Positions 1-64,000 of a stretch of DNA of 64,000 nt are shown here, piece after piece. The stretch covers positions 3,152,501 to 3,216,500 of the forward strand of contig NZ_CP058214.1 in assembly GCF_015482775.1 (NCBI RefSeq), given 5' to 3'. Numbering within the stretch: position 1 is the stretch's first letter; the number at the start of each line of letters is the position of its first letter. The notes under the pieces are model-generated. The model saw only the letters and a list, made by a program, of their open reading frames with translations. It was not told the origin of the DNA and did not search any database. The translations under genes and the position numbers were made by a program. Origin of the DNA: Kaustia mangrovi. GTDB lineage: Bacteria; Pseudomonadota; Alphaproteobacteria; Rhizobiales; Im1.

Positions 1-1
1 C

Positions 2-796
2 GCCCAGTTCGGCGACGCGGCCTACAAGATCTACGAGCAGGCCGGTCCCCATCTCTGGTTCCTGATCCTCAACGCCAAGGAGGGGCCGTTCGCCGACAAG
101 CGCGCGCGACAGGCGGTGAACTACGCGATCGACAAGAAGGCGCTCGTCGACAACATCCTGCAGGGCACCGCCGTGGTCGCCGCCGGCCCCACGCCGCCGG
201 CCTTCGCCTGGGCCTATAATGAGAGCCTCCAGCCCTATCCCCACGATCCGGAGAAGGCAAGGGCGCTGCTCAAGGAGGCGGGTGTCGCGGAGGGCACGGA
301 GGTCACCTTCTACGTCACGGAAGGCGGCTCCGGCATGCTCGATCCCGTGCCCATGGGGGCTGCCATCCAGGCCGACCTCGCCGAGGTGGGGCTCGACGCC
401 AAGATCGAGACCTATGAGTGGAACACCTTCCTCGGCAAGGTGAACCCCGGTCTCGAGGGCAAGGCCGATATGGCCGAGATGGCGTGGATGACCAACGACC
501 CCGACACGCTGCCCTATTTGGCGCTCAGGACCGACGCCATGCCGGACAAGGGCGGGTTCAATTCGGGCTACTATTCCAACCCGGAGGTCGACGCGCTTCT
601 GGAGAAGGCGCGCCGATCCACCGACCAGGACGAGCGTGCGCGGCTCTACAAGGAGATGCAGGAGATCGTCCGCGAGGACGCCCCCTGGGCCTTCATCGCC
701 AACTGGAAGCAGAACGCGGTCAGCAAGGCCGGGATCGAGGGCTTCGGCCTCCAGCCCTCCTTCTTCCTCCTGCTGCACGATGTGGTGAAGGACTAG
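2..796 (+). CDS. ABC transporter substrate-binding protein (family 5), C-terminal part
   Basis: The reading frame is open from base 2 and ends with TAG at 794-796, so the N-terminus lies outside the window. About 264 residues of a periplasmic solute-binding protein of the peptide/nickel family (SBP_bac_5) are visible. Typical features are the segment around 'ARQAVNYAIDKKALVDN', the lobe-closing region with 'PHDPEKARALLKEAG', and a C-terminal helix rich in 'ERARLYKEMQEIV'. It should deliver a peptide-like or other small solute to the permeases encoded directly downstream. The ligand cannot be read from sequence. A hairpin follows the stop codon and may limit read-through, which would leave the binding protein in excess over the permeases. 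Confidence 0.9.
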   Translation, partial: AQFGDAAYKIYEQAGPHLWFLILNAKEGPFADKRARQAVNYAIDKKALVDNILQGTAVVAAGPTPPAFAWAYNESLQPYPHDPEKARALLKEAGVAEGTEVTFYVTEGGSGMLDPVPMGAAIQADLAEVGLDAKIETYEWNTFLGKVNPGLEGKADMAEMAWMTNDPDTLPYLALRTDAMPDKGGFNSGYYSNPEVDALLEKARRSTDQDERARLYKEMQEIVREDAPWAFIANWKQNAVSKAGIEGFGLQPSFFLLLHDVVKD

Positions 797-823
797 GGGT
801 GTGGGATGTGCGTCCCGTTCACA

Positions 824-870
824 CCCCTCGCCCTCCCGTCGCGTGAGCGATAGGAGGGCGAGGGGGGCTT
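824..870 (+). terminator. Intercistronic hairpin after the binding-protein gene
   Basis: A 13-bp perfect inverted repeat (arms 824-836 and 853-865, CCCCTCGCCCTCC and its complement) with a 16-nt loop is followed by GGGCTTTTCCC. It lies between the binding-protein stop (796) and the permease start (907). The stem is strong but the U-run is only four, so it may act as a leaky terminator or as a 3' stabiliser. Confidence 0.6.
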
Positions 871-906
871 TTCCCTGAAGCTCGCGGCCAAAGCAGGGCA
901 GGCACC

Positions 907-1854
907 ATGTATGCCTACATAGCGAAACGCCTGTTGGCGGTCATTCCGGTGCTGCTGGGCCTGAGCGTGATCGTCTTCGCGATCATGCAGCTCATTCCCG
1001 GCGATCCGGCAACCGCCATCCTCGGCGCCTATGCGACGCCGGAGAATGTCGCGCGGCTCAACGAGCAGCTCGGCCTCGACCGTTCGCTTCCCGTGCAGTA
1101 CGTCACCTGGCTCGCCAACATGCTCCAGGGCGATTTCGGGCGCTCCTACAGCCTCAACCGCCCGGTCATCGACGAGGTTCTGGAGCGTTTCGGAGCGACG
1201 CTCGTCCTGGCCGGCGCCGCCCTTCTCCTGTGCACGGTCTGGGGGCTTCTCGCGGGCATCGTCTCCGCGGTGCGCCAGTATGGCTGGGTCGACCGCATCG
1301 TCACGTTCCTCGTGCTGATCGGCATCTCCATCCCGTCCTTCTGGCTCGGCCTGCTGCTGATCCTGCTGTTCGCGGTGGAGCTGCGCTGGCTGCCGGCGAG
1401 CGGCATGTATGCGATCTATGGCGGGGGCGACCTCGCCGATCTCGTGAAGCACCTCGTGCTGCCCGCCGTCACGCTCTCCGTCGTCGCGACCGGCGTGATC
1501 GCGCGGCTCACCCGCTCCAACATGCTGGAGGTGCTCAGGCAGGATTTCATCCGCACCGCGCGCGCCAAGGGCGTCAACGAGCGTGCCGTCGTCTACCGCC
1601 ACGCCTTCAAGGCGGCGATCGTCAACGTGATCCCGGTGATCGGCGTGCAGGCGGGCTTCGTGCTCGGCGGGGCGGTCTATATCGAGACCGTGTTCCAGTG
1701 GCCGGGCATCGGGCGCATGCTCGTCACCGCGATCTCCACGCGCGACATCATGCTGGTACAGGGCGGCGTGCTCGTCGTCGCGGCGAGCTATGTGCTCTTC
1801 AATCTGGCCGCCGACGTGCTGCAGACGCTCATCGATCCGAGGGTGAAGACATGA
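907..1854 (+). CDS. ABC transporter permease, DppB type
   Basis: This 315-residue inner-membrane protein starts at ATG 907. It begins with the usual first transmembrane helix ('RLLAVIPVLLGLSVIVF'), followed by a periplasmic loop with 'LNEQLGLDRSLPVQY' and a BPD_transp_1 domain. The EAA loop near residue 220 ('FIRTARAKGVNERAVVYRHAFK') contacts the ATPase. It forms the channel with the downstream DppC-type domain. The stop codon overlaps the next start (ATGA at 1851-1854), indicating translational coupling in the same operon. Length and architecture are normal for the family. Confidence 0.93.
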   Translation: MYAYIAKRLLAVIPVLLGLSVIVFAIMQLIPGDPATAILGAYATPENVARLNEQLGLDRSLPVQYVTWLANMLQGDFGRSYSLNRPVIDEVLERFGATLVLAGAALLLCTVWGLLAGIVSAVRQYGWVDRIVTFLVLIGISIPSFWLGLLLILLFAVELRWLPASGMYAIYGGGDLADLVKHLVLPAVTLSVVATGVIARLTRSNMLEVLRQDFIRTARAKGVNERAVVYRHAFKAAIVNVIPVIGVQAGFVLGGAVYIETVFQWPGIGRMLVTAISTRDIMLVQGGVLVVAASYVLFNLAADVLQTLIDPRVKT

Positions 1855-3776
1855 CCGCCGCCGCCGATGCGCCCTCGCCGGTCCGCCGGCCGGGCCCCGC
1901 CCGCCAGGCCCTGCGGCTCGTCATGCGCAACCGGCTGGCGGCCTTCGGGCTCGTCATCCTCGCCATCGTCGTCGCCATAGCGCTCATGGCGCCCATCCTG
2001 CCGCTCCAGCCGCCGGACGCGACCGATCCCGCCAGGCGGCTCCTGCGGCCGTTCGCGGACGGCCACTGGCTCGGCACCGACGATCTCGGCCGCGACATCC
2101 TCTCCCGCCTCGTCTGGGGCACGCGGCTGAGCCTTGCCGTGGGCGTCTCCGCGACGCTGGTGGCCGCGCTCGCCGGCTCCACGCTCGGCATCGTTGCGGG
2201 TTATTTCGGCGGCCGGCTCGACAATGTGCTCATGCGCGGCATCGACATGCTGATGGCGTTCCCCTACATCCTGCTGGCGCTGGCCATCGTCGCCGCGCTG
2301 GGGCCCGGCCTCATGAACGCGCTCTATGCGGTTGCCGTGGTCAACATCCCGTTTTTCGCGCGCAATATCCGCGGCGTGACCGTGGGCATCGTCCACCGCG
2401 AGTTCATCGATGCGGCGCGGCTCTCCGGCAAGGGCAACGGGCGCATCCTCGTGGCCGACGTGTTGCCCAACGTCATGCCGATCATCGTCATCACCATGTC
2501 GACCACCGTCGGCTGGATGATCCTGGAAACGGCCGGCCTGAGCTTTCTGGGTCTCGGGTCCCAGCCGCCGCAGGCCGATCTCGGCTCCATGCTGGGCGAG
2601 GGCCGAAAGCTCTTGATCAACGCGCCGCACGTCTCCGCCATTCCGGGCGTCGTCATCTTCCTCATCGTGATGAGCGTGAACCTCCTGGGCGATGGTATTC
2701 GCGACGCGCTCGACCCGCGCCTCAAGTCCGGCGCGCTCGCCCGGCCCGCACCTGTGACGGCCATCGACCGGGAGAACGGCGCGCATGGCAAGCAGGGTGC
2801 GGGCGGCGTGCTCGACGTGGTCGATCTCAGGACCGAGTTCCATCTGGGCGAGGAGGTCTACCGCGCCGTCAACGAGGTCTCCTTCGCCATAAAGCCGGGC
2901 GAGTGCCTGGGGCTGATCGGCGAATCGGGGTCCGGCAAGTCGGTGACGGCGCTGTCGCTGCTGGCGCTGGTCGCCTCGCCGCCGGGGCGGATCGCCGGCG
3001 GCGAGGTGCGGTTCCATGGCGAGGACCTTCTGGCGCGTACCGGCGAGGAGCTGCGCGCGGTGCGCGGCGGCGACATTGCCTATATCTTCCAGGATCCGCT
3101 CTCCACGCTCCATCCGCTGTTCTCCGTCGGCGACCAGCTCGTCGAGGCGATCCGCTCGCACCGCGCCGTGTCGCATCGCGAGGCGTGGGACGAGGCGGTG
3201 AAGCTTCTGGAGACCGTGCGCATCCCGAATGCGGCGGAGCGCGCCAAGGCCTATCCGCACGAGATGTCCGGCGGCATGCGCCAGCGCGTCGGCATCGCCA
3301 TGGCGCTCGCCAACGGCCCGGAGCTCGTCGTCGCCGACGAGCCGACCACCGCGCTCGACGTGACCGTGCAGGCGCAGGTGCTGAAGCTTCTCGACAATCT
3401 GCGCCGCGACAGCGACACGGCGGTGCTGTTCATCACCCACGATTTCGGCGTGGTCTCGCAACTGTGCGACCGCGTGGCGGTGATGTATGCCGGCCGTATC
3501 GTGGAGATCGGCACGACGGAGCAGGTGCTCGACAACCCCGGCCATCCCTATACGCGCCGGCTCATCGACTGCGTGCCCGTGCTGGGCGAGGGGCGGCGCA
3601 AGGTCGAGGCGATCCCCGGGCTGCCGCCGGCAGTGAACCGCCTGCCGGAGGGCTGCGCCTTCGCCGAGCGCTGCACGTTCGCCGACGAGCTGTGCCGGTC
3701 GGGCGAGATCGCCATGCGCGATCTGGGCGGGGGGCACGAGGCACGCTGCGTCAGGCCGCTTGGGGGGACGTCATGA
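1851..3776 (+). CDS. Fused DppC-type permease and DppD-type ATPase
   Basis: One uninterrupted frame of 641 residues joins two proteins that are usually separate. Residues ~1-295 are a DppC-type permease with the signature 'HWLGTDDLGRDILSRL', five to six membrane segments and an EAA loop ('FIDAARLSGKGNGRIL'). Residues ~320-641 are an ABC ATPase with Walker A 'GESGSGKS', signature 'MSGGMRQRVGIAMAL', Walker B '[12 protein letters not shown]', and the oligopeptide C-terminal Cys-rich segment ('GCAFAERCTF'). The linker (about residues 295-320, 'PVTAIDRENGAHGKQ') has no in-frame ATG and no stop; a GTG restart after it is possible. Permease/ATPase fusions of this type are known in alphaproteobacteria. 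The gene overlaps both neighbours by ATGA. Confidence 0.9.
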   Translation: MTAAADAPSPVRRPGPARQALRLVMRNRLAAFGLVILAIVVAIALMAPILPLQPPDATDPARRLLRPFADGHWLGTDDLGRDILSRLVWGTRLSLAVGVSATLVAALAGSTLGIVAGYFGGRLDNVLMRGIDMLMAFPYILLALAIVAALGPGLMNALYAVAVVNIPFFARNIRGVTVGIVHREFIDAARLSGKGNGRILVADVLPNVMPIIVITMSTTVGWMILETAGLSFLGLGSQPPQADLGSMLGEGRKLLINAPHVSAIPGVVIFLIVMSVNLLGDGIRDALDPRLKSGALARPAPVTAIDRENGAHGKQGAGGVLDVVDLRTEFHLGEEVYRAVNEVSFAIKPGECLGLIGESGSGKSVTALSLLALVASPPGRIAGGEVRFHGEDLLARTGEELRAVRGGDIAYIFQDPLSTLHPLFSVGDQLVEAIRSHRAVSHREAWDEAVKLLETVRIPNAAERAKAYPHEMSGGMRQRVGIAMALANGPELVVADEPTTALDVTVQAQVLKLLDNLRRDSDTAVLFITHDFGVVSQLCDRVAVMYAGRIVEIGTTEQVLDNPGHPYTRRLIDCVPVLGEGRRKVEAIPGLPPAVNRLPEGCAFAERCTFADELCRSGEIAMRDLGGGHEARCVRPLGGTS

Positions 3777-4738
3777 GCGACACGGTTCTGAGCACGCAGG
3801 GCCTGACCAAGACCTTCGGCGGCGGGCGCAGCCTGTTCGGCGCGGCGCGGCCCGCTGTCCATGCGGTGCAGGACGTCACCGTGTCCGCGCGCCGCACGGA
3901 AACGCTCGGCATTGTCGGCGAATCGGGCTGCGGGAAATCGACGCTCGCGCGCATGCTGGTCGGCCTGCTCAAACCCAGCGGAGGCGATGTGAGCCTCGCG
4001 GGCCGGGAGCTTTCCGTGCTGGCGCGCGAGGGGGCCAAGGCCCTGGGGAGCACCATCCAGTATGTCTTCCAGGACCCGTTGAGCTCGCTCAATCCGCGCA
4101 AGACCGTGCGCCAGATCCTTGAGGCGCCGCTCGTTCACATTCTGGGCCTCGACCGTGCGGGCCGCGCCGCGCGCATCGAGGAACTGATGGACGCGGTCAA
4201 TCTGAGGCCCGAATTCGTCGACCGCTACCCGCACGAATTCTCCGGCGGCCAGGCCCAGCGCATCGGTATCGCCCGCGCGCTCGCCGCCGATCCGGAGATC
4301 CTGGTGCTCGACGAGCCGGTCTCCGCCCTCGACGTCTCCGTGCAGGCGCAGGTCCTGAACCTGCTCTCCGACCTCAAGGCGAAGTTCGATCTGACCTATG
4401 TCTTCATCAGCCACGACCTTGCCGTGGTCGAGGCGATCAGCGACCGGGTGGCGGTGATGTATTTCGGCCGGGTGGTGGAAGAGGCGCCGGCGGACACGCT
4501 GTTCGCCGCGCCGAAGCATCCCTATACGCGGTTGCTGCTCGACAGCGCGCCCGTGGTCGGCCGCCCGCTCGGGACGGGGGCGGAGGAGATCGCGGAGCTG
4601 CCCGATCCGCTCGCCCCGCCGCCGGGCTGCGCCTTCGCGGAGCGTTGCCCGCGCGCCCGGGACGATTGCCGCGCCGCGGTGCCGCCGCTGGAGACGAAGG
4701 CGGCCGACCATTCCGCGGCCTGTTTCCATCCCCTCTAG
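3773..4738 (+). CDS. ABC transporter ATP-binding protein, DppF/OppF type
   Basis: This is the second ATPase subunit of the operon, 321 residues, with its start overlapping the preceding stop (ATGA at 3773-3776). It has Walker A 'GESGCGKST', the Q-loop 'VFQDPLSSLNP', signature 'FSGGQAQRIGIARAL', Walker B 'ILVLDEPVSALD', and the oligopeptide/dipeptide C-terminal domain with 'GCAFAERCPRARDDC'. It should pair with the ATPase half of the fused upstream protein to drive uptake at the inner membrane. Confidence 0.93.
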   Translation: MSDTVLSTQGLTKTFGGGRSLFGAARPAVHAVQDVTVSARRTETLGIVGESGCGKSTLARMLVGLLKPSGGDVSLAGRELSVLAREGAKALGSTIQYVFQDPLSSLNPRKTVRQILEAPLVHILGLDRAGRAARIEELMDAVNLRPEFVDRYPHEFSGGQAQRIGIARALAADPEILVLDEPVSALDVSVQAQVLNLLSDLKAKFDLTYVFISHDLAVVEAISDRVAVMYFGRVVEEAPADTLFAAPKHPYTRLLLDSAPVVGRPLGTGAEEIAELPDPLAPPPGCAFAERCPRARDDCRAAVPPLETKAADHSAACFHPL

Positions 4739-4753
4739 CAACCGGCCACGGAC

Positions 4754-5566
4754 ATGAACGCAACGGACAGCCCCGACACGGAGGAACGGCGCGCGAGCCG
4801 CGCACGGATCGGAGGGCGCACGCGCGCCCGCACCATCGCCGCGACGCTGAAGGACTGGATCGCGGAGAAGCGCATTCCGCCCGGCGAGCGCCTTCCCCAG
4901 GAGCGCGAGCTCGTCGAGATCTTCGGTGTCAGCAAGGGCACGATCCGCGAGGCGCTGAAGGTGCTGGAGACGCAAGGGCTGATCGTCACGCGCACAGGGC
5001 CCGGCGGCGGTCCCTTCGTCGCCACCGTGCCGGAACGCTATGCGAGCGAGCTTCTCGGCAACTTCTTCTTCTTCCAGGAGCTCACTGTCGGCGATGTCTA
5101 CCAACTCCGCACCCTGCTCGAGCCGGAGCTCGCCGCCAGCGTGGTCGGGCGGCTGGACGAGACGGATTTCGAGCGGCTGGCGGAGACCATGAAGGTCTAC
5201 GACCATCCGCCGGAGACCATGGAGGAGGAACGCGCCCAGCGCGTGGCCGAGCTGGAGTTCCACGAGGTTCTCGTCGCCTGCTCGCCCAATCCGCTCCTGC
5301 GCTTCGTCTGCGGCTTCCTGATCCGGCTGCTGAAGGACCTCACCATCTGCCAACGGATCTACGACCGGCCGAACCCGGAGCTGCGCGAGCATGGCCGGTC
5401 CTACCAGATTCGCCTGATCGAGGCCCTCAGGGCCGGCGAGCCGGAGGCTGTCCGCGCCATCATGGGCGAGCATATGCGCCATGCCCGCCACCTCATGGAG
5501 GCGCAGGAGGCGGTGGTCCTCAACCAGTTCCTCACCGAGCCCGCCACCATGCCGTGCAGGGGGTAG
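4754..5566 (+). CDS. GntR-family regulator with FCD domain (FadR subfamily)
   Basis: The 270-residue protein has an N-terminal winged helix-turn-helix ('GERLPQERELVEIFGVSKGTIREALKVLE', quoted in part) at residues ~35-95 and a C-terminal all-helical FCD ligand domain. It starts 15 nt after the last transporter gene and is probably co-transcribed, so it is the likely ligand-responsive regulator of this operon. Its operator would lie upstream of the window. The ligand is unknown; FCD regulators commonly bind carboxylates. Confidence 0.88.
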   Translation: MNATDSPDTEERRASRARIGGRTRARTIAATLKDWIAEKRIPPGERLPQERELVEIFGVSKGTIREALKVLETQGLIVTRTGPGGGPFVATVPERYASELLGNFFFFQELTVGDVYQLRTLLEPELAASVVGRLDETDFERLAETMKVYDHPPETMEEERAQRVAELEFHEVLVACSPNPLLRFVCGFLIRLLKDLTICQRIYDRPNPELREHGRSYQIRLIEALRAGEPEAVRAIMGEHMRHARHLMEAQEAVVLNQFLTEPATMPCRG

Positions 5567-5707
5567 GCAGTCCGTCACCGATTGGCCACGCGCGCAGCAT
5601 GACGAATGCACGGTTGTAGGGTGTCATGGCGTCCTATGCCCGGTATCGGTGAGCGTTCGGCCGAACGATCCGGTCCGGGCTGTTCCGTGGCAGAGCTGGA
5701 GGAAGCG

Positions 5708-6301
5708 ATGGCCCGATACAACCTGATTAGCAGTCCGACGGCCTACGGGTCGGTGGAGGGAACGGCCGGTACGGACCTGATCTACAAGGTCGACCAGCCC
5801 GGTTTCGAGTACGATTTCCTGTCTATCTACAGCCGTGGCGGCGACGATGTGGTCGTCGGGGCCGACAGGCTGAACCGGATCAATACCGGAGATGGCGACG
5901 ACTGGGTCTGGGGCGGTCAAAGCACGGACCTCATCGAGCTCGGCGCCGGGAACGACACGGCCCTTGGCGGTGGCGGGAACGACGTCCTGATCGGCGGCAC
6001 CGGCTACGACCTGCTGGCGGGCGGCGAGGGCGCCGACACATTTGTCTTCTCCCCGTCTTCGGGTCTTGAGCCGGCGACCCGCACGACGATCCTGGATTTC
6101 GAGGATGGCGATGCGATCTCGATTGCCGATCCGGCGATCGGTATGGACGACCTGATGAGTGCGGCCTCTGTGGAGGGCGACAGCGTCGTCTTTTCATTCG
6201 CCGGGTCCCAGAGCGGCGCACCGAGCGAACTGCGCATCGAGAATGCCAGCCTGGAGGACGTGCTCCACAGCGTCGAGCTCTATGACGACGTCTTCGCCTG
6301 A
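5708..6301 (+). CDS. Small RTX/hemolysin-type calcium-binding repeat protein
   Basis: ATG 5708 was chosen because GGAGG lies 5 nt upstream; the longer frame from 5606 lacks a comparable site. The 197-residue acidic product has glycine/aspartate nonapeptide repeats at residues ~43-113, for example 'RGGDDVVVG', 'GNDTALGGG' and 'GNDVLIGGTG', which form a calcium-binding parallel beta-roll. The C-terminal part ('TTILDFEDGDAISI') resembles the module that follows repeats in type I-secreted proteins. There is no Sec signal, as expected for type I secretion, but no secretion genes are near. No catalytic domain is visible, so the role is unknown. Confidence 0.8.
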   Translation: MARYNLISSPTAYGSVEGTAGTDLIYKVDQPGFEYDFLSIYSRGGDDVVVGADRLNRINTGDGDDWVWGGQSTDLIELGAGNDTALGGGGNDVLIGGTGYDLLAGGEGADTFVFSPSSGLEPATRTTILDFEDGDAISIADPAIGMDDLMSAASVEGDSVVFSFAGSQSGAPSELRIENASLEDVLHSVELYDDVFA

Positions 6302-6316
6302 CCGTCCGTGACCGGT

Positions 6317-6338
6317 CGGGGCCGGATATCCGGCCCCG
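6317..6338. terminator. 22-bp perfect palindrome between convergent genes
   Basis: A perfect palindrome centred at 6327/6328 (arms beginning CGGGGCCGGAT) starts 15 nt after the RTX stop codon and lies 25 nt before the end of the convergent 63-residue gene. As RNA it forms a GC-rich hairpin on either strand. There is no clear T-run, so a bidirectional terminator role is probable rather than certain. Confidence 0.45.
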
Positions 6339-6363
6339 GCTGTCTGCGCCGCGGTCTGGGCGT

Positions 6364-6555
6364 TCAGCGGTCTTTCTTCCTGTCGTGCCGGCGCTTGTCG
6401 CCGTCCGCGGCGTCCTCGTCGCTCGGCCGCGGTGTCAGGTCCAGCGGGTCGCTCGCCGGGAAGGTTCCTTCCAGGCGCTCGTCGAGCTTCCGCTCGGCTT
6501 TCCCTTTCGGCTTCTGCGGCTTGCGCTTGCGGTCTTCGGTGGTCGTCGCCGTCAT
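6364..6555 (-). CDS. Conserved 63-residue hydrophilic protein with FPASDP motif
   Basis: The small, strongly charged protein (Lys/Arg-rich ends) contains 'LDERLEGTFPASDPLDL' in the middle. The FPASDP motif is a hallmark of short uncharacterised alphaproteobacterial proteins. An AGGAG site sits about 11 nt upstream of ATG 6555, which supports real translation. No transmembrane or signal sequence is present. It is divergent from phnC, with the PHO box in the gap between them. The function is unknown; the composition suggests an intrinsically disordered nucleic-acid- or protein-binding peptide. Confidence 0.7.
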   Translation of the reverse strand: MTATTTEDRKRKPQKPKGKAERKLDERLEGTFPASDPLDLTPRPSDEDAADGDKRRHDRKKDR

Positions 6556-6642
6556 GATCGCGCCTTCTCCTCTGTGGGATCGTTCGCCGTCCGCGGCGTC
6601 TCACTGTGGATAACGCGGCAGGGCGGGGGCAGGTTCCCCGTC

Positions 6643-6664
6643 CTGTCAGCGCCCTGTCACACAA
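6643..6664 (+). promoter_or_regulatory. PHO box upstream of phnC
   Basis: CTGTCAG-CGCC-CTGTCAC (6643-6660) matches the PhoB consensus of two 7-bp CTGTCAT-like repeats spaced by 4 bp. A further half-site-like copy, ACGTCACACAAC at 6676-6687, lies exactly 22 bp (two 11-bp units) downstream of CTGTCACACAAC at 6654. It is 77-94 bp upstream of the phnC start and points toward phnC. Confidence 0.8.
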
Positions 6665-6736
6665 CGTTGTCCGTAACGTCACACAACACTCGTAGCGTCC
6701 CGTTCCGTAACGCGGTTCTCAGGGAGCGTGCGCACG

Positions 6737-7600
6737 ATGAGTGCATCTGCGATCGAGGTCAGCTGTCTCACCAAGACCTTTCCGGGAGGCAAGACGGCGC
6801 TGGACGATGTCGGGCTGTCCGTCGCGCCGGGCGAGATGGTCGCCCTGATCGGTGCCTCGGGCTCCGGCAAGTCGACGCTCCTGCGCCATATTGCGGGCCT
6901 CGTGGAGGCGGACGGGCGCAAGGGGTGCGAAATCTCGGTCCTGGGGCGCGCCATGCAGCGCGACGGCCGCATCGCCCGCGACGCCCGCGCCATCCGGTCG
7001 GCCATCGGCATGGTGTTCCAGCAGTTCAACCTGGTCGGCCGCCTGAGCGTGCTGACCAATGTGCTCACCGGCCATCTCGGCCGCATGCCGCGCTGGCGCG
7101 GCGCGCTCGCGCTCTTCACGGAGGATGAGAAGCGGGCGGCGCTGGAGGCCATGCGCCGGGTTGGCATAGACAGCCATGCGCTCCATCGCGGCAACGACCT
7201 GTCTGGCGGCCAGCAGCAGCGCGCGGCCATCGCGCGCACCCTCGTGCAGGGCGCGGAGGTGTTGATCGCCGACGAGCCCATCGCCTCGCTCGACCCGCAT
7301 TCCGCCCAGCGCGTCATGGACATCCTGGCCGCCCTCAACGCGGAGGACGGGATCACCGTTCTCGTCTCGCTCCATCAGGTCGACTACGCCCTGCGCTACT
7401 GCCCGCGCACCGTGGCGCTGCGCGACGGCAGGATCGTCTATGACGGCCCGTCCGCCGCACTGACGCCGGACTTCCTGAGCGAGCTCTACGGAGCGGAGAG
7501 CCGGGAGCTGCTTCTGCCCTCGCTCGACCGTGGCGAGGCAGAAGCCCCGATGCCGCGCCCCAGGGCCGAGCCCGTCGCGCTGCGCGAGGCGGTCGCCTGA
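6737..7600 (+). CDS. phnC: Phosphonate ABC transporter ATP-binding protein PhnC
   Basis: The 287-residue ATPase has Walker A 'GASGSGKST' at residues 39-47, the Q-loop '[13 protein letters not shown]' characteristic of PhnC, signature '[15 protein letters not shown]' and Walker B '[12 protein letters not shown]'. ATG 6737 was preferred over GTG 6728 because AGGGAG lies at a better distance. It energises phosphonate uptake with PhnD and PhnE. It is the first gene behind the PHO box, so induction by phosphate starvation is expected. Confidence 0.95.
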
Positions 7601-7610
7601 TCTGCCTTTT

Positions 7611-7635
7611 GGCCGGCGGGTCCGCCCGCCCGGCC
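7611..7635 (+). repeat. GC-rich hairpin in the phnC-phnD gap
   Basis: GGCCGGCGGG (7611-7620) can pair with CCCGCCCGGCC (7625-7635) with one bulged base and a 4-nt loop. It lies 10 nt after the phnC stop and 56 nt before phnD. It has no T-run, so RNA processing or stabilisation is more likely than termination. Confidence 0.4.
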
Positions 7636-7690
7636 GCGGCATTGTTGCCGAGTGACTTGAACGCCACCCATCAGAAAGGACGCATACCCA

Positions 7691-8689
7691 ATGTTCAGGA
7701 CCATCCTTGCCGCCACCGCGGTCGCGGCCGTCGCGCTCGCCGCCCCGGCGAATGCCGCGGATACCAAGGAGATCAATTTCGGTATCATCTCCACGGAATC
7801 CTCGCAGAACCTCCGCACCATCTGGGATCCCTTCCTCAAGGCGATGGAGGACGAGACCGGCCTGAAGGTCAACGCCTTCTTCGCCCCCGACTATGCGGGC
7901 GTCATCGAGGGCATGCGCTTCGACAAGGTGCAGGTCGCCTGGTACGGCAACAAGTCGGCCATGGAGGCGGTCGACCGCGCCGACGGTCAGATCTTCGCCC
8001 AGTCGGTCGATGTCGAGGGCAATCCGGGCTACTGGTCGCTGCTGGTGACCAATGTCGACAGCCCGATCAACTCGCTGGACGACGTGCTGAAATGCGACCA
8101 GTCGCTGAACTTCGGGATCGGCGATCCGAACTCGACCTCCGGCTTCCTGGTGCCGACCACCTACATCTTCGCGGAGAACGGCGTCGACCCGAAGGAGTGC
8201 TTCAAGACGGTGCGCAATGCGAGCCACGAGACCAACGCGCTCGCCGCCGCCAACAAGCAGGTCGACGTGGCCACCAACAACACGGAGAACATGCGCCGCC
8301 TGGAGACGACCAATCCGGAGGCCTTCAAGAAGCTGAAGATCGTCTGGCAGTCGCCGCTCATCCCGAGCGATCCGCTGGTCTGGCGCAAGGACCTCGACAC
8401 GGAGGTCAAGGACAAGCTCTACACCTTCATCATGACCTATGGCCGCCTCGGCACGCCTGAGGAGGTGAAGAAGGAGCGCGAGGTGCTGTCGGCCCTCGGC
8501 TGGGCACCGTTCCGCCCGTCCTCCGACGCCCAGCTCTACCCGATCCGCATCCTCGCCCTGAACAAGGATGCGATGAAGATCGAGGCCAACGAGTCCCTCT
8601 CCGCCGACGAGAAGAAGCAGGAGATCGCGAAGCTCAAGGCCCGCATGAAAGAGATCTCCGCGCTGGCCGACACCGTGCCGAGCATGTGA
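7691..8689 (+). CDS. phnD: Phosphonate ABC transporter substrate-binding protein PhnD
   Basis: The 332-residue precursor has a clear Sec signal peptide (hydrophobic residues ~5-20, cleavage after 'PANA'). The mature chain starts near 'DTKEINFGIISTESSQ', which is typical of PhnD, and continues with 'FFAPDYAGVIEGMRF' and 'WYGNKSAMEAV' from the phosphonate-binding pocket. It captures alkylphosphonates in the periplasm. AGAAAGGA lies upstream of ATG 7691. Strong hairpins flank the gene on both sides, a pattern seen where the binding protein is made in excess. Confidence 0.95.
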   Translation: MFRTILAATAVAAVALAAPANAADTKEINFGIISTESSQNLRTIWDPFLKAMEDETGLKVNAFFAPDYAGVIEGMRFDKVQVAWYGNKSAMEAVDRADGQIFAQSVDVEGNPGYWSLLVTNVDSPINSLDDVLKCDQSLNFGIGDPNSTSGFLVPTTYIFAENGVDPKECFKTVRNASHETNALAAANKQVDVATNNTENMRRLETTNPEAFKKLKIVWQSPLIPSDPLVWRKDLDTEVKDKLYTFIMTYGRLGTPEEVKKEREVLSALGWAPFRPSSDAQLYPIRILALNKDAMKIEANESLSADEKKQEIAKLKARMKEISALADTVPSM

Positions 8690-8708
8690 TCTGCCGACAC
8701 AAAGGCCG

Positions 8709-8741
8709 GACGCCCGCCTTCCCGCGATGGAGGCGGGCGTC
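8709..8741 (+). terminator. Hairpin between phnD and phnE
   Basis: An 11-bp perfect stem (GACGCCCGCCT at 8709-8719 with its complement at 8731-8741) and an 11-nt loop is followed by TTCGTT. It is 20 nt after the phnD stop and 34 nt before phnE. It could terminate part of the transcripts or protect phnCD mRNA. Confidence 0.6.
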
Positions 8742-8774
8742 TTCGTTCATGGATGACCGGAGTTGAGACCGCCA

Positions 8775-9590
8775 ATGGCAAGTCTTGAGACAGGACCGGG
8801 GGTGGAGATGGCCGCTGTTCCCCGCGTGCCGCTCGCGCAGCGTGCGAGGCGATGGGCCGTGTGGGCCGTGATCGCCGCCGTTCTGGTTTGGAGCTGGGGC
8901 CCGGCGGAAATGGGCCGCTGGACCTATCTGTTCACCGATGCGGCCAATATGGCGGCCTTTGCGGGCGGCTTCCTCGATCCCGATTTCGGCCAGTGGCGGC
9001 TCTATCTCTCCGAGATGGCGGTGACCGTCCAGATCGCGGTGTGGGGCACCGTCCTTGCCGTCCTGCTCGGCATCCCCTGCGCCCTGCTGAGCTCGTCGAA
9101 CCTCGCGCCCGTCTGGGTCGTGCAGCCGGTGCGCCGGCTCATGGACGCCTGCCGTGCGATCAACGAGATCGTCTTCGCGCTGCTCTTCGTGGTCGCCGTC
9201 GGCCTCGGCCCCTTCGCCGGCGTCATGGCGCTCTTCGTGCACAATACCGGCGTGGTCGCCAAGCTGTTCTCCGAGGCCGTCGAGGCCATCGACCCGCGCC
9301 CGGTGGAAGGCATCCGCGCGACCGGGGCGAGCAAGCTGCAGGAGATCATCTTCGGCGTCGTGCCGCAGGTCGTGCCCCTGTGGATCTCCTATTCGCTCTA
9401 CCGCTTCGAGACCAATGTGCGCTCCGCGACCGTGCTCGGCATCGTGGGCGCGGGCGGCATCGGCCAGATCCTCTGGGAGAATATCCGCGGTTTCTACTAT
9501 TCGGAGACCGCCGCGGCGATGATCATCATCGTGGTCAGCATCTCGCTCATCGACATCCTGTCCCAGCAGCTTCGCCGCTGGACCGTATAG
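8775..9590 (+). CDS. phnE: Phosphonate ABC transporter permease PhnE
   Basis: The 271-residue integral membrane protein belongs to the PhnE/BPD_transp_1 family. It has an N-terminal helix (residues ~25-45), several further membrane segments, and the ATPase-contact loop '[22 protein letters not shown]'-like region (residues ~175-200). '[13 protein letters not shown]' near residue 220 is strongly conserved in PhnE. TTG 8763 and ATG 8808 are alternative starts. It is co-oriented with phnCD and forms the membrane channel, probably as a homodimer since only one phnE is present. Confidence 0.93.
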
Positions 9591-9763
9591 GGCGGGCAAC
9601 CTCCGGATCGAAGTCGCTCCGCGCGGGCGAAAAGATGGCAGGGGCTCATGGATATCCGGGGCGGGCCCGGGTATGACGACGGACAAGGCGATGCCGTGCC
9701 GGATGTGGGGATGCCCGGCGGGGCCGTGCCACCTGGGTCGGACAGGAAAGCTCATCGGGACGC

Positions 9764-10480
9764 ATGACAGTCGATTATCGCCGATACGCACTCTACATGC
9801 TGCCGCCCTCGGGCAGCGCGCTCGCCCGCTTCGGCGCGGAATGGCTGGGCCATGACCCGGAAACCGGCGATGCTGTCGAGCCGTCGCAGGCCATAGCCGC
9901 AGCCATCGACGGGGACGTTCGCTGCGAGGCCACGGCCGCGCCGGCGCGCTACGGCTTCCACGCCACACTCAAGGCGCCCTTCCGCCTGCACGCGGCGGCG
10001 GACGCGGCGGAGCTCTTCGCCGAGGTCGAGCGGATGGTGGCCGGCTGGCGTGCCTTCGCCCTGCCGCCGCTCGCAGCGAGGAGGATCGGCCGGTTCCGGG
10101 CCCTGGTGCCGGAGAGCGATTGCCAGCCGCTCGCTTCGCTCGCCAATGCCTGCGTCATCGGCCTCGACCGGTTCCGCGCCCCGCTCGACGACGCCGAGAT
10201 CGCACGGCGGCGCGAGGCCAGCCTCACAAGCCGGCAGGACGCCTATCTGCTGAGCCTCGGCTATCCTTACGTGCTGGACGAGTTCCGCCTCCACATGACG
10301 CTGACGGGCCCGCTGGACGACGTGTCCGACGCCGCGGTCTCTCCCGTGCTCGACCGGCTCCTCGCGCCGCTCCTGGCGGAGCCGGTGGAGGTCCGCGACG
10401 TCGCGATCATGGGAGAGCCCGCCGATGGCGGTCCGTTCCGGATTGTCAGGCGCTGCCCGCTTCTGCCGACATCTGCCTGA
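9764..10480 (+). CDS. Phn-operon protein DUF1045, 2H phosphoesterase superfamily
   Basis: The 238-residue protein matches the putative phosphonate-metabolism family found in C-P lyase operons. Two H-x-T motifs, 'HATL' (residues 66-69) and 'HMTL' (177-180), are the paired catalytic signature of 2H phosphoesterases, which act on cyclic phosphates. No phnP, the usual 5-phosphoribosyl 1,2-cyclic phosphate phosphodiesterase, is visible in this locus, so this protein is a plausible replacement (inference). Its 3' end overlaps phnN by 35 bp on the opposite strand. The 173-bp gap after phnE holds no other gene. Confidence 0.85.
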   Translation: MTVDYRRYALYMLPPSGSALARFGAEWLGHDPETGDAVEPSQAIAAAIDGDVRCEATAAPARYGFHATLKAPFRLHAAADAAELFAEVERMVAGWRAFALPPLAARRIGRFRALVPESDCQPLASLANACVIGLDRFRAPLDDAEIARRREASLTSRQDAYLLSLGYPYVLDEFRLHMTLTGPLDDVSDAAVSPVLDRLLAPLLAEPVEVRDVAIMGEPADGGPFRIVRRCPLLPTSA

Positions 10481-11012
10481 GGGCGGCCACGAAGGCTTCG
10501 CCGGCCTCCTCCACCGTGCCGTCATTGACGATGGTGACGACCGGGCAGGCGCCGGTGATCTCCTCGCCATAGCGCTTGAGCCGCGCGGCGATCTCATCCG
10601 CTGTTTCGCGGTGGCGCGCGGCGAGTCGCTCAGCAAGGATCGCGGGCGAGGCGGTCACGTGGATGGCCCGCACCTCGGCAAAGCCTGCGCAGGCCTCCTC
10701 GAGGGCGGCCCGCGAGATATTGGCGACGACCGTGCGGCCGTCGGCGATATCGTCGGCGAGAGAGGCCGGGAGGCCGTAGTCGAGGCCGTTGGCGTGCCAG
10801 GACAGGGCGAAGGCGCCGGCCGCTTTCATCCGGGCGAAGTCCGTCTCGCTCGCCGCGATATGGTCCTCGCCGCCGGCATCGGCCGGGCGCGTGATCACCC
10901 GGCGCGCGAAGACATAGCGCCCGTCATCCTTCAGCGCCGCGCGCGCGAAGTCGATCAGGGTGTCCTTGCCGGCCCCGCTCGGGCCGACCACCGCGCAGAA
11001 CAGTCCGCTCAC
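10446..11012 (-). CDS. phnN: Ribose 1,5-bisphosphate phosphokinase PhnN
   Basis: The 188-residue protein starts at GTG 11012 and resembles guanylate kinases. Its P-loop 'VVGPSGAGKDTL' is at residues 8-19, and 'RRVITRPADAGGEDH' matches the PhnN substrate region. It phosphorylates ribose 1,5-bisphosphate to PRPP, the last step of the C-P lyase pathway. It is the final gene of the minus-strand phn unit, about 66 bp after the HD-domain gene. Confidence 0.93.
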   Translation of the reverse strand: MSGLFCAVVGPSGAGKDTLIDFARAALKDDGRYVFARRVITRPADAGGEDHIAASETDFARMKAAGAFALSWHANGLDYGLPASLADDIADGRTVVANISRAALEEACAGFAEVRAIHVTASPAILAERLAARHRETADEIAARLKRYGEEITGACPVVTIVNDGTVEEAGEAFVAALRQMSAEAGSA

Positions 11013-11078
11013 GCCTCTATCCCCATGTCAGACTCACGAGCGGAGATAGGATCACGTTTCGCCGGCGCCGGGAACCGG

Positions 11079-11648
11079 TCATTCGCCCGCCGGGTGCCTG
11101 CCCGCCCTGACGGCGTGGGCGACATAGCCGAGGAAGTGATCGAGCGGCGGCGTCTGCCCGTGGGGGTCCTTCGCCCTGTCGTCCCAGCCGCGCAGCCGCA
11201 CCGCGGCATCGGCATGGGGCTGGGCGATGAAGGCTGCGGCCTCGCTGCCGCCCATCGGGCCGCCCTGGAGCATCAGGCTGTGCTCGGAGGCCGGCGAGAG
11301 CGTCGCGCGATAGCTCGGATCGATGGCGCAGAGATAGCGCTTGGCGTCGACATGCAGGCGCACGGGCTCGGTAACCTCCGGCCCGAACCAGCGCGTCAGG
11401 AACCGGCCGCCGACCGCCTCGTGCAGCTTGTCGCGCGTCTCCGCCGGAGCGTCGTCGAAGCCGGGATCGAGCAGGTGGCCGATATCGTGGAGAAGGGCGG
11501 CCGCGATCAGTGCGGGCGTCGCCCCCTCGTCCTCCGCCAGCATGGCGCATTGCAGCGCGTGCTGCTCCTGGGTCACGGCCTCGCCGCCATAAAGCTCGGC
11601 GCCGCGGCTGGCGACCATGGTCCGGATTTCGGCAACCACGTCGGTCAT
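11079..11648 (-). CDS. PhnZ-like HD-domain protein of phosphonate operons
   Basis: The 189-residue protein belongs to the phosphonate-associated HD family. Metal-site residues are visible: H30, the HD pair H54-D55 with H58 ('LLHDIGHLL'), H76-E77 and H99 within 'HVDAKRYL'. Upstream, Y20, E23 and H30 have the same spacing as Tyr24, Glu27 and His34 of PhnZ, the mixed-valent di-iron oxygenase that cleaves 1-hydroxy-2-aminoethylphosphonate. An oxygenase role is therefore likelier than nucleotide hydrolysis. No adjacent phnY-like dioxygenase is seen, so the substrate is open. GGAGG overlaps the end of phnM just upstream. Confidence 0.85.
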   Translation of the reverse strand: MTDVVAEIRTMVASRGAELYGGEAVTQEQHALQCAMLAEDEGATPALIAAALLHDIGHLLDPGFDDAPAETRDKLHEAVGGRFLTRWFGPEVTEPVRLHVDAKRYLCAIDPSYRATLSPASEHSLMLQGGPMGGSEAAAFIAQPHADAAVRLRGWDDRAKDPHGQTPPLDHFLGYVAHAVRAGRHPAGE

Positions 11649-11665
11649 GGGTTCGCCCCCTCCTG

Positions 11666-12808
11666 TCAGGCCACGCGCTCGCCCTCGCGCCAGACGGCGC
11701 GGATCACCGGTCCGGCATCCGTCTGGCGGAAGCGCACGAGGTCGGCACGTCGGTCTTGAGCGATCTCGCCGCGGTCGTCGAGCCCGATCTGGCGGGCGGG
11801 TGTGCGGGTGACCGTGGCGATGGCGTCCGGCACCGAGATCGCGTCGACGGTCTCGGCGAGCCGCATCGCGCCATAGAGCAGGGAGGCGGGGACATAGTCG
11901 CTCGACAGGATGTCGAGATGGCCGGCCTCCGCGAGCGTGCCGGCGGAGACATTGCCGGAATGCGAGCCGCCGCGCACCACGTTCGGGGCGCCCATGAGCA
12001 CGGCGAGGCCGTTATCGTGGCTCGCCTGCGCCGCCTCGACCGTGGTCGGGAACTCCGCGATCGCCACGCCGTCCTCCATGGCCTCGGCCACATGATCCGG
12101 CGTCGCGTCGTCGTGGCTCGCGAGGGGAATGCCGCGCTCGCGCGCCATGGCGACGATCGTCCGGCGATTGGTGCCGGCATGGAGGCGATGGTCCTCCATG
12201 CGCTCGGTGATGAAGCGCTGGAGCTCCTCGTCCGACATGCCGTATTTGCCCTGATAGTAGACGGCATACTGCTCCAGGCTCGCGAACTGGCGCTGGCCCG
12301 GCGTGTGGTCCATGACCGAGACCAGGCCGACCAGCGGGCCGCCCATCAGGGGTTCGGCAAGCTCCAGGAGCGTGCCGCAGCTCACCTCGCAGCGCAGATG
12401 CAGGCGGTGCTCGGCCTTGAGCGATCCGGCGCGAGACTGGCTCTCGACCGCGTCGAGCATGGGCGCGAGCGTCTCCAGCCGCCGCGTGCCGGCATGGACA
12501 TGGCCGACGGAGAGCGCGTTGAAGACGGTGGTGATACCGGAGGCGGAGACCTCGCGGTCATGGTTGATGATCGCGGCGTGCGGTGGCCAGTAGGCCTTGG
12601 GCCGCGGCATCATGTGGCGTTCCAGATTGTCGGTATGGAGCTCCACCAGCCCGGGGATCACATAGTCGCCGCCGCAATCCGTGGCGCCGGGCAGGCCGGA
12701 GAGGCCGGAGGATATCCCCGAAATCCCCGTCTCGTCGAAGGCGAGCGTGCCGGAGACGACCTCGTCGGCCAGCACGATATTGGCATTGGTGTAGATCGTC
12801 TCAGCCAT
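11666..12808 (-). CDS. phnM: PhnM, alpha-D-ribose 1-methylphosphonate 5-triphosphate diphosphatase
   Basis: The 380-residue amidohydrolase-fold enzyme removes pyrophosphate from the phosphonylated ribose triphosphate. Typical PhnM motifs are 'VIPGLVELHTDNLERH' with metal-binding histidines, 'VEELH'-position equivalents around residues 55-65, 'PLASHDDATPDH' near 240-250 and 'SSDYVPASLL' near 315-325. Length matches the family. Its 5' end overlaps phnL by 8 nt, so it is translated as part of the same operon. Confidence 0.95.
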   Translation of the reverse strand: MAETIYTNANIVLADEVVSGTLAFDETGISGISSGLSGLPGATDCGGDYVIPGLVELHTDNLERHMMPRPKAYWPPHAAIINHDREVSASGITTVFNALSVGHVHAGTRRLETLAPMLDAVESQSRAGSLKAEHRLHLRCEVSCGTLLELAEPLMGGPLVGLVSVMDHTPGQRQFASLEQYAVYYQGKYGMSDEELQRFITERMEDHRLHAGTNRRTIVAMARERGIPLASHDDATPDHVAEAMEDGVAIAEFPTTVEAAQASHDNGLAVLMGAPNVVRGGSHSGNVSAGTLAEAGHLDILSSDYVPASLLYGAMRLAETVDAISVPDAIATVTRTPARQIGLDDRGEIAQDRRADLVRFRQTDAGPVIRAVWREGERVA

Positions 12809-13505
12809 GGGCGGCCTCCGCGAAGCGCTGGACGTCGAGGCTCTTGCTGCAGGCCGCCTGGCGGTCCGCCTCGTCGTGGAAGATGCCGAGGATAGCCGAT
12901 CCCGCCGCGCGTGCCTCCGCCACGAGTTCCAGCACCCGCGCGCGGTTGCCGGCGTCGAGCGAGGCGGTCGGCTCGTCGAGCAGCAGGATCGGATGGGGGG
13001 CGGAAAAGCCGCGCGCGATGTTCACGCGCTGCTGCTCGCCCCCGGAGAAGGTCACCGGAGAGAGCGGCCACAGGCGCTCGGGCACCTGAAGCCGGTCCAG
13101 GAGCGTTCTGGCGCGCTCGCGCGCCTTCTCCTCGCAGGCGCCGCGCTCGATCATCGGTTCGGCGACGATGTCGAGCGTCGGCACGCGCGGAATGACGCGC
13201 AGGAACTGGCTCACATAGCCGATGGTGCGCCGGCGCACGGCGATGATGTCGCGCGGGGCCGCGGACGCCATGTCGACGATGCCGCCCTCGTGGCTGACGA
13301 GGATCCGGCCGCTGTCGGCGCGATAGGTGCCGTAGACGATCTTGAGCAGAGAGCTCTTGCCGATGCCCGACGGGCCGGTGATCGCCACGGCCTCGCCCGG
13401 CATGAGCGAGAAGTCGAGGCCGGAGAAGACCGGGATCTCCGCACTGTCCTGCATGTGCAGCGTGAAGTGCTTGTGGAGCCCGTCGATCTGGAGGAGTGCG
13501 TCCAT
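12801..13505 (-). CDS. phnL: PhnL, ABC-type ATPase of the C-P lyase system
   Basis: The 234-residue protein has Walker A 'GPSGIGKSS', signature 'FSGGEQQRVNIARG' and Walker B 'ILLLDEPTASLD'. PhnL is an ABC ATPase required for phosphonate use that associates with the C-P lyase core rather than with a permease. ATG 13505 is preferred over GTG 13511 because an AGG site is 7 nt upstream. The stop overlaps the phnM start. Confidence 0.93.
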   Translation of the reverse strand: MDALLQIDGLHKHFTLHMQDSAEIPVFSGLDFSLMPGEAVAITGPSGIGKSSLLKIVYGTYRADSGRILVSHEGGIVDMASAAPRDIIAVRRRTIGYVSQFLRVIPRVPTLDIVAEPMIERGACEEKARERARTLLDRLQVPERLWPLSPVTFSGGEQQRVNIARGFSAPHPILLLDEPTASLDAGNRARVLELVAEARAAGSAILGIFHDEADRQAACSKSLDVQRFAEAAHG

Positions 13506-13507
13506 CG

Positions 13508-14290
13508 TCACACCTGTAGCACGGAGGAGACGAGAAGCTGGGTGTAGGGCGCCTGCGGGTCGTCGAGCACCTGATCGGTGAGCCCGTGCTCGATGACGTG
13601 CCCGCCCTGCATGACCATGAGCCGCGTGGAGAGGAGCCGCGCCACCGCGAGGTCGTGGGTCACGATGACGACGGACAGGCCCAGCCGGCGCACCAGCGTG
13701 CGGATGAGGTCGAGCAGGCGCGCCTGGACGGAGACGTCGAGCCCGCCCGTCGGCTCGTCCATGAAGACGAGCCGCGGGTTGGAGACGAGGTTACGCGCGA
13801 TCTGCAGGCGCTGCTGCATGCCGCCGGAGAATGTCGCGGGCAGGTCGTCGATACGCTCAGCCCGGATCTCCACCCGCTCCAGCCAGTCGAGCGCCTCCGC
13901 CCGGATATTGCCGTAATGGCGCGCGCCGACCGCCATCAGCCGCTCGCCGATATTGGCGCCGGCGGAGACGGAGAGCCGAAGGCCGTCGCGCGGGTTCTGG
14001 TGGACGAAGGCCCAGTCGGTGCGCTGGAGCATGCGCCGTTCCGGCTCGCTCATGGCGGCGATGTCCTTCAGCCCCTCCGCGCGGGTGCTGTAGAGGACCT
14101 CGCCACGGCTCGGCTCGATCTCTCCGGACAGGCATTTGAGAAGCGTCGTCTTGCCCGAGCCCGATTCGCCGACAATGCCCAGGACCTCGCCCGGCCACAG
14201 CGAGAAGCCGACCTCCTCGCAAGCCGCGAAATCGCCGAAGCGCTTCGTCACGCCGCGCGCGACGAGCAGGGGGGCCTCCGCGCCGCTCAT
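13508..14290 (-). CDS. phnK: PhnK, ABC-type ATPase bound to the C-P lyase core
   Basis: The 260-residue protein has Walker A 'GESGSGKTT', signature 'FSGGMQQRLQIARNL', Walker B 'LVFMDEPTGGLD' and 'NPRDGLRLSVSAGANIGER', a PhnK hallmark. In the E. coli system PhnK docks on the PhnGHIJ core through PhnJ. The start overlaps the phnJ stop (ATGA at 14287-14290); a longer frame to 14410 lies inside phnJ and was not used. Confidence 0.95.
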   Translation of the reverse strand: MSGAEAPLLVARGVTKRFGDFAACEEVGFSLWPGEVLGIVGESGSGKTTLLKCLSGEIEPSRGEVLYSTRAEGLKDIAAMSEPERRMLQRTDWAFVHQNPRDGLRLSVSAGANIGERLMAVGARHYGNIRAEALDWLERVEIRAERIDDLPATFSGGMQQRLQIARNLVSNPRLVFMDEPTGGLDVSVQARLLDLIRTLVRRLGLSVVIVTHDLAVARLLSTRLMVMQGGHVIEHGLTDQVLDDPQAPYTQLLVSSVLQV

Positions 14291-15153
14291 TCCGCCGCCT
14301 CCGACCGGGCCTGACGCGACTGGCAGTAGTCGGTATCGGAACACACGAACATGCGTCCGCCGCTGTCGTCGAGGATCACCTCGTCCAGATAGCTCTCGCT
14401 CGATCCGCACAGCGCGCAGGCTTCGTCCCAGCGCTGGACCTCGAAGGGATGGTCCTCGAAATCGAGGCTCTCGACTTTCGTATAGGGCGGCACGGCGTAG
14501 ATCCGCTTCTCGCGGCCCGCGCCGAAGAGCTGGAGGGCGGCCATGCGGTCCATCTTCGGATTGTCGAACTTGGGGGTGGGCGAGGGGTCCATGACATAGC
14601 GGCCCGAGACCTTCACCGGATAGGCATAGGTCGTGGCGATGTGTCCATGGCGGGCGATATCCTCGTAGAGCTTCACATGCATGAGGCCGTATTCCTCAAG
14701 CGCATGCATCTTGCGCGTCTCGCTCTCGCGCGGTTCCAGGAAGCGCAGCGGCTCCGGGATCGGCACCTGATAGACGAGGATCTGGTCCTCGCTCAGCGGC
14801 GTCTCCGGGATCCGGTGGCGGGTCTGGATGACGCTCGCGCGCGCCGTCTCCTCCGTCGTCTCCACGCCCGCCGTCTTCTGGAAGAACTTGCGGATGGAGA
14901 CGGCGTTGGTCGTGTCGTCGGCGCCCTGGTCGATCACCTTCAGCCTGTCGTCCGGGGTGAGGACGGAGGCGGTCACCTGGACGCCACCCGTGCCCCAGCC
15001 ATAGGGCATGGGCATCTCGCGGCTTGCGAAGGGCACCTGATAGCCGGGTATGGCGACGGCCTTGAGCAGCGCGCGGCGGATCATCCGCTTGGTCTGGTTG
15101 TTGAGATAGGCGAAGGCGTAGCCCTTGGCGGGCGTTGCGGCCGCGGCGGTCAT
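14287..15153 (-). CDS. phnJ: PhnJ, C-P lyase radical SAM enzyme
   Basis: This is the catalytic subunit that breaks the carbon-phosphorus bond of ribose 1-phosphonate 5-phosphate, releasing alkane and the 1,2-cyclic phosphate. In the 288-residue product the essential cysteines are C246, C249, C271 and C277 ('CALC' and 'CSDTDYC'). Their spacing equals Cys241/244/266/272 of E. coli PhnJ, where three bind the 4Fe-4S cluster and one forms a radical. The start overlaps the phnI stop by ATGA (15150-15153). Confidence 0.97.
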   Translation of the reverse strand: MTAAAATPAKGYAFAYLNNQTKRMIRRALLKAVAIPGYQVPFASREMPMPYGWGTGGVQVTASVLTPDDRLKVIDQGADDTTNAVSIRKFFQKTAGVETTEETARASVIQTRHRIPETPLSEDQILVYQVPIPEPLRFLEPRESETRKMHALEEYGLMHVKLYEDIARHGHIATTYAYPVKVSGRYVMDPSPTPKFDNPKMDRMAALQLFGAGREKRIYAVPPYTKVESLDFEDHPFEVQRWDEACALCGSSESYLDEVILDDSGGRMFVCSDTDYCQSRQARSEAAE

Positions 15154-16241
15154 TCGGCGGCCTCCCCTGGCGCCTCGGCACTGTGGGCGGCGCGCATGCG
15201 GCGCACGAGCTCCAGCTCCGCCTGGAAGTCCACATAATGCGGCAGCTTCAGGTGCTCCACGAAGCCCGTGGCCTGCACATTGTCGGAATGCGACATCACG
15301 AATTCCTCGTCCTGGGCGGGGGCGGTGCGCTCCTCGCCGAACTCGCCGGCCCGCAAGGCCCGGTCGACCAGCGCCATGGACATCGCCTTGCGCTCGAGCT
15401 GGCCGAAGACGAGGCCGTAGCCGCGGGTGAATTGCGGCGGGGCCTCCTTGGAGCCTGCGAACTGGTTGATCATCTGGCATTCGGTCACCGTGATCTCGCC
15501 GATCTCGATGGCAAAGCCCAGATCCTCCGGCACGAACTCGACCGTCACCTCGCCCATGCGGATCTCGCCGGCAAAGGGATGGTTGCGGGCATAGCCGCGC
15601 TGGGTCGAATAGCCGAGCGCCAGCAGGAAGCCCTCGTCGCCACGCGCGAGGTTCTGCAGCCTCAGATCGCGGTCCGCGGGAAAGTCGAGCGGCTCGCGGG
15701 TGAGGTCGCCGACGTCGTCGTCCGGCGGAGCCGATGCCGGCTCGATCAGCCCTTGCGCGCCCAGCATATCGAGCACGCGCGGCATGGCCCCGTCGACCGG
15801 TGTCGGCGCCGACGGCGCGGGCTCGGGCAGGCCTTCCGCTGTGAGCGTGAAGTCGATCAGCCGGTGGGTGTAATCGAAGGTGGGGCCGAGCACCTGCCCG
15901 CCGGGAAGATCCTTGAAGGTGGCGGAGATGCGCCGGCGGATCGCCATGTCGCCTGTGTCGAGCGGCTCCGAATAGCCGAAGCGCGGCAGGGTCGTGCGGC
16001 TCGCGCGGACAAGGAAGATCGCCTCGATGAGGTCGCCGCGCGCCTGCTTGACGGCGAGCGCGGCGAGAGAGCGGTCATAGAGCGAGCCCTCCGTCATCAC
16101 CCGGTCGACGGCGAGCGAGAGCTGGCCGGCGATCTGGTCGACGCCGATCTCAGGCACGTGCCGGTCGCCCCGGCGTTCCTCGGCGAGCAGGCGGTGGGCG
16201 TTGTCGATGGCCGCCTCACCGCCCTTCACTGCGACATACAT
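15150..16241 (-). CDS. phnI: PhnI, C-P lyase core subunit
   Basis: The 363-residue protein begins 'MYVAVKGGEAAIDNAH', the conserved PhnI N-terminus. With PhnG, PhnH and PhnL it attaches methylphosphonate to ribose of ATP by displacing adenine; alone, PhnI is a nucleosidase. Conserved stretches include 'FDYTHRLIDFTLTAEGLPEP' (shown at its core) near residue 130 and 'DEEFVMSHSDNVQ' near 330. Start and stop overlap the phnH stop and phnJ start. Confidence 0.96.
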   Translation of the reverse strand: MYVAVKGGEAAIDNAHRLLAEERRGDRHVPEIGVDQIAGQLSLAVDRVMTEGSLYDRSLAALAVKQARGDLIEAIFLVRASRTTLPRFGYSEPLDTGDMAIRRRISATFKDLPGGQVLGPTFDYTHRLIDFTLTAEGLPEPAPSAPTPVDGAMPRVLDMLGAQGLIEPASAPPDDDVGDLTREPLDFPADRDLRLQNLARGDEGFLLALGYSTQRGYARNHPFAGEIRMGEVTVEFVPEDLGFAIEIGEITVTECQMINQFAGSKEAPPQFTRGYGLVFGQLERKAMSMALVDRALRAGEFGEERTAPAQDEEFVMSHSDNVQATGFVEHLKLPHYVDFQAELELVRRMRAAHSAEAPGEAAE

Positions 16242-16852
16242 CAGCCGGCCTCCTGGTCTGAAATGGTCGTGGAGCGCGGCACGGCGGCGATCTCCCGGGG
16301 CGCGCAGAAAACCGCGTCGACGCCGAGCGGGAAGCGCGCATTGCTGGCCGCCATCTCGCGCCAGAATTCGGCCTTGAGCGGCGGCGCCGAAAGCGTGTGC
16401 ACCGTCTCGATGCCGGGTCCTGAAAGGCGCACGCCGGCATCCGCCGTGAGCGCGTCGACCTGCATGAGGAGCGTCGCGGACCGGTCCGGATAGTCCGGCG
16501 TGCCGGGCTTGAGCAGGGCGAAGGGTGGCCGCGCGGCAGGATCGGTAACGAGCACGAAATCGGCCTCGCCCGGCTCCTCGACGAGCGGTGCCGCGCAATG
16601 GAAGCGCAGATAATCGGCCACGGCGCCGCCGCGCAGGCCGGGCTCGACCCACAGCGCCGTGTCGAAATCGACGAGGGTCAGCAGGAGAGCGGCCGTGGTG
16701 GGATGGAGCGGCCGGGGCGGCTCGGGTGCGGCGTCGAGCGCATGAATGCGGCCCGGCCGCGCCATCGCATCGAGGACCGCCCGGAAGCTCGAGGCGGACT
16801 GCGTCGCGGGGTCGGCAAAGCCGGGGGCGGGAGCTGCGGTCGTGAGCGCCAT
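16241..16852 (-). CDS. phnH: PhnH, C-P lyase core subunit
   Basis: The 203-residue protein is a structural subunit of the PhnGHIJ complex. Family signatures include the N-terminal 'SFRAVLDAMARPG' and 'LLLTLVDFDTALW', and the central 'FVLVTD' strand. ATG 16852 begins 1 nt after the phnG stop; a longer frame runs into phnG and was rejected. Its stop codon shares one base with the phnI start codon. Confidence 0.94.
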   Translation of the reverse strand: MALTTAAPAPGFADPATQSASSFRAVLDAMARPGRIHALDAAPEPPRPLHPTTAALLLTLVDFDTALWVEPGLRGGAVADYLRFHCAAPLVEEPGEADFVLVTDPAARPPFALLKPGTPDYPDRSATLLMQVDALTADAGVRLSGPGIETVHTLSAPPLKAEFWREMAASNARFPLGVDAVFCAPREIAAVPRSTTISDQEAG

Positions 16853-16853
16853 C

Positions 16854-17327
16854 TCAGTCCTCCCCGCGCACCATGGTGAAAAAGTCGACGCGTGTGGCCG
16901 CCGCCTTCGCCGCGCGCTCGCGGGCGAGATCCGCATGGGTCTCCTCGAGCGGCGCGATGACGGTCGACATGATCGCGTCGCGACGGCCGGCGTCCTGAAG
17001 CAGCGCGTCGTAGACGGCGGCGATCTCGGCATGGGCGGCATCGCGGCCCATCACATAGGACTGGCCGAACAGCCCGTCATCGGTGCGCACGGCGCAGCGC
17101 GTGACCGTCGCCTCGCCGAGATTGAACGGCGCACCGGACCCGCCCATGCGCCCGCGCAGCATGACGAGGCCGGTTTCCGGCTTGCGGACGAACCGGTATG
17201 GCGGCTGGCCGGTTTCGGCCGACCAGAGGGCCTTGAGCCGCTCCGGATCGGCTTTCGCGAGGACCGACATCCAGTGCCGGCGATCCTGATGGTCCTGGGG
17301 GGAAACTGGGTGTGGCTCGGTGTTCAT
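16854..17327 (-). CDS. phnG: PhnG, C-P lyase core subunit
   Basis: The 157-residue protein contains the conserved 'RRHWMSVLAKADPERL' near the N-terminus, 'ETGLVMLRGRMGG', and the C-terminal 'RVDFFTMVRG' that closes nearly all PhnG proteins. It is the first gene of the minus-strand phn operon and lies behind a PHO box. ATG 17327 was chosen because it gives the usual PhnG N-terminal length. Confidence 0.94.
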   Translation of the reverse strand: MNTEPHPVSPQDHQDRRHWMSVLAKADPERLKALWSAETGQPPYRFVRKPETGLVMLRGRMGGSGAPFNLGEATVTRCAVRTDDGLFGQSYVMGRDAAHAEIAAVYDALLQDAGRRDAIMSTVIAPLEETHADLARERAAKAAATRVDFFTMVRGED

Positions 17328-17384
17328 CGCTGCCCGTCGATCTTCGTGATGGGCAGCCTTCAATCACGGTTGTGCGAAGCCTTC

Positions 17385-17402
17385 ATGACAGTTCGCCGAC
17401 AG
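17385..17402 (-). promoter_or_regulatory. PHO box upstream of phnG
   Basis: On the minus strand CTGTCGG-CGAA-CTGTCAT reads as two PhoB half-sites with the canonical 4-bp spacer. It ends 58 bp before the phnG start and points toward it. The whole phnGHIJKLM-HD-phnN unit should therefore be induced by phosphate starvation, like phnCDE. Confidence 0.8.
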
Positions 17403-17456
17403 GCGGTGGGCATCCCCTCACCCCGCGTGCAAGCACTGGGGCGAGGGGGCGCGGGG

Positions 17457-18182
17457 TCACGCGACCGCGCAGTGCAGATCGCCGATGCCGGCGATATGGC
17501 CGTGCAGCACGTCGCCGCGCTGGACGGGGCCGACGCCCGATGGCGTGCCGGTGAAGATCAGGTCGCCGGTCGCGAGCGCGAACAGGCCGGAAAGATAGGA
17601 GATCACTTCCGGCACCTTCCAGATGAGCTGGTTGAGATCGCCGTCCTGGCGCATCTCGTCATTGACCTTGAGCCAGATCGCGCCGTCCGCCGGATGGCCG
17701 ATCTCGCCGGCCGGAGCGATCGGGCCGATGGGCCCCGACTTCTCGAACGCCTTGGCAACCGCCCAGGGCCGGCCCGCCTTCTTGGCCTCCGCCTGAAGGT
17801 CGCGGCGCGTCATGTCGAGACCGACCGCATAGCCGTAGACATGGTTGAGCGCGTCCTCCACCGGGATGTCCTGCCCGCCGCTCTTCAGCGCGACGACGAG
17901 CTCTATCTCGTGATGGACGTCGGTCGTCGCCGGAGGATAGGGGAAGGCGCCGCCGCCGGTCACGAGATTGTCGGGGTTCTTCTGGAAGAAGAAGGGATGC
18001 TCCTTGTCGGGGTCGTGGCCCATCTCCACGGCATGGGCGGCATAGTTGCGCCCGACGCAATAGACGCGGTGCACGGGGAAGAGCCGGTCCGTGCCGGCGA
18101 CGGGCACGGCGGCCACCGGCGGCGGGGCGACGACGTAGCGGTCCGCGGCGGTGGCGCCGCCGGGATGGGCGGTATCGGTCAT
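17457..18182 (-). CDS. Fumarylacetoacetate hydrolase (FAH) family protein
   Basis: The 241-residue protein is a single FAH domain resembling fumarylpyruvate hydrolase and acylpyruvases. It shows 'VYCVGRNYAAHAVEMG' near residue 50, the metal-binding 'HHEIELVVAL' (two Glu), 'GLDMTRRDLQ' (Asp) and the C-terminal 'LIFTGTPSGVGPV'. It should hydrolyse a C-C bond in a beta-diketo acid or act on a related 2-keto acid; the substrate is not determinable. GAGGAG precedes ATG 18182. It is divergent from a GntR regulator across a gap with several TTGGT/ACCAA dyads. Confidence 0.88.
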   Translation of the reverse strand: MTDTAHPGGATAADRYVVAPPPVAAVPVAGTDRLFPVHRVYCVGRNYAAHAVEMGHDPDKEHPFFFQKNPDNLVTGGGAFPYPPATTDVHHEIELVVALKSGGQDIPVEDALNHVYGYAVGLDMTRRDLQAEAKKAGRPWAVAKAFEKSGPIGPIAPAGEIGHPADGAIWLKVNDEMRQDGDLNQLIWKVPEVISYLSGLFALATGDLIFTGTPSGVGPVQRGDVLHGHIAGIGDLHCAVA

Positions 18183-18247
18183 GGTCGGTTTCTCCTCGTG
18201 CTGGTCGGTCGGCATGCCCCGGAACGACGGGGTCCGCGAAGGGGCGA

Positions 18248-18270
18248 ACCAATTCCGATATTGGTTACCA
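18248..18270. promoter_or_regulatory. FadR-type operator-like dyads near the FAH gene
   Basis: ACCAAT (18248-18253) and ATTGGT (18260-18265) form an inverted repeat. The second half also builds TGGTTACCA (18262-18270). Both fit the TGGT-N(x)-ACCA pattern recognised by FadR-subfamily GntR proteins. The site is 66-88 bp upstream of the FAH start. Confidence 0.5.
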
Positions 18271-18333
18271 GCGGGCGCAAGGGGCGTCAATATGCACTTT
18301 TTCGCGATCTTGACGGTGCATCGGTGGCACGAT

Positions 18334-18367
18334 ATTGGTCAACCAATCTGAGGATTGGTCGATCCAT
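18334..18367. promoter_or_regulatory. Tandem FadR-type operators overlapping the gntR start
   Basis: ATTGGTCAACCAAT (18334-18347) is a clean dyad, and a weaker copy ATTGGT-CG-ATCCAT (18354-18367) follows exactly 20 bp later and covers the ATG of the regulator gene. The arrangement suggests autorepression by the GntR protein and coordinate control of the divergent FAH gene. Confidence 0.6.
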
Positions 18368-19058
18368 GGCGAGCGAAGGCGATAGCGGACAGGCGGCCGT
18401 GACCCAGCTACGGGCCTATCTGGCCCAGAGCGACCTGCCGGCCGATGGCCGGCTGCCGCCGGAACGCGAACTCTGCGGGATCCTGGGCGTCTCGCGCGGC
18501 GATCTGAGGAAGGGGCTCGCCGTTCTGGAGGCGGAGGGCCAGCTCTGGCGCCATGTCGGCAAGGGAACCTTCGTCGGTGCGCGGCCGGCCGACGACGTCG
18601 GCGACATCGCCGCCATTGCCGGGCGGACCACACCGGCTGAGGTGATGCGCACGCGTCTCCTCATAGAGCCGCAGATCGCGCGCGAGGCCGCGTTCCACGC
18701 CACGGCGGACGATATCGCGGCGATGCGGCACTGCGTTGCCCGGATGCGGATGGCGGAGAGCTGGCGCCATTACGAGCGGCTCGACAACGAGCTGCACAGG
18801 CGCGTGGCGGAGGCCGCGCGCAACACGCTGCTCCTCGCCCTGTTCGACACGCTGAACGCGGTCAGGCGCACCGTGGTCTGGGGCCGGCTGCGCGACGGCC
18901 CGCGACAGCCGCCCGCAGACCATCACAGCTTTGCAGAACACGACGCCGTCATCGATGCCATCGCCGAGCGCGACCTCGATGCCGCCGAGCGCGCCATGCG
19001 CCGGCATCTGGGCACCGTGGGGCGCCTTCTCACGGGCACGCCTCCGGGCGAGGGGTGA
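18366..19058 (+). CDS. GntR-family regulator (FadR subfamily)
   Basis: The 230-residue protein has an N-terminal winged helix ('LPPERELCGILGVSRGDLRK' in its recognition region, residues ~30-75) and a C-terminal helical FCD domain with 'RTRLLIEPQIAREAA' and 'EHDAVIDAIAERD'. It probably represses itself and the divergent FAH gene through the tandem dyads in the shared promoter. It converges on the FAD oxidoreductase gene, with 6 bp between stops. No phnF-type regulator is present, and this protein is not of that (UTRA) class. Confidence 0.88.
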   Translation: MASEGDSGQAAVTQLRAYLAQSDLPADGRLPPERELCGILGVSRGDLRKGLAVLEAEGQLWRHVGKGTFVGARPADDVGDIAAIAGRTTPAEVMRTRLLIEPQIAREAAFHATADDIAAMRHCVARMRMAESWRHYERLDNELHRRVAEAARNTLLLALFDTLNAVRRTVVWGRLRDGPRQPPADHHSFAEHDAVIDAIAERDLDAAERAMRRHLGTVGRLLTGTPPGEG

Positions 19059-19064
19059 GCGGGA

Positions 19065-20189
19065 TCAGGCCGCGAAGCGCCCCGGCGATACCGTCGCCTC
19101 GTCGAGCCCCGCGGCAGCGGCGTCGGCGGGGATGCCGTCGCCCTTGAGGAGCGACCAGGCCGTGCGGCCCGCGGCGGGCGAGGTCTGGATGCCGTAGCCG
19201 CCCTGGCCCGCGATCCAGAAGAAGCCGTCCACCCCGGGCGCCCAGCCGATCACCAGCGAGCCGTCGGGCGCGAAGGTGCGCAGGCCCGCCCAGCTATGCT
19301 CGATCCGGCGCACCGGAATGTCGACCGCCTTCTGGAACCGGTCGACCGCGATGGCGACGTCGAGCTCGTCGGGCTGGATATCGCAGGCCGGCATGGGCGT
19401 GGCATCCGCCGGCGAGACGAGCAGCTTCGTGCCAGCCTCCGGCTTGAAGTACCACTCTTCCGCCGCATCGCCGACCAGCGGCCAGCCCGCGCAGCCGTCC
19501 GCGGGGCCGTCGACGATGAGCGCGGTGCGCCGCTTGGGCTGAAGCCCGATGCGCCGGAGCCCGGCAAGCGCTGCCACCTCGTCGGCCCAGGCGCCGGCGG
19601 CGTTGACGAGAATCTCCGCCTCCACAGTGCCGGCGGGCGTCGCGACCTGCCATCGCCCATTGTGGCGCGCGATGGACTCCACACGCGCATCGGTCACGAC
19701 GCGGCCGCCGAGTGCCTTGAGGCGGCGCAGGAACCCCTGGTGGACCGCGGCGACGTCGATATCGGTGCTGTCGGGCTCGTAGGCCGCGGCCACGAAGACG
19801 TCGCGATTGAGATGGGGGACGAGCCTGTAGGCCTCCTCCATCGCGATGGCCTCGATGCCGCTGCCCTGCGCGATTGCTCCGGCGAGTTCGTCGGTCGTCT
19901 CCTCGGTGGCGAGCGTCAACATGCCGCGGGGGCTGAGCAGCGCCGTGTCGGCGAAGCCCTCCGGCGGCTGGGTGAAGAAGCCGTGGCTCGCCTTGGTCAG
20001 GGCGCGCACGTCGGGCGGCCCGTAATTGACGATGAACTGCGCCGCGGAGCGCCCGGTGGAGTGATAGCCGGGCTGGCTTTCCGCCTCCAGAACGATCACG
20101 GACCGCTCGGCGGCGGCGTGCGCGGCAAAGGACGTGCCGGCGATTCCGGCGCCGACGACGACGATATCGGCGGCAAGGGTCTCACTCAT
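19065..20189 (-). CDS. FAD-dependent oxidoreductase, DadA/glycine oxidase type
   Basis: The 374-residue protein is a DAO-family flavoenzyme with an N-terminal dinucleotide fold ('DIVVVGAGIAGTSFAAHAA'). 'GYHSTGRSAAQF' binds the flavin, and the C-terminal 'WAGLRTFAPDGSLVIG' and 'GQGGYGIQTSPAAG' are typical of the family. It oxidises an amino or imino acid; the substrate is unknown. ATG 20189 has GAGGAG upstream, and the longer frame to 21047 crosses another gene. The absence of a signal peptide suggests a cytoplasmic location. Confidence 0.88.
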   Translation of the reverse strand: MSETLAADIVVVGAGIAGTSFAAHAAAERSVIVLEAESQPGYHSTGRSAAQFIVNYGPPDVRALTKASHGFFTQPPEGFADTALLSPRGMLTLATEETTDELAGAIAQGSGIEAIAMEEAYRLVPHLNRDVFVAAAYEPDSTDIDVAAVHQGFLRRLKALGGRVVTDARVESIARHNGRWQVATPAGTVEAEILVNAAGAWADEVAALAGLRRIGLQPKRRTALIVDGPADGCAGWPLVGDAAEEWYFKPEAGTKLLVSPADATPMPACDIQPDELDVAIAVDRFQKAVDIPVRRIEHSWAGLRTFAPDGSLVIGWAPGVDGFFWIAGQGGYGIQTSPAAGRTAWSLLKGDGIPADAAAAGLDEATVSPGRFAA

Positions 20190-20564
20190 CGAAGGCTCCT
20201 CGAGACGGGACGGGCAAGGGACGGCGCGGACGCGCAAGCGCATGGTATCGGGCGTTCCGCATTTTGCAATATCGCCCGGGCTCCGCCTGTTGCCGCCCGG
20301 CCCGTGGTTAACGGAATTCAAACGGATTTGAGCGAATTTTTCCCGATCGTGACCGGGTGAGCCAATAAATGGCCACAAAAAGAGGTGTGATAGGACGCGA
20401 TACACGTCGCGACCGCGGTCTTTGTCCGAGCGGCGTTCGGCAGGGCCCCCGGCTCCCGGGGGCTCGGACATCCGCCGCCGCGAGACCCCGGCTTGACCCG
20501 TGAGTGCGCGAGGCACTGCCAGCGGGCGGTGCCGTGGATCGAGATTCGAGGAGTTCGAACGAAA
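20190..20564. other. 375-bp divergent intergenic region
   Basis: The gap separates the FAD oxidoreductase (minus) and the L,D-transpeptidase gene (plus). An AT-richer stretch at about 20310-20385 (TTGAGCGAATTTTTCCCG and AATAAATGGCC) probably contains promoters for one or both genes. No small gene with a ribosome site was found. A strong two-level hairpin occupies 20424-20469. Confidence 0.4.
20424..20469 (+). other. Structured leader upstream of the L,D-transpeptidase gene
   Basis: GTCCGAG (20424-20430) pairs with CTCGGAC (20463-20469), enclosing a second stem GCCCCCGG / CCGGGGGC (20445-20452, 20456-20463) with a 3-nt loop. The structure is 96 nt before the coding start and has no T-run, so it could be a leader element or the end of an unseen transcript. 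Confidence 0.35.
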
Positions 20565-21170
20565 ATGGCCTTCGACCGCCGACATATGCTGAAGATGCTG
20601 GCCGCCGCCCCGTTTGCGGCCTGGGCCGGCACGGCTTCGGCCGCGAACGAGCGCACCGCGCTCCTGCTGCCGGACGAGCCCTATCCCGTGAATTTCGATG
20701 CCGCGAGCAAGATCGACCCGCGCTACAGGCGCCGGCTCGTGCCCTTCAACTCGTCGGAGCCGGCGGGCACCATCGTTATCGATACGGGGCAGAAATTCCT
20801 CTATCAGGTGCGCGAGAACAACACCGCCCTGCGCTACGGGATCGGCGTCGGCCGGGACGGTTTCGGCTGGAAGGGCGAGACCACGGTGCGCCGCAAGGCC
20901 CGCTGGCCGACCTGGGTCCCGCCCAAGGAGATGCGCGAGCGCGAGCCGAACCTGCCGGTCTCCATGGAGGGCGGCCCGGAGAACCCGCTCGGCGCCCGCG
21001 CGCTCTATCTCTATGAGGGCGGGCGCGACACGCTCTACCGGATTCACGGCACGACACAGCCCTGGACCATCGGCAAGAACGTGTCGTCCGGCTGCATCCG
21101 CCTGCTCAATCAGGACGTGATCGACCTGTTCAACCGCGTGCCGGTCGGCACGAAGGTGATCGTCCGTTAA
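20565..21170 (+). CDS. L,D-transpeptidase (YkuD family)
   Basis: The 201-residue secreted protein has an N-terminal signal (residues ~8-26, 'MLKMLAAAPFAAWAGTASA') and a YkuD catalytic domain. The active-site motif 'HGTTQPW...SSGCIRLLNQD' contains the conserved His and the catalytic Cys in 'SSGCIRL'. It forms 3-3 peptidoglycan cross-links or anchors proteins to peptidoglycan in the periplasm; alphaproteobacteria carry many such paralogues. GAGGAG is about 11 nt upstream of ATG 20565. Confidence 0.92.
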   Translation: MAFDRRHMLKMLAAAPFAAWAGTASAANERTALLLPDEPYPVNFDAASKIDPRYRRRLVPFNSSEPAGTIVIDTGQKFLYQVRENNTALRYGIGVGRDGFGWKGETTVRRKARWPTWVPPKEMREREPNLPVSMEGGPENPLGARALYLYEGGRDTLYRIHGTTQPWTIGKNVSSGCIRLLNQDVIDLFNRVPVGTKVIVR

Positions 21171-21175
21171 GCGAG

Positions 21176-21191
21176 CCTGCCCGCTGGCAGG
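21176..21191. terminator. Small hairpin between convergent genes
   Basis: CCTGCC-CGCT-GGCAGG forms a 6-bp stem directly after the L,D-transpeptidase stop and 10 bp before the end of the convergent dehydrogenase gene. There is no T-run, so the terminator call is weak. Confidence 0.3.
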
Positions 21192-21201
21192 ACACAGCGC
21201 C

Positions 21202-22134
21202 CTATTCCGTCTCCTTGAGGATCTTCAGGACCTCCACCAGCTTGGCGTCGCGTTCGGCGCGTAGCGTGGACCATTCGGGGAGGTCCTTCACGCCCTCCAC
21301 CAGTGTGGCCTTCATGGCGGGCGTCAGCTCGGTGAAGTCGCCGAGCGTTTCCCACCAGCGCCCCATCGCACCGCCGAACTTCTCCACGAAGGCCGCCATG
21401 CCCTCCGGTCCGCCGCCCAGATGGAAGGTCGCCGTCGGGCCGAGGATCGCCCAGCGCAGGCCGGGGCCTGTCGCCATGGCGGTGTCGATATCCTCCACCG
21501 AGGCGATGCCCTGATCGGCGAGATGGATCGCCTCGCGCCACACGGCCGCCTGCAGGCGGTTGGCCACATGGCCCGGAACGGAGCGGGTGAGATGGATCGG
21601 CGCCTTGCCGACAGCGCGGTAGAACGCCATCGCCTGCTGGAGCGCCTCCGGCGAGGTCTTCGCGTCGGCGACGACCTCGACGAGCGGAATGAGGTGCGGC
21701 GGGTTGAAGGGATGGCCGACCAGCACCCGCCCGGGATGGGCGAGGCCCTCGCGCAGCGTATCCAGGGTGAGGCCGGAGGTCGACGACGCGATCACGCAAT
21801 CGGGCGCGAGATGGGCGTCGATCTCGGCCAGGAGCGTGGCCTTGAGAGCGGGATCCTCCGGCCCGCTTTCCTGCACGAAGCCCGCCTCCGCGGCGGCCTC
21901 CGCCGCGCTGTCGGCAAGGTACAGCCGGTCCCCGGCGAACGGCCCGTCCGCAACGCCGAGATCGCGAAGGGTCGGCCAGGCCTCCCTCGCATAGTCGGCG
22001 ACCTGCCGGGCGGCATCGGGGCCGGGATCGAAGACGCAGACCTCAAGTCCCCGGGCGAGGAACAGCGTCGCCCAGGATGCGCCGATGGTTCCGGCGCCGA
22101 TGACGGCAATGCGGGTAATCGGGTCGGTGGACAT
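21202..22134 (-). CDS. 3-hydroxyacyl-CoA dehydrogenase-family NAD enzyme (carnitine dehydrogenase-like)
   Basis: The 310-residue cytoplasmic protein has an N-terminal NAD-binding fold ('IAVIGAGTIGASWATLFLARG', glycine motif G-x-G-x-x-G at residues ~11-16) and the catalytic region 'GHPFNPPHLIPLVEVV' with the conserved His. 'SVPGHVANRLQAAVWREA' begins the C-terminal helical domain. A single-domain enzyme of this length is typical of L-carnitine dehydrogenase, L-gulonate dehydrogenase and lambda-crystallin-like enzymes rather than of fatty-acid oxidation enzymes. No carnitine genes are nearby, so the substrate stays open. AGGGGG precedes ATG 22134. Confidence 0.85.
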   Translation of the reverse strand: MSTDPITRIAVIGAGTIGASWATLFLARGLEVCVFDPGPDAARQVADYAREAWPTLRDLGVADGPFAGDRLYLADSAAEAAAEAGFVQESGPEDPALKATLLAEIDAHLAPDCVIASSTSGLTLDTLREGLAHPGRVLVGHPFNPPHLIPLVEVVADAKTSPEALQQAMAFYRAVGKAPIHLTRSVPGHVANRLQAAVWREAIHLADQGIASVEDIDTAMATGPGLRWAILGPTATFHLGGGPEGMAAFVEKFGGAMGRWWETLGDFTELTPAMKATLVEGVKDLPEWSTLRAERDAKLVEVLKILKETE

Positions 22135-22404
22135 GTCTGGAATCCCCCTGTCGGACATGGATCGGCCGCACGGGCTGCCGCCAGCACGGCGGTGCGGCAG
22201 GGTTCGGGCTGGAACGGGATACGGGCCCGCGTGCCGCCGCGAGCGCAAGGAACTGCCGGTCCCTCCGGCCGGAGGGCACGGGCGACGGCGCAACGATAGG
22301 GGCGATTGCGCTCCCTGGCCATGCGGCTGTTCGGCCCGCCGGCGGGGGCGTGTACGATAGTCGGGGGAGGAGGCGCGGGCCGGGCCGGGCCGGTTCTGGC
22401 TGGC

Positions 22405-22758
22405 TCAGAGAACCGTCATGCGGACCTTCGCCACGCCGGCCTTGATGATGCCGAGCTTCCTGGCGGCCCCGCGCGACAGGTCGATGATCCGGTTGCGGAT
22501 GAAGGGGCCGCGGTCATTGATGCGCACGACGACGGACCGGCCCGACTTGACATGCTCGACCTTCACCTTGGTGCCGAAGGGAAGCGAGCGGTGGGCCGCG
22601 GTCAGCCCCGACGGGTCGAAGCGCTCGCCCGATGCGGTGTGGCTGCCGCTGGCATAATAGGAGGCGAGGCCGACCTGCGTGCTGCTGGAGGCGGAGGCGC
22701 CGGTCATCATGCCCGCAAGTGCGAGCGCGCCGAGGAACATCGTGCGACGGGTCATCAT
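22405..22758 (-). CDS. RlpA-like septal/peptidoglycan protein
   Basis: The 117-residue precursor begins with a signal peptide (hydrophobic '[17 protein letters not shown]') followed directly by a double-psi beta-barrel domain. Conserved motifs are '[19 protein letters not shown]', '[11 protein letters not shown]', '[11 protein letters not shown]' and '[12 protein letters not shown]'. This is the minimal RlpA form without a SPOR domain. RlpA proteins cleave naked glycan strands or mark septa, but activity cannot be assumed for this short form. Start choice among ATG 22758, 22755 and 22740 is uncertain. Confidence 0.88.
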
Positions 22759-22857
22759 CGATAGGGTCCCGGGGTTTGCCGGCCCGATACCGGCGGCTTC
22801 CCGGTCGGGCCTGCATTGCCATGCGGGCCGGATAGGGAAGCCATGCTTACCGATTGC

Positions 22858-22875
22858 GTGCCAGTGTACTGGCAC
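22858..22875. promoter_or_regulatory. 18-bp dyad upstream of the rlpA-like gene
   Basis: GTGCCAGTGTACTGGCAC has two perfect 8-bp arms around a 2-bp centre. It lies 100 bp upstream of the rlpA-like start and 44 bp beyond the 3' end of the next gene, in non-coding DNA. It looks like a regulator operator; the cognate protein is unknown. Confidence 0.45.
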
Positions 22876-22919
22876 GAGGATTGGGCGACTTTGTGGCAGG
22901 CCCGCCGCGTTTTTGACCG

Positions 22920-23897
22920 TCAGGTGAAGTCGATGCGCGCCTTCACCACGCCGTCGGCGCAGTGGTGGGCCGCCTCGAAGGCCTCGCGGATGTCGTCCAG
23001 GCGATAGGCGCTGCGGGTCAGCGGCTCGACGGGGAGATCGCCGCGGGCGACATGATCGACGGCTTGCCGGAAGGAAGCGAGGTCGGCTTCCTCCTGGGAG
23101 CTGTGGGTCGAGATCAGCGTGAGGCGGCGCAGGAAGACGTCGCCGAAGGGAAAGCCGTCCATCGTCATGCTCTCCGGCATGCCGAAGAGGAGCACGCGGG
23201 CCTCGTCGGCGGCGAGCCGGATCGCACTGGCGCGCGATGCGTCGCGCCCGGCGGCTTCCACCACGAAGGGCGCGCCGCCGCTGCCGGCCACGTCGCGAAC
23301 CGCGTCGGCCACCGGGTCTCCCGCCGGGTCGAGCGCCAGATCGGCGCCATAGCTGGCCGAAAGCGCCCTGCGGCCGGCATCGGGCTCGATGGCGATGACC
23401 GTCCTCACCCCGCGCCGCTTGAGCAGCCAGGTGAAGAACAGGCCGATGGCGCCCTGGCCCGAGACCACCGCGCAGTCCGGCGTCCCGCTATCGCCGAGCG
23501 CCTGCTTCAGCCCGAAGATGGCGGTGCCGAAGGGCTGGGCGACGACCAGATGGTCGGGCCGCGCGCCCTGCGGCAGGGCGACCAGATAGGCCGGGTCGAT
23601 GAGCTGGTAGTCGGCGAAGCACGCCGCCTCCTCGACATTCGGCGCGGTCAGCACCACCGTGCCCGCGGGAAAGCGCGGATCGTCGCTGTCGACCACCTCG
23701 CCGACCCCCTCGTGGCCCGGCGCGCCGGGCCGGGCGGGGCCATCCATGGGGCCGAGCGGCATATAGACGGCATGGAGGTCGCTGCCGCACAGCGAGGCCT
23801 GCAGCATGCGCACAAGGACCTTGCCCGGGCGGGGCTGGAGATCGGGCACCTCTATGCAGTCGATGATGCCGGGGCGTTCGAACCGTGCAGCCTTCAT
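22920..23897 (-). CDS. Zinc-dependent alcohol dehydrogenase-family protein (MDR)
   Basis: The 325-residue enzyme is of the medium-chain dehydrogenase type. Catalytic zinc ligands are suggested by 'LCGSDLHAV' (Cys) and '[10 protein letters not shown]' (His-Glu). The four-cysteine structural-zinc lobe is missing, replaced by '[13 protein letters not shown]'. The coenzyme fold is near residues 150-190 ('[17 protein letters not shown]') with an acidic residue after beta-2 ('IAIEPD'), favouring NAD. The substrate is unknown. It is divergent from argB; the 248-bp gap holds no other gene. Confidence 0.85.
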
Positions 23898-24145
23898 GGC
23901 GTTCTGTCTTCCTGTCGGGCGGTGGCGGAGCGGCAAGGAGAGGCGTTTTCTGGAATAGAGCGTCGCGGGCGCTCTGGCAACCATGGGCGGGCTGGACATT
24001 GCGTTCGCGGTGAACGAGGCTCTTTGGTGTCTTGCCGCTTTCGGTTATAAGGCCGCAAAAAACCGCATCGCATGGGAGGAGCTTGCCCGCGTCCGGACGG
24101 ACGGGGACGGCCCGTTCCGGCGACCGGCAGCGAGAAGGACAAGCG

Positions 24146-25081
24146 ATGACGAAGCCCTCCGGCGAGACGGCCGTTCCCCATATTTCGCGCGAGGACAAGG
24201 CGAAGGTGCTCTCCGAGGCCCTTCCCTTCATGCAGCGCTATGACGGGCGAACGGTCGTGGTCAAATATGGCGGGCACGCCATGGGCTCGCCGGAACTGTC
24301 GCGCCGCTTCGCCCGCGACATCGTCCAGCTCAAGCAGAGCGGCATCAACCCCATCGTGGTCCATGGCGGCGGGCCGCAGATCGGCAGGATGCTGGAGCGG
24401 CTGCAGATCAACTCCGCCTTCGAGGACGGCTTGCGCGTGACCGACCGCGAGACCGTCGGCGTGGTGGAGATGGTGCTCGCCGGCTCGATCAACAAGCAGG
24501 TCGTCGCCGACATCCAGTATGCCGGCGGGCGTGCCATCGGCATTTCCGGCAAGGATGGCAACCTCGTCGTCGCGCGCAAGCTGCGCCGCACCCGCAAGGA
24601 CCCCGATTCCAACATCGAGCGTATCCTCGATCTCGGCTTCGTCGGCGAGCCCGAGGAGGTCAATGCCGACGTTCTGGAAGGCATCGCGGCGAGCGACGCG
24701 ATCCCCGTGATCGCGCCGATCGGAACCTCGCCGGAGGGCGACACCTACAATATCAACGCCGATACCTTCGCCGGCGCCATCGCGGTGGCGACGGGGGCGA
24801 AGCGCCTGCTGCTGCTCACCGACGTGGAGGGCGTGCTCGACCGGAACAAGCGGCTCATCCGCGAGCTGAGCCTTGCCGAGGCGCGCCGGCTCGTCCATGA
24901 CGGCACGATCTCCGGCGGCATGATCCCGAAGATCGAGACCTGCATCTCCGTCGTCGAGCAGGGGGTCGAGGGCGCGGTCATCCTCGACGGGCGCGTGCCG
25001 CACATCGTGCTCTTGGAGCTGTTCACCGAGCACGGCGTGGGCACCCGCGTCTCCATGACGGGAGCGAGCGATGACGACTAA
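24146..25081 (+). CDS. argB: N-acetylglutamate kinase
   Basis: The 311-residue protein catalyses the second step of arginine synthesis (N-acetylglutamate to its 5-phosphate). '[11 protein letters not shown]' near residue 38 is the phosphate-binding lysine/glycine motif, '[10 protein letters not shown]' binds substrate, and '[10 protein letters not shown]' carries the late catalytic lysine. The N-terminal helix before the kinase domain ('[13 protein letters not shown]') is typical of arginine-sensitive hexameric enzymes, so feedback inhibition is likely. GAGAAGGAC lies upstream of ATG 24146. It overlaps the next gene by 11 nt. Confidence 0.96.
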
Positions 25082-25775
25082 GGCCCCCGCCTTCCACGAG
25101 GTCGAGACCTGGATCTTCGATCTCGACAACACGCTCTATCCGGCGAACTGCCGGCTGTTCGACCAGATCGACGAGCGCATGGGCGCCTTCATCGCCGAGC
25201 GCCTGTCGGTCGACCGCGCGGAGGCGCGTCGCATCCAGAAGACGTTCTTCTTCGAGCACGGCACCACGCTGCGCGGCCTGATGACGGTCCACGATGTGGA
25301 ACCGGCGGACTTCCTGAGCTTTGTCCACGATATCGACCACTCGCCGGTGACCGCCAACGAGGCGCTGTCGGCCGAGCTCGCGCGGCTGCCCGGCCGCAAG
25401 CTCATCTATACCAACGGCACGGTCGCCCATGCCGAATGCGTGCTCGACCGGCTGGGCGTCGGCGGGCATTTCGACGACATCTTCGACATCCAGGCGGCGA
25501 ACTACCTGCCGAAGCCGGAGATGGACGCCTATCGCCGCTTCATCGCCCATGCCGGGATCGACGCCCGCCGCGCGGCCATGTTCGAGGACATCGCCCGCAA
25601 CCTGGAAGCGCCCCATGCGCTCGGCATGACGACGGTGCTGGTCAGGAGCGACGACAACGAGGACTCCGCCCTGATCGGCCGCCTGAATGGCGACAGCGAG
25701 GCGGAACCGCACGTCCACCACGTCACCGACGACCTCGCCGGCTTCCTCGGCGCCATTGCGAAACGGGAAGCATAG
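25071..25775 (+). CDS. Pyrimidine 5'-nucleotidase, HAD superfamily (SDT1-like)
   Basis: The 234-residue protein shows HAD motif I 'FDLDNTLYP' with nucleophile D17 and D19, motif II in 'LIYTNGT', and motif III/IV at 'PKPEMDAY' and '[14 protein letters not shown]'. It belongs to the pyrimidine 5'-nucleotidase group that dephosphorylates UMP/CMP-like nucleotides and usually follows argB in alphaproteobacteria. Its start lies inside argB (11-nt overlap). It normally precedes dapD; here about 3 kb intervenes. Confidence 0.88.
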
Positions 25776-25894
25776 CGTTTCGGGGTGAGATGCGGTCGTG
25801 TACGGCTCGCGGACGTCGAGCGCGAAGATGCTGAATGGCTGACTTGCGGAAAGAGCGAGGCTTCCCTCCGCCAGATGGGACGCATGTCGGCGTA

Positions 25895-26914
25895 TCAAAC
25901 CAAGGCCGAGAGCCGTTCTGCCGTCGCGGGCATATGTTTCAGGCTTGTCTTGATCCTGTCCCGCCAGCGAGGGCCGCGCGATAGCGCGTCCTCGTAAGCT
26001 TCGGCGAGGTCGTCCGGGCGGTCCTCGGACAGAACCGCCACAAGGAACTCCGCCTGCGCGCGGTCCTTTCGAGCCTTCAGCCGCTCGGGGGCGCCGCGGC
26101 GCCGGTCGGCCACGATCAACTTATGTATGGCGAAGCGCTCGGGCCGCGGCGCCTGGACCAGAACGCCGGAGCGGTAGAGAGCAACCGCATGAATCGGGTC
26201 CGCGATGAGATAGTTCAGGTAGTTCAGGGCCTGGGCACTCACTCCCAGTGCGGGCAATGGCTTGATCCCTTCGGTCCCGAAGGCCGGTGTCAGGAACTCG
26301 ACCATGGTCTCCGAGCGGCTCTGACGCCATTTCCAGACTTGTCGATCGTTCAGTCCGGGAACCGGATCGAACTTTAGCACCTTGAGGATCTCGGCAGGGC
26401 TTTCTTCGACCTTGTCGTCCAGAACGACCGAGAGCCGTTCGAAACTGGCGAAATCGATGTCGCCGGTCTGGGCCAGCTCCTCATGGTCCATGCGCACCCC
26501 GAGCTCGCCTTGGTAGAGGCTGTAGGCCGATGTCCCCACGAGGGTTCCGCCAAGACGGAACACTCCCGCCCGGGCAAAGGCCAGAAGTATCGAACCGGTC
26601 TGGCGATCGGTCGTGATGAAGCCTTCGGCCCGAAGCGTCCTGGCAAGTCTGGCCATCCGCTTCTTGCGCATGTCCGCCTCGGCCCGCAGCGCTTCCGCGC
26701 GCTCCAGGCGCGCGCGCAGCTCCGGCTTGTCCTCGCCGAGATAGCGGCTCATCATCTCGGTTCCGATCCGGAAGCGCTCGTAGAGATAGGTTCGTCCGTT
26801 GCGGCGCCGCTCCTCTATGGTGCCAATCAGGTTGGAGGCCCTTTCATCGAGATGAAGGCGTAACAGGTCCTGATAGGCCACAACGGCCGAACGGCTGTGG
26901 GCAGCGATCTCCAT
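25895..26914 (-). CDS. GSU2403-like nucleotidyltransferase-fold protein
   Basis: The 339-residue protein matches the GSU2403-type nucleotidyltransferase family. Residues ~10-115 are helical and charged; then comes the core 'FRLGGTLVGTSAYSLYQG' (G-T-x-A-Y element) followed by 'TGDIDFASFERLSVVL', where D-x-D supplies the metal-binding acids. ATG 26914 has GAGGA about 11 nt upstream; ATG 26944 is an alternative. This fold occurs in toxin and defence proteins (AbiEii/MenT-like) and in unknown enzymes; no partner antitoxin lies beside it. It interrupts the argB-dapD block and looks less GC-rich than its neighbours, so acquisition is likely. Confidence 0.75.
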   Translation of the reverse strand: MEIAAHSRSAVVAYQDLLRLHLDERASNLIGTIEERRRNGRTYLYERFRIGTEMMSRYLGEDKPELRARLERAEALRAEADMRKKRMARLARTLRAEGFITTDRQTGSILLAFARAGVFRLGGTLVGTSAYSLYQGELGVRMDHEELAQTGDIDFASFERLSVVLDDKVEESPAEILKVLKFDPVPGLNDRQVWKWRQSRSETMVEFLTPAFGTEGIKPLPALGVSAQALNYLNYLIADPIHAVALYRSGVLVQAPRPERFAIHKLIVADRRRGAPERLKARKDRAQAEFLVAVLSEDRPDDLAEAYEDALSRGPRWRDRIKTSLKHMPATAERLSALV

Positions 26915-26935
26915 GTCCGATCCGTTCCTCGTGTC

Positions 26936-27005
26936 TGTGTGCATCAAATAATATATTGCTGCACACAAACTCAAGTGTGTAGCTGGAAAATTATTGCTGC
27001 CCACA
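26936..27005 (-). promoter_or_regulatory. AT-rich promoter with inverted and direct repeats
   Basis: TGTGTGCA (26936-26943) and TGCACACA (26960-26967) form an 8-bp inverted repeat around an AT-rich core (AAATAATATATT). The sequence ATATTGCTGCACACA (26953-26967) recurs with two changes at 26991-27005, 38 bp away. It sits just upstream of the nucleotidyltransferase gene and probably contains its promoter and operator. Confidence 0.5.
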
Positions 27006-27013
27006 TCGATCCT

Positions 27014-27212
27014 GCCGTTTCCCCGCGTCCCTTCGAAGCGAGTTGACAGGCGCCGACTCCTCGATGGTCTGCCGCATGCTTTTTGGCCACGTTCACCAGA
27101 GACCCGTTCCATGAGCCACGACGATCTCAGATCCACCATCGAGCGTGCCTTCGAGGCGCGCGACACCGTCACGACCGGCACCCGGGGCGAGGTCCACGAT
27201 ACCGTGGAAGTC
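27014..27212 (+). repeat. Direct repeat of the dapD promoter and 5' end, displaced copy
   Basis: This segment aligns without gaps (from at least 27034, offset 1777) to 28811-28989 at the real dapD. I count about 12 mismatches in 179 bp. It includes the -35 TTGACA (27043-27048), a degraded -10 (TGGTCT in place of TACTCT), an altered ribosome site (CAGAG in place of CGGAG) and 34 codons of dapD. Homology stops just before the glxA-like gene's 3' end. Confidence 0.9.
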
Positions 27213-27215
27213 CCT
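27111..27215 (+). pseudogene. Truncated dapD copy (5' fragment)
   Basis: ATG 27111 begins '[20 protein letters not shown]', identical to the start of DapD for 23 residues. After five substitutions in 34 codons (G for D at residue 24, then H for R, T for A and V for A) the frame leaves the dapD sequence and ends as an unrelated tail at 27299. None of the catalytic left-handed beta-helix is present, so it cannot be a functional DapD. It marks one border of a duplication. Confidence 0.88.
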
Positions 27216-27234
27216 TTCGGGCGCCGTCTTGAGA

Positions 27235-28308
27235 TCAGGCGTGGCGGAATCGAAAGCGTTCGCGATAGGATGCCGGGGTCATGCCGATATGGCGTTTGAA
27301 AACACGCCGGAAAAAAGCGGTATCTTCGTAGCCCACCGAACTACCCACCTGCTGGATTGAGTGGGCCCCGTCCTCGAGCATCCTGCGCGCCGCCGCGACG
27401 CGAACCATCTGCAAATATGCACCCGGCAGAGACCCGGTAGCGTCTTTGAAGCGGCGCATGAGTGTGCGGCGACTCATTCCCGCCATGTCTGCGAGTTCGT
27501 TGATGGGAACCTCGCGTTGAAAATTTGCGATGAGATGATCCTCGAGTTGCCGAACCTTGCTGTCTTCGTGCGGGCGACCGAGGGGAAGGATTGCATATCC
27601 CAACTGGTTCAAGCGTGGCATGTCGAGCAAGAGCGCCTTGGAGCATTCGACCGAAACCCTGTGGCCACACAATCTCTCGACGAGGTAAAGGCTGAGGTCG
27701 GTCGCAGCGTTCACTCCTCCTCCACAGAAGAGTCCGGCATCCTCGGTGATGAGCATGTCGGTGCGCCAATCGACCTTCGGATACCGCCTCCGGAACGTGT
27801 CGGCGACGCCCCAGTGGGTGGTGGCGCGTCGTCCATCCAGCAGACCTGCCTCCGCCAGGAAGGCAACGCCGGAACAGACGCCGGCGACAAGGGTGCCGTC
27901 GTGATATCGGTCGGCTAGCCAAGGCAGCAGAGCTGCGTGGCGTGACATCCACTTGGACGGCAAGAGTCCCGATGCGGAAACCATGACGAGGTCGGCTCGG
28001 CCGACATCCGCGATACTGCTGTCGGGAGAGATGCGTAGACCATAAGCACTCTCGATCGGATCGCCGTCGATCGAGGCCATTTTCACTCGGAATCGTGGTT
28101 GGGGATCGCCGCCGCGCATCTCGTTGAACATGCTGCCAGCGGACGCGAAGACCTCGATCGGACCGACAGCCGTCGAGGCGTAGCCTTCGTTGACCAGGAC
28201 GATCACCACGTCCAGCTTGCCGTTTTCAGCCATTTCCCTTGCTCGCTGCGTGGCGACATGGTCTCGAAAATCTGGCGTAAATTCCAGCCCGACTGCGACT
28301 CTTGGCAC
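27235..28308 (-). CDS. GlxA-family transcriptional regulator (DJ-1/PfpI plus AraC HTH)
   Basis: GTG 28308 was chosen because GGAGG lies 5 nt upstream. The 357-residue protein has a DJ-1/PfpI-like sensor domain (residues ~30-215, with Cys in 'VAGVCSGVAFLAEAG' and 'TTHWGVADTF') and two AraC helix-turn-helix motifs at the C-terminus ('LADMAGMSRRTLMRRFK' and 'VGYEDTAFFRRVFKRHIG'). Proteins of this class activate catabolic or stress genes. It is divergent from the DUF4242 gene 95 bp away, its likely target, and lies within the inserted segment in front of dapD. Confidence 0.88.
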   Translation of the reverse strand: MPRVAVGLEFTPDFRDHVATQRAREMAENGKLDVVIVLVNEGYASTAVGPIEVFASAGSMFNEMRGGDPQPRFRVKMASIDGDPIESAYGLRISPDSSIADVGRADLVMVSASGLLPSKWMSRHAALLPWLADRYHDGTLVAGVCSGVAFLAEAGLLDGRRATTHWGVADTFRRRYPKVDWRTDMLITEDAGLFCGGGVNAATDLSLYLVERLCGHRVSVECSKALLLDMPRLNQLGYAILPLGRPHEDSKVRQLEDHLIANFQREVPINELADMAGMSRRTLMRRFKDATGSLPGAYLQMVRVAAARRMLEDGAHSIQQVGSSVGYEDTAFFRRVFKRHIGMTPASYRERFRFRHA

Positions 28309-28403
28309 TTTCGCCTCCGCGGTTTGTCAGGATCGCGGGCTACCTCCCGGGCGTGTCGGGCGCGATATTCGGGGTCAGACGCAACGCAGACAGGAGGCTA
28401 GCA

Positions 28404-28700
28404 ATGGATCTCTACATTATCCGCCGCAGAGGCATCTGGGCCGACGAAAGCGAAATCGAGGCGACCAACGAGAAGTCGCTTCAAGTCGGCAGGGAGATGG
28501 CAGACAGGCTGCGCTGGATTCGCAGCTACGCGGTCACCGAGGACGACGGACGCATCGGCTCAGTCTGCATCTACGAGGCCGAGGACGCCGACGCGATCCG
28601 CGAACATGGACGACGTATCGGCGCGCCGAGCGAGGAGTTCCAGATCGTTCGCGGCGCTGTGGTGAAGCAGCCCGATCCGCAGCCTGTGCATTACGGTTAA
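28404..28700 (+). CDS. DUF4242-family small protein
   Basis: The 98-residue protein has the ferredoxin-like alpha/beta layout of DUF4242: strand 'MDLYIIRRRG', helix to 'MADRLRWIRSYAV', strand 'RIGSVCIYEAEDADAI' and a C-terminal strand. Some members bind nickel; the metal residues are not identifiable here with confidence. AGGAGG is 6-7 nt upstream of ATG 28404. It is divergent from the GlxA-type regulator and followed immediately by a strong inverted repeat. Confidence 0.78.
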   Translation: MDLYIIRRRGIWADESEIEATNEKSLQVGREMADRLRWIRSYAVTEDDGRIGSVCIYEAEDADAIREHGRRIGAPSEEFQIVRGAVVKQPDPQPVHYG

Positions 28701-28763
28701 GGTTCGCGCCTGCGGCGACTTTCCAAAATGTCATACGGATTGTTCTCGCCGCAGGCGCTGACC
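28701..28763. repeat. 18-bp inverted repeat after the DUF4242 gene
   Basis: Arms at 28701-28718 and 28746-28763 match at 16 of 18 positions (13 inner bases perfect, GCGCCTGCGGCGA) around a 27-nt AT-richer loop. It starts on the base after the DUF4242 stop codon and ends 57 bp before the dapD -35 box. It may be a terminator without T-run or a structural end of the inserted segment. Confidence 0.65.
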
Positions 28764-28790
28764 GTTGCGGGGGGCAGGGCCGACATTCAA

Positions 28791-28989
28791 GCCCGTTTCC
28801 CGCCTCCCTCCGAAGCGAGTTGACAGGCGCCGACTCCTCGATACTCTGCCGCCTGCTTTTTCGCCGCGTTCTCCGGAGACCCGTTCCATGAGCCACGACG
28901 ATCTCAGATCCACCATCGAGCGTGCCTTCGAGGCGCGCGACACCGTCACGACCGACACCCGGGGCGAGGTCCGCGATGCCGTGGAGGCC
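28791..28989 (+). repeat. Direct repeat of the dapD promoter and 5' end, functional copy
   Basis: This is the partner of 27014-27212. It carries the intact -35/-10 pair, ribosome site and the first 34 codons of the full dapD gene. The two copies flank the GlxA regulator and DUF4242 genes. Confidence 0.9.
28820..28847 (+). promoter_or_regulatory. dapD promoter
   Basis: TTGACA (28820-28825) and TACTCT (28842-28847) are separated by 16 bp, 40 bp upstream of the dapD start. The same -35 is conserved in the displaced copy at 27043, where the -10 is damaged; the contrast supports this assignment. Confidence 0.65.
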
Positions 28990-29730
28990 GCGCTCGGCCT
29001 GCTCGACCGCGGCGAGGCCCGCGTGGCGGAGAAGCGCGACGGCGAATGGCACGCCAATGAATGGCTCAAGAAGGCGGTGCTGCTCTCCTTCCGGCTGAAC
29101 GACATGACGGCCATCCCCGGGGGGCCGGGCCGCGCGCAGTGGTGGGACAAGGTGCCCTCCAAGTTCGACGGCTGGGGCGAGGCGGAGTTCCGCTCCGCGG
29201 GCTTCCGCGCGGTGCCGAACTGCGTGGTGCGCCGGTCGGCCTATGTGGCGCCGGGCGTCGTGCTCATGCCGAGCTTCGTCAATCTCGGTGCCTATGTGGA
29301 CGAGGGCACCATGGTCGACACATGGGTGACGGTCGGCTCCTGCGCCCAGATCGGGAAGAACTGCCACCTCTCCGGCGGCGTCGGCATCGGCGGCGTGCTG
29401 GAGCCGCTCCAGGCGACCCCGGTCGTCATCGAGGACAATTGCTTCATCGGCGCACGGTCCGAGGTCGTGGAAGGCGTGATCGTCGGCGAGGGCTCGGTGA
29501 TCTCCATGGGCGTGTTCATCTCCGCCTCCACCAAGATCATCGACCGGGAGACCGGCGAGGTCTTCATCGGCCGAGTGCCGCCCTATTCGGTCGTCGTCTC
29601 CGGCTCCATGCCGGGCAAGCCGCTGCCCGACGGCACGCCGGGGCCGAGCCTCTATTGCGCCGTGATCGTCAAGCGCGTCGACGAACGCACCCGCGCCAAG
29701 ACCTCGATCAACGATCTCCTGAGGAGCTGA
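28888..29730 (+). CDS. dapD: Tetrahydrodipicolinate N-succinyltransferase
   Basis: The 280-residue enzyme transfers succinyl from succinyl-CoA in lysine/diaminopimelate synthesis. It has the helical N-terminal domain and a hexapeptide-repeat left-handed beta-helix (residues ~105-240, for example '[18 protein letters not shown]' and '[14 protein letters not shown]'). 'GSCAQIG' and '[14 protein letters not shown]' line the active site. CGGAG is close to ATG 28888. It is the intact copy of a locus whose 5' end is repeated 1,777 bp upstream. Confidence 0.96.
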
Positions 29731-29823
29731 CGCGCGCTCACCCCCCGGTCCCGGTTTCTGATATCCTCCCGGCATGCGGGAGGGGACGAATCGCATTCTC
29801 GACACTTGCGAGGGAAACCGCTC

Positions 29824-30297
29824 ATGGATTTCAGGGACCTGCTCACATCCTTCGACGGTCGCATTAGCCGGGCCAAATGGTGGCTCGGTGTGCTGATCGT
29901 CGCGGTCGCGGCCATTGTCGCGTCCGTCGTCCTCGGCATGCTGTTCGGTTGGGGGCCGACCGCCACGGGGCTCATCAACCTTATCGTCACCGTGCTCGTG
30001 GCCCTGCCGGTCACCGCCATCATGGTGAAGCGCCTGAAGGACCGCGACCGGCCCCTCTGGCTGGTGGCCGTGTTCTGGGCGCCGGCGGTCGTGACCATTC
30101 TCGGCCAGCTCCTCGGTTTCGGCTACTATACGATGGAGATCAACGGCGAGACGGTCATGATGCCGGACACCTTCGGCTGGATCGTCTCGGCCGCGAGCTT
30201 CGTCATCGGCATCTGGTCGCTCATCGAGCTCGGTATCCTGAAAGGGACCGAGGGGCCCAACCGGTACGGACCCGATCCGCTCGCCGGGAAAGGCTGA
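29824..30297 (+). CDS. DUF805 membrane protein
   Basis: The 157-residue protein begins with the family motif 'FRDLLTSFDGRISRAKWW' and has four predicted membrane segments (residues ~20-40, 48-68, 78-98, 120-140). 'VKRLKDRDRPLW' is the typical loop after the second segment. DUF805 proteins are inner-membrane proteins of unknown role. It sits between dapD and dapE and is likely co-transcribed. GAGGGA lies upstream of ATG 29824. Confidence 0.88.
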   Translation: MDFRDLLTSFDGRISRAKWWLGVLIVAVAAIVASVVLGMLFGWGPTATGLINLIVTVLVALPVTAIMVKRLKDRDRPLWLVAVFWAPAVVTILGQLLGFGYYTMEINGETVMMPDTFGWIVSAASFVIGIWSLIELGILKGTEGPNRYGPDPLAGKG

Positions 30298-30350
30298 CAT
30301 GCGCTGCCGGTCGTTGACAGGATACCGGCGGGGAGGCCTAAATCGAACCC

Positions 30351-31553
30351 ATGACGCGTCCCCATCAGCCTGCCGCCGATCCGGCATCCATCCTTCGCGA
30401 TCTCATACGCTGCCCCTCGGTCACGCCGGCCGAGGGCGGCGCGCTCGACTGCCTGGAACGCCTGCTTGAGCCCCGGGGCTTCCGCTGCGTCCGGCTGCCC
30501 TTCGAGGCGCCGGGAACGGAGCGGGTGGACAATCTGTTCGCCCGCTTCGGCACGGGCGCGCCGCATTTCTGCTTCGCCGGCCATACCGATGTCGTGCCGC
30601 CGGGCGACGAGGCGTCCTGGACCGTTCCGCCCTTTGCCGCGGAGACGGTCGATGGCGTGCTCTACGGGCGCGGCGCGGTCGACATGAAAGGCGGTGTGGC
30701 CGCCTTCGCGGCCGCCGCGCTCGACTATCTCGGCGCCCGTGGCGAGGCGTTCGCAGGCTCCATCAGCCTCCTCGTCACCGGCGACGAGGAGGGCCCCGCC
30801 GTCAACGGCACGGTCAGGATGCTGCAATGGCTCCGGGACCATGGCGAGGTACCCGACCACTGCCTCGTCGGCGAGCCGTCGAGCGTGGACCGGCTCGGCG
30901 ACACCATCAAGATCGGCCGGCGCGGCAGCCTCAACGCGACCCTGACGGTGACCGGCCGGCAGGGCCACACCGCCTATCCCCACAAGGCGCTGAACCCGGT
31001 CCCGGGCCTCGTGCGCATGCTCGACCGGCTGGCGAGCGAGCGCCTCGATGGGGGAACGGCGCATTTCGAGCCCTCCACCCTGGCGATCACCTCCGTCGAT
31101 GTCGGCAATCCGGCCAGCAACGTCATTCCCGAACGCGCGACGGCGCGCCTCAATATCCGCTTCAACAGCGAGCACACCGCCGAGAGCCTGGAGCGCTGGG
31201 TGCGCGATGTCTGCGAGGCGGTGACCGGCGAGATGGGGGGCACGCTCGAACTCGCCTTCTCCTCCAATGCGGACAGCTTCGTGACGGAGCCCGGCCCCTT
31301 CGTCGATCTCGTCGCGGCCGCGGTCGGCGAGGCGACGGGGGTCGCGCCCGATCTCAATACGGGCGGGGGCACGTCCGATGCCCGCTTCATCAAGGATTAT
31401 TGTCCGGTCGTGGAGTTCGGGCCCGTCAACAAGACGATCCACCAGGTCGACGAGCGCATCCCGCTCGACGAGCTCGTCGCCCTGACCGCGGTCTACCGCA
31501 CGCTCCTGGAGCGTTATTTCGACCGGTTCTCCGCCGGCGGCGCGGCAGGGTGA
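30351..31553 (+). CDS. dapE: Succinyl-diaminopimelate desuccinylase
   Basis: The 400-residue M20-family di-zinc hydrolase releases L,L-diaminopimelate. Metal ligands are in '[13 protein letters not shown]' (His), '[10 protein letters not shown]' (Asp) and '[10 protein letters not shown]' (Glu pair). The dimerisation lid domain is in the middle, and the C-terminal '[20 protein letters not shown]' region is highly conserved in DapE. Length is slightly above the usual ~375 because of the N-terminus. It follows dapD and DUF805 in the same direction. Confidence 0.95.
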
Positions 31554-31557
31554 GCCC

Positions 31558-32142
31558 ATGACCTCGTGGGACGAGATCGCGGATGGCGTCACGGGCGCAT
31601 GGCTGCTCGCCAATCGCGACGTCTCCGGCTATGGCTGCTTCAACGTCACGGCGGACGGGTTCTGGCGGTCCTTCATCGCCATCCCGCTCGTGGCGCCGCT
31701 CTATCTCTACGCCGTCGGCGCGGAGGCGGGCATCGCCGCGGACGGGGGCGAGGGTGGCGGGCCGGGGGCGGAGGGGTCCGCACTCGGCTTCTATCTCGCC
31801 AACGCCATCGCGCTCGTCGTGGAATGGGCGATCTACCCGATCGCGCTCGCCCTCGTCGCGAACACGCTCGGCATTGCGCGGCGCTACGCGGTCTATGTCA
31901 TCGCCTATAACTGGTCGTCGGTGCTGATCGTCGCGGCGTTCCTTCCGCCCGTCCTGCTCTACGACGCCGGACTCGTCGGGGTGGGCGGCGCGCTCCTGCT
32001 CAATTTCGTGGTCATGCTGGCCGCGCTCTATTACCGCTGGTTCATCGCCCGGACGGCACTGGAGACGACCGGCGCTCTGGCCGCCGGGCTGGTCGCGAGC
32101 GATCTCGTGCTGAGCGTGAGCGTCAATCGACTCATCACCTGA
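31558..32142 (+). CDS. Membrane protein of unknown function next to dapE
   Basis: The 194-residue hydrophobic protein starts 4 nt after the dapE stop. It has about five predicted membrane segments and a glycine-rich loop near residues 62-75 ('DGGEGGGPGAEG'). 'AVYVIAYNWSSVL' resembles a motif seen in uncharacterised alphaproteobacterial proteins at this position. There is no catalytic motif. The tight spacing implies co-translation with dapE. It converges on truA with 9 bp between stops. Confidence 0.75.
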   Translation: MTSWDEIADGVTGAWLLANRDVSGYGCFNVTADGFWRSFIAIPLVAPLYLYAVGAEAGIAADGGEGGGPGAEGSALGFYLANAIALVVEWAIYPIALALVANTLGIARRYAVYVIAYNWSSVLIVAAFLPPVLLYDAGLVGVGGALLLNFVVMLAALYYRWFIARTALETTGALAAGLVASDLVLSVSVNRLIT

Positions 32143-32151
32143 GCGGCGTCT

Positions 32152-32892
32152 TCACCCGTAGTCGACGCGGGTCAGGTAGAGGCCGTCCGGCGGGGCGACG
32201 GGGCCGCAGGCGGTGCGGTCGCGGGCGTTGAGCGCGTGGCGGACGTCGTCGGGCTGCCAGGCGCCCTCGCCGACACGCTTCAGCGTTCCGGCGATGGAGC
32301 GGACCTGATTGTGCAGGAAGGAGCGCGCGGAGGTCTCGATGGTCACCGTTTCGCCGTCGCGCGAGACAGTGAGCGCATCGAGTGTCTTGAGCGGCGAGGC
32401 GGCCTGGCATTCGCTGGACCGGAAGGTCGTGAAATCGTGATGGCCGATCAGGTGGCGCGCGCCGGCCGCCATGGCGGCCGCGTCGAGCGGGCGGGCGACG
32501 AGCCAGGCCTGGCCGCGCGCGAGCGTCAGCGGGCTGCGGCGATTGACGATCCTGTAGCGGTAATGGCGACGCGTCGCGGAGAAGCGCGCATGGAAGCCGT
32601 CATCCACCGTCTGCGCGGAGAGGATGGCGATGGGGGCCGGGCGCAGATGATGGTTGAGCGCGTCGCGCACCGTGTCCTCCGGCCAGTCGCGCTCAAGATC
32701 GATATGGGCGACCTGGCCCAGCGCGTGGACGCCCGCATCGGTCCGCCCCGCGCCGTGGGCGGCGACGGCCGAGCCCGTCAGGGCCGCGGCCGCCTCCTCG
32801 ATGGCGCCCTGGACGCTTGGCCCGTTCGCCTGGCGCTGCCAGCCGACAAAGGGACCGCCGTCATATTCGATGGTGAGCTTGTAGCGGGGCAT
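32152..32892 (-). CDS. truA: tRNA pseudouridine(38-40) synthase
   Basis: The 246-residue enzyme isomerises uridines 38-40 in tRNA anticodon arms. The catalytic Asp is in '[17 protein letters not shown]' (residues ~47-63). The N-terminal '[18 protein letters not shown]' and '[15 protein letters not shown]' are family hallmarks. It lies 33 bp after fmt in the same direction, consistent with a def-fmt-truA operon. Confidence 0.96.
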
Positions 32893-32925
32893 GGCTGCAA
32901 TCGTTCGGGGCCGGCGGCTCGCGCG

Positions 32926-33855
32926 TCAAGCGAGAACCGTGCCCGCCGGCACCTTGTGGCCGCGCAGGAAGTCCTGCGCCATGGCCGCCGCCTTGCCCTC
33001 GCGCTGGAGCCTGACGAGGCGGATCGCCCCCTCGCCACAGGCTATGGTGAGCGCGTCGTCGAGCACCTCGCCCGGCGCTCCGTTGCCCTCCGCCAGGGTC
33101 GCGGCGAGCACCTTCACGCGCCGGCGCGCGCCGCCTGTCTCCATCTCGAACCATGCGCCGGGAAAGGGCGACAGGCCGCGGATGCGGTCGTGCACCTCGC
33201 GGGCCGGCAGCGAGAAGTCGATGCGCGCTTCCGCCTTGTCGATCTTGACGGCATAGGTCACGCCGCCGTCGGGCTGGGGCACGCAGTCGAGCGCGCCGCG
33301 CGACAGCGCTGCGAGCGCGCGCGCCATGAGCGTCGCACCGATGGCGGCCATCGCGTCGTGCAACTCGCCGGCCGTCGTCTCCGGGCCGATCGGGACGCGC
33401 TCGGCGAGGCAGACCGGCCCGGTGTCGAGCCCCTCGTCCATGCGCATCACGGTGGCGGCGGTCTCGGTGTCGCCTGCCATGATGGCGCGCTGAATGGGCG
33501 CCGCGCCGCGCCAGCGCGGCAGGCGCGAGGCATGAAGATTGAGGCAGCCATGGCCGGGCGCGTCGAGGATGGGGCGCGGCAGGATCAGCCCGTAGGCGAC
33601 GACCACGGCGACATCGGCGCCAAGCGCTGCGAAGGCCTCCTGCTCGCCTTGTGCCTTCAGCGAGGTCGGCGTGCGCACGGGCAGGCCGTGCGCATTGGCG
33701 AAATCGTGGACGGGGGAGGGCCGTTCGCTCATCCCGCGCCCGGCCTTGCGCGGCGGCTGGGTATAGACCGCCGCCACCTCATGGCCCTGGCCCAGGATCT
33801 CGCCGAGCGTGGGCACGGCGAAGTCCGGCGTTCCCATGAAGACGACGCGTAACAT
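32926..33855 (-). CDS. fmt: Methionyl-tRNA formyltransferase
   Basis: The 309-residue enzyme formylates initiator Met-tRNA. It shows '[14 protein letters not shown]' at the N-terminus, '[17 protein letters not shown]' with the catalytic Asn-His region and the formyl-THF-binding SxLPxxRG motif, and the C-terminal OB-type domain after residue ~205. AGGGA precedes ATG 33855. It sits between def and truA. Confidence 0.97.
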
Positions 33856-33886
33856 GGCGTTTCCCTGTCGGTGGGGAGAGGGGGGA

Positions 33887-34408
33887 CTATTCCGCGGCCT
33901 GGCCGTGGCGCTTGGCCTTGGCGAAGCGCTTGACGATCCGCTCCCGCTTCAGCCTGGAGAGATGGTCGATGAACAGGATGCCGTTGGTGTGGTCGACCTC
34001 GTGCTGGACGCAGGTGGCGAGCAGGCCGTCGCAATGCATCTCCTGCTCCGCGCCGTCGCGGTCGAGGAAGCGGACCTTCACCTCCGCCGGGCGCGTCACG
34101 ACATCGTTGACATCCGGGATGGACAGGCAGCCCTCCTCGTACTCGCTTTCCGCCTCCGACGCCCACACGATCTCCGGATTGATCAGGAACAGAGGGTCGG
34201 CCTCCTCGTCCTCCTTCGCGAGGTCGATCACGACGAGACGCTTCGGAACTCCGATCTGGACGGCGGCAAGCCCGATGCCGGGCGCGTCGTACATGGTCTC
34301 CAGCATGTCGTCGAGCAGCGCGCGCACCTCGTCCGTCACCGCGGGCACGGTTTCGGACGGCGCCTTCAGCACCGGATCGGGAATCTTGACAATCTCGCGT
34401 ATGGCCAT
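33887..34408 (-). CDS. def: Peptide deformylase
   Basis: The 173-residue metalloenzyme removes formyl groups from nascent proteins. All three motifs are present: '[10 protein letters not shown]' (I), 'EEGCLSIP' with the metal Cys (II) and 'QHEVDH' with the catalytic Glu and two metal His (III). GGAGG is 7 nt upstream of ATG 34408. It is the first gene of def-fmt-truA and divergent from rmuC. Confidence 0.97.
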
Positions 34409-34590
34409 CGGATGTCCTCCGCTCCGTCACATAGGCAAAGTGTCCTCGCCGGTCAACGTCAAGCTGGGTCGCAGGGGAATTTCCAGGGCATTCTCTATTT
34501 GTTCACGATTTGGTCTCGACAGGGGCGCGAATCCGGATAGAGTCGGGCGAGGTGCCGCCGATACAGGCGAGGGACTGCGAGGCGGAGGCG

Positions 34591-35763
34591 ATGATTCTGG
34601 ACCAGCCGGCATTCGGGCTTGGCGCTCACACGGTCAGCCTGGGCGAGGCGTTGGTCGGTCTGGCGGCGATCGTGCTGGCGCTGCTCGCTGCGATGGCGGT
34701 CGGGCTGTGGCGCGCGAGTGCCGCGCGAAAGGAGGCCGCTCGGCGCAGCGGCGAGCTCGAATACCGGCTTGCGGAAATGGCGGGCCAGCTTCGCTCCTTC
34801 GCGGAGGCGACGGCTGAGCGCGACAGCCATCTCGCCCACAGGCTCGATGCGCGCCTCGACCAGGTGTCCTCGCGGCTCGGCCAGAACCTCACCGACACGA
34901 CGCAGCGCACAGCGGACTCGCTGAGCAAGCTGCATGAGCGCCTTGCCGTGATCGACACCGCGCAGAAAAACATCACCGAGCTCACCACCCAGATGGTCGG
35001 GCTGCAGGACGTCCTGTCCAACAAGCAGGCGCGCGGCGCCTTCGGGCAGGCGCGCATGGAGGCCATCGTCCGCGACGGCCTGCCGGCGGGCGCCTATACG
35101 TTCCAGGCGACGCTCTCCAACAACACCCGGCCCGACTGCGTGGTCGATCTGCCGGAGAGCGGCCTCAAGCTGGTCATCGACGCGAAGTTTCCGCTCGAGG
35201 CGTTCAACGCGCTGAAGGCCGCGCGCGACGAGGGAGAAACGCGTCAGGCCGCCCAGCGCCTGCGCCGCGACGTTTCCGTCCATATCCGCGACATCGCCCA
35301 GAAATACCTGATCGCCGGGGAGACGCACGACACCGCCATCCTGTTCGTGCCTTCGGAGTCGCTCTATGCGGATCTCTACGAGACCTTCGAGGATCTCATC
35401 CAGCGCGCCCACCGCGCACGCGTCATCCTCGCCTCGCCCAACATCCTGATGCTCGTCGTCCAGACGCTGCAGGCGGTGTTCAAGGACGCCCGGATGCGCG
35501 AGCAGGCCGGGCTGATCAAGTCGGAGGTCGCCGCGATTCTGGCCGATGTGGAGCGGCTGAACGACCGCGTGACGGATCTGCGCAAGCATTTCGGCCAGGC
35601 GTCGCAGGATATCGACAGGATCGCGGTCTCCTCCGACAAGATCGCCAAACGCGGCCTCAGGATCGAGCAGATGGAGCTCAAGGACGCGTCCGCACCGCAA
35701 GACGGCGATGACGGCCATGAGGGCGGCCGAAGCGAAAGCCCGCGGCTCGTGGCCGGGCGATAG
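34591..35763 (+). CDS. rmuC: RmuC-family DNA recombination protein
   Basis: The 390-residue protein has one N-terminal membrane anchor (residues ~15-38), a coiled-coil region with alanine/arginine repeats to residue ~150, and the RmuC nuclease-like domain ('GQARMEAIVRDGLP', 'LVIDAKFPLEAFN', 'LFVPSESLYADLYE'). RmuC limits recombination at inverted repeats. The start is uncertain because GGAGG is only 2 nt from ATG 34591. A near-LexA sequence (GTTC-N7-GGTC) is at 34501-34515. Confidence 0.9.
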   Translation: MILDQPAFGLGAHTVSLGEALVGLAAIVLALLAAMAVGLWRASAARKEAARRSGELEYRLAEMAGQLRSFAEATAERDSHLAHRLDARLDQVSSRLGQNLTDTTQRTADSLSKLHERLAVIDTAQKNITELTTQMVGLQDVLSNKQARGAFGQARMEAIVRDGLPAGAYTFQATLSNNTRPDCVVDLPESGLKLVIDAKFPLEAFNALKAARDEGETRQAAQRLRRDVSVHIRDIAQKYLIAGETHDTAILFVPSESLYADLYETFEDLIQRAHRARVILASPNILMLVVQTLQAVFKDARMREQAGLIKSEVAAILADVERLNDRVTDLRKHFGQASQDIDRIAVSSDKIAKRGLRIEQMELKDASAPQDGDDGHEGGRSESPRLVAGR

Positions 35764-35792
35764 GGCGTGGGACCCGACCCTCCCGGCGAAGG

Positions 35793-36212
35793 TCAGAATT
35801 CGCGTGCGGAGCTCCGGGGAGGCGAGCTGTTCCGAATTGGCACGGTGACCGATTCCGCAATCGCGAACTCGTGGATGCCGGCCAGGCCCATGAAGGCGGT
35901 CGCGATGGTCAGTCCGGCCGACAGGCTGATCGAGCGTTCGGTGACGTCGATGCGCGGATGGACATGCCAGCGTCCGGCGACGGCGCGGTACTTGTGGTCG
36001 AAGACGGAATGCGCCCGGATCTCGCGCTCGGCCTCGCTGAGCCCCTGTTCCGCGGCGGCCCGGGCGGCGGCGTCCATGGCATTGTGGAGCTGCATCCTCG
36101 TGATGATGCCGCGTGCGAAGTCGAAGCTGGTCGCGATCGCGCTGAGGAACACGATCACGCCCACCATGAACAGCACAGATGCGCCCGCCGAACGCAATCC
36201 GAATCCCCGCAT
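35793..36212 (-). CDS. TadE/TadG-like pilus-assembly protein
   Basis: The 139-residue protein has an N-terminal hydrophobic segment ('SVLFMVGVIVFLSAIATSF', shown at its core) followed by 'DFARGIITRMQLHNAMDAAARAAAEQ', whose middle part resembles the N-terminal region of Tad/TadG-type minor pilins. The C-terminal half is beta-rich with no known motif. No other tad genes surround it. It converges on rmuC. Confidence 0.55.
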   Translation of the reverse strand: MRGFGLRSAGASVLFMVGVIVFLSAIATSFDFARGIITRMQLHNAMDAAARAAAEQGLSEAEREIRAHSVFDHKYRAVAGRWHVHPRIDVTERSISLSAGLTIATAFMGLAGIHEFAIAESVTVPIRNSSPPRSSAREF

Positions 36213-36505
36213 TCGTCCCAGTGTCTCTCAAGACGGCCCGCAGGCCCCGTCCGTCAACTCCCGATCCGGCACAGCCGGGCCGGCCGGTGCGGGATACCCA
36301 GCAAATGCCGCGCCAGTTGGCAGGCCCGCACGGGCAGCCGGTCCGACCGCCCGCAAACCGATTTCGGTTCGGGGCCGTGCGATGCCTGCGGGGCGACGAT
36401 GGCGTTTTCCGAAAAGTGCCTCCATTTTTCGCCATCATGCTCTAGGCTGGCGCGAATGGGGACGATTCGAGCGGACGCACCGAACAGCACTGGCAGGCAT
36501 TGGCG
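36213..36505. other. 293-bp divergent gap without a gene
   Basis: The region between the TadG-like and AmpG-like genes has no ribosome site with a credible short frame and no strong hairpin. It presumably holds both promoters, but none is clear enough to mark. Confidence 0.3.
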
Positions 36506-37909
36506 ATGACGAGCCTCGACGGATCGCAGCAGCGGCCGGACCTGCGGACACGGATATCGCGCGCGCTCGCCGTCTATCTCGAGCGCCGCGTTCTGGTCAT
36601 CCTGTTCCTGGGGTTCTCGTCCGGCCTGCCGCTGGCGCTGTCGGGCTCGACCCTCGCCGTCTGGATGGCCGATTACGGTGTCGATCTGGGCCAGATCGGC
36701 CTCTACTCGCTGGTCGGCGTGCCCTACACGCTGAAATTCCTCTGGGCGCCCGTCGTCGATGCCCTCAGGGTGCCGGTCCTGTCGCGGCTCATGGGGCGGC
36801 GGCGCGGCTGGGTCGTCTTCTCCCAGCTCCTGCTCATGGCCGCCATCGTGATGCTCGGCTCGCTCGATCCGCTGACCGCGCCATGGCTGGTTGCGGCAGG
36901 CGCGCTCGCGGTGGCGCTCGCCTCCGCCACGCAGGACATCGTGATCGACGCCTTTCGCGTGGAGAGCCTCGACGAGGACCAGCAGGCCGCAGGCATGGCG
37001 TGCTTTGTCGCCGCCTACAGGGTCGGCATGCTGATCTCCACCGCAGGGGCCATCTTCGTCGTCTCCTGGCTCGAGGATGCGGGGGTGGCGCGCGGCGTCG
37101 TCTGGTTCTACGGCTATGCCGCCATGGCCGCACTCGTGCTCGTCGGCATCGCCGCGGTGGCCTTCGCGCGCGAGCCGCTCGTCGAGGAGGACGAGGTGGA
37201 AGACGCGGCGGCGGACGCGATACCCGAGGGCGACAATCCGGCGATGCGCCTGTGGACGGCGGCCGCCGGCGCCTTCGTCGACTTCCTGTCGAAGCCCTAT
37301 GCCGTCGCGATCCTGCTCTTCGTGCTGCTGTTCAAGTTCTGCGACGCCTTTGCGGGCGTGATGACGGCGCCGTTCGTCATCAAGCTCGGCTTCGACAAGG
37401 CGACCTATGCCGCCGTGGTCAAGGGCGTGGGGTTCGGCGCCGTGCTCGCGGGCGGCTTTGCCGGGGGCTTCATCGCGCGGGCCCTGCCGATCACGCCCAG
37501 CCTGTGGCTCGCCGGCATCCTGCAGATCGTGTCCAACCTCGCATTCTCGTGGCTCGCCTGGGTCGGCGTGAAGACGGAGGCGCTCGCGGTCGCCATCGTG
37601 ATCGAGAACTTCACCGGCGGCATCGGCACGGTGATCTTCGTGGCGTATCTCTCCAGCCTGTGCACCAACGCCACCCATACGGCGACGCAATATGCGCTCC
37701 TGTCGGCGCTTGCCGCGGTGGGGCGCACGGTGCTGGCCTCCACCTCGGGCTTCGTGGCGGAGGCGACGGGCTGGATCGTGTTCTTCGGGCTGACCGCGCT
37801 CGCAGGGCTTCCCGCGCTCGTCCTGCTCGCCTGGCTCCACCGGGTCGGCCATTTCGGCGCCATCGACCGGCAGCGCGCCGAGGCGCGGGCCGGGCAGGGC
37901 GGTCAGTAG
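36506..37909 (+). CDS. AmpG-like major facilitator permease
   Basis: The 467-residue protein has about 12 to 14 predicted membrane helices. AmpG-family motifs include '[19 protein letters not shown]', '[13 protein letters not shown]', '[14 protein letters not shown]' and '[18 protein letters not shown]'. AmpG imports anhydro-muropeptides from the periplasm for cell-wall recycling, which would agree with the envelope genes in this window. ATG 36506 is chosen over TTG 36500. Its end overlaps recR by 7 bp on the opposite strand. Confidence 0.88.
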
Positions 37910-38508
37910 GGCCGGCGCGCCTTGAAGGCGGCGGCGAGCGTGCCCTCGTCCAGATAGTCGAGCTCGCCGCCCACCGGTACGCCATGGGCCAGCCGCGAGA
38001 CGGCGACGTCGAGGCCCTTCAGCCGCTCGGTGATGTAATGGGCCGTGGTCTGGCCGTCGACGGTCGCATTGACGGCGAGCACGATCTCGCTGACGCCTGG
38101 CTCGGCCGCGCGGCGGATCAGCCCCTCGATATTCAGGTCGTCCGGTCCGATGCCCTCGATGGCCGACAGCACCCCGCCCAGAACGTGGTAGCGGCCATTG
38201 ATCGCCGCGGCGCGCTCCAGCGCCCACAGGTCGCCGACCTCCTCGACCACGCAGATGATGCCGTTGTCGCGCCGGGGATCGGTGCAGATGGTGCAGGGAT
38301 CGGCGGTGTCGACATTGCCGCATTGCGAGCAGGTCACCACCTTGTCGCGGGCTTCCGCCATGGCAGAGGCCAGCGGCGTGAGCAGCTTGTCGCGGTTCTT
38401 GATGAGATGCAGGGCGACGCGCCGCGCCGAACGGGGGCCGAGCCCGGGAAGGCGTGAGAGAAGCTGGATCAGGTGCTCGATCTCGGCACCGACGATATCC
38501 CGGCTCAT
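37903..38508 (-). CDS. recR: Recombination protein RecR
   Basis: The 201-residue protein acts with RecF/RecO in RecA loading at gaps. It has an N-terminal helix-hairpin-helix ('[18 protein letters not shown]'), a four-cysteine zinc element ('[16 protein letters not shown]') and a Toprim domain ('[15 protein letters not shown]' and '[16 protein letters not shown]'). It is the last gene of dnaX-ybaB-recR, a standard arrangement. Confidence 0.97.
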
Positions 38509-38542
38509 GGGGCCTGCCTGCTGCGTCGACGGGGCCGGCGGA

Positions 38543-38866
38543 TCACAGGCCGAGATTGAGGCCGGGCGGCAGGGGCAGCCCGCCGGTGATCTTCTTCATC
38601 TCCTCCGCCACGGCCTCTTCCATCTTGGCGCGCGCATCGCCATGGGCGGCGACGATCAGATCCTCCAGGATTTCCTTCTCGTCGCCGGTGAGCAGGCTCG
38701 CATCGATGTCCACACCCATCATCGCGCCCTTGCCGTTGACGGTCACCGTCACCATGCCGCCGCCGGCGGTGCCCTTGATCTGCAGCTCTTCCAGCCCCGC
38801 CTGCATGTCCTGCATGCGCGACTGGAACTCCTGCATCTGCTTCATCATCTGACCGAGATCTTTCAT
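38543..38866 (-). CDS. YbaB/EbfC nucleoid-associated protein
   Basis: The 107-residue protein begins '[19 protein letters not shown]', the usual alpha-helical arm, followed by '[18 protein letters not shown]' and '[18 protein letters not shown]'. YbaB dimers bind DNA and coat the nucleoid. Its start overlaps the dnaX stop (ATGA at 38863-38866). Confidence 0.95.
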
Positions 38867-40728
38867 TCCTCGTCGGGTCCTTCCGTCCCGTCATCCAGTT
38901 CGCCCGCATCCGGGTCGTCGTCGGGGGGCTCCAGGCCGCCGAACTCGCGGACATCGACGATCTCCGCGCCGGGAAACCGGCCGAGCACCGCCTGAACGAC
39001 TGTGCTTTCGCGCGCCTCGCGGAACAGGCTGTCGCGCCGGTCGCGCTCCTGCTCGGCAAGCGGCTTCTCGCCCGGCTCGTTGCTGATGGCAACCCCCCAG
39101 CGCTCGCCGGTCCACTGCTCGAGCTTGCGGGCCAGCTCGTTGGAGAGCCCCTGGGGCGCATCGGGTTCGAGCGCGATCTCGATGGTCCCCGGCGCGACGC
39201 GCACGGGCCGGACATGGCGTTCGAGCGCCGTCTTGAGGCGGATGTCCCGCTTGCGCCCGACATAGGAGACGATCTCGGCGAATGTCGCAAAGCGCGTCCG
39301 GGCGGAGGCGGGGGCGGCCGTCTCGCCGGCTTCGGGGGCCGTCGCCGCGGCGGCAGCGGGCGCCGGGCCGCCGGCATGCGCGGTGGGACCGTCCTGCGGG
39401 GCCGCCTGTGCGGGGGCCGCCGGCGCGGGGCGCGCCATGGCCGCCACCTGGCCGCCGCCCGTGCCCTGGGGCGCGCCGGTCCCGGCAGCGGCGCCCGGGC
39501 CGTCGCCCATCCGGCGGATGATCTCGTCGGGCGTGGGCAGCTCGGCGGCATAGGCCATGCGGATCAGCACCATCTCCGCCGCCGCCATGGGGTTGGAGGC
39601 GTAGTTCACCTCGCCGAGGCCCTTGAGCAGCATCTGCCAGGCGCGCGTGAGGGCGGGCATGTTGATCTCGCCGGCAATCGCCACGCCGCGCGTGCGCTCC
39701 ACCTCGGTGCGCGTCACGTCGTCGGCGGCGCCCGGCACGACCTTGAGCCGCGTGATCCAGTGGGTGAGCTCGGCCATGTCGGCGAGCACGCTCGCCGGGT
39801 CGGCGCCGTAGTCGTAAAGCGCCTTGAGATGCCCGAGCGCGTCGGCCGCCTCGCCGCGCAGCACCGCCTCGAACAGATCGACGATGCGGCCCCGGTCGGC
39901 GAGCCCCAGCATGTCGCGCACCGCCGCCGCCTCGATATGCGCCCCGCCATAGGCGATGGCCTGGTCGAGAAGCGAGAGCCCGTCGCGCACGGAGCCCTCC
40001 GCGGCACGGGCGATGAGCTTGAGCGCCTCGTCGTCCGCCTCGACATTCTCGGCCGCGGAGACCTTGCGGAAATGGGCGATCAGGAGCTCCGCGTCGAGCC
40101 GGCGCAGGTCGAAGCGCTGGCAGCGCGACAGCACTGTGACCGGGACCTTGCGGATCTCGGTCGTCGCGAAGATGAACTTCACATGCTCCGGCGGCTCCTC
40201 CAGCGTCTTCAGCAGCGCGTTGAACGCCGCCTTGGAGAGCATGTGAACCTCGTCGATGATGTAGACCTTGTAGCGTGCCGCGATGGGCCGGTAGCGCACG
40301 CCCTCGATGAGCTCGCGGATATCCTCCACGCCGGTGCGCGAGGCGGCGTCCATCTCGATGACGTCGGGATGGCGCGATTCGAGGATCGCCTCGCAATGCT
40401 CGCCGAAGCCGTCCATCTCCACGCTCGGCCGGTCGTCCCCGCCGGTATAGTTGAGCGCGCGCGCGATCAGCCGCGCCGTCGTCGTCTTGCCCACGCCGCG
40501 CACGCCGGTCAGCATGTAGGCCTGCGCGATGCGGCCCGCCCTGAAGGCGTTCGCCAGGGTGCGCACCATGGCGTCCTGGCCGATCAGGTCCTCGAATGTC
40601 CGTGGGCGGTATTTGCGCGCGAGAACGCGGTAGCCGGACGCCTCGCCGCCGGTCGCGTCGGCGCCGTCGGGGGACGGGTTGGCGGTCGCGCCCTGTCCCT
40701 CAGCGGGGGTGTTGTCCGTTTCGCTCAA
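38863..40728 (-). CDS. dnaX: DNA polymerase III subunit gamma/tau
   Basis: The 621-residue clamp-loader ATPase has Walker A 'GVRGVGKTTTAR', Walker B/DExH 'YIIDEVHML', sensor-1 'FIFATTE' and the arginine finger in 'SRCQRFDLRR'. An Ala/Pro-rich linker (residues ~430-495) leads to a C-terminal tau domain. Of the four zinc cysteines found in many DnaX proteins only one ('GEHC') remains before 'EMDAASRTG'. The only in-frame start after an upstream stop is TTG 40728, an uncommon initiator. No slippery run for a gamma frameshift was seen. Confidence 0.94.
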   Translation of the reverse strand: MSETDNTPAEGQGATANPSPDGADATGGEASGYRVLARKYRPRTFEDLIGQDAMVRTLANAFRAGRIAQAYMLTGVRGVGKTTTARLIARALNYTGGDDRPSVEMDGFGEHCEAILESRHPDVIEMDAASRTGVEDIRELIEGVRYRPIAARYKVYIIDEVHMLSKAAFNALLKTLEEPPEHVKFIFATTEIRKVPVTVLSRCQRFDLRRLDAELLIAHFRKVSAAENVEADDEALKLIARAAEGSVRDGLSLLDQAIAYGGAHIEAAAVRDMLGLADRGRIVDLFEAVLRGEAADALGHLKALYDYGADPASVLADMAELTHWITRLKVVPGAADDVTRTEVERTRGVAIAGEINMPALTRAWQMLLKGLGEVNYASNPMAAAEMVLIRMAYAAELPTPDEIIRRMGDGPGAAAGTGAPQGTGGGQVAAMARPAPAAPAQAAPQDGPTAHAGGPAPAAAAATAPEAGETAAPASARTRFATFAEIVSYVGRKRDIRLKTALERHVRPVRVAPGTIEIALEPDAPQGLSNELARKLEQWTGERWGVAISNEPGEKPLAEQERDRRDSLFREARESTVVQAVLGRFPGAEIVDVREFGGLEPPDDDPDAGELDDGTEGPDEE

Positions 40729-40825
40729 GAATTCGTTGCCCGTAACCGGAGCGCGTTCCCGGCACCGTTTTCAGATCGGCATTCCGAACACGCACATGCC
40801 ATATGCTCCGTCGCGACGGAAGGCG

Positions 40826-40919
40826 AGAGACTGGACGGACAACCCATGCCGGATTCGTTAGGGCTGCTTCCTTCCGGACCTGACCCGGTTGGCGAACGGC
40901 ACGCCTGCCGCCAGCCTCT
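40826..40919 (-). ncRNA. ffs: Bacterial small signal recognition particle RNA (4.5S)
   Basis: The minus strand carries GGTCAGGTCCGGAAGGAAG, the universally conserved apical loop of SRP RNA, at about 40862-40888. The ends AGAGGCTGG (40919-40911) and CCAGTCTCT (40834-40826) pair with one G-U, closing a ~94-nt hairpin; TTCG/CGAA and GTGCC/GGCAT pair further in. It lies upstream of dnaX on the same strand, its usual place. Exact ends may shift by a few bases. Confidence 0.93.
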
Positions 40920-41101
40920 CTGGGAAGAGTATATCAGCATCGCCGGGGCGGATGGCAAGGGCTGTGGCGCGTTTGTCCAGAGATCATCGCACCGGGCGGG
41001 CGATATGGTGCGGACGGGCACCGTTGCGGGCCCACGGCGTTATTGCGCGGACATCGTGTGCGTGCATACTTTCCCGCGGCCAGAACACATCCGGATCGAC
41101 C

Positions 41102-42040
41102 ATGACCGACAAAGCCGAACTCGCCTTCATCGTTAACCCTCTCGACCGTGCGGCCCCCCGGCGTGGCGATCCCGACTGGCTCAAGGCGCGGCGCGAGCAG
41201 GAGGCGGTGCGCAACATCGCCTTCGTGGGCGACAAGGTGCTGGTCAGCGCCAATGGCGCGACCCCGCATCTCGCGCCGCCATGCCCGGACTGGCCGGGCC
41301 GCGCGGGCGCCGGCGAGCGGTCCGTGTTTCTCGGCCTCGCCCCTGACGGCACGGCGGTCTTCGCGGAGCTCCTCGACGCCGACGAGGAAGCCTTCGCGCC
41401 GTTCGTCGCGCGCGGCGACCTCCAGGCCATCGACCTGCGCAGCCTCGCCTCCGAAGGCGCGTTGCCGGCAGAGGAGCTCGGCGTTCTCGCCCAGGCGCGC
41501 TCGCTGCTCGGCTGGCATGCCACGCACCGCTTCTGTTCGACCTGCGGCGCGCCGACGGAGATGGGCGACGCGGGCTACAAGCGCGTGTGCCCGTCCTGCG
41601 GGCGCGAGCATTTCCCGCGGACCGACCCGGTGGTCATCATGCTCGCGATCCGGGGCGACAAGTGCCTCCTCGGCCGGCAGAGCCGATTCGCGCCGGGCGT
41701 CTATTCCGCGCTGGCCGGCTTCGTGGAGCCGGGCGAGACCATCGAGGACGCCTGCCGGCGCGAGCTGATGGAGGAGGCCGGCATCGCGACCGGCGCGGTG
41801 CGCTACCATTCGAGCCAGCCCTGGCCGTTCCCGTCCTCGCTGATGATCGGGCTCATGGCGGACGCCCTCGACGAGGAGATCTCGCTCGTCGACGAGGAAC
41901 TCGAGGACGCGCGCTGGTTCACCCGCGAGGAGGCGCGCGCCATGCTCGAGGGGACCCATCCCGACGGCATTCGCGCGCCGAACCCCATCGCCATCGCGCG
42001 GCATCTCCTCATGAGCTTCGTGTCGGGCGGGCGCGCCTGA
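41102..42040 (+). CDS. nudC: NAD(+) diphosphatase / NADH pyrophosphatase
   Basis: The 312-residue Nudix enzyme splits NAD(H) and removes NAD caps from RNA. It has the zinc ribbon 'CSTCGAPTEMG...CPSCGREHFPR' (four Cys), 'RTDPVVIMLAI', the Nudix box 'GFVEPGETIEDACRRELMEEAG' (core GX5EX7REVXEEXG) and 'SQPWPFPSSLM', the NADH-specific SQPWPFPxS motif. It converges on pheA with 27 bp between the stops. Confidence 0.96.
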   Translation: MTDKAELAFIVNPLDRAAPRRGDPDWLKARREQEAVRNIAFVGDKVLVSANGATPHLAPPCPDWPGRAGAGERSVFLGLAPDGTAVFAELLDADEEAFAPFVARGDLQAIDLRSLASEGALPAEELGVLAQARSLLGWHATHRFCSTCGAPTEMGDAGYKRVCPSCGREHFPRTDPVVIMLAIRGDKCLLGRQSRFAPGVYSALAGFVEPGETIEDACRRELMEEAGIATGAVRYHSSQPWPFPSSLMIGLMADALDEEISLVDEELEDARWFTREEARAMLEGTHPDGIRAPNPIAIARHLLMSFVSGGRA

Positions 42041-42067
42041 CAAAGACGCTAACCCAGGCTTGCGGAG

Positions 42068-42952
42068 CTATTCGGCGCCTGTGCGGGCCTCGGCGCGTCC
42101 CGCTCTCAGGCGCTCGCGCCACGGGCTTGCCGGATAGGTGCCGAGCACGCGCAGATGCGAGGTGAAGAAGGCGAGCTCCTCGAGCGCGAGCTGGACGGGC
42201 CGGTCGGCCGGATGGCCCTCGATGTCGGCATAGAACTCCGCCACGTTGAAGGACTGGTCGACATAGGATTCGAGCTTCGTCATGTTCACGCCGTTGGTCG
42301 CGAACCCGCCCATGGCCTTGTAGAGCGCGGCGGGCACGTTGCGCACGCGGAAGATGAAGGTCGTGACCGTCGGCCCCTCGCCGGGCTCGGCATCGTCGGG
42401 CTCGCGCGAGAGAACGATGAAGCGCGTCGTATTGTGCCGGGCGTCCTCGATATTCTCGCGCAGCACCTTCAGCCCGTGGATCTCGGCAGCGAGCCTTGAG
42501 GAGATGGCGGCGAGGGAGGGGTCGCCCGCCTCCGCGATCTCGCGTGCCGCGCCGGCGGTGTCGGCGGTGGCGATGGCCTTCAGTCCGAGCTCGCGGATCA
42601 CCTTGCGGCACTGGCCGAGCGCGTGGGGATGGCTGTAGACCTTGCGGATCGTGTCCAGGCCCGCCTCCGGGATCGCGACGAGCTGGTGGTTGATGCGCAG
42701 AAAATGCTCGCCGACGATATAGAGGCTGGAATTCGGCATGAGATAGTGGATGTCGGCCACACGGCCGGCGACCGTGTTCTCGATCGGGATCATGCCGAGG
42801 TCGGCCTCGCCCTCCTCGATGGCGGAGAAGGCGTCCTCGAAGGTCTCGCAGGCGACCGGCTCGTCGTCGGGAAACATCTCCAGGCACGCCCTGTGGGAAT
42901 TGGCCCCCTGCTCGCCCTGGAAGACGATTCTACGCCTGGTCTCGCTCGTCAC
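42068..42952 (-). CDS. pheA: Prephenate dehydratase
   Basis: The 294-residue enzyme makes phenylpyruvate for phenylalanine synthesis. The PDT domain starts 'RRIVFQGEQGANSH' and contains 'GMIPIENTVAGRV' and 'NTTRFIVLSRE' (the TRF catalytic motif). A C-terminal ACT domain ('TTFIFRVRNVPAALYKAMGGF' region with 'LESY') senses phenylalanine. There is no chorismate mutase domain. GTG 42952 with GGAG 9 nt upstream was chosen; TTG 42988, directly after the kdsB stop, is the alternative. Confidence 0.93.
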   Translation of the reverse strand: MTSETRRRIVFQGEQGANSHRACLEMFPDDEPVACETFEDAFSAIEEGEADLGMIPIENTVAGRVADIHYLMPNSSLYIVGEHFLRINHQLVAIPEAGLDTIRKVYSHPHALGQCRKVIRELGLKAIATADTAGAAREIAEAGDPSLAAISSRLAAEIHGLKVLRENIEDARHNTTRFIVLSREPDDAEPGEGPTVTTFIFRVRNVPAALYKAMGGFATNGVNMTKLESYVDQSFNVAEFYADIEGHPADRPVQLALEELAFFTSHLRVLGTYPASPWRERLRAGRAEARTGAE

Positions 42953-42988
42953 GCCCGTCAACTCCGCCAACCGCCCGGCAGGCTGCAA

Positions 42989-43780
42989 TTATCCGGTGCG
43001 TTCGCGCGCCGCCAGAAGCATCCGGGCCCGTTCAAGATCGGCCGGAGTATCGACACCGAAGGGAACGGTGTCAACGAGCGCAACCGCGATGGTCATGCCG
43101 GCGTCGAGCGCGCGTAGCTGCTCCAGCCGCGCCGCCTTCTCGCGCGGGCTTTCCGGCAGCGAGACGAAGCGGTCCAGCGCAGCGCGGCGATAGGCGTAGA
43201 TGCCGATATGGTGGTAATGCGGCCCCCGCTCCCCCGCCTCGATCTCGCGGCGGAAATCGCGCGCGCGGGCGACGGTCTCGCCATCAGCGAAGCGGGTGAT
43301 GGCCTTCACCACATTGGGATTGCCGATCTCCGCCTCGTCGGTGATGAGGCTCACCGGCGTGGCGATATCGATGGCCGGATCGGCGAGCGGCGCCAGGCAG
43401 GCGCGAATCGTCTCCGGCGCGATGGTCGGCAGGTCGCCTTGGATGTTGACGACATAGGCGAAGCGGCCGTCGGGGCCGAGCCCGGCGACAGCGGCATGCA
43501 CCCGGTCCGATCCGCTGGCGAGATCCGGCGCGGTGAGCACGGCCTCGCCGCCGGCGGCCCTGACGGCGTCCGCGATCTCCGGTTCGGCGGCCGCCACGAC
43601 CGCGCGGCCGATGCCGGCCTCCATGGCGCGGCGCCAGACATGGACGATCATCGCCTCGCCGGCTATGTCGGCAAGGGGCTTGCCCGGCAGACGTGTCGAT
43701 GCCATACGGGCGGGAATGACTGCGAGGGTGTTTTCCAATCCGGGAGCGTCCATCGTCTCGTAGTAATCGCGAAAGGCCAT
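42989..43780 (-). CDS. kdsB: 3-deoxy-manno-octulosonate cytidylyltransferase
   Basis: The 263-residue enzyme activates KDO as CMP-KDO for lipopolysaccharide. 'VIPARMASTRLPGKPL' near residue 22 binds CTP, 'SGSDRVHAAV' and 'VVNIQGDLPTI' form the metal site, and 'HHIGIYAYRRAAL' is a KdsB signature. The pheA-kdsB order with a divergent cytochrome c is common in alphaproteobacteria. Confidence 0.95.
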   Translation of the reverse strand: MAFRDYYETMDAPGLENTLAVIPARMASTRLPGKPLADIAGEAMIVHVWRRAMEAGIGRAVVAAAEPEIADAVRAAGGEAVLTAPDLASGSDRVHAAVAGLGPDGRFAYVVNIQGDLPTIAPETIRACLAPLADPAIDIATPVSLITDEAEIGNPNVVKAITRFADGETVARARDFRREIEAGERGPHYHHIGIYAYRRAALDRFVSLPESPREKAARLEQLRALDAGMTIAVALVDTVPFGVDTPADLERARMLLAARERTG

Positions 43781-43956
43781 CGTTCAAGCGCGGCATATGT
43801 GCGCATGGGCTCAAGCGTGTTGCAAGCGGGGTGAGAAACAATTAGGTTCCGGCGCGCCGGGCGCACGCCATGCACCCGCATATTGCCCGGCGTGCAAACC
43901 GGCCGTGACCGACCATGATGAAGCGCCTTCTCGGCGGCAGAGGGGATTTGTAGACC

Positions 43957-44712
43957 ATGATGGATACGTTCGAGCTCAACAAGATCGTCGGGGCGGTCCT
44001 GTTTGCCTTGCTCGTGGCCATGGGGCTCGGGGTGGTATCCGATATCGTCTACAACCCGCATATCCCCGACCAGCCGGGCTATGCGCTCACCATCGAACAG
44101 GCCGAGAGCGAGGGCGGCACCGAAGAGGTGAAGGAAGAGGTCCCGCTCGCTGTTCTGCTCAACGAGGCCGATCCCGCCAACGGCGAGAAGCAGGCCAAGA
44201 AATGCGCGACCTGCCACACGTTCGAGAAGGGCGGTCCGAACAAGATCGGTCCGAACCTCTACGATGTGGTCGGTCGTCCCATCGCCTCCCACGAGGGCTT
44301 CTCCTATTCCTCCGCGCTCCAGGCGAAGGCAGAAGAGCTCGGCGACTGGACCTACGAGTCGCTCGACCATTTCGTGGAGAAGCCGCAGGGCTTCGCCCAG
44401 GGCACCAAGATGAGCTTCGCGGGCATCAGGGGCGAGACGGACCGCGCCGACCTGCTCGTCTATCTGCGCTCGCTGTCGGAGAGCCCGGCGCCGCTGCCGG
44501 AAATGCCGGCCGACGATTCCGCCGCCGCGGAAGGCGCCGATGTGGACATGCCGGCCGCAGAGGATGGTGCCGCGGAAGACGGCCAGGAGGCCGCGCCGGC
44601 TGCAGAGGACGGTGCCGCCGAGGGCGGCCAGGAGGCCGCGCCGGCGGCCGGCGACGATGCCGCGCAGGACGGCGCCGAGGATCAGACACCGGCGGAAAAC
44701 AGCAGCGAATAA
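43957..44712 (+). CDS. Membrane-anchored c-type cytochrome (CycM/c552-like)
   Basis: The 251-residue protein has an uncleaved N-terminal anchor (residues ~10-31) and one periplasmic heme domain: 'CATCH' at residues 83-87, and Met in 'GTKMSFAGIRG' as the likely sixth ligand. Anchored cytochromes of this type carry electrons from the bc1 complex to cytochrome oxidase. Residues ~185-251 form an unusual acidic, Ala/Pro-rich tail with two 15-residue repeats. The gene is divergent from kdsB. Confidence 0.92.
   Translation: MMDTFELNKIVGAVLFALLVAMGLGVVSDIVYNPHIPDQPGYALTIEQAESEGGTEEVKEEVPLAVLLNEADPANGEKQAKKCATCHTFEKGGPNKIGPNLYDVVGRPIASHEGFSYSSALQAKAEELGDWTYESLDHFVEKPQGFAQGTKMSFAGIRGETDRADLLVYLRSLSESPAPLPEMPADDSAAAEGADVDMPAAEDGAAEDGQEAAPAAEDGAAEGGQEAAPAAGDDAAQDGAEDQTPAENSSE
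44554..44643 (+). repeat. 45-bp tandem repeat (two copies) in the cytochrome c tail
   Basis: Units 44554-44598 and 44599-44643 encode two near-identical 15-residue blocks of the type AAEDGAA-(E/D)-GQEAAP; a degenerate third unit follows. The repeat is in frame, so copy-number change would lengthen the acidic tail without a frameshift. Confidence 0.85.
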
Positions 44713-44755
44713 GCCCGCTTGGGGCGCGCGGACGCGCCACGCATTACCAAAATTT

Positions 44756-44782
44756 AACGCCGGCGGCCCTTCCGCCGGCGTT
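44756..44782 (+). terminator. Rho-independent terminator after the cytochrome c gene
   Basis: AACGCCGGCGG (44756-44766) pairs perfectly with 44772-44782 across a 5-nt loop and runs into TTCCTTTTG. It lies 44 bp after the cytochrome stop and separates it from the Yej-type operon. Confidence 0.85.
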
Positions 44783-44884
44783 TCCTTTTGTGGCATAGAC
44801 GAAGTGAGGGAACGGTGTGCGCCGGGTTCGGCGCGGCATGAAGGCTCACCGTATGGGGCATTGCTGGAGGGCAGGTCTGATCCG

Positions 44885-46762
44885 ATGCGCATGACGCGAC
44901 GCAAAGCGCTCTCACTGCTCGGTGCCGGTGCCGGGCTGCCGTTTCTGCCGGTTCCCGGCCTGATGACGCCGGCACGCGCGCAGGCCGGCGGATGGCATCA
45001 CGGCCTTTCGCTGTTCGGCGATCTCAAATACGGGCCGGACTTCAAGCATTTCGATTATGTCGATCCGGACGCCCCGAAGGGCGGGCGCCTGCGCATGGCG
45101 ACCTACCAGCCCTTCGACAGCCTGAATGTCGTGCCGCCACGGGGCTCCGTCGCCCCGGGAGTGGGGCTGATCTACGACTCGCTGATGACATCCTCGCTCG
45201 ACGAGGTGTCCACGGAATACGGCCTCGTGGCAGACGGCGCGGAGATCGCGGACGATATCTCCTGGGTCACCTACCGTCTGCGCGAGGGAGGCCGCTGGCA
45301 CGACGGCGAGCCGATCACGCCGGCGGACGTGCTGTTCTCCTTCGACGCGCTGAAGACGCACCACCCACTCTATCACCACTATTACCAGAACGTGGTGAAG
45401 GCCGAGCAGACCGGCGACCGGGAGGTGACCTTCACCTTCGACCAGACCGGCAATCGCGAGCTGCCCAACATCGTCGGCCAGATCACGGTGCTCCCGAAGC
45501 ACTATTGGGACGGCAAGGATGCCAAGGGCAATCCGCGCGACATCACCAAGACCACGCTCGATGTGCCGCTGGGATCGGGCGCCTACCGCATCAAGCAGGT
45601 CATTCCGGGCCGCACAATCGTCTATGAGCGGGTGCCGGACTATTGGGGCGCGGAGCTGCCCGTCAATATAGGACGGAACAATCTCGACGAGATCCGCTAC
45701 GAGGTCTATCGCGACCTCCAGGTCGCTTTCGAGGCCTTCAAGGCCGACGCGCTCGACTTCTTCGTCGAGGCCACCTCGAAGAACTGGGTCTCCGGCTACG
45801 ACTTCCCGGCGGTGAAGCGCGGCGACGTGGTCCAGGAGGCGTTCCCGCAGATGTCGCGGGCCACGGGCCGGCTGCAGGCCTGGGTGTTCAACCTGCGACG
45901 CAAGAAGTTCCAGGATCGCCGGGTGCGGCGCGCCTTCAATCTCGCGCTCGATTTCGAGACCATGAACGAGACCTTCTTCTATGGCCTCTACGAGCGTATC
46001 GACAGCTATTTCGACGGCACGGAGCTCGCGGCGACGGGCGTGCCGGAGGGGCTCGAACTGGAGATCCTGGAGAAGGTGCGCGACAAGGTGCCCGAAGCGC
46101 TCTTCACCGAGCCCTACGAGAACCCTGTCGGCGGTTCGCCCAAGGCCGTCCGGCGCAATCTGCGCGAGGCGCTCAAGCTGCTCGAGGAGGCCGGCTGGGT
46201 GGTGAAGAACCGCAGGCTCGTGAATGCGGAGACGGGCGAGCCCTTCACCGTGCAGTTCCTGTCCGACGATCCGCGCTCGGAGCGCACTGTGGGCTTCTAC
46301 AAGAAGAACCTGGAGCGGCTCGGCATGGACGTGTCGCTGCGCGTGGTCGATTCCTCGCAGTACCAGAACAGGCTGCGCTCGTTCGATTTCGATATCATCT
46401 CCGTCGTCAAGCTCCAGTCTCTCTCGCCGGGCAACGAGCAGCGCAACTACTGGGGATCGGAGTCCGCCGACGTGCCCGGCTCGGACAACGAGATGGGCAT
46501 CAAGAACCCGGCAGTGGACTACCTGATCGACCGGATCATCTATGCGGAGAACCGCGAGGAGCTGGTCGCGGCGACCCATGCGCTCGACCGGGTGCTCCTG
46601 TGGAACGACTATGTCGTGCCCCAGTGGATTTCCGGCGAGATCTGGACGGCGCGCTGGAACCGCTATTCCCATCCCGATCCGTTGCCGGAATACAGCTTCG
46701 GCTTTCCGTCCATCTGGTGGTACGACAAGGACAAGGCCGCCGCGATCGGTGGCGAGGGATAG
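44885..46762 (+). CDS. YejA-like extracellular solute-binding protein, first copy
   Basis: The 625-residue precursor has a twin-arginine-like signal ('MRMTRRKALSLLGAG', cleavage near 'ARAQA'). The mature part is a large SBP_bac_5 protein with the YejA opening 'HGLSLFGDLKYGPDFKHFDY'. YejA-type proteins bind oligopeptides and, in E. coli, the peptide antibiotic microcin C. A second paralogue follows 13 nt downstream, then the permeases and ATPase, so both probably feed one transporter. Confidence 0.92.
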   Translation: MRMTRRKALSLLGAGAGLPFLPVPGLMTPARAQAGGWHHGLSLFGDLKYGPDFKHFDYVDPDAPKGGRLRMATYQPFDSLNVVPPRGSVAPGVGLIYDSLMTSSLDEVSTEYGLVADGAEIADDISWVTYRLREGGRWHDGEPITPADVLFSFDALKTHHPLYHHYYQNVVKAEQTGDREVTFTFDQTGNRELPNIVGQITVLPKHYWDGKDAKGNPRDITKTTLDVPLGSGAYRIKQVIPGRTIVYERVPDYWGAELPVNIGRNNLDEIRYEVYRDLQVAFEAFKADALDFFVEATSKNWVSGYDFPAVKRGDVVQEAFPQMSRATGRLQAWVFNLRRKKFQDRRVRRAFNLALDFETMNETFFYGLYERIDSYFDGTELAATGVPEGLELEILEKVRDKVPEALFTEPYENPVGGSPKAVRRNLREALKLLEEAGWVVKNRRLVNAETGEPFTVQFLSDDPRSERTVGFYKKNLERLGMDVSLRVVDSSQYQNRLRSFDFDIISVVKLQSLSPGNEQRNYWGSESADVPGSDNEMGIKNPAVDYLIDRIIYAENREELVAATHALDRVLLWNDYVVPQWISGEIWTARWNRYSHPDPLPEYSFGFPSIWWYDKDKAAAIGGEG

Positions 46763-46775
46763 GGACCTTGAGGCG

Positions 46776-48647
46776 ATGAGCGGACCGTCCGTCACCCGGC
46801 GATGCGTGCTCAAGGGCACGGGCGCCCTGGCCGCGTTGCCCGTCTTGCCCCGGATGGCAGACGCGGCCGGCGAGGACCGCCACGGCCTGTCGGCCTTCGG
46901 CGACCTGAAATATCCGCCGGACTTCGCCCATTTCGACTATGTGAACCCCGACGCGCCGAAGGGCGGCGTGCTCTCCACCGTGCCGTCGAGCTGGGGCTGG
47001 AACCAGAGCCCGCTCACCTTCAACACGCTCAACACGCTCGTCCTGAAGGGCGACGCGCCGGTCGGGCTCGATATCATCTATGACAGCCTGATGACGCGCG
47101 CGACCGACGAGCCGGACGCGGTCTACGGCCTCGTCGCGCGGAGCGTGCGGATCTCCGGCGACGGCAATCTCTACACCTTCCTTCTGCGCCCGGAGGCGCG
47201 GTTCCACGACGGATCGCCGCTGACCGCCGACGATGTCGTCTTCTCGCTCCTGACGCTCAAGGAGAAGGGCCATCCCGCCGTCAGCCAGTCGATCCGCGAC
47301 ATGGTGGAGGTCTCCCGCGATGGCGACCGCGCCGTGACCGTGCGTCTGGCCGACGACCACAGCCGCGGCCTTCCCATGCTCGTCGCCTCCCTGCCCATCG
47401 TGTCGCGCGCCTGGTACGAGACGCGCGATTTCGCCGCCAGCACGCTGGAGCGGCCGCTGGCGAGCGGGCCCTACAAGGTGGGCGCCTTCGAGCCCGGGCG
47501 CTTTATCGAGTACAAGCGCGCGGGCAATTACTGGGCCCGCGACCTGCCGGTCAATCGCGGGCGGTACAATTTCGACATCTACCGCGTGGAGTTCTTCCGC
47601 GACCGGGACGTGGCGTTCGAGGCTTTCAAGGCCAAGACCTATCTCCTGCGCGAGGAGTTCTCGTCGAAGAGCTGGGCGACGCAATACGATTTTCCCGCGA
47701 TCGCCGACGGCCGGGTCGTGCAAGACACCATTCCCGACAACCGCCCTTCCGGCGCGCAGGGCTATTTCCTGAATACCCGCCGCCCGCAATTCTCCGACCG
47801 GCGGGTGCGCGAGGCGCTCATCTACGCCTTCGATTTCGAATGGGCCAATGAGAACCTGTTCTACGGGCTCTACAAGCGGACCCATTCCTTCTTCCAGAAC
47901 TCCGACATGATGGCGCAGGGCGAGCCCGGCGAAGCGGAGCTTGCGCTGCTCGAGCCCTATCGCGGCCAGGTGCCGGACGAGGTGTTCGGCGAGCCCTTCT
48001 CCCCGCCCGTCACCGACGGGTCGGGCCGCGACCGCGGCTCCCTGCGCCACGCCAAGAGGCTGCTTCAGGAGGCGGGCTGGACGGTCAGCGACGGCGCCTT
48101 GCGCAATGCGGCGGGCGAGCCCTTCACGATCGAGTTCCTGGAGGACGATCCGAGCTTCGAGCGCGTGACCATGCCCTATGTGCGGCGGCTGGAGCGGCTC
48201 GGCATCCAGGCGCGCATCCGCACGGTCGATCCCGCCCAGTTCCAGTCGCGCCTGAAGGATTTCGACTACGACGTCGTCGTCAGGCGCTATGCCATGCCGC
48301 AGACGCCCGACGAGGGCATCAAGAGGTTCTGGAGCTCCGCCGACGCCGACGTGCCGGGCAGCGACAATCTCTCCGGCATCAAGGATCCGGTGGTCGACGC
48401 GCTGACGGAGACCATGATCCGCGCCAAGACCCGCGAGGAGATGGTCGCCGCCGCCCGCGCGCTCGACCGCGTGCTGCGCGCGGGCCGGTACTGGGTGCCG
48501 CACTGGTACAAGGGCACGCATACGCTGGCCTATTGGGATGCGTTCGAGAGGCCTGAGACCAAGCCGGCCTACGAGCGCGGCATCGTGACCACCTGGTGGT
48601 CGCGCACCGGCGGCGACGCGGCGGGCGACGGGGGCGCGCGCGGATGA
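46776..48647 (+). CDS. YejA-like extracellular solute-binding protein, second copy
   Basis: The 623-residue protein is a clear paralogue of the preceding one ('[20 protein letters not shown]' against 'HGLSLFGDLKYGPDFKHFDY') and also has a twin-arginine-like signal ('[16 protein letters not shown]'). The two differ widely in the rest of the chain, so they probably bind different peptides. Its stop overlaps the yejB start (ATGA at 48644-48647). Confidence 0.92.
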
Positions 48648-49759
48648 CGGCCTATATCGTCAGGCGCCTCCTGCTCATGGTGCCCACCATTCTGGGTATC
48701 ATGCTTATCAGCTTCGTTATCGTGCAGTTCGCGCCGGGCGGTCCGGTGGAACGCGTGCTGGCCCAGATCTCCGGGTCCGATGTCGCAGCGACCGCACGCA
48801 TCTCCGGCGGCACGGGCGGCGACGGGGGCGGTGGCGGCGGTGTCAGCAGCTCCGGCGGCGGCGAGAGCATCACGTCGAAATACCGCGGGGCGCGCGGCCT
48901 CGATCCGGAATTCATCCGCCAGCTCGAAGAGCAGTTCGGCTTCGACAAGCCGGCGCATGAGCGCTTCCTGCTGATGCTGAAGAACTTCATCACCTTCGAT
49001 TTCGGCCAGAGCTATTTCCGCGACATATCGGTGATCGACCTCATACTGGAGAAGATGCCGGTCTCGGTGTCGCTCGGCCTGTGGATGACCGTCCTGTCCT
49101 ACATGATCTCCATCCCGCTCGGCATCGCCAAGGCGATGCACGACGGCACGCGCTTCGATGTATGGACCAGCGCGGTGGTGATCGTGGGCTACGCGATCCC
49201 GGGCTTCCTGTTCGCTGTGCTGCTGATCGTGCTGTTCGCCGGGGGCTCGTTCTTCGATATCTTCCCCTTGCGCGGCCTCGTCTCCGACAACTGGGACAGC
49301 CTCGCCTGGTACGACAAGATCCTCGACTATCTCTGGCACCTCGTGCTGCCCATCGCCGCGCTCGCCATCGGCGCCTTCGCGACGACGACGCTGTTGACCA
49401 AGAACTCCTTCCTCGACGAGATCCGCAAGCAATATGTGATGACCGCGCGCGCCAAGGGGCTGACCGAGCGCCAGGTGCTCTACGGCCATGTCTTCCGCAA
49501 CGCCATGCTGATCATCATCGCGGGCTTTCCGGGCGCCTTCATCTCGGCCTTCTTCACGGGCTCGCTGCTGATCGAGACGATCTTCTCGCTCGACGGGCTG
49601 GGGCTGCTCTCGTTTGAGTCCATCGTCAACCGCGACTATCCGGTCGTCTTCGCCACGCTCTACATCTTCAGCCTGCTCGGGCTGGTGGTGAACCTCATCT
49701 CCGACCTCACCTATACTTGGGTCGATCCGCGCATCGACTTCGAGACGCGCGAGGTGTGA
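48644..49759 (+). CDS. yejB: Microcin C/oligopeptide ABC permease YejB
   Basis: The 371-residue inner-membrane permease begins '[21 protein letters not shown]'-like (first helix residues ~5-30). As in YejB, the periplasmic loop after helix 1 is long; here it holds a glycine/serine-rich stretch at residues ~58-82 ('[19 protein letters not shown]') that looks like a flexible insertion. The EAA loop is near '[21 protein letters not shown]'. It is coupled to its neighbours in the operon. Confidence 0.92.
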
Positions 49760-49763
49760 GGCG

Positions 49764-50878
49764 ATGGAGGCACGCAAGGACAGGCCCGAAGATCACGAGG
49801 GCGCGCTCGCGGCAGGCTCCGCCGAAGCGCTTCATGCCACGCCCGAACGCACCGGCTGGCTCTCCCCGATCAACCAGCGCCGGCTGGATAATTTCAAGGC
49901 CAACCGGCGCGGCTACTGGTCCTTCTGGATCTTCCTCGTCCTGTTCCTGGTGACGCTGTTTGCGGAGTTCATCGCCAATGACCGCCCGCTCCTGGTGGAA
50001 TATGGCGGCGAGTACTATTTCCCGATCTTCGAGGCCTATCCCGAGACCGTCTTCGGCGGCGATTTCGAAACGGAAGCGGACTATCGCGATCCCTTCGTCC
50101 AGGACCTCATCCAGGAGGATGGCGGCTGGATCGTCTGGCCGCTCATCCCCTACAGCTACGACACGATCAATCTGGACCTGCCGGTGCCCGCGCCCGCGCC
50201 GCCCTCGGCGGAGAACTGGCTGGGCACGGACGATCAGGGCCGCGACGTGGTGGCGCGCGTCATCTACGGCTTCCGCATATCGGTCCTGTTCGGGCTGACG
50301 CTGACCGTCGTCTCCTCCTTCATCGGCGTGGTGGCCGGTGCCGTGCAGGGCTATTTCGGCGGCTGGACGGATCTCATCTTCCAGCGCGTCATCGAGATCT
50401 GGACATCGATCCCGGCGCTCTATCTCCTGATCATCATCGCCTCGGTGATCGAGCCGAATTTCTGGATCCTGCTCGGCATCCTGCTGCTGTTCTCCTGGGT
50501 CGCGCTTGTCGGCGTGGTCAGGGCGGAGTTCCTGCGCGGGCGCAATCTGGAGTTCGTCACGGCCGCGCGCGCCATGGGCCATACCAATCTCGTCATCATG
50601 TTCCGCCACCTCCTGCCCAACGCCATGGTGGCCACCCTCACTTTCATGCCGTTCATCCTCAACGGTTCGATCACCACGCTCACCTCGCTCGACTTCCTGG
50701 GCTTCGGCCTGCCGCCGGGCTCGCCCTCGCTCGGCGAGCTTCTGGCGCAGGGCAAGGCGAACCTGCAGGCGCCGTGGCTCGGCATTTCGGGCTTCGTCGT
50801 GATCGCGCTGATGCTGAGCCTGCTGATCTTCATCGGCGAGGCCGTGCGCGACGCCTTCGATCCGAGGAAGACCTACCA

Positions 50879-50882
<4 letters not shown>
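49764..50882 (+). CDS. yejE: Microcin C/oligopeptide ABC permease YejE
   Basis: The 372-residue permease has an N-terminal cytoplasmic segment ('PINQRRLDNFKANRRGYWS') typical of YejE, a long first periplasmic loop, 'NWLGTDDQGRDVVARVIYG' and the EAA loop 'FVTAARAMGHTNLVIMFRH'. It pairs with YejB to form the pore. It starts 4 nt after the yejB stop and its own stop overlaps yejF (ATGA). Confidence 0.93.
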
Positions 50883-52519
<1,637 letters not shown>

Positions 52520-52649
52520 CGGGGTTTGGGGGGAACCGGCACCGGTCCGCGTCCCCGCCCGCCTTGCAATTCGGCCCGGGCCATGCTTGGAGAGGGGCGG
52601 GCGTCCGCCCGGTCCACTCCCGATTCCCGTTCCCGACTGCGAGGCAGCG

Positions 52650-53591
52650 ATGGCGATCCTCTATCTGATCAGCGGCTGGCAGACCGATCACTGGGTGTCC
52701 GCGATGCGCGAGCTCGCGCCGGAGCGCGACGTGCGCCTGTGGCCCGATGCCGGCGCGCTGTCGGAGATCGATTATGTGCTCGCCTGGAAGCCGCTGACAG
52801 GCGTGTTCAAGACACTGCCGAACCTCAAGGCGATCTTCTCGCTCGGCGCCGGCGTCGACGCCATCATGGCCGATCCGGACCTGCCGGGCGTCCCCGTGGC
52901 GCGCATCGTCGATCCCGATCTCACCATGCGCATGACGGAATATGTCGTGCTGCATGTGCTGATGCATCACCGCCAGCAGCGCAGATACGATGCGGTCCAG
53001 GCGCGCCGGGAATGGCGGCCGCTCGACCAGCCGCCGGCAAACGCGGTGCGCGTCGGCATCATGGGACTCGGCGCGCTTGGCCGTGACGCTGCGGAAAAAC
53101 TGCGCGATCTGGGCTTCGACGTCGCCGGCTGGAGCCGCTCGCCGAAGCGTGTGGAGGGGGTGGCCTGCTTTGCCGGGGATGACGGGCTTAAGCCCTTCCT
53201 CGCCCGCACCGACATCCTTGTCTGCCTCCTGCCGCATACGCCGGAAACGGAGGGGCTGATCGACCGTAAGCTCATTGCGGGCCTCGCGCGCGACGGCGCG
53301 ATCGAGGGGCCGGCGCTCATCAACGCCGCGCGCGGCAAGCTGCAGGTGGAGGCCGATATCCTCGCAGCCCTCGACGACGGCACGCTCGCCCATGCCACGC
53401 TCGACGTCTTCGAGACCGAGCCGCTGCCGCAGGAAAGCCCGTTCTGGACCCATCCGCGCGTGACGCTCACACCCCATGTGGCCAGCGATTCCGATCCGCT
53501 CTCGCTCACCCGCAATATCCTCGCCCAGATCGAGCGCTTCGAGGCCGGCCAGCCTCTGGAGAACCTCGTGGACCGCAACCGGGGCTATTGA
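52650..53591 (+). CDS. ghrA: Glyoxylate/hydroxypyruvate reductase A-like dehydrogenase
   Basis: The 313-residue D-2-hydroxyacid dehydrogenase begins 'MAILYLISGWQTDHW', resembles GhrA throughout and has the NAD(P) fold 'VGIMGLGALGRDAAEKL' near residue 135. Catalytic Arg is in 'LINAARGKLQVE', with Glu in 'DVFETEPLPQESPFW' and His in 'VTLTPHVASDSDP'. It reduces glyoxylate or hydroxypyruvate in the cytoplasm. It lies 130 bp after yejF and is probably separate. Confidence 0.92.
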   Translation: MAILYLISGWQTDHWVSAMRELAPERDVRLWPDAGALSEIDYVLAWKPLTGVFKTLPNLKAIFSLGAGVDAIMADPDLPGVPVARIVDPDLTMRMTEYVVLHVLMHHRQQRRYDAVQARREWRPLDQPPANAVRVGIMGLGALGRDAAEKLRDLGFDVAGWSRSPKRVEGVACFAGDDGLKPFLARTDILVCLLPHTPETEGLIDRKLIAGLARDGAIEGPALINAARGKLQVEADILAALDDGTLAHATLDVFETEPLPQESPFWTHPRVTLTPHVASDSDPLSLTRNILAQIERFEAGQPLENLVDRNRGY

Positions 53592-53627
53592 CGCCCACGG
53601 GCGGAAGGCGGGGCAAGGGGTGAGGGA

Positions 53628-54086
53628 CTACGCGATCCTGTCCGGCAGGCCGCGCCCGTTATTCCACCACCGGTTCGGATTGTCGCTCCCCGGATTGTAG
53701 GCTGCCCGGCTCGCCCAGTCCTCGCGCAGAAAGATGACCGGCTCCTCGTAGTGGTGGACATGGAGGATCGCGTCCATGACCGCTTCCAGGACGGAGAGGT
53801 CGCGTTCGATGGAGATCTTCAGCTCCACCATCGGGTAGGTTTCCGTGCTGCCCGCCTCGAAGCCGCCGACATGCGTCGTCGTGGTCGAGCCTGGCTCGGG
53901 CTGCGATGTCTCCTTGCCGAGCGCGGAGATGCTCGCATTGCGCTGGTAGCGCCCGAAGGAAAGCGGGTGCACCTCCATGACCGCATCGAGAATCCGGTCC
54001 GTGTCCTCCGGCAGTGTCTGAATTTCGAGCGTCCAGACGGGAACGAATGTTCCCGATCTTGCCTGATAACCTTCCAGAACGGACAT
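53628..54086 (-). CDS. Unrecognised 152-residue protein behind a LexA box
   Basis: I do not recognise the family. The soluble protein starts at ATG 54086 (AGGGAG upstream) and appears to have two alpha/beta halves: 'VPVWTLEIQTLPEDTDRILDAVMEV' and 'YPMVELKISIERDLSVLEAVMDAILHVHHYEEPVIFLRE' (shown in part). The repeated strand-helix pattern and 'HHYEEP' recall CutA/PII-like and NIF3-type ferredoxin-like folds, where an HPYEEP motif occurs. The C-terminus is Trp/Asn-rich ('NPNRWWNNGRGLPDRI'). The perfect SOS box 20 bp upstream of the start suggests DNA-damage induction. Confidence 0.75.
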   Translation of the reverse strand: MSVLEGYQARSGTFVPVWTLEIQTLPEDTDRILDAVMEVHPLSFGRYQRNASISALGKETSQPEPGSTTTTHVGGFEAGSTETYPMVELKISIERDLSVLEAVMDAILHVHHYEEPVIFLREDWASRAAYNPGSDNPNRWWNNGRGLPDRIA

Positions 54087-54106
54087 GGATAGGCTCCCTG
54101 TAGAAT

Positions 54107-54121
54107 GTTCTCTTTTTGTTC
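54107..54121 (-). promoter_or_regulatory. LexA (SOS) box
   Basis: GTTCTCTTTTTGTTC is a perfect match to the alphaproteobacterial LexA site GTTC-N7-GTTC. On the minus strand it lies between a consensus -35 (TTGACA, 54143-54138) and the start of the unrecognised gene at 54086, covering the expected -10 region, where a repressor would block transcription. Confidence 0.75.
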
Positions 54122-54197
54122 CATTTTCCGCGCGCGCTGTCAAGGCGATGGACGCGGCTATCGCGAAGGGCCGGGCCGGGCAAGCCCGACACGGGCC

Positions 54198-55055
54198 TCA
54201 CTCCGGCACCATGCGGCGGATACCGGTGACATTGCCGTAGAGGCGGGCGATGCGGTCGACGGCCTCGTGCAGCGGCTCGATCACCACCTGCATGTGGTGG
54301 CCGTTGGCGTGAAGAAACCGCTCGCCGTCGACCATCAGGCCGACATGGCCCTTCCAGAAGACGAGATCGCCGCGGTGGAGCGCGGCGAAACCGTGCGCGT
54401 CGACCGGCACGCCGAGGGCGGCCTCCTGCATGTCGCTGTCGCGCGGGCAGGGATGGCCCGCGGCATGGAGCGCGAGCTGGACGAGGCCCGAACAGTCGAC
54501 CCCCGTAAACCCCTTGCCGCCCCACAGATAGGGAACATGGAGCAGCGTTTCCGCGACGGCGACATAGTCCTGCGCATAGTCGCGCAAAGGCCGCACATGG
54601 CGGGCATAGACATAGCGCCCGTCGGCCAGCACGGCGAAGGGGCCCTCGGTGCCGGCAATGGCGAGCCGCGCATTGAGCCCGACACCCGTGACGGGCTGCG
54701 ACTTCACGTCCGGCTGCGGATAGAGGAAGGTGCGAGGCACGCTCACGCGGTGGGTTGCCGGCTGGGCCTCCGGCGCGAGGCTGCCCGCGCGTGCATAGCC
54801 GACATAGCCGTCCTCCTCGATCTGGACCCAGGCCCAGCCGTCGCGCTCGTCGAAGACGCGCACGCGCTCGCCCATCAGCGCCTCGGTCAGGAGCGCGGCG
54901 TCGGGCTCGGGCCTGCGCCTCAGGCCGAGAGCGGGCGCGATGACATGATAGCTCTGGCCCTCCACGAAGCGTTCGGCCGGCACCCGGCCCCGGAGCCAGG
55001 CGGCGGCCAGATCGGGGCGGTAGGGATGGAGGCGCGGATCGGGCGCATTGGTCAT
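54198..55055 (-). CDS. NlpC/P60-family peptidoglycan endopeptidase with SH3 domains
   Basis: The 285-residue protein has bacterial SH3-like regions (residues ~35-95 and ~100-155) followed by an NlpC/P60 domain with catalytic Cys in 'GVDCSGLVQLAL', His in 'FWKGHVGLMV' and a third polar residue near 'FLHANGHHM'. Such enzymes cleave gamma-D-Glu-diaminopimelate bonds in muropeptides. No signal peptide is visible, so it is probably cytoplasmic and used in cell-wall recycling. Its start overlaps the marR stop (ATGA at 55052-55055). Confidence 0.9.
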   Translation of the reverse strand: MTNAPDPRLHPYRPDLAAAWLRGRVPAERFVEGQSYHVIAPALGLRRRPEPDAALLTEALMGERVRVFDERDGWAWVQIEEDGYVGYARAGSLAPEAQPATHRVSVPRTFLYPQPDVKSQPVTGVGLNARLAIAGTEGPFAVLADGRYVYARHVRPLRDYAQDYVAVAETLLHVPYLWGGKGFTGVDCSGLVQLALHAAGHPCPRDSDMQEAALGVPVDAHGFAALHRGDLVFWKGHVGLMVDGERFLHANGHHMQVVIEPLHEAVDRIARLYGNVTGIRRMVPE

Positions 55056-55402
55056 GGCGGCAGTCTCCCGGCACGGTCGGCAATCGAATCGGCGAGGCGC
55101 TCCAGATAGAGCGCGCCCTTGACGGTGCGCTGGACCAGCACGTTGCGCCGGTCCTCCTCGTCGCGCCGGCGGCTGACGAGCTCCAGCCGGCCCATGGAAT
55201 CGAGCGCGCGCGTGATGACGGGCTTCGACACGCCGAGCTTGGCGGCGAGCCCGCGCACCGTATGCGGCGGCGCCTCCAGATAGATGGTGAGCAGGATGGT
55301 CATCTGGCGCACGGAAAGGTCCGGCTCGCCGTCGCGGACGAGATCGAGATTCACATCATGCCACAAGGTCAGCGCCTGCGCCGTCGTCAAGCGCACGGTC
55401 AT
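55052..55402 (-). CDS. MarR-family transcriptional regulator
   Basis: The 116-residue winged-helix protein contains 'VRGLAAKLGVSKPVITRALDSMGRLELV' at residues ~55-82 (recognition helix and wing) and 'RRDEEDRRNVLVQRTVKG', the typical MarR wing. It is short for MarR but complete. It is co-transcribed with the NlpC/P60 gene downstream and may control it. A 213-bp gap before the aminopeptidase gene holds no other gene. Confidence 0.85.
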   Translation of the reverse strand: MTVRLTTAQALTLWHDVNLDLVRDGEPDLSVRQMTILLTIYLEAPPHTVRGLAAKLGVSKPVITRALDSMGRLELVSRRRDEEDRRNVLVQRTVKGALYLERLADSIADRAGRLPP

Positions 55403-55615
55403 CGCACCGCTCCACCTCCCCCGGTCCTCCCAGAGCGGCCTGCGTCCTGTCGGACGCAGACAAGCTGCTCTAGCACTTTGGAAACGATCCGCTGATCCAG
55501 AGCAGACCGTTACGGTCCCGTATCATTTAAACGGCGGGACCCGGCGGGCGCAAGACGCGCGTGCGCTGCACGGCTGGAATCGGGAGCGGGGAGACGGTTC
55601 CGTGCGCGGCCGGCG

Positions 55616-57022
55616 TCAGCGCCCGCCCGCATAGCGGTCGCGGATCATGGCGAAGAGCGCGCGGATACCCTGGGCCTCGCCGCCGACGGGATGGCCGGGA
55701 TGCGCCTTGGGCGTCCAGCCATAGATGTCGAGATGGATATAGGCCTTCGCCTTCTCCACGAAGCGCTTGAGGAAGAGGGCGGCGACCACCGAGCCGGCGA
55801 AGGAGGAGTCCGAAATGTGGTTCACATCGGCGACCTTGCTGTCGAGCCAGCGGTCGTAGGGGCCCCACAGCGGCATGCGCCAGAGGGGATCGTTCTCCGC
55901 CGCCGCGTGGCGCGACAGGGCCGCGGCCAGCTCGTCGTCGTCGGTGTAGAAGGGCGGCAGATCGGGTCCGAGCGCGACGCGGGCCGCGCCGGTGAGCGTC
56001 GCCATGTCGATCATGAGATCGGGCGCGTCCTCGTCGGCAAGCGCCAGTGCGTCGGCGAGCACCAGCCGGCCCTCCGCATCCGTATTGCCGATTTCCACGC
56101 TGAGGCCCTTGCGGCTCGCCAGGACGTCGCCGGGGCGGAAGGCGTCGCCGGAGATCGCGTTCTCCACCGCCGGGATCAGCACGCGCAGGCGGACCGGCAG
56201 GTCGGCGGCCATGATCATGCGGGCGAGCGCCAGCACATTCGCCGCCCCGCCCATGTCCTTCTTCATGAGCGACATGGCGTTGCCGGGCTTGATGTTGAGG
56301 CCGCCGGTGTCGAAGCACACGCCCTTGCCGACCAGCGTGATATGCGGGCCGCTCGCCGGCCCCCACATCAGATCGATCAGCCGGGGCGCGCGGGGGCTCG
56401 CCCGCCCGACCGCATGGATCATGGGGAAGTTGCGCTTGAGATGCTCCTCCTCGTGCACGGTCTTCACATGGGCCTTGTAGGTCCGGGCGAGATCGCGCGT
56501 CGCGGCCTCCAGCTCGTCGGGACCCAGATCGTTGGCCGGGGTGTTGATGAGGTCGCGGGCGAGCGACACCGCGGTCGCCTCCGCCAGCACGTCGTCGCGA
56601 TCCACGCCTTCCGGCACGACGAGCCGCGCCCCGGCCTTCGCCGGCTTGCTCTTGTAGCGGTCGAAGCGATAGGCCTCCATGAGCCAGGCGAGCGCGGCGA
56701 GGCGCGGCGGGGACGGGATGTCGGCAAGGCTGTAGAGACCGTCCGGCAACAGGCTCGCCAGCCGTCCGGGCAGGAAGGGGTCGGCGTCGGTCGCGCGCTC
56801 CCCGAGCCCGAACAGCACGCCCTGCGGTGCGCCCGCCTCGCCGGGCAGGAGGACCATGCGCTCGCGCTGGCCCTTGAAACCTTGCGCCTGCGCCCAGGCG
56901 CGCTGGGCGTCCGGCAGCGCGTCGAGAACCGTCTCCACCGTGTCCCCTGCGGCAAGCCGGACGGGCACCGCGTCGCCTGCATGGGAGCTGCCGCTGTCTA
57001 CGAGGAGGTCGCCGGGTTTCAT
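55616..57022 (-). CDS. Leucyl aminopeptidase-family protein (M17)
   Basis: The 468-residue di-metal peptidase has the catalytic Lys/Asp region 'VGKGVCFDTGGLNIKPGNAM', 'MSLMKKDMGGAANVL' and the M17 signature 'NTDAEGRLVLADALA'. The N-terminal domain is divergent from classical PepA. It releases N-terminal residues from peptides in the cytoplasm. In this neighbourhood (NlpC/P60, Yej) it fits peptide and muropeptide turnover. Confidence 0.93.
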   Translation of the reverse strand: MKPGDLLVDSGSSHAGDAVPVRLAAGDTVETVLDALPDAQRAWAQAQGFKGQRERMVLLPGEAGAPQGVLFGLGERATDADPFLPGRLASLLPDGLYSLADIPSPPRLAALAWLMEAYRFDRYKSKPAKAGARLVVPEGVDRDDVLAEATAVSLARDLINTPANDLGPDELEAATRDLARTYKAHVKTVHEEEHLKRNFPMIHAVGRASPRAPRLIDLMWGPASGPHITLVGKGVCFDTGGLNIKPGNAMSLMKKDMGGAANVLALARMIMAADLPVRLRVLIPAVENAISGDAFRPGDVLASRKGLSVEIGNTDAEGRLVLADALALADEDAPDLMIDMATLTGAARVALGPDLPPFYTDDDELAAALSRHAAAENDPLWRMPLWGPYDRWLDSKVADVNHISDSSFAGSVVAALFLKRFVEKAKAYIHLDIYGWTPKAHPGHPVGGEAQGIRALFAMIRDRYAGGR

Positions 57023-57146
57023 GGTGTCTGCCCTTGTCTGTCGATCGGTGCCGCCACAATAACGAGCGGCCGCGGCGGCAGCAATGACAGGCCCGCCGGG
57101 TGCGGCAGGATGCGTGACCCGATCCTGTCGGTCAGGCCGTCGCGGA

Positions 57147-57353
57147 TTATTGCAGTGTCTTGCGTACGCTTGTGCCGCCCGCCTCGTCTGTCGGCGTCAG
57201 GCGTGTGTGTGCCGCATCGGTGCTGTCGCCCGGCGGACCGGCAAAGACGGATATCGCAGTGAGAATGGCAACGGACAGACCGGCGATCAGCAAGCCGTAC
57301 TCAATCGGCGTTGCCGCGATCCGGTCTCTGGATTGAGCTTCGGGCCTGGTCAC
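57147..57353 (-). CDS. Flp-type pilin
   Basis: GTG 57353 with GGAG 5 nt upstream gives a 68-residue product; the longer frame from 57401 lacks this. It has a short positive leader and then 'ATPIEYGLLIAGLSVAILT', the Flp/Fap pilin core with the conserved Glu at position +5 and Tyr. The residue before the expected prepilin cleavage is Ala rather than the usual Gly. No tad assembly genes are adjacent, so it is an orphan pilin dependent on a remote tad locus. Confidence 0.82.
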   Translation of the reverse strand: MTRPEAQSRDRIAATPIEYGLLIAGLSVAILTAISVFAGPPGDSTDAAHTRLTPTDEAGGTSVRKTLQ

Positions 57354-57651
57354 AATCTCTCCCCCGACAGGTGTGACGGCATGCGCGGCGCCGGACTTCA
57401 CGTGTATCGCCTCGCCCTATAATTGAACAATATCGAGCCCGAACCTGCAGAGTCCAGAACTTATATCAAACTTGAGACGATTAAAATTCTAATTGCCCAT
57501 TTTATACTTTAGACGAATACGCTGTACGTCTGATCGGGGGGCGATCCGGCAAGACGAACGGGGATGCGCGTGACCGCATGGCTGCTTTGTCGAGCCCGCG
57601 CTTCTCACCGGCGCCGGGAGCAGGCAGACTACGGCCCGTCTTCGGGAGGAC
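57354..57651. other. 298-bp AT-rich gap
   Basis: The segment from about 57415 to 57530 is distinctly AT-rich for this genome (for example ATTAAAATTCTAATTGCCC). It presumably contains the Flp pilin promoter and regulatory sites. No credible small gene and no clear dyad were found. Confidence 0.4.
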
Positions 57652-58944
57652 ATGAGGGAAGGGCAAGGGGTGAAGGCCTACGGCGCGAAGGCTTGGACGA
57701 TCTGGACGCTGGGCGCGCTCGCTTTCGGCTACGCCTTTTTCCAGCGCGTGGCGCCGAGCGTGATGGTCTCCGACCTCATGCGCGACTTCGCTGTGGGCGC
57801 GGCCGTGCTCGGCAATCTCTCCGCCCTCTATTTCTATCCTTATGTCGTTCTCCAGGTGCCGCTCGGCATCCTGACCGACCGCATCGGGGCGCGCATCGTG
57901 CTGTCGGGCGCCATGGCGCTCGCGGCCGCCGGCACGCTGATTTTCGGCACCGCCGGGGGGATCGGGGAGGCCTATGTCGGGCGCTTCCTCGTCGGCATGG
58001 GATCGGCGGCCTGCTTCATCGCCACGCTCAGCCTCTCCAGCCGCTGGTTCCCGCCGCACCGCTTCGCTTTCCTCGCGGGGATGTGCATGTTCTTCGCCAT
58101 GGCGGCCGGCGTCGGCGGGCAGGCGCCGCTCGCTGCGCTGATCGAGGTCACGGGGTGGCGCGCGGCCATGGTCGGCTCGGCCTGCTTTGCCGGCGCGCTG
58201 GCGCTCGTCGCCGCCATCGTGGTGCGCAACCGCCCGCCGGACGCGCCGCCGGCGCGCAGTGCGGCGACCGACTGGGCGGGGCTCGGGCGCGACCTGAAGC
58301 TCATCTTCCTCAATGGCGAGGTGTGGCTCATCGCGCTCGTGGCCACGGCGCTCTCCGGCGTCATGCTCGCCTTTGGCGGCCTGTGGGGCGTGCCCTACAT
58401 GATGGTGCGCTACGACCTCGCCCGGCCCGAGGCGGCGGCGCTGGTGTCGCTGATCCTCGTCGGCTGGGCGCTCGGCGCACCCTTCGGGGGCTGGCTGTCG
58501 GATGCGGTGAAGCGGCGCAAGGCCCCGCTCGTCGCCACATCCGCTGCGAGCTGCCTGCTGGCGGTGCTGCTGTTCCACGGCCCGCCTCTGCCGCTTGTGG
58601 CCTGTGCGGTGCTGATCGTCGTTCTGGGGCTCGTCGGCGGCAGTATGGTCTCCACCTATGCGCTCGCCCGAGAGGTCACGCCGCCCGGCACCCATGCGAC
58701 GGTGACCGGGCTCGTCAACGCCATGACGGTCGCCGCCGGGGCGGTTCTCCAGCCCGCGGTCGGCTTCCTGCTCGACCTCAACTGGGCCGGCGGCATGGCG
58801 GAGGGCGCACGCATCTACGCGCAGGCGACCTACGAGACCGCCTTCCTCTCCATTGTCGGATGGGCCGCGATGGGGCTCGTCGCCAGCCTGTTCCTGCGCG
58901 AGACCTATTGCCGCCCGATGGTGACCGAGGCCGCCGCCGGGTAG
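57652..58944 (+). CDS. Major facilitator superfamily transporter
   Basis: The 430-residue protein has 12 predicted membrane helices. The loop 2-3 motif appears as 'GILTDRIGARIVLSG' (G-x-L-a-D-R-x-G-x-R), and its counterpart in the second half as 'GGWLSDAVKRRKAPL'. It resembles MFS carriers of unknown substrate; 'FAFFQRVAPSVM'-like opening residues occur in organic-acid permeases. GGGAGG is only 2 nt from ATG 57652, so GTG 57670 is an alternative start. Its 3' end overlaps the rhodanese gene by 40 bp on the other strand. Confidence 0.88.
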   Translation: MREGQGVKAYGAKAWTIWTLGALAFGYAFFQRVAPSVMVSDLMRDFAVGAAVLGNLSALYFYPYVVLQVPLGILTDRIGARIVLSGAMALAAAGTLIFGTAGGIGEAYVGRFLVGMGSAACFIATLSLSSRWFPPHRFAFLAGMCMFFAMAAGVGGQAPLAALIEVTGWRAAMVGSACFAGALALVAAIVVRNRPPDAPPARSAATDWAGLGRDLKLIFLNGEVWLIALVATALSGVMLAFGGLWGVPYMMVRYDLARPEAAALVSLILVGWALGAPFGGWLSDAVKRRKAPLVATSAASCLLAVLLFHGPPLPLVACAVLIVVLGLVGGSMVSTYALAREVTPPGTHATVTGLVNAMTVAAGAVLQPAVGFLLDLNWAGGMAEGARIYAQATYETAFLSIVGWAAMGLVASLFLRETYCRPMVTEAAAG

Positions 58945-59363
58945 CGGGCGAGGGGCAGGCCGCGCGCGATCCAGCCGGGCCCGTTGGCGCCGCCGGTCAT
59001 GCCTTCGGGCACGTCGATCACATTGGTGAAGCCGGCAAGCGAGAGCCGTTCCTGCAGGCGCGCGGAGCGCCCGCCGCTGGCGCAGATCACCGCGACGGGT
59101 GTGGAGGGGTCGCCGCCAAGCGCGTCCAGAAGCTCGTCGCGGAAGGAGCCGTCGCGCATGTCCAGGGGAACCGCGCCCGCGCCGATACCGGTGCGGCGCC
59201 ATTCGGGCGGCGTGCGGATATCGACGAGCACCAGAGTGCCCGCCCGGGCCCGCTCATAGGCTTCCCCCGGGGCGATCCCGGCTTCGTCGGCGTGCAGGGC
59301 GGACCCTGCGAGAAGTCCGAACAGGACCGCGAAGAGCGGTGCGATGGCGCGACGTGCAAGCAT
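58905..59363 (-). CDS. Periplasmic rhodanese-domain protein
   Basis: The 152-residue precursor starts at ATG 59363 with GGAGG 6 nt upstream. It has a signal peptide (residues 1-25, 'LFAVLFGLLAGSALHA') and a single rhodanese domain. The active-site loop 'VICASGGRSARLQ' has Cys and matches a persulfide-forming loop. It may transfer sulfane sulfur in the periplasm. It is followed by the copper ATPase gene on its upstream side and may be linked to metal or sulfur stress. Confidence 0.88.
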   Translation of the reverse strand: MLARRAIAPLFAVLFGLLAGSALHADEAGIAPGEAYERARAGTLVLVDIRTPPEWRRTGIGAGAVPLDMRDGSFRDELLDALGGDPSTPVAVICASGGRSARLQERLSLAGFTNVIDVPEGMTGGANGPGWIARGLPLARYPAAASVTIGRQ

Positions 59364-59456
59364 GGCAGACCTCCAATCCCCGAAAAGGATAGACGACATG
59401 CCGGGCGCGACGAAATCAAAAGGCCGGGAGCGGGCAGGAGCCGCTTTGCATTCGCT

Positions 59457-61745
59457 CTACAGCTTCACCCGTCTCAGCCGCAGCGCGTTGCCGACGACGG
59501 AGACGGAGGACAGGCTCATGGCCGCCGCCGCGATGATCGGCGACAGCAGGATCCCGAAGGCGGGATAGAGCACGCCGGCTGCGATCGGCACGCCGAGCGC
59601 ATTGTAGATGAAGGCGAAGAACAGGTTCTGCTTGATATTCGCCATCACGGCCTCCGACAGGCGGCGCGCGCGCAATATGGCCCTGAGGTCGCCTTTCATG
59701 AGCGTCACGGGCGCGCTTTCCAGCGCGACATCGGAACCGGTCCCCATGGCGATGCCGATATCGGCGGCGGCAAGCGCCGGCGCGTCGTTCACGCCGTCGC
59801 CCGCCATGGCGACCATGCGGCCCTCGCCCTGGAGCGCCTTGACGAGGTCGACCTTGCCTTCCGGCAGGATCTCCGCCTCGATCCGGTCTATGCCGAGGGG
59901 GCCTGCGACCGCCTTGGCCGTTCCGGGCGTGTCCCCGGTCGCCATCACGACGGTAAGACCGTCCGCCTTGAGCGCGCGGATCGCGTCGGGCGTGGTCTCC
60001 TTGACAGGATCGGCGACGGCGACGAGGCCGGCGACGGTGCCGTCCACGGCGACATACATGGCCGTCTTGCCCGTCTCGCGCAGCTCATCGGCGGTTCCGT
60101 CCAGGTCGTCGGTGGCGATGCCGAGCTCGCCCATCATGGCGCGGTTGCCGAGGGCGACTGCCTTGCCGCCGATCCGGCCCTTCACGCCCTTGCCCGTGAC
60201 CGCCTCGAAGTCGTCCGTCGGCGACAGGGCGACGCCGCGCTCCTCCGCGCCCGCGACAATGGCCTCCGCCAGCGGGTGCTCGCTTGCCCGCTCCAGGCTG
60301 GCCGCGAACCGCAGGAGCTCGTCCTCCTCCATGGCTCCGGCCGGGACGACATCGGTAAGGCGCGGGCGGCCTTCCGTCAGCGTGCCGGTCTTGTCGACGA
60401 CCAGCGTGTCCACCTTGGCGAAGCGCTCCAGCGCCTCGGCATTGCGGAACAGCACGCCGCCCTGCGCCCCGCGGCCCGTGCCGACCATGATCGACATCGG
60501 GGTGGCGAGCCCGAGCGCGCAGGGGCAGGCGATGATGAGCACGCTCACGGCCACCACGAGCCCGTAGGCGAGCCGGGGTTCGGGCCCGAAAACCGCCCAG
60601 GCGGCAAAGGCGATTATGGCCACGGCGACGACCGACGGAACGAACCAGCCCGCGAAGATGTCGGCGAGCCGCTGGATCGGCGCGCGCGAGCGCTGGGCCT
60701 CCGCCACGAGATTGACGATGCGCGAGAGCATCGTGTCGGCGCCGACGCGGGACGCCTCCATGACGAAGGAACCGGTCTTGTTGAGCGTGCCGCCCGTCAC
60801 ATCGTCGCCGGGGGTCTTCTCCACGGGCAGGGGCTCGCCGGTCAGCATGGATTCATCCACGCTGGACGAGCCCTCCACGAGCCTGCCATCCACGGGAACC
60901 TTGTCGCCGGGGCGCACGCGCAGGCGGTCGCCGGTCTCCACACGGTCGAGCGAGACTTCCTCTTCCGAGCCGTCCTCGCGGACGCGCCGCGCCATCTCCG
61001 GCGCGAGATCGAGCAGGGCACGGATGGCGCCGGAGGTGCGCTCGCGCGCCTTGAGCTCCATGATCTGGCCGACCAGCACGAGGAGCACGATGACTGCGCC
61101 CGCCTCGAAATAGACCGCAACCGCACCGTTCGCGTCCCGGAAACCCTCCGGGAATATGCCGGGCGCGAGGGCGGCGACCACGCTGTAGGCATAGGCGGCG
61201 CCGACGCCGATGCCGATCAGCGTCCACATATTGGGATTGAGCGTCCTGAGCGAGGTCCAGCAGCGCTGAAAGAAGGTCCAGCCGCCCCAAAGGATCACGG
61301 GCGTGGCGAGCACGAGCTGGGTCAGTACGAAGAGGCGGGCCCCCAGCCAGTCCTCGAAGGGCACGCCCAGATGGCCGCCCATCTCCAGGACGACGATGGC
61401 CAGCGCGAAGGGAAGGCTGACCCAGAACTTGCGCGTGAAGTCGACGAGCTCCGGGTTCGGCCCTTCCTGCGCGGAGGGTACGCCCTTCGGCTCGAGTGCC
61501 ATTCCGCAGATCGGGCAGGCGCCCGGCTTGTCGCGCACGATCTCCGGGTGCATCGGACAAGTGTAGAGCGTGCCGGCCGGCTGGGGTTCGGGCTCGGGCG
61601 CGCCGCCGAGATAGCTGTCCGGATCGGCGGCGAACTTGTCGTGGCAGCCCCTGGAGCAGAAATAGTAGCGCTCGCCGCCATGCTCGCGGGTGTACTGCGC
61701 GGTATCGGGATCGACGGTCATCCCGCAGACGGGATCGCGTGCCAT
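59457..61745 (-). CDS. Copper-type P1B ATPase with N-terminal YHS and HMBD domains
   Basis: The ~762-residue heavy-metal pump has an N-terminal YHS domain ('[10 protein letters not shown]', '[12 protein letters not shown]'), an HMBD segment ('[15 protein letters not shown]' and '[11 protein letters not shown]'), eight membrane helices, the TGE loop '[14 protein letters not shown]', transport motif '[11 protein letters not shown]' and phosphorylation motif 'DKTGTLTEG'. No HMA domain is present. It should export Cu(I) or Ag(I) from the cytoplasm. ATG 61745 (GGAAGGA upstream) is preferred; ATG 61778 extends it by 11 residues without a ribosome site. Confidence 0.92.
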
Positions 61746-61824
61746 GGCTGCCTGGTCCTTCCGGTTCGTGTCTCCCATCAGATGGGGGTTCCCATCATGG
61801 TAAGGTCAAGAGCCGCCGTTCGGA

Positions 61825-62718
61825 TCAGCCGGGCGGGGGCGGCGTCTTCGCGCCTTCCTCCACGAGCCACTCGACGAAGACGTCGGCGGACGGGTTGCGC
61901 CGGCGCGGGCGCAGGGCGACATAGGCGCGGCTGTTCGCCTTGAAGCCGAAGGGGGCGACGAGGCGTTCCGCCGCAATGTCGTCGGCCACGAGCGACCACA
62001 GCCCCATGCCGACGCCGAGCCCGCTCATCGCCGCCTCGATCATGAAATAGAGATGCTCGAACTCGCTCTCGCTGGCGGGCGTCACCGCATCGACGCCCTC
62101 GAGGTCGAACCATTCCGCCCAGGCATGGCGCCGTGTCTGGGTGTGCAGGAAGGTGAAGGCGGCAAGGTCCGACGGGGTGCGCACTGGCCGCTCCGCCATC
62201 AGCTTGGCCGACAGCACGGGGCCGGCATGCTCCGGCAGGAACGGGATCACCTCGTCGGAGCGCGCATGTGGCTGCTTCACGGAGCGGATGGCGAGGTCGA
62301 GATTCTCCCGCGCGAAGTCGACCGGCACGTCGGAGGCCTGCAGCCTGAGATCGATATCGGGATAGCGCGCCTTGAAACGGTAGAGCCGCGGAATCAGCCA
62401 GCGCATCATCAAGGTACCGAAGCAGGAGACGACGAGCTCGCCCCTGGCGGTCTGGGAGACGGAGCGCACGCCGCTCTCCACAAGGTCGAGCGCGCTGGTG
62501 AGCACCGGCAGGAGGCGCCGCCCGGCCGCCGTCAGCCGCTGCTGGTTGCGCGGCCCCTCGAACAGCGCCACGCCGAGGATCTCCTCAAGCTGGCGGACCT
62601 GCCGGCTGACCGCTCCGTGGGTGACCGCGAGCTCGTCCGCCGCGGCGCTGATCTGTTCGTGCCGGCCGGCGGCCTCGAAGGCCTTCAGCGCGTTCAAGGG
62701 AGGCAGGTTGCGTCTCAT
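61825..62718 (-). CDS. LysR-family transcriptional regulator (GcvA-like)
   Basis: The 297-residue protein has the N-terminal helix-turn-helix 'FEAAGRHEQISAAADELAVTHGAVSRQVRQLE' (recognition part AVSRQVR) and a periplasmic-binding-like effector domain. 'LPPLNALKAFEAAGRH' is characteristic of the GcvA subgroup. It is divergent from the DMT transporter gene across a 202-bp region with an inverted-repeat operator candidate and a long hairpin, so the transporter is its probable target. Confidence 0.9.
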   Translation of the reverse strand: MRRNLPPLNALKAFEAAGRHEQISAAADELAVTHGAVSRQVRQLEEILGVALFEGPRNQQRLTAAGRRLLPVLTSALDLVESGVRSVSQTARGELVVSCFGTLMMRWLIPRLYRFKARYPDIDLRLQASDVPVDFARENLDLAIRSVKQPHARSDEVIPFLPEHAGPVLSAKLMAERPVRTPSDLAAFTFLHTQTRRHAWAEWFDLEGVDAVTPASESEFEHLYFMIEAAMSGLGVGMGLWSLVADDIAAERLVAPFGFKANSRAYVALRPRRRNPSADVFVEWLVEEGAKTPPPPG

Positions 62719-62733
62719 GTTCGTCAGGAAAAC

Positions 62734-62766
62734 TCACAAACCGTCTCAGATCAAATCGTTTTGTGA
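62734..62766. promoter_or_regulatory. Operator-like inverted repeat next to the LysR gene
   Basis: TCACAAACCG (62734-62743) and CGTTTTGTGA (62757-62766) match at 9 of 10 positions as an inverted repeat with a 13-bp centre that itself contains GATCAAATC. It starts 16 bp upstream of the LysR start codon, the usual place for a LysR autoregulatory site. Confidence 0.5.
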
Positions 62767-62813
62767 CAGGACCGATCCGGGCTACAGGCTGGAGCTGTCC
62801 CGAATGGTCGAGA

Positions 62814-62895
62814 CGGCACCGGCCCGCTCCCCCACCCGGCTACCCATGAGATCATACTTCCGTGGGTGGCCGGGTGGGGGAGCGGGCCGGTGCCG
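62814..62895. repeat. Very long hairpin: 33-bp inverted repeat with 16-nt loop
   Basis: Arms 62814-62846 and 62863-62895 are complementary at 32 of 33 positions; the loop is 62847-62862 (GAGATCATACTTCC region). The arms are almost pure GC (beginning CGGCACCGGCCCGC). There is no T-run after it and the right arm ends 25 bp before the DMT transporter start. It may be a copy of a genome-wide intergenic repeat or a leader structure that blocks ribosome access. Confidence 0.85.
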
Positions 62896-62920
62896 CCCGG
62901 CAAGAAGACACGTGGTTGCA

Positions 62921-63766
62921 ATGGATGCTGTCACCTTCGCGGCGGTGATCGTCGCCGCCAGCCTGCATGCGGCATGGAACGCCATCATCAAGCTGGGGCT
63001 CGACCAGTTCCTGTCCATGACGCTCCTGTCGGTGGTTTCCGGCCTGATCTCGCTGGCGTTCATCCCGTTCCTGCCCCTGCCCGCCATCGAGGCCTTGCCG
63101 TTCCTCGCCGCGACGGTCTGCTGCCATACGGGCTACAAGCTGTTCCTGCTGCAGGCCTACAAGGCGGGCGATCTGGGGCAGGTCTATCCGCTGGCGCGGG
63201 GCACGGCGCCGCTCATCGTCGCGGTTGTCGGGGTGGCTCTGCTGTCGGAGCATCTCGCGCCGCTCGCCTGGGCGGGCATCGCGGTCCTCGTCGGCGGGGT
63301 CTGGCTCATGTCGCTGCGCGGCGGGCGCGACCTCGCCCGGATGGAGCGCAAGGGCGTGATGGCCGCGCTCGCCACCTCCGCCTTCATCGCCGGCTATACG
63401 CTGATCGACGGCACCGGCGCGCGCATCGCCGGCACCGCCTCCGGCTACACGGTGTGGCTGTTCCTGTTCGACGGCATCGCCATGGCCACCATCGCGGTGG
63501 TGCTGAGGGGGCCGAGTGCCTTCATGCGCATGTCGGGGGCGTGGAAGGGCGGCGCCGTCGCCGGTGCCCTGTCGCTCGGCGCCTACTGGATCGCCATCTG
63601 GGCCATGACGCGCGCGCCGATCGCCATGGTCGCGGCGCTGCGCGAGACCTCGGTGCTGTTCGCCGTGCTGATCTCGGCCGCCGTCCTCAAGGAGCCGCTG
63701 ACACGCTGGCGCACGGCCGCGGCCCTCCTGATCGTCGGGGGTGCTGCCGCGCTCCGACTCGGGTAA
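62921..63766 (+). CDS. EamA/DMT-superfamily transporter
   Basis: The 281-residue protein has ten predicted membrane helices and two EamA-type halves: residues ~1-130 ('SLHAAWNAIIKLGLDQF', 'LARGTAPLIVAVVGVALL') and ~150-281 ('APIAMVAALRETSVLFA', 'LKEPLTRWRTAAALLIVGG'). DMT proteins export or import metabolites and drugs; the substrate is unknown. The ribosome site before ATG 62921 is weak, consistent with control by the upstream hairpin; GTG 62912 is an alternative. Confidence 0.88.
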   Translation: MDAVTFAAVIVAASLHAAWNAIIKLGLDQFLSMTLLSVVSGLISLAFIPFLPLPAIEALPFLAATVCCHTGYKLFLLQAYKAGDLGQVYPLARGTAPLIVAVVGVALLSEHLAPLAWAGIAVLVGGVWLMSLRGGRDLARMERKGVMAALATSAFIAGYTLIDGTGARIAGTASGYTVWLFLFDGIAMATIAVVLRGPSAFMRMSGAWKGGAVAGALSLGAYWIAIWAMTRAPIAMVAALRETSVLFAVLISAAVLKEPLTRWRTAAALLIVGGAAALRLG

Positions 63767-63849
63767 ACTCTTCTCCCATTTCACGGAGGCAACCCGTGAT
63801 GCGCCCCCATCGATCGGGTGTCGGGGGCACAACAGGAAAGACGGAACCC

Positions 63850-64000
63850 ATGTCGGATCAAAGCCAACGGACGGACGCCGGGCTGGTCAGCGGGAATCGC
63901 GGCTGGTTCATCGTGCTGGGGATCGTGATGATCGTCCTCGGGGCGCTCGCCATCCTGTTTCCCTGGGTCATGACGCTCGCCGCGGAGCTGCTGGTCGGCA
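63850..64000 (+). CDS. HdeD-like (DUF308) membrane protein, N-terminal part
   Basis: ATG 63850 opens a frame that runs off the window end. The 50 visible residues begin 'MSDQSQRTDAGLVSGNRGW' and continue with a first membrane helix 'FIVLGIVMIVLGALAILFPW', typical of the HdeD acid-resistance family. The rest of the protein is outside the window, so the assignment rests on the first repeat only. Confidence 0.65.
   Translation, partial: MSDQSQRTDAGLVSGNRGWFIVLGIVMIVLGALAILFPWVMTLAAELLVG

Follow-up and report, generated by a model that had tools for sequence, protein, structure and literature searches.

Does a gene of no recognizable family that starts just behind a perfect LexA operator belong to the SOS regulon, and if so, what might its product do? 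The question was raised by an initial annotation of the window (the whole 64-kb stretch of DNA analyzed here), which described an unrecognized 152-residue gene with an HHYEEP motif, preceded by a perfect LexA box 20 bp before its start codon and, just upstream of the box, by a consensus TTGACA −35 element. All of these elements were found in place. The 152-aa frame, herein P0001, contains the HHYEEP motif and starts at an ATG that is common to orthologs 70–88% identical over their full length, the edge of the LexA box lies 20 bp from this ATG, and, if a 17-bp spacing from TTGACA is assumed, the −10 position overlaps the box. In the order in which they follow each other on the minus strand, the features of the locus are the following:

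54198–55055, minus strand: upstream neighbor, NlpC/P60-like by inspection; genomic context, not part of the system
54143–54138, minus strand: TTGACA, candidate −35 element a short distance before the LexA box
54121–54107, minus strand: LexA box, GAACAAAAAGAGAAC on the gene strand and GTTCTCTTTTTGTTC on the plus strand
54099–54094, minus strand: AGGGAG, candidate ribosome-binding site of the P0001 gene, read directly
54086–53628, minus strand: P0001 gene (ATG at 54086, stop codon at 53628–53630), encoding a predicted 152-aa stand-alone PII-like (NIF3/YqfO-insert-like) protein, as assigned from the translation, the orthologs and AlphaFold2

The window alone proves little, because chance would yield the motif GTTCN7GTTC about once in 64 kb (one match against 1.16 expected, which is not significant by itself). 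Across the host genome, which encodes LexA (TIGR00498), the same pattern occurs in excess, with 99 matches compared to 41 for the reversed control pattern, and the resulting list was inspected one site at a time. One box is located 107 bp upstream of lexA and two lie between ssb and uvrA. The 15-mer of the P0001 promoter recurs once elsewhere in the genome. This second copy precedes a cluster in which an HhH-GPD gene comes first and genes for an ImuB-like Y-family protein and for DnaE2 come behind it, and the two promoters have the stretch AATGTTCTCTTTTTGTTC in common. In this cluster, imuA was not identified, and the intervening frame had no Pfam match. The host dnaE2 (G000:C1 about 1354345–1357136; L177:3346–6137) is split over two frames that meet near L177:5172, reflecting either a frameshift or an assembly error. 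LexA-type boxes were also observed upstream of genes for a radical-SAM protein and an AlkZ-like DNA glycosylase (L109, G000:C1:1041209; L111, G000:C1:1267604), as well as upstream of a small frame that is RelE-like by inspection only (L115, G000:C1:3360955) and is possibly an SOS-linked toxin gene.

Promoters of the orthologs

Conservation of the box was assessed in 84 deduplicated ortholog loci, which were chosen by similarity to the query and not randomly; the percentages given here cover close relatives only. The exact GAACN7GAAC motif is present within 150 bp upstream of the gene in 21 of these loci, 75-fold above the mean of 0.28 (maximum 3) obtained in dinucleotide shuffles, and among half-site spacings of 3 to 13, none except 7 was enriched. 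The boxes are positioned 30–44 bp upstream of the ATG, with a TTGAC-like element ~17–21 bp before the box in many orthologs. A survey of the class added two further box-bearing matches, both from one genus, one of which has an upstream sequence identical to that of locus L052. The proposal that orthologs would keep the box held for these 21 loci but not for the many orthologs from which it is absent. Large box-less groups have another damage-linked arrangement, being located behind dnaE2, behind mmcB, or next to a palindrome of the WYL type.

In nine Tateyamaria loci, the ortholog starts ~10 bp past the stop codon of dnaE2 (NF004225, error-prone DNA polymerase), and the dnaE2 promoter carries a one-mismatch box in all six loci that were read further upstream, five of them with GAACAAAAAGTGAAT and the sixth with GAACAAAATATGAAT. 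In two other loci (L030 and L062), the ortholog lies downstream of an MmcB-like gene (PF06319) and the exact boxes are GTTCACGTATTGTTC and GTTCATCATTTGTTC. According to the relevant portion of PMC9578287, MmcB is an SOS-regulated nuclease that protects Caulobacter from mitomycin C. The operator of the Caulobacter SOS regulon as given there (GTTCN7GTTC; imuABC, mmcA, mmcB) is the same as that found here, and the P0001 relatives are placed with dnaE2 and mmcB; a P0001-type gene was not found among the Caulobacter SOS genes named in that portion. When the exact boxes are combined with the dnaE2 and mmcB operons, LexA-type control is apparent in 32 of the 84 loci. As judged from promoter sequences, LexA is the most frequent single identified promoter class among the orthologs. 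Overall, we consider the P0001 box significant because the host has LexA and boxes at lexA, ssb/uvrA and the AlkZ-like gene, because the same 15-mer is found at the HhH-GPD/imuB/dnaE2 cluster, because the exact box is retained so far above the shuffled expectation, and because LexA-type boxes also precede the dnaE2 and mmcB genes behind which the ortholog is located elsewhere in the family tree.

A second type of wiring involves the exact palindrome CTGACAN6TGTCAG, which was identified in 12 of the 84 ortholog loci (0.006 in shuffles), often with a divergent gene for an HTH_11-WYL regulator adjoining the palindrome-bearing ortholog. Additional loci have either a variant of the palindrome or a WYL regulator without it. 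The palindrome and the LexA box were found together in none of the 84. Two other matches from the class survey and a distant HSYQEP subfamily also carry the palindrome, which is absent from the host genome. In six genomes surveyed for this motif (G135, G197, G671, G330 and those of L069 and L074; loci L158–L174), where the control pattern yielded no matches, the palindrome is located upstream of uvrB in two (L159 and L165), upstream of a methyladenine glycosylase gene (L174), and at promoters of genes for WYL regulators, glyoxalase/Ble-like and PNPOx-like proteins, and EamA, LysE and MFS transporters. The WYL regulators DriD and PafBC answer to ssDNA (PMC12340889, PMC11804915). The likeness to these systems consists in the palindrome adjoining a WYL regulator in some orthologs and recurring at uvrB and the methyladenine glycosylase gene, whereas the regulators beside the palindrome differ in being smaller proteins of the HTH_11-WYL kind, which by inspection are YafY-type. 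Judging from its member genes, the palindrome regulon of alphaproteobacteria is a possible SOS-independent damage regulon; it is apparently undescribed, as a brief literature search found no published account of a CTGACAN6TGTCAG regulon.

In about 40% of the close orthologs, the upstream sequence that was read contains neither of the two damage-type promoters. In Pseudovibrio (L007, L022, L032, L033, L034 and L038), the ortholog is located behind a gene for a 62-aa, apparently membrane-spanning protein, upstream of which no exact LexA box was found, with weak one-mismatch matches in some loci. In Ruegeria, the neighbors are ArsR-like and EamA-like. Such orthologs suggest a wider stress or export role.

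Predicted fold and relation to known proteins

Direct searches with the P0001 sequence against Pfam (E up to 10), NCBIfam, PHROGs and PDB sequences produced no useful match. An alignment of 35 relatives retains L42, G45, Y47, G57, H111, P116 and the NPxRxWN signature, and the corresponding profile matched the insert of Bacillus cereus YqfO (2gx8) with an E value of 0.0044. For the AlphaFold2 model of P0001 (mean pLDDT 90.6, pTM 0.83), Foldseek ranked 2gx8 first (E 5.9e-6), and VIA-align superimposed the two with a Z score of 11.6 over 99 residues, followed by the PII-like CPII, SA1388 and CutA1. Given that the NIF3 domain (PF01784) was not matched in P0001 at E up to 10, and with a protein of only 152 aa, P0001 is predicted to be a stand-alone PII-like domain with the fold of the NIF3/YqfO insert, not NIF3 itself. 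The structure prediction called for by the initial annotation points to the insert alone, and the guess of a NIF3/CutA-like fold appears to have been right at the level of the fold.

Comparison with the inserts of B. cereus YqfO and Staphylococcus aureus SA1388 (2nyd, 3lnl; Z 9.6–9.7) shows the same predicted fold and the shared motifs G-x-Y, G....P and H-x-Y-E-E/T-P, whereas P0001 is a stand-alone protein with NPNRWWN as its C-terminal tail and with about 13–18% identity to these domains. CutA1 and PII/GlnK are alike in having the ferredoxin-like fold (Z about 9), but P0001 matched neither the CutA1 profile (PF03091), which 6 of the 35 family members matched weakly (best E 0.015), nor the Pfam profile of the P-II family (GlnB/GlnK). 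Two features of stand-alone YqfO-like PII proteins, the YqfO insert as the closest fold and an H-x-Y-E-E-P-like motif, are both found in P0001. Among the stand-alone COG3323/YqfO-like proteins, Pseudomonas syringae YqfO03 (103 aa), as described in PMC6321441, is likewise a free-standing NIF3-insert-like domain, from which P0001 differs in its tail and its 152-aa length. In the portions of the published accounts at hand (PMC6321441 and PMC8469502), no link between COG3323/YqfO-like proteins and the SOS response was found.

Proposed role and its rivals

The best explanation of these observations, to which we assign a probability of roughly 0.7, is that P0001 is a LexA-repressed, undescribed PII-like damage-response protein of the host SOS regulon. 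The suggestion that the gene is SOS-repressed and encodes an undescribed damage-response factor is supported by the ortholog boxes and the dnaE2/mmcB operons. At the sequence level, the SOS wiring has good support, and LexA repression with induction by damage is highly probable; a molecular role as a ligand-binding adaptor or sequestering protein is what we infer from the fold and the context. LexA would bind GAACN7GAAC over the −10/start region and block transcription of P0001, and its self-cleavage upon DNA damage would allow P0001 to be expressed together with the imuB/dnaE2 cluster, uvrA, ssb and the AlkZ-like glycosylase. As a free-standing domain of the PII-like (ferredoxin-like) type, the product would be akin to the NIF3/YqfO regulatory insert and CutA1 and, by analogy, probably trimeric, and a trimeric ligand-binding protein is the form that we somewhat favor. 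Most likely, P0001 would contribute to genotoxin tolerance as a small protein that binds a ligand, in which the conserved loop G-x-Y...G-x-E-T, the turn H-x-Y-E-E-P and the C-terminal tail NPNRWWN may contact a small molecule or a partner. Alongside MmcB, DnaE2 and excision repair, it would be expected to act by sequestration or as an adaptor and not as an enzyme; a specific role in the tolerance of crosslinks or bulky lesions is tentative. We see about an even chance that the new stand-alone PII-like family as a whole is a genuine DNA-damage effector, repeatedly wired through LexA, dnaE2/mmcB or a WYL-type, SOS-independent damage regulon, and that by binding a damage-related ligand or a partner in repair it helps cells to tolerate crosslinks or bulky lesions.

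The main rival is a broader genotoxin/electrophile defense, to which the recurrence of ArsR, EamA and glyoxalase contexts points. P0001 would then be mainly a detoxification or xenobiotic-response protein that binds or sequesters an electrophile, drug or metal, with SOS as one of several stress promoters. Some relatives indeed adjoin ArsR-type regulators, EamA exporters and PNPOx-like proteins, glyoxalase/Ble-like proteins along with EamA, LysE and MFS transporters belong to the palindrome regulon, and Pfam names CutA1 a divalent-ion tolerance protein. However, the commonest identified promoter class is LexA, accompanied by the dnaE2 and mmcB operons and by apparent co-regulation with uvrB and the methyladenine glycosylase gene, every one of which concerns DNA damage, and this alternative is therefore rather unlikely, although it is the most credible of those considered.

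The remaining alternatives fare worse. SOS regulons often include small checkpoint inhibitors, and P0001 could be such a checkpoint-induced DNA mimic or inhibitor of replication or cell division; however, its compact predicted PII-like fold, its strongly conserved motif set and its location in repair operons, not with division genes, render this improbable. Still less probable is a chance match, with P0001 free of LexA control in the host: although about one such motif is expected in 64 kb, this one has a promoter placement, is identical to the operator of the imuB/dnaE2 cluster and recurs among the orthologs well beyond the shuffles. We rejected, as the least probable of all, the possibility that P0001 serves a separate NIF3 (DUF34) hexameric toroid as a detached lid that is inducible by damage, comparable to the PII-like domains of SA1388/YqfO. 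The predicted fold is that of the NIF3 insert, and stand-alone COG3323 proteins are described as co-occurring with a NIF3 protein (PMC8469502, section 3.6); P0001 carriers differ from this pattern as given in that section, in that PF01784 (DUF34_NIF3) was matched neither in the host nor in 17 other carrier genomes (18 in total), while a control search run alongside was positive in 10 of 14 genomes.

Converging regulatory evidence of this extent is seldom available for damage-response genes of unknown function. If a ligand-binding domain of the PII-like type belongs to an SOS regulon, damage tolerance would be tied to small-molecule sensing, and the presence of the same gene under either LexA or a WYL-associated palindrome offers a direct test of damage-regulon rewiring.

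Distribution and origin

The gene is rare, with a close ortholog in 7 of 297 genomes of the order and a match at E ≤ 1e-30 in 5 of 385 genomes of the class (the host included in both), and close relatives (70–88% identity) are patchy across alphaproteobacteria. The tree of this short protein is weakly resolved (7 of 80 branches starred); the promoter states are interleaved on it, but its support is too weak for a count of independent LexA wirings. In relatives, the NlpC/P60-like gene is kept with MarR-like and aminopeptidase-like genes, P0001 being located at the end of the block. The aminopeptidase-marR-nlpC block is also present in three genomes of the same family, but without a P0001 gene beside it, which is consistent with gain of the gene in the host lineage. 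A phage origin was rejected, with no match in phage records, and plasmid matches were confined to three records, all annotated as hypothetical and non-mobilizable. The P0001 family appears from sequence comparison to be wider than its SOS branch. In loci L019, L024, L040, L043, L056 and L070, we variously observed paralogs with NPNKFWNR-like tails, an ArsR-like regulator or an EamA-like exporter upstream of the ortholog.
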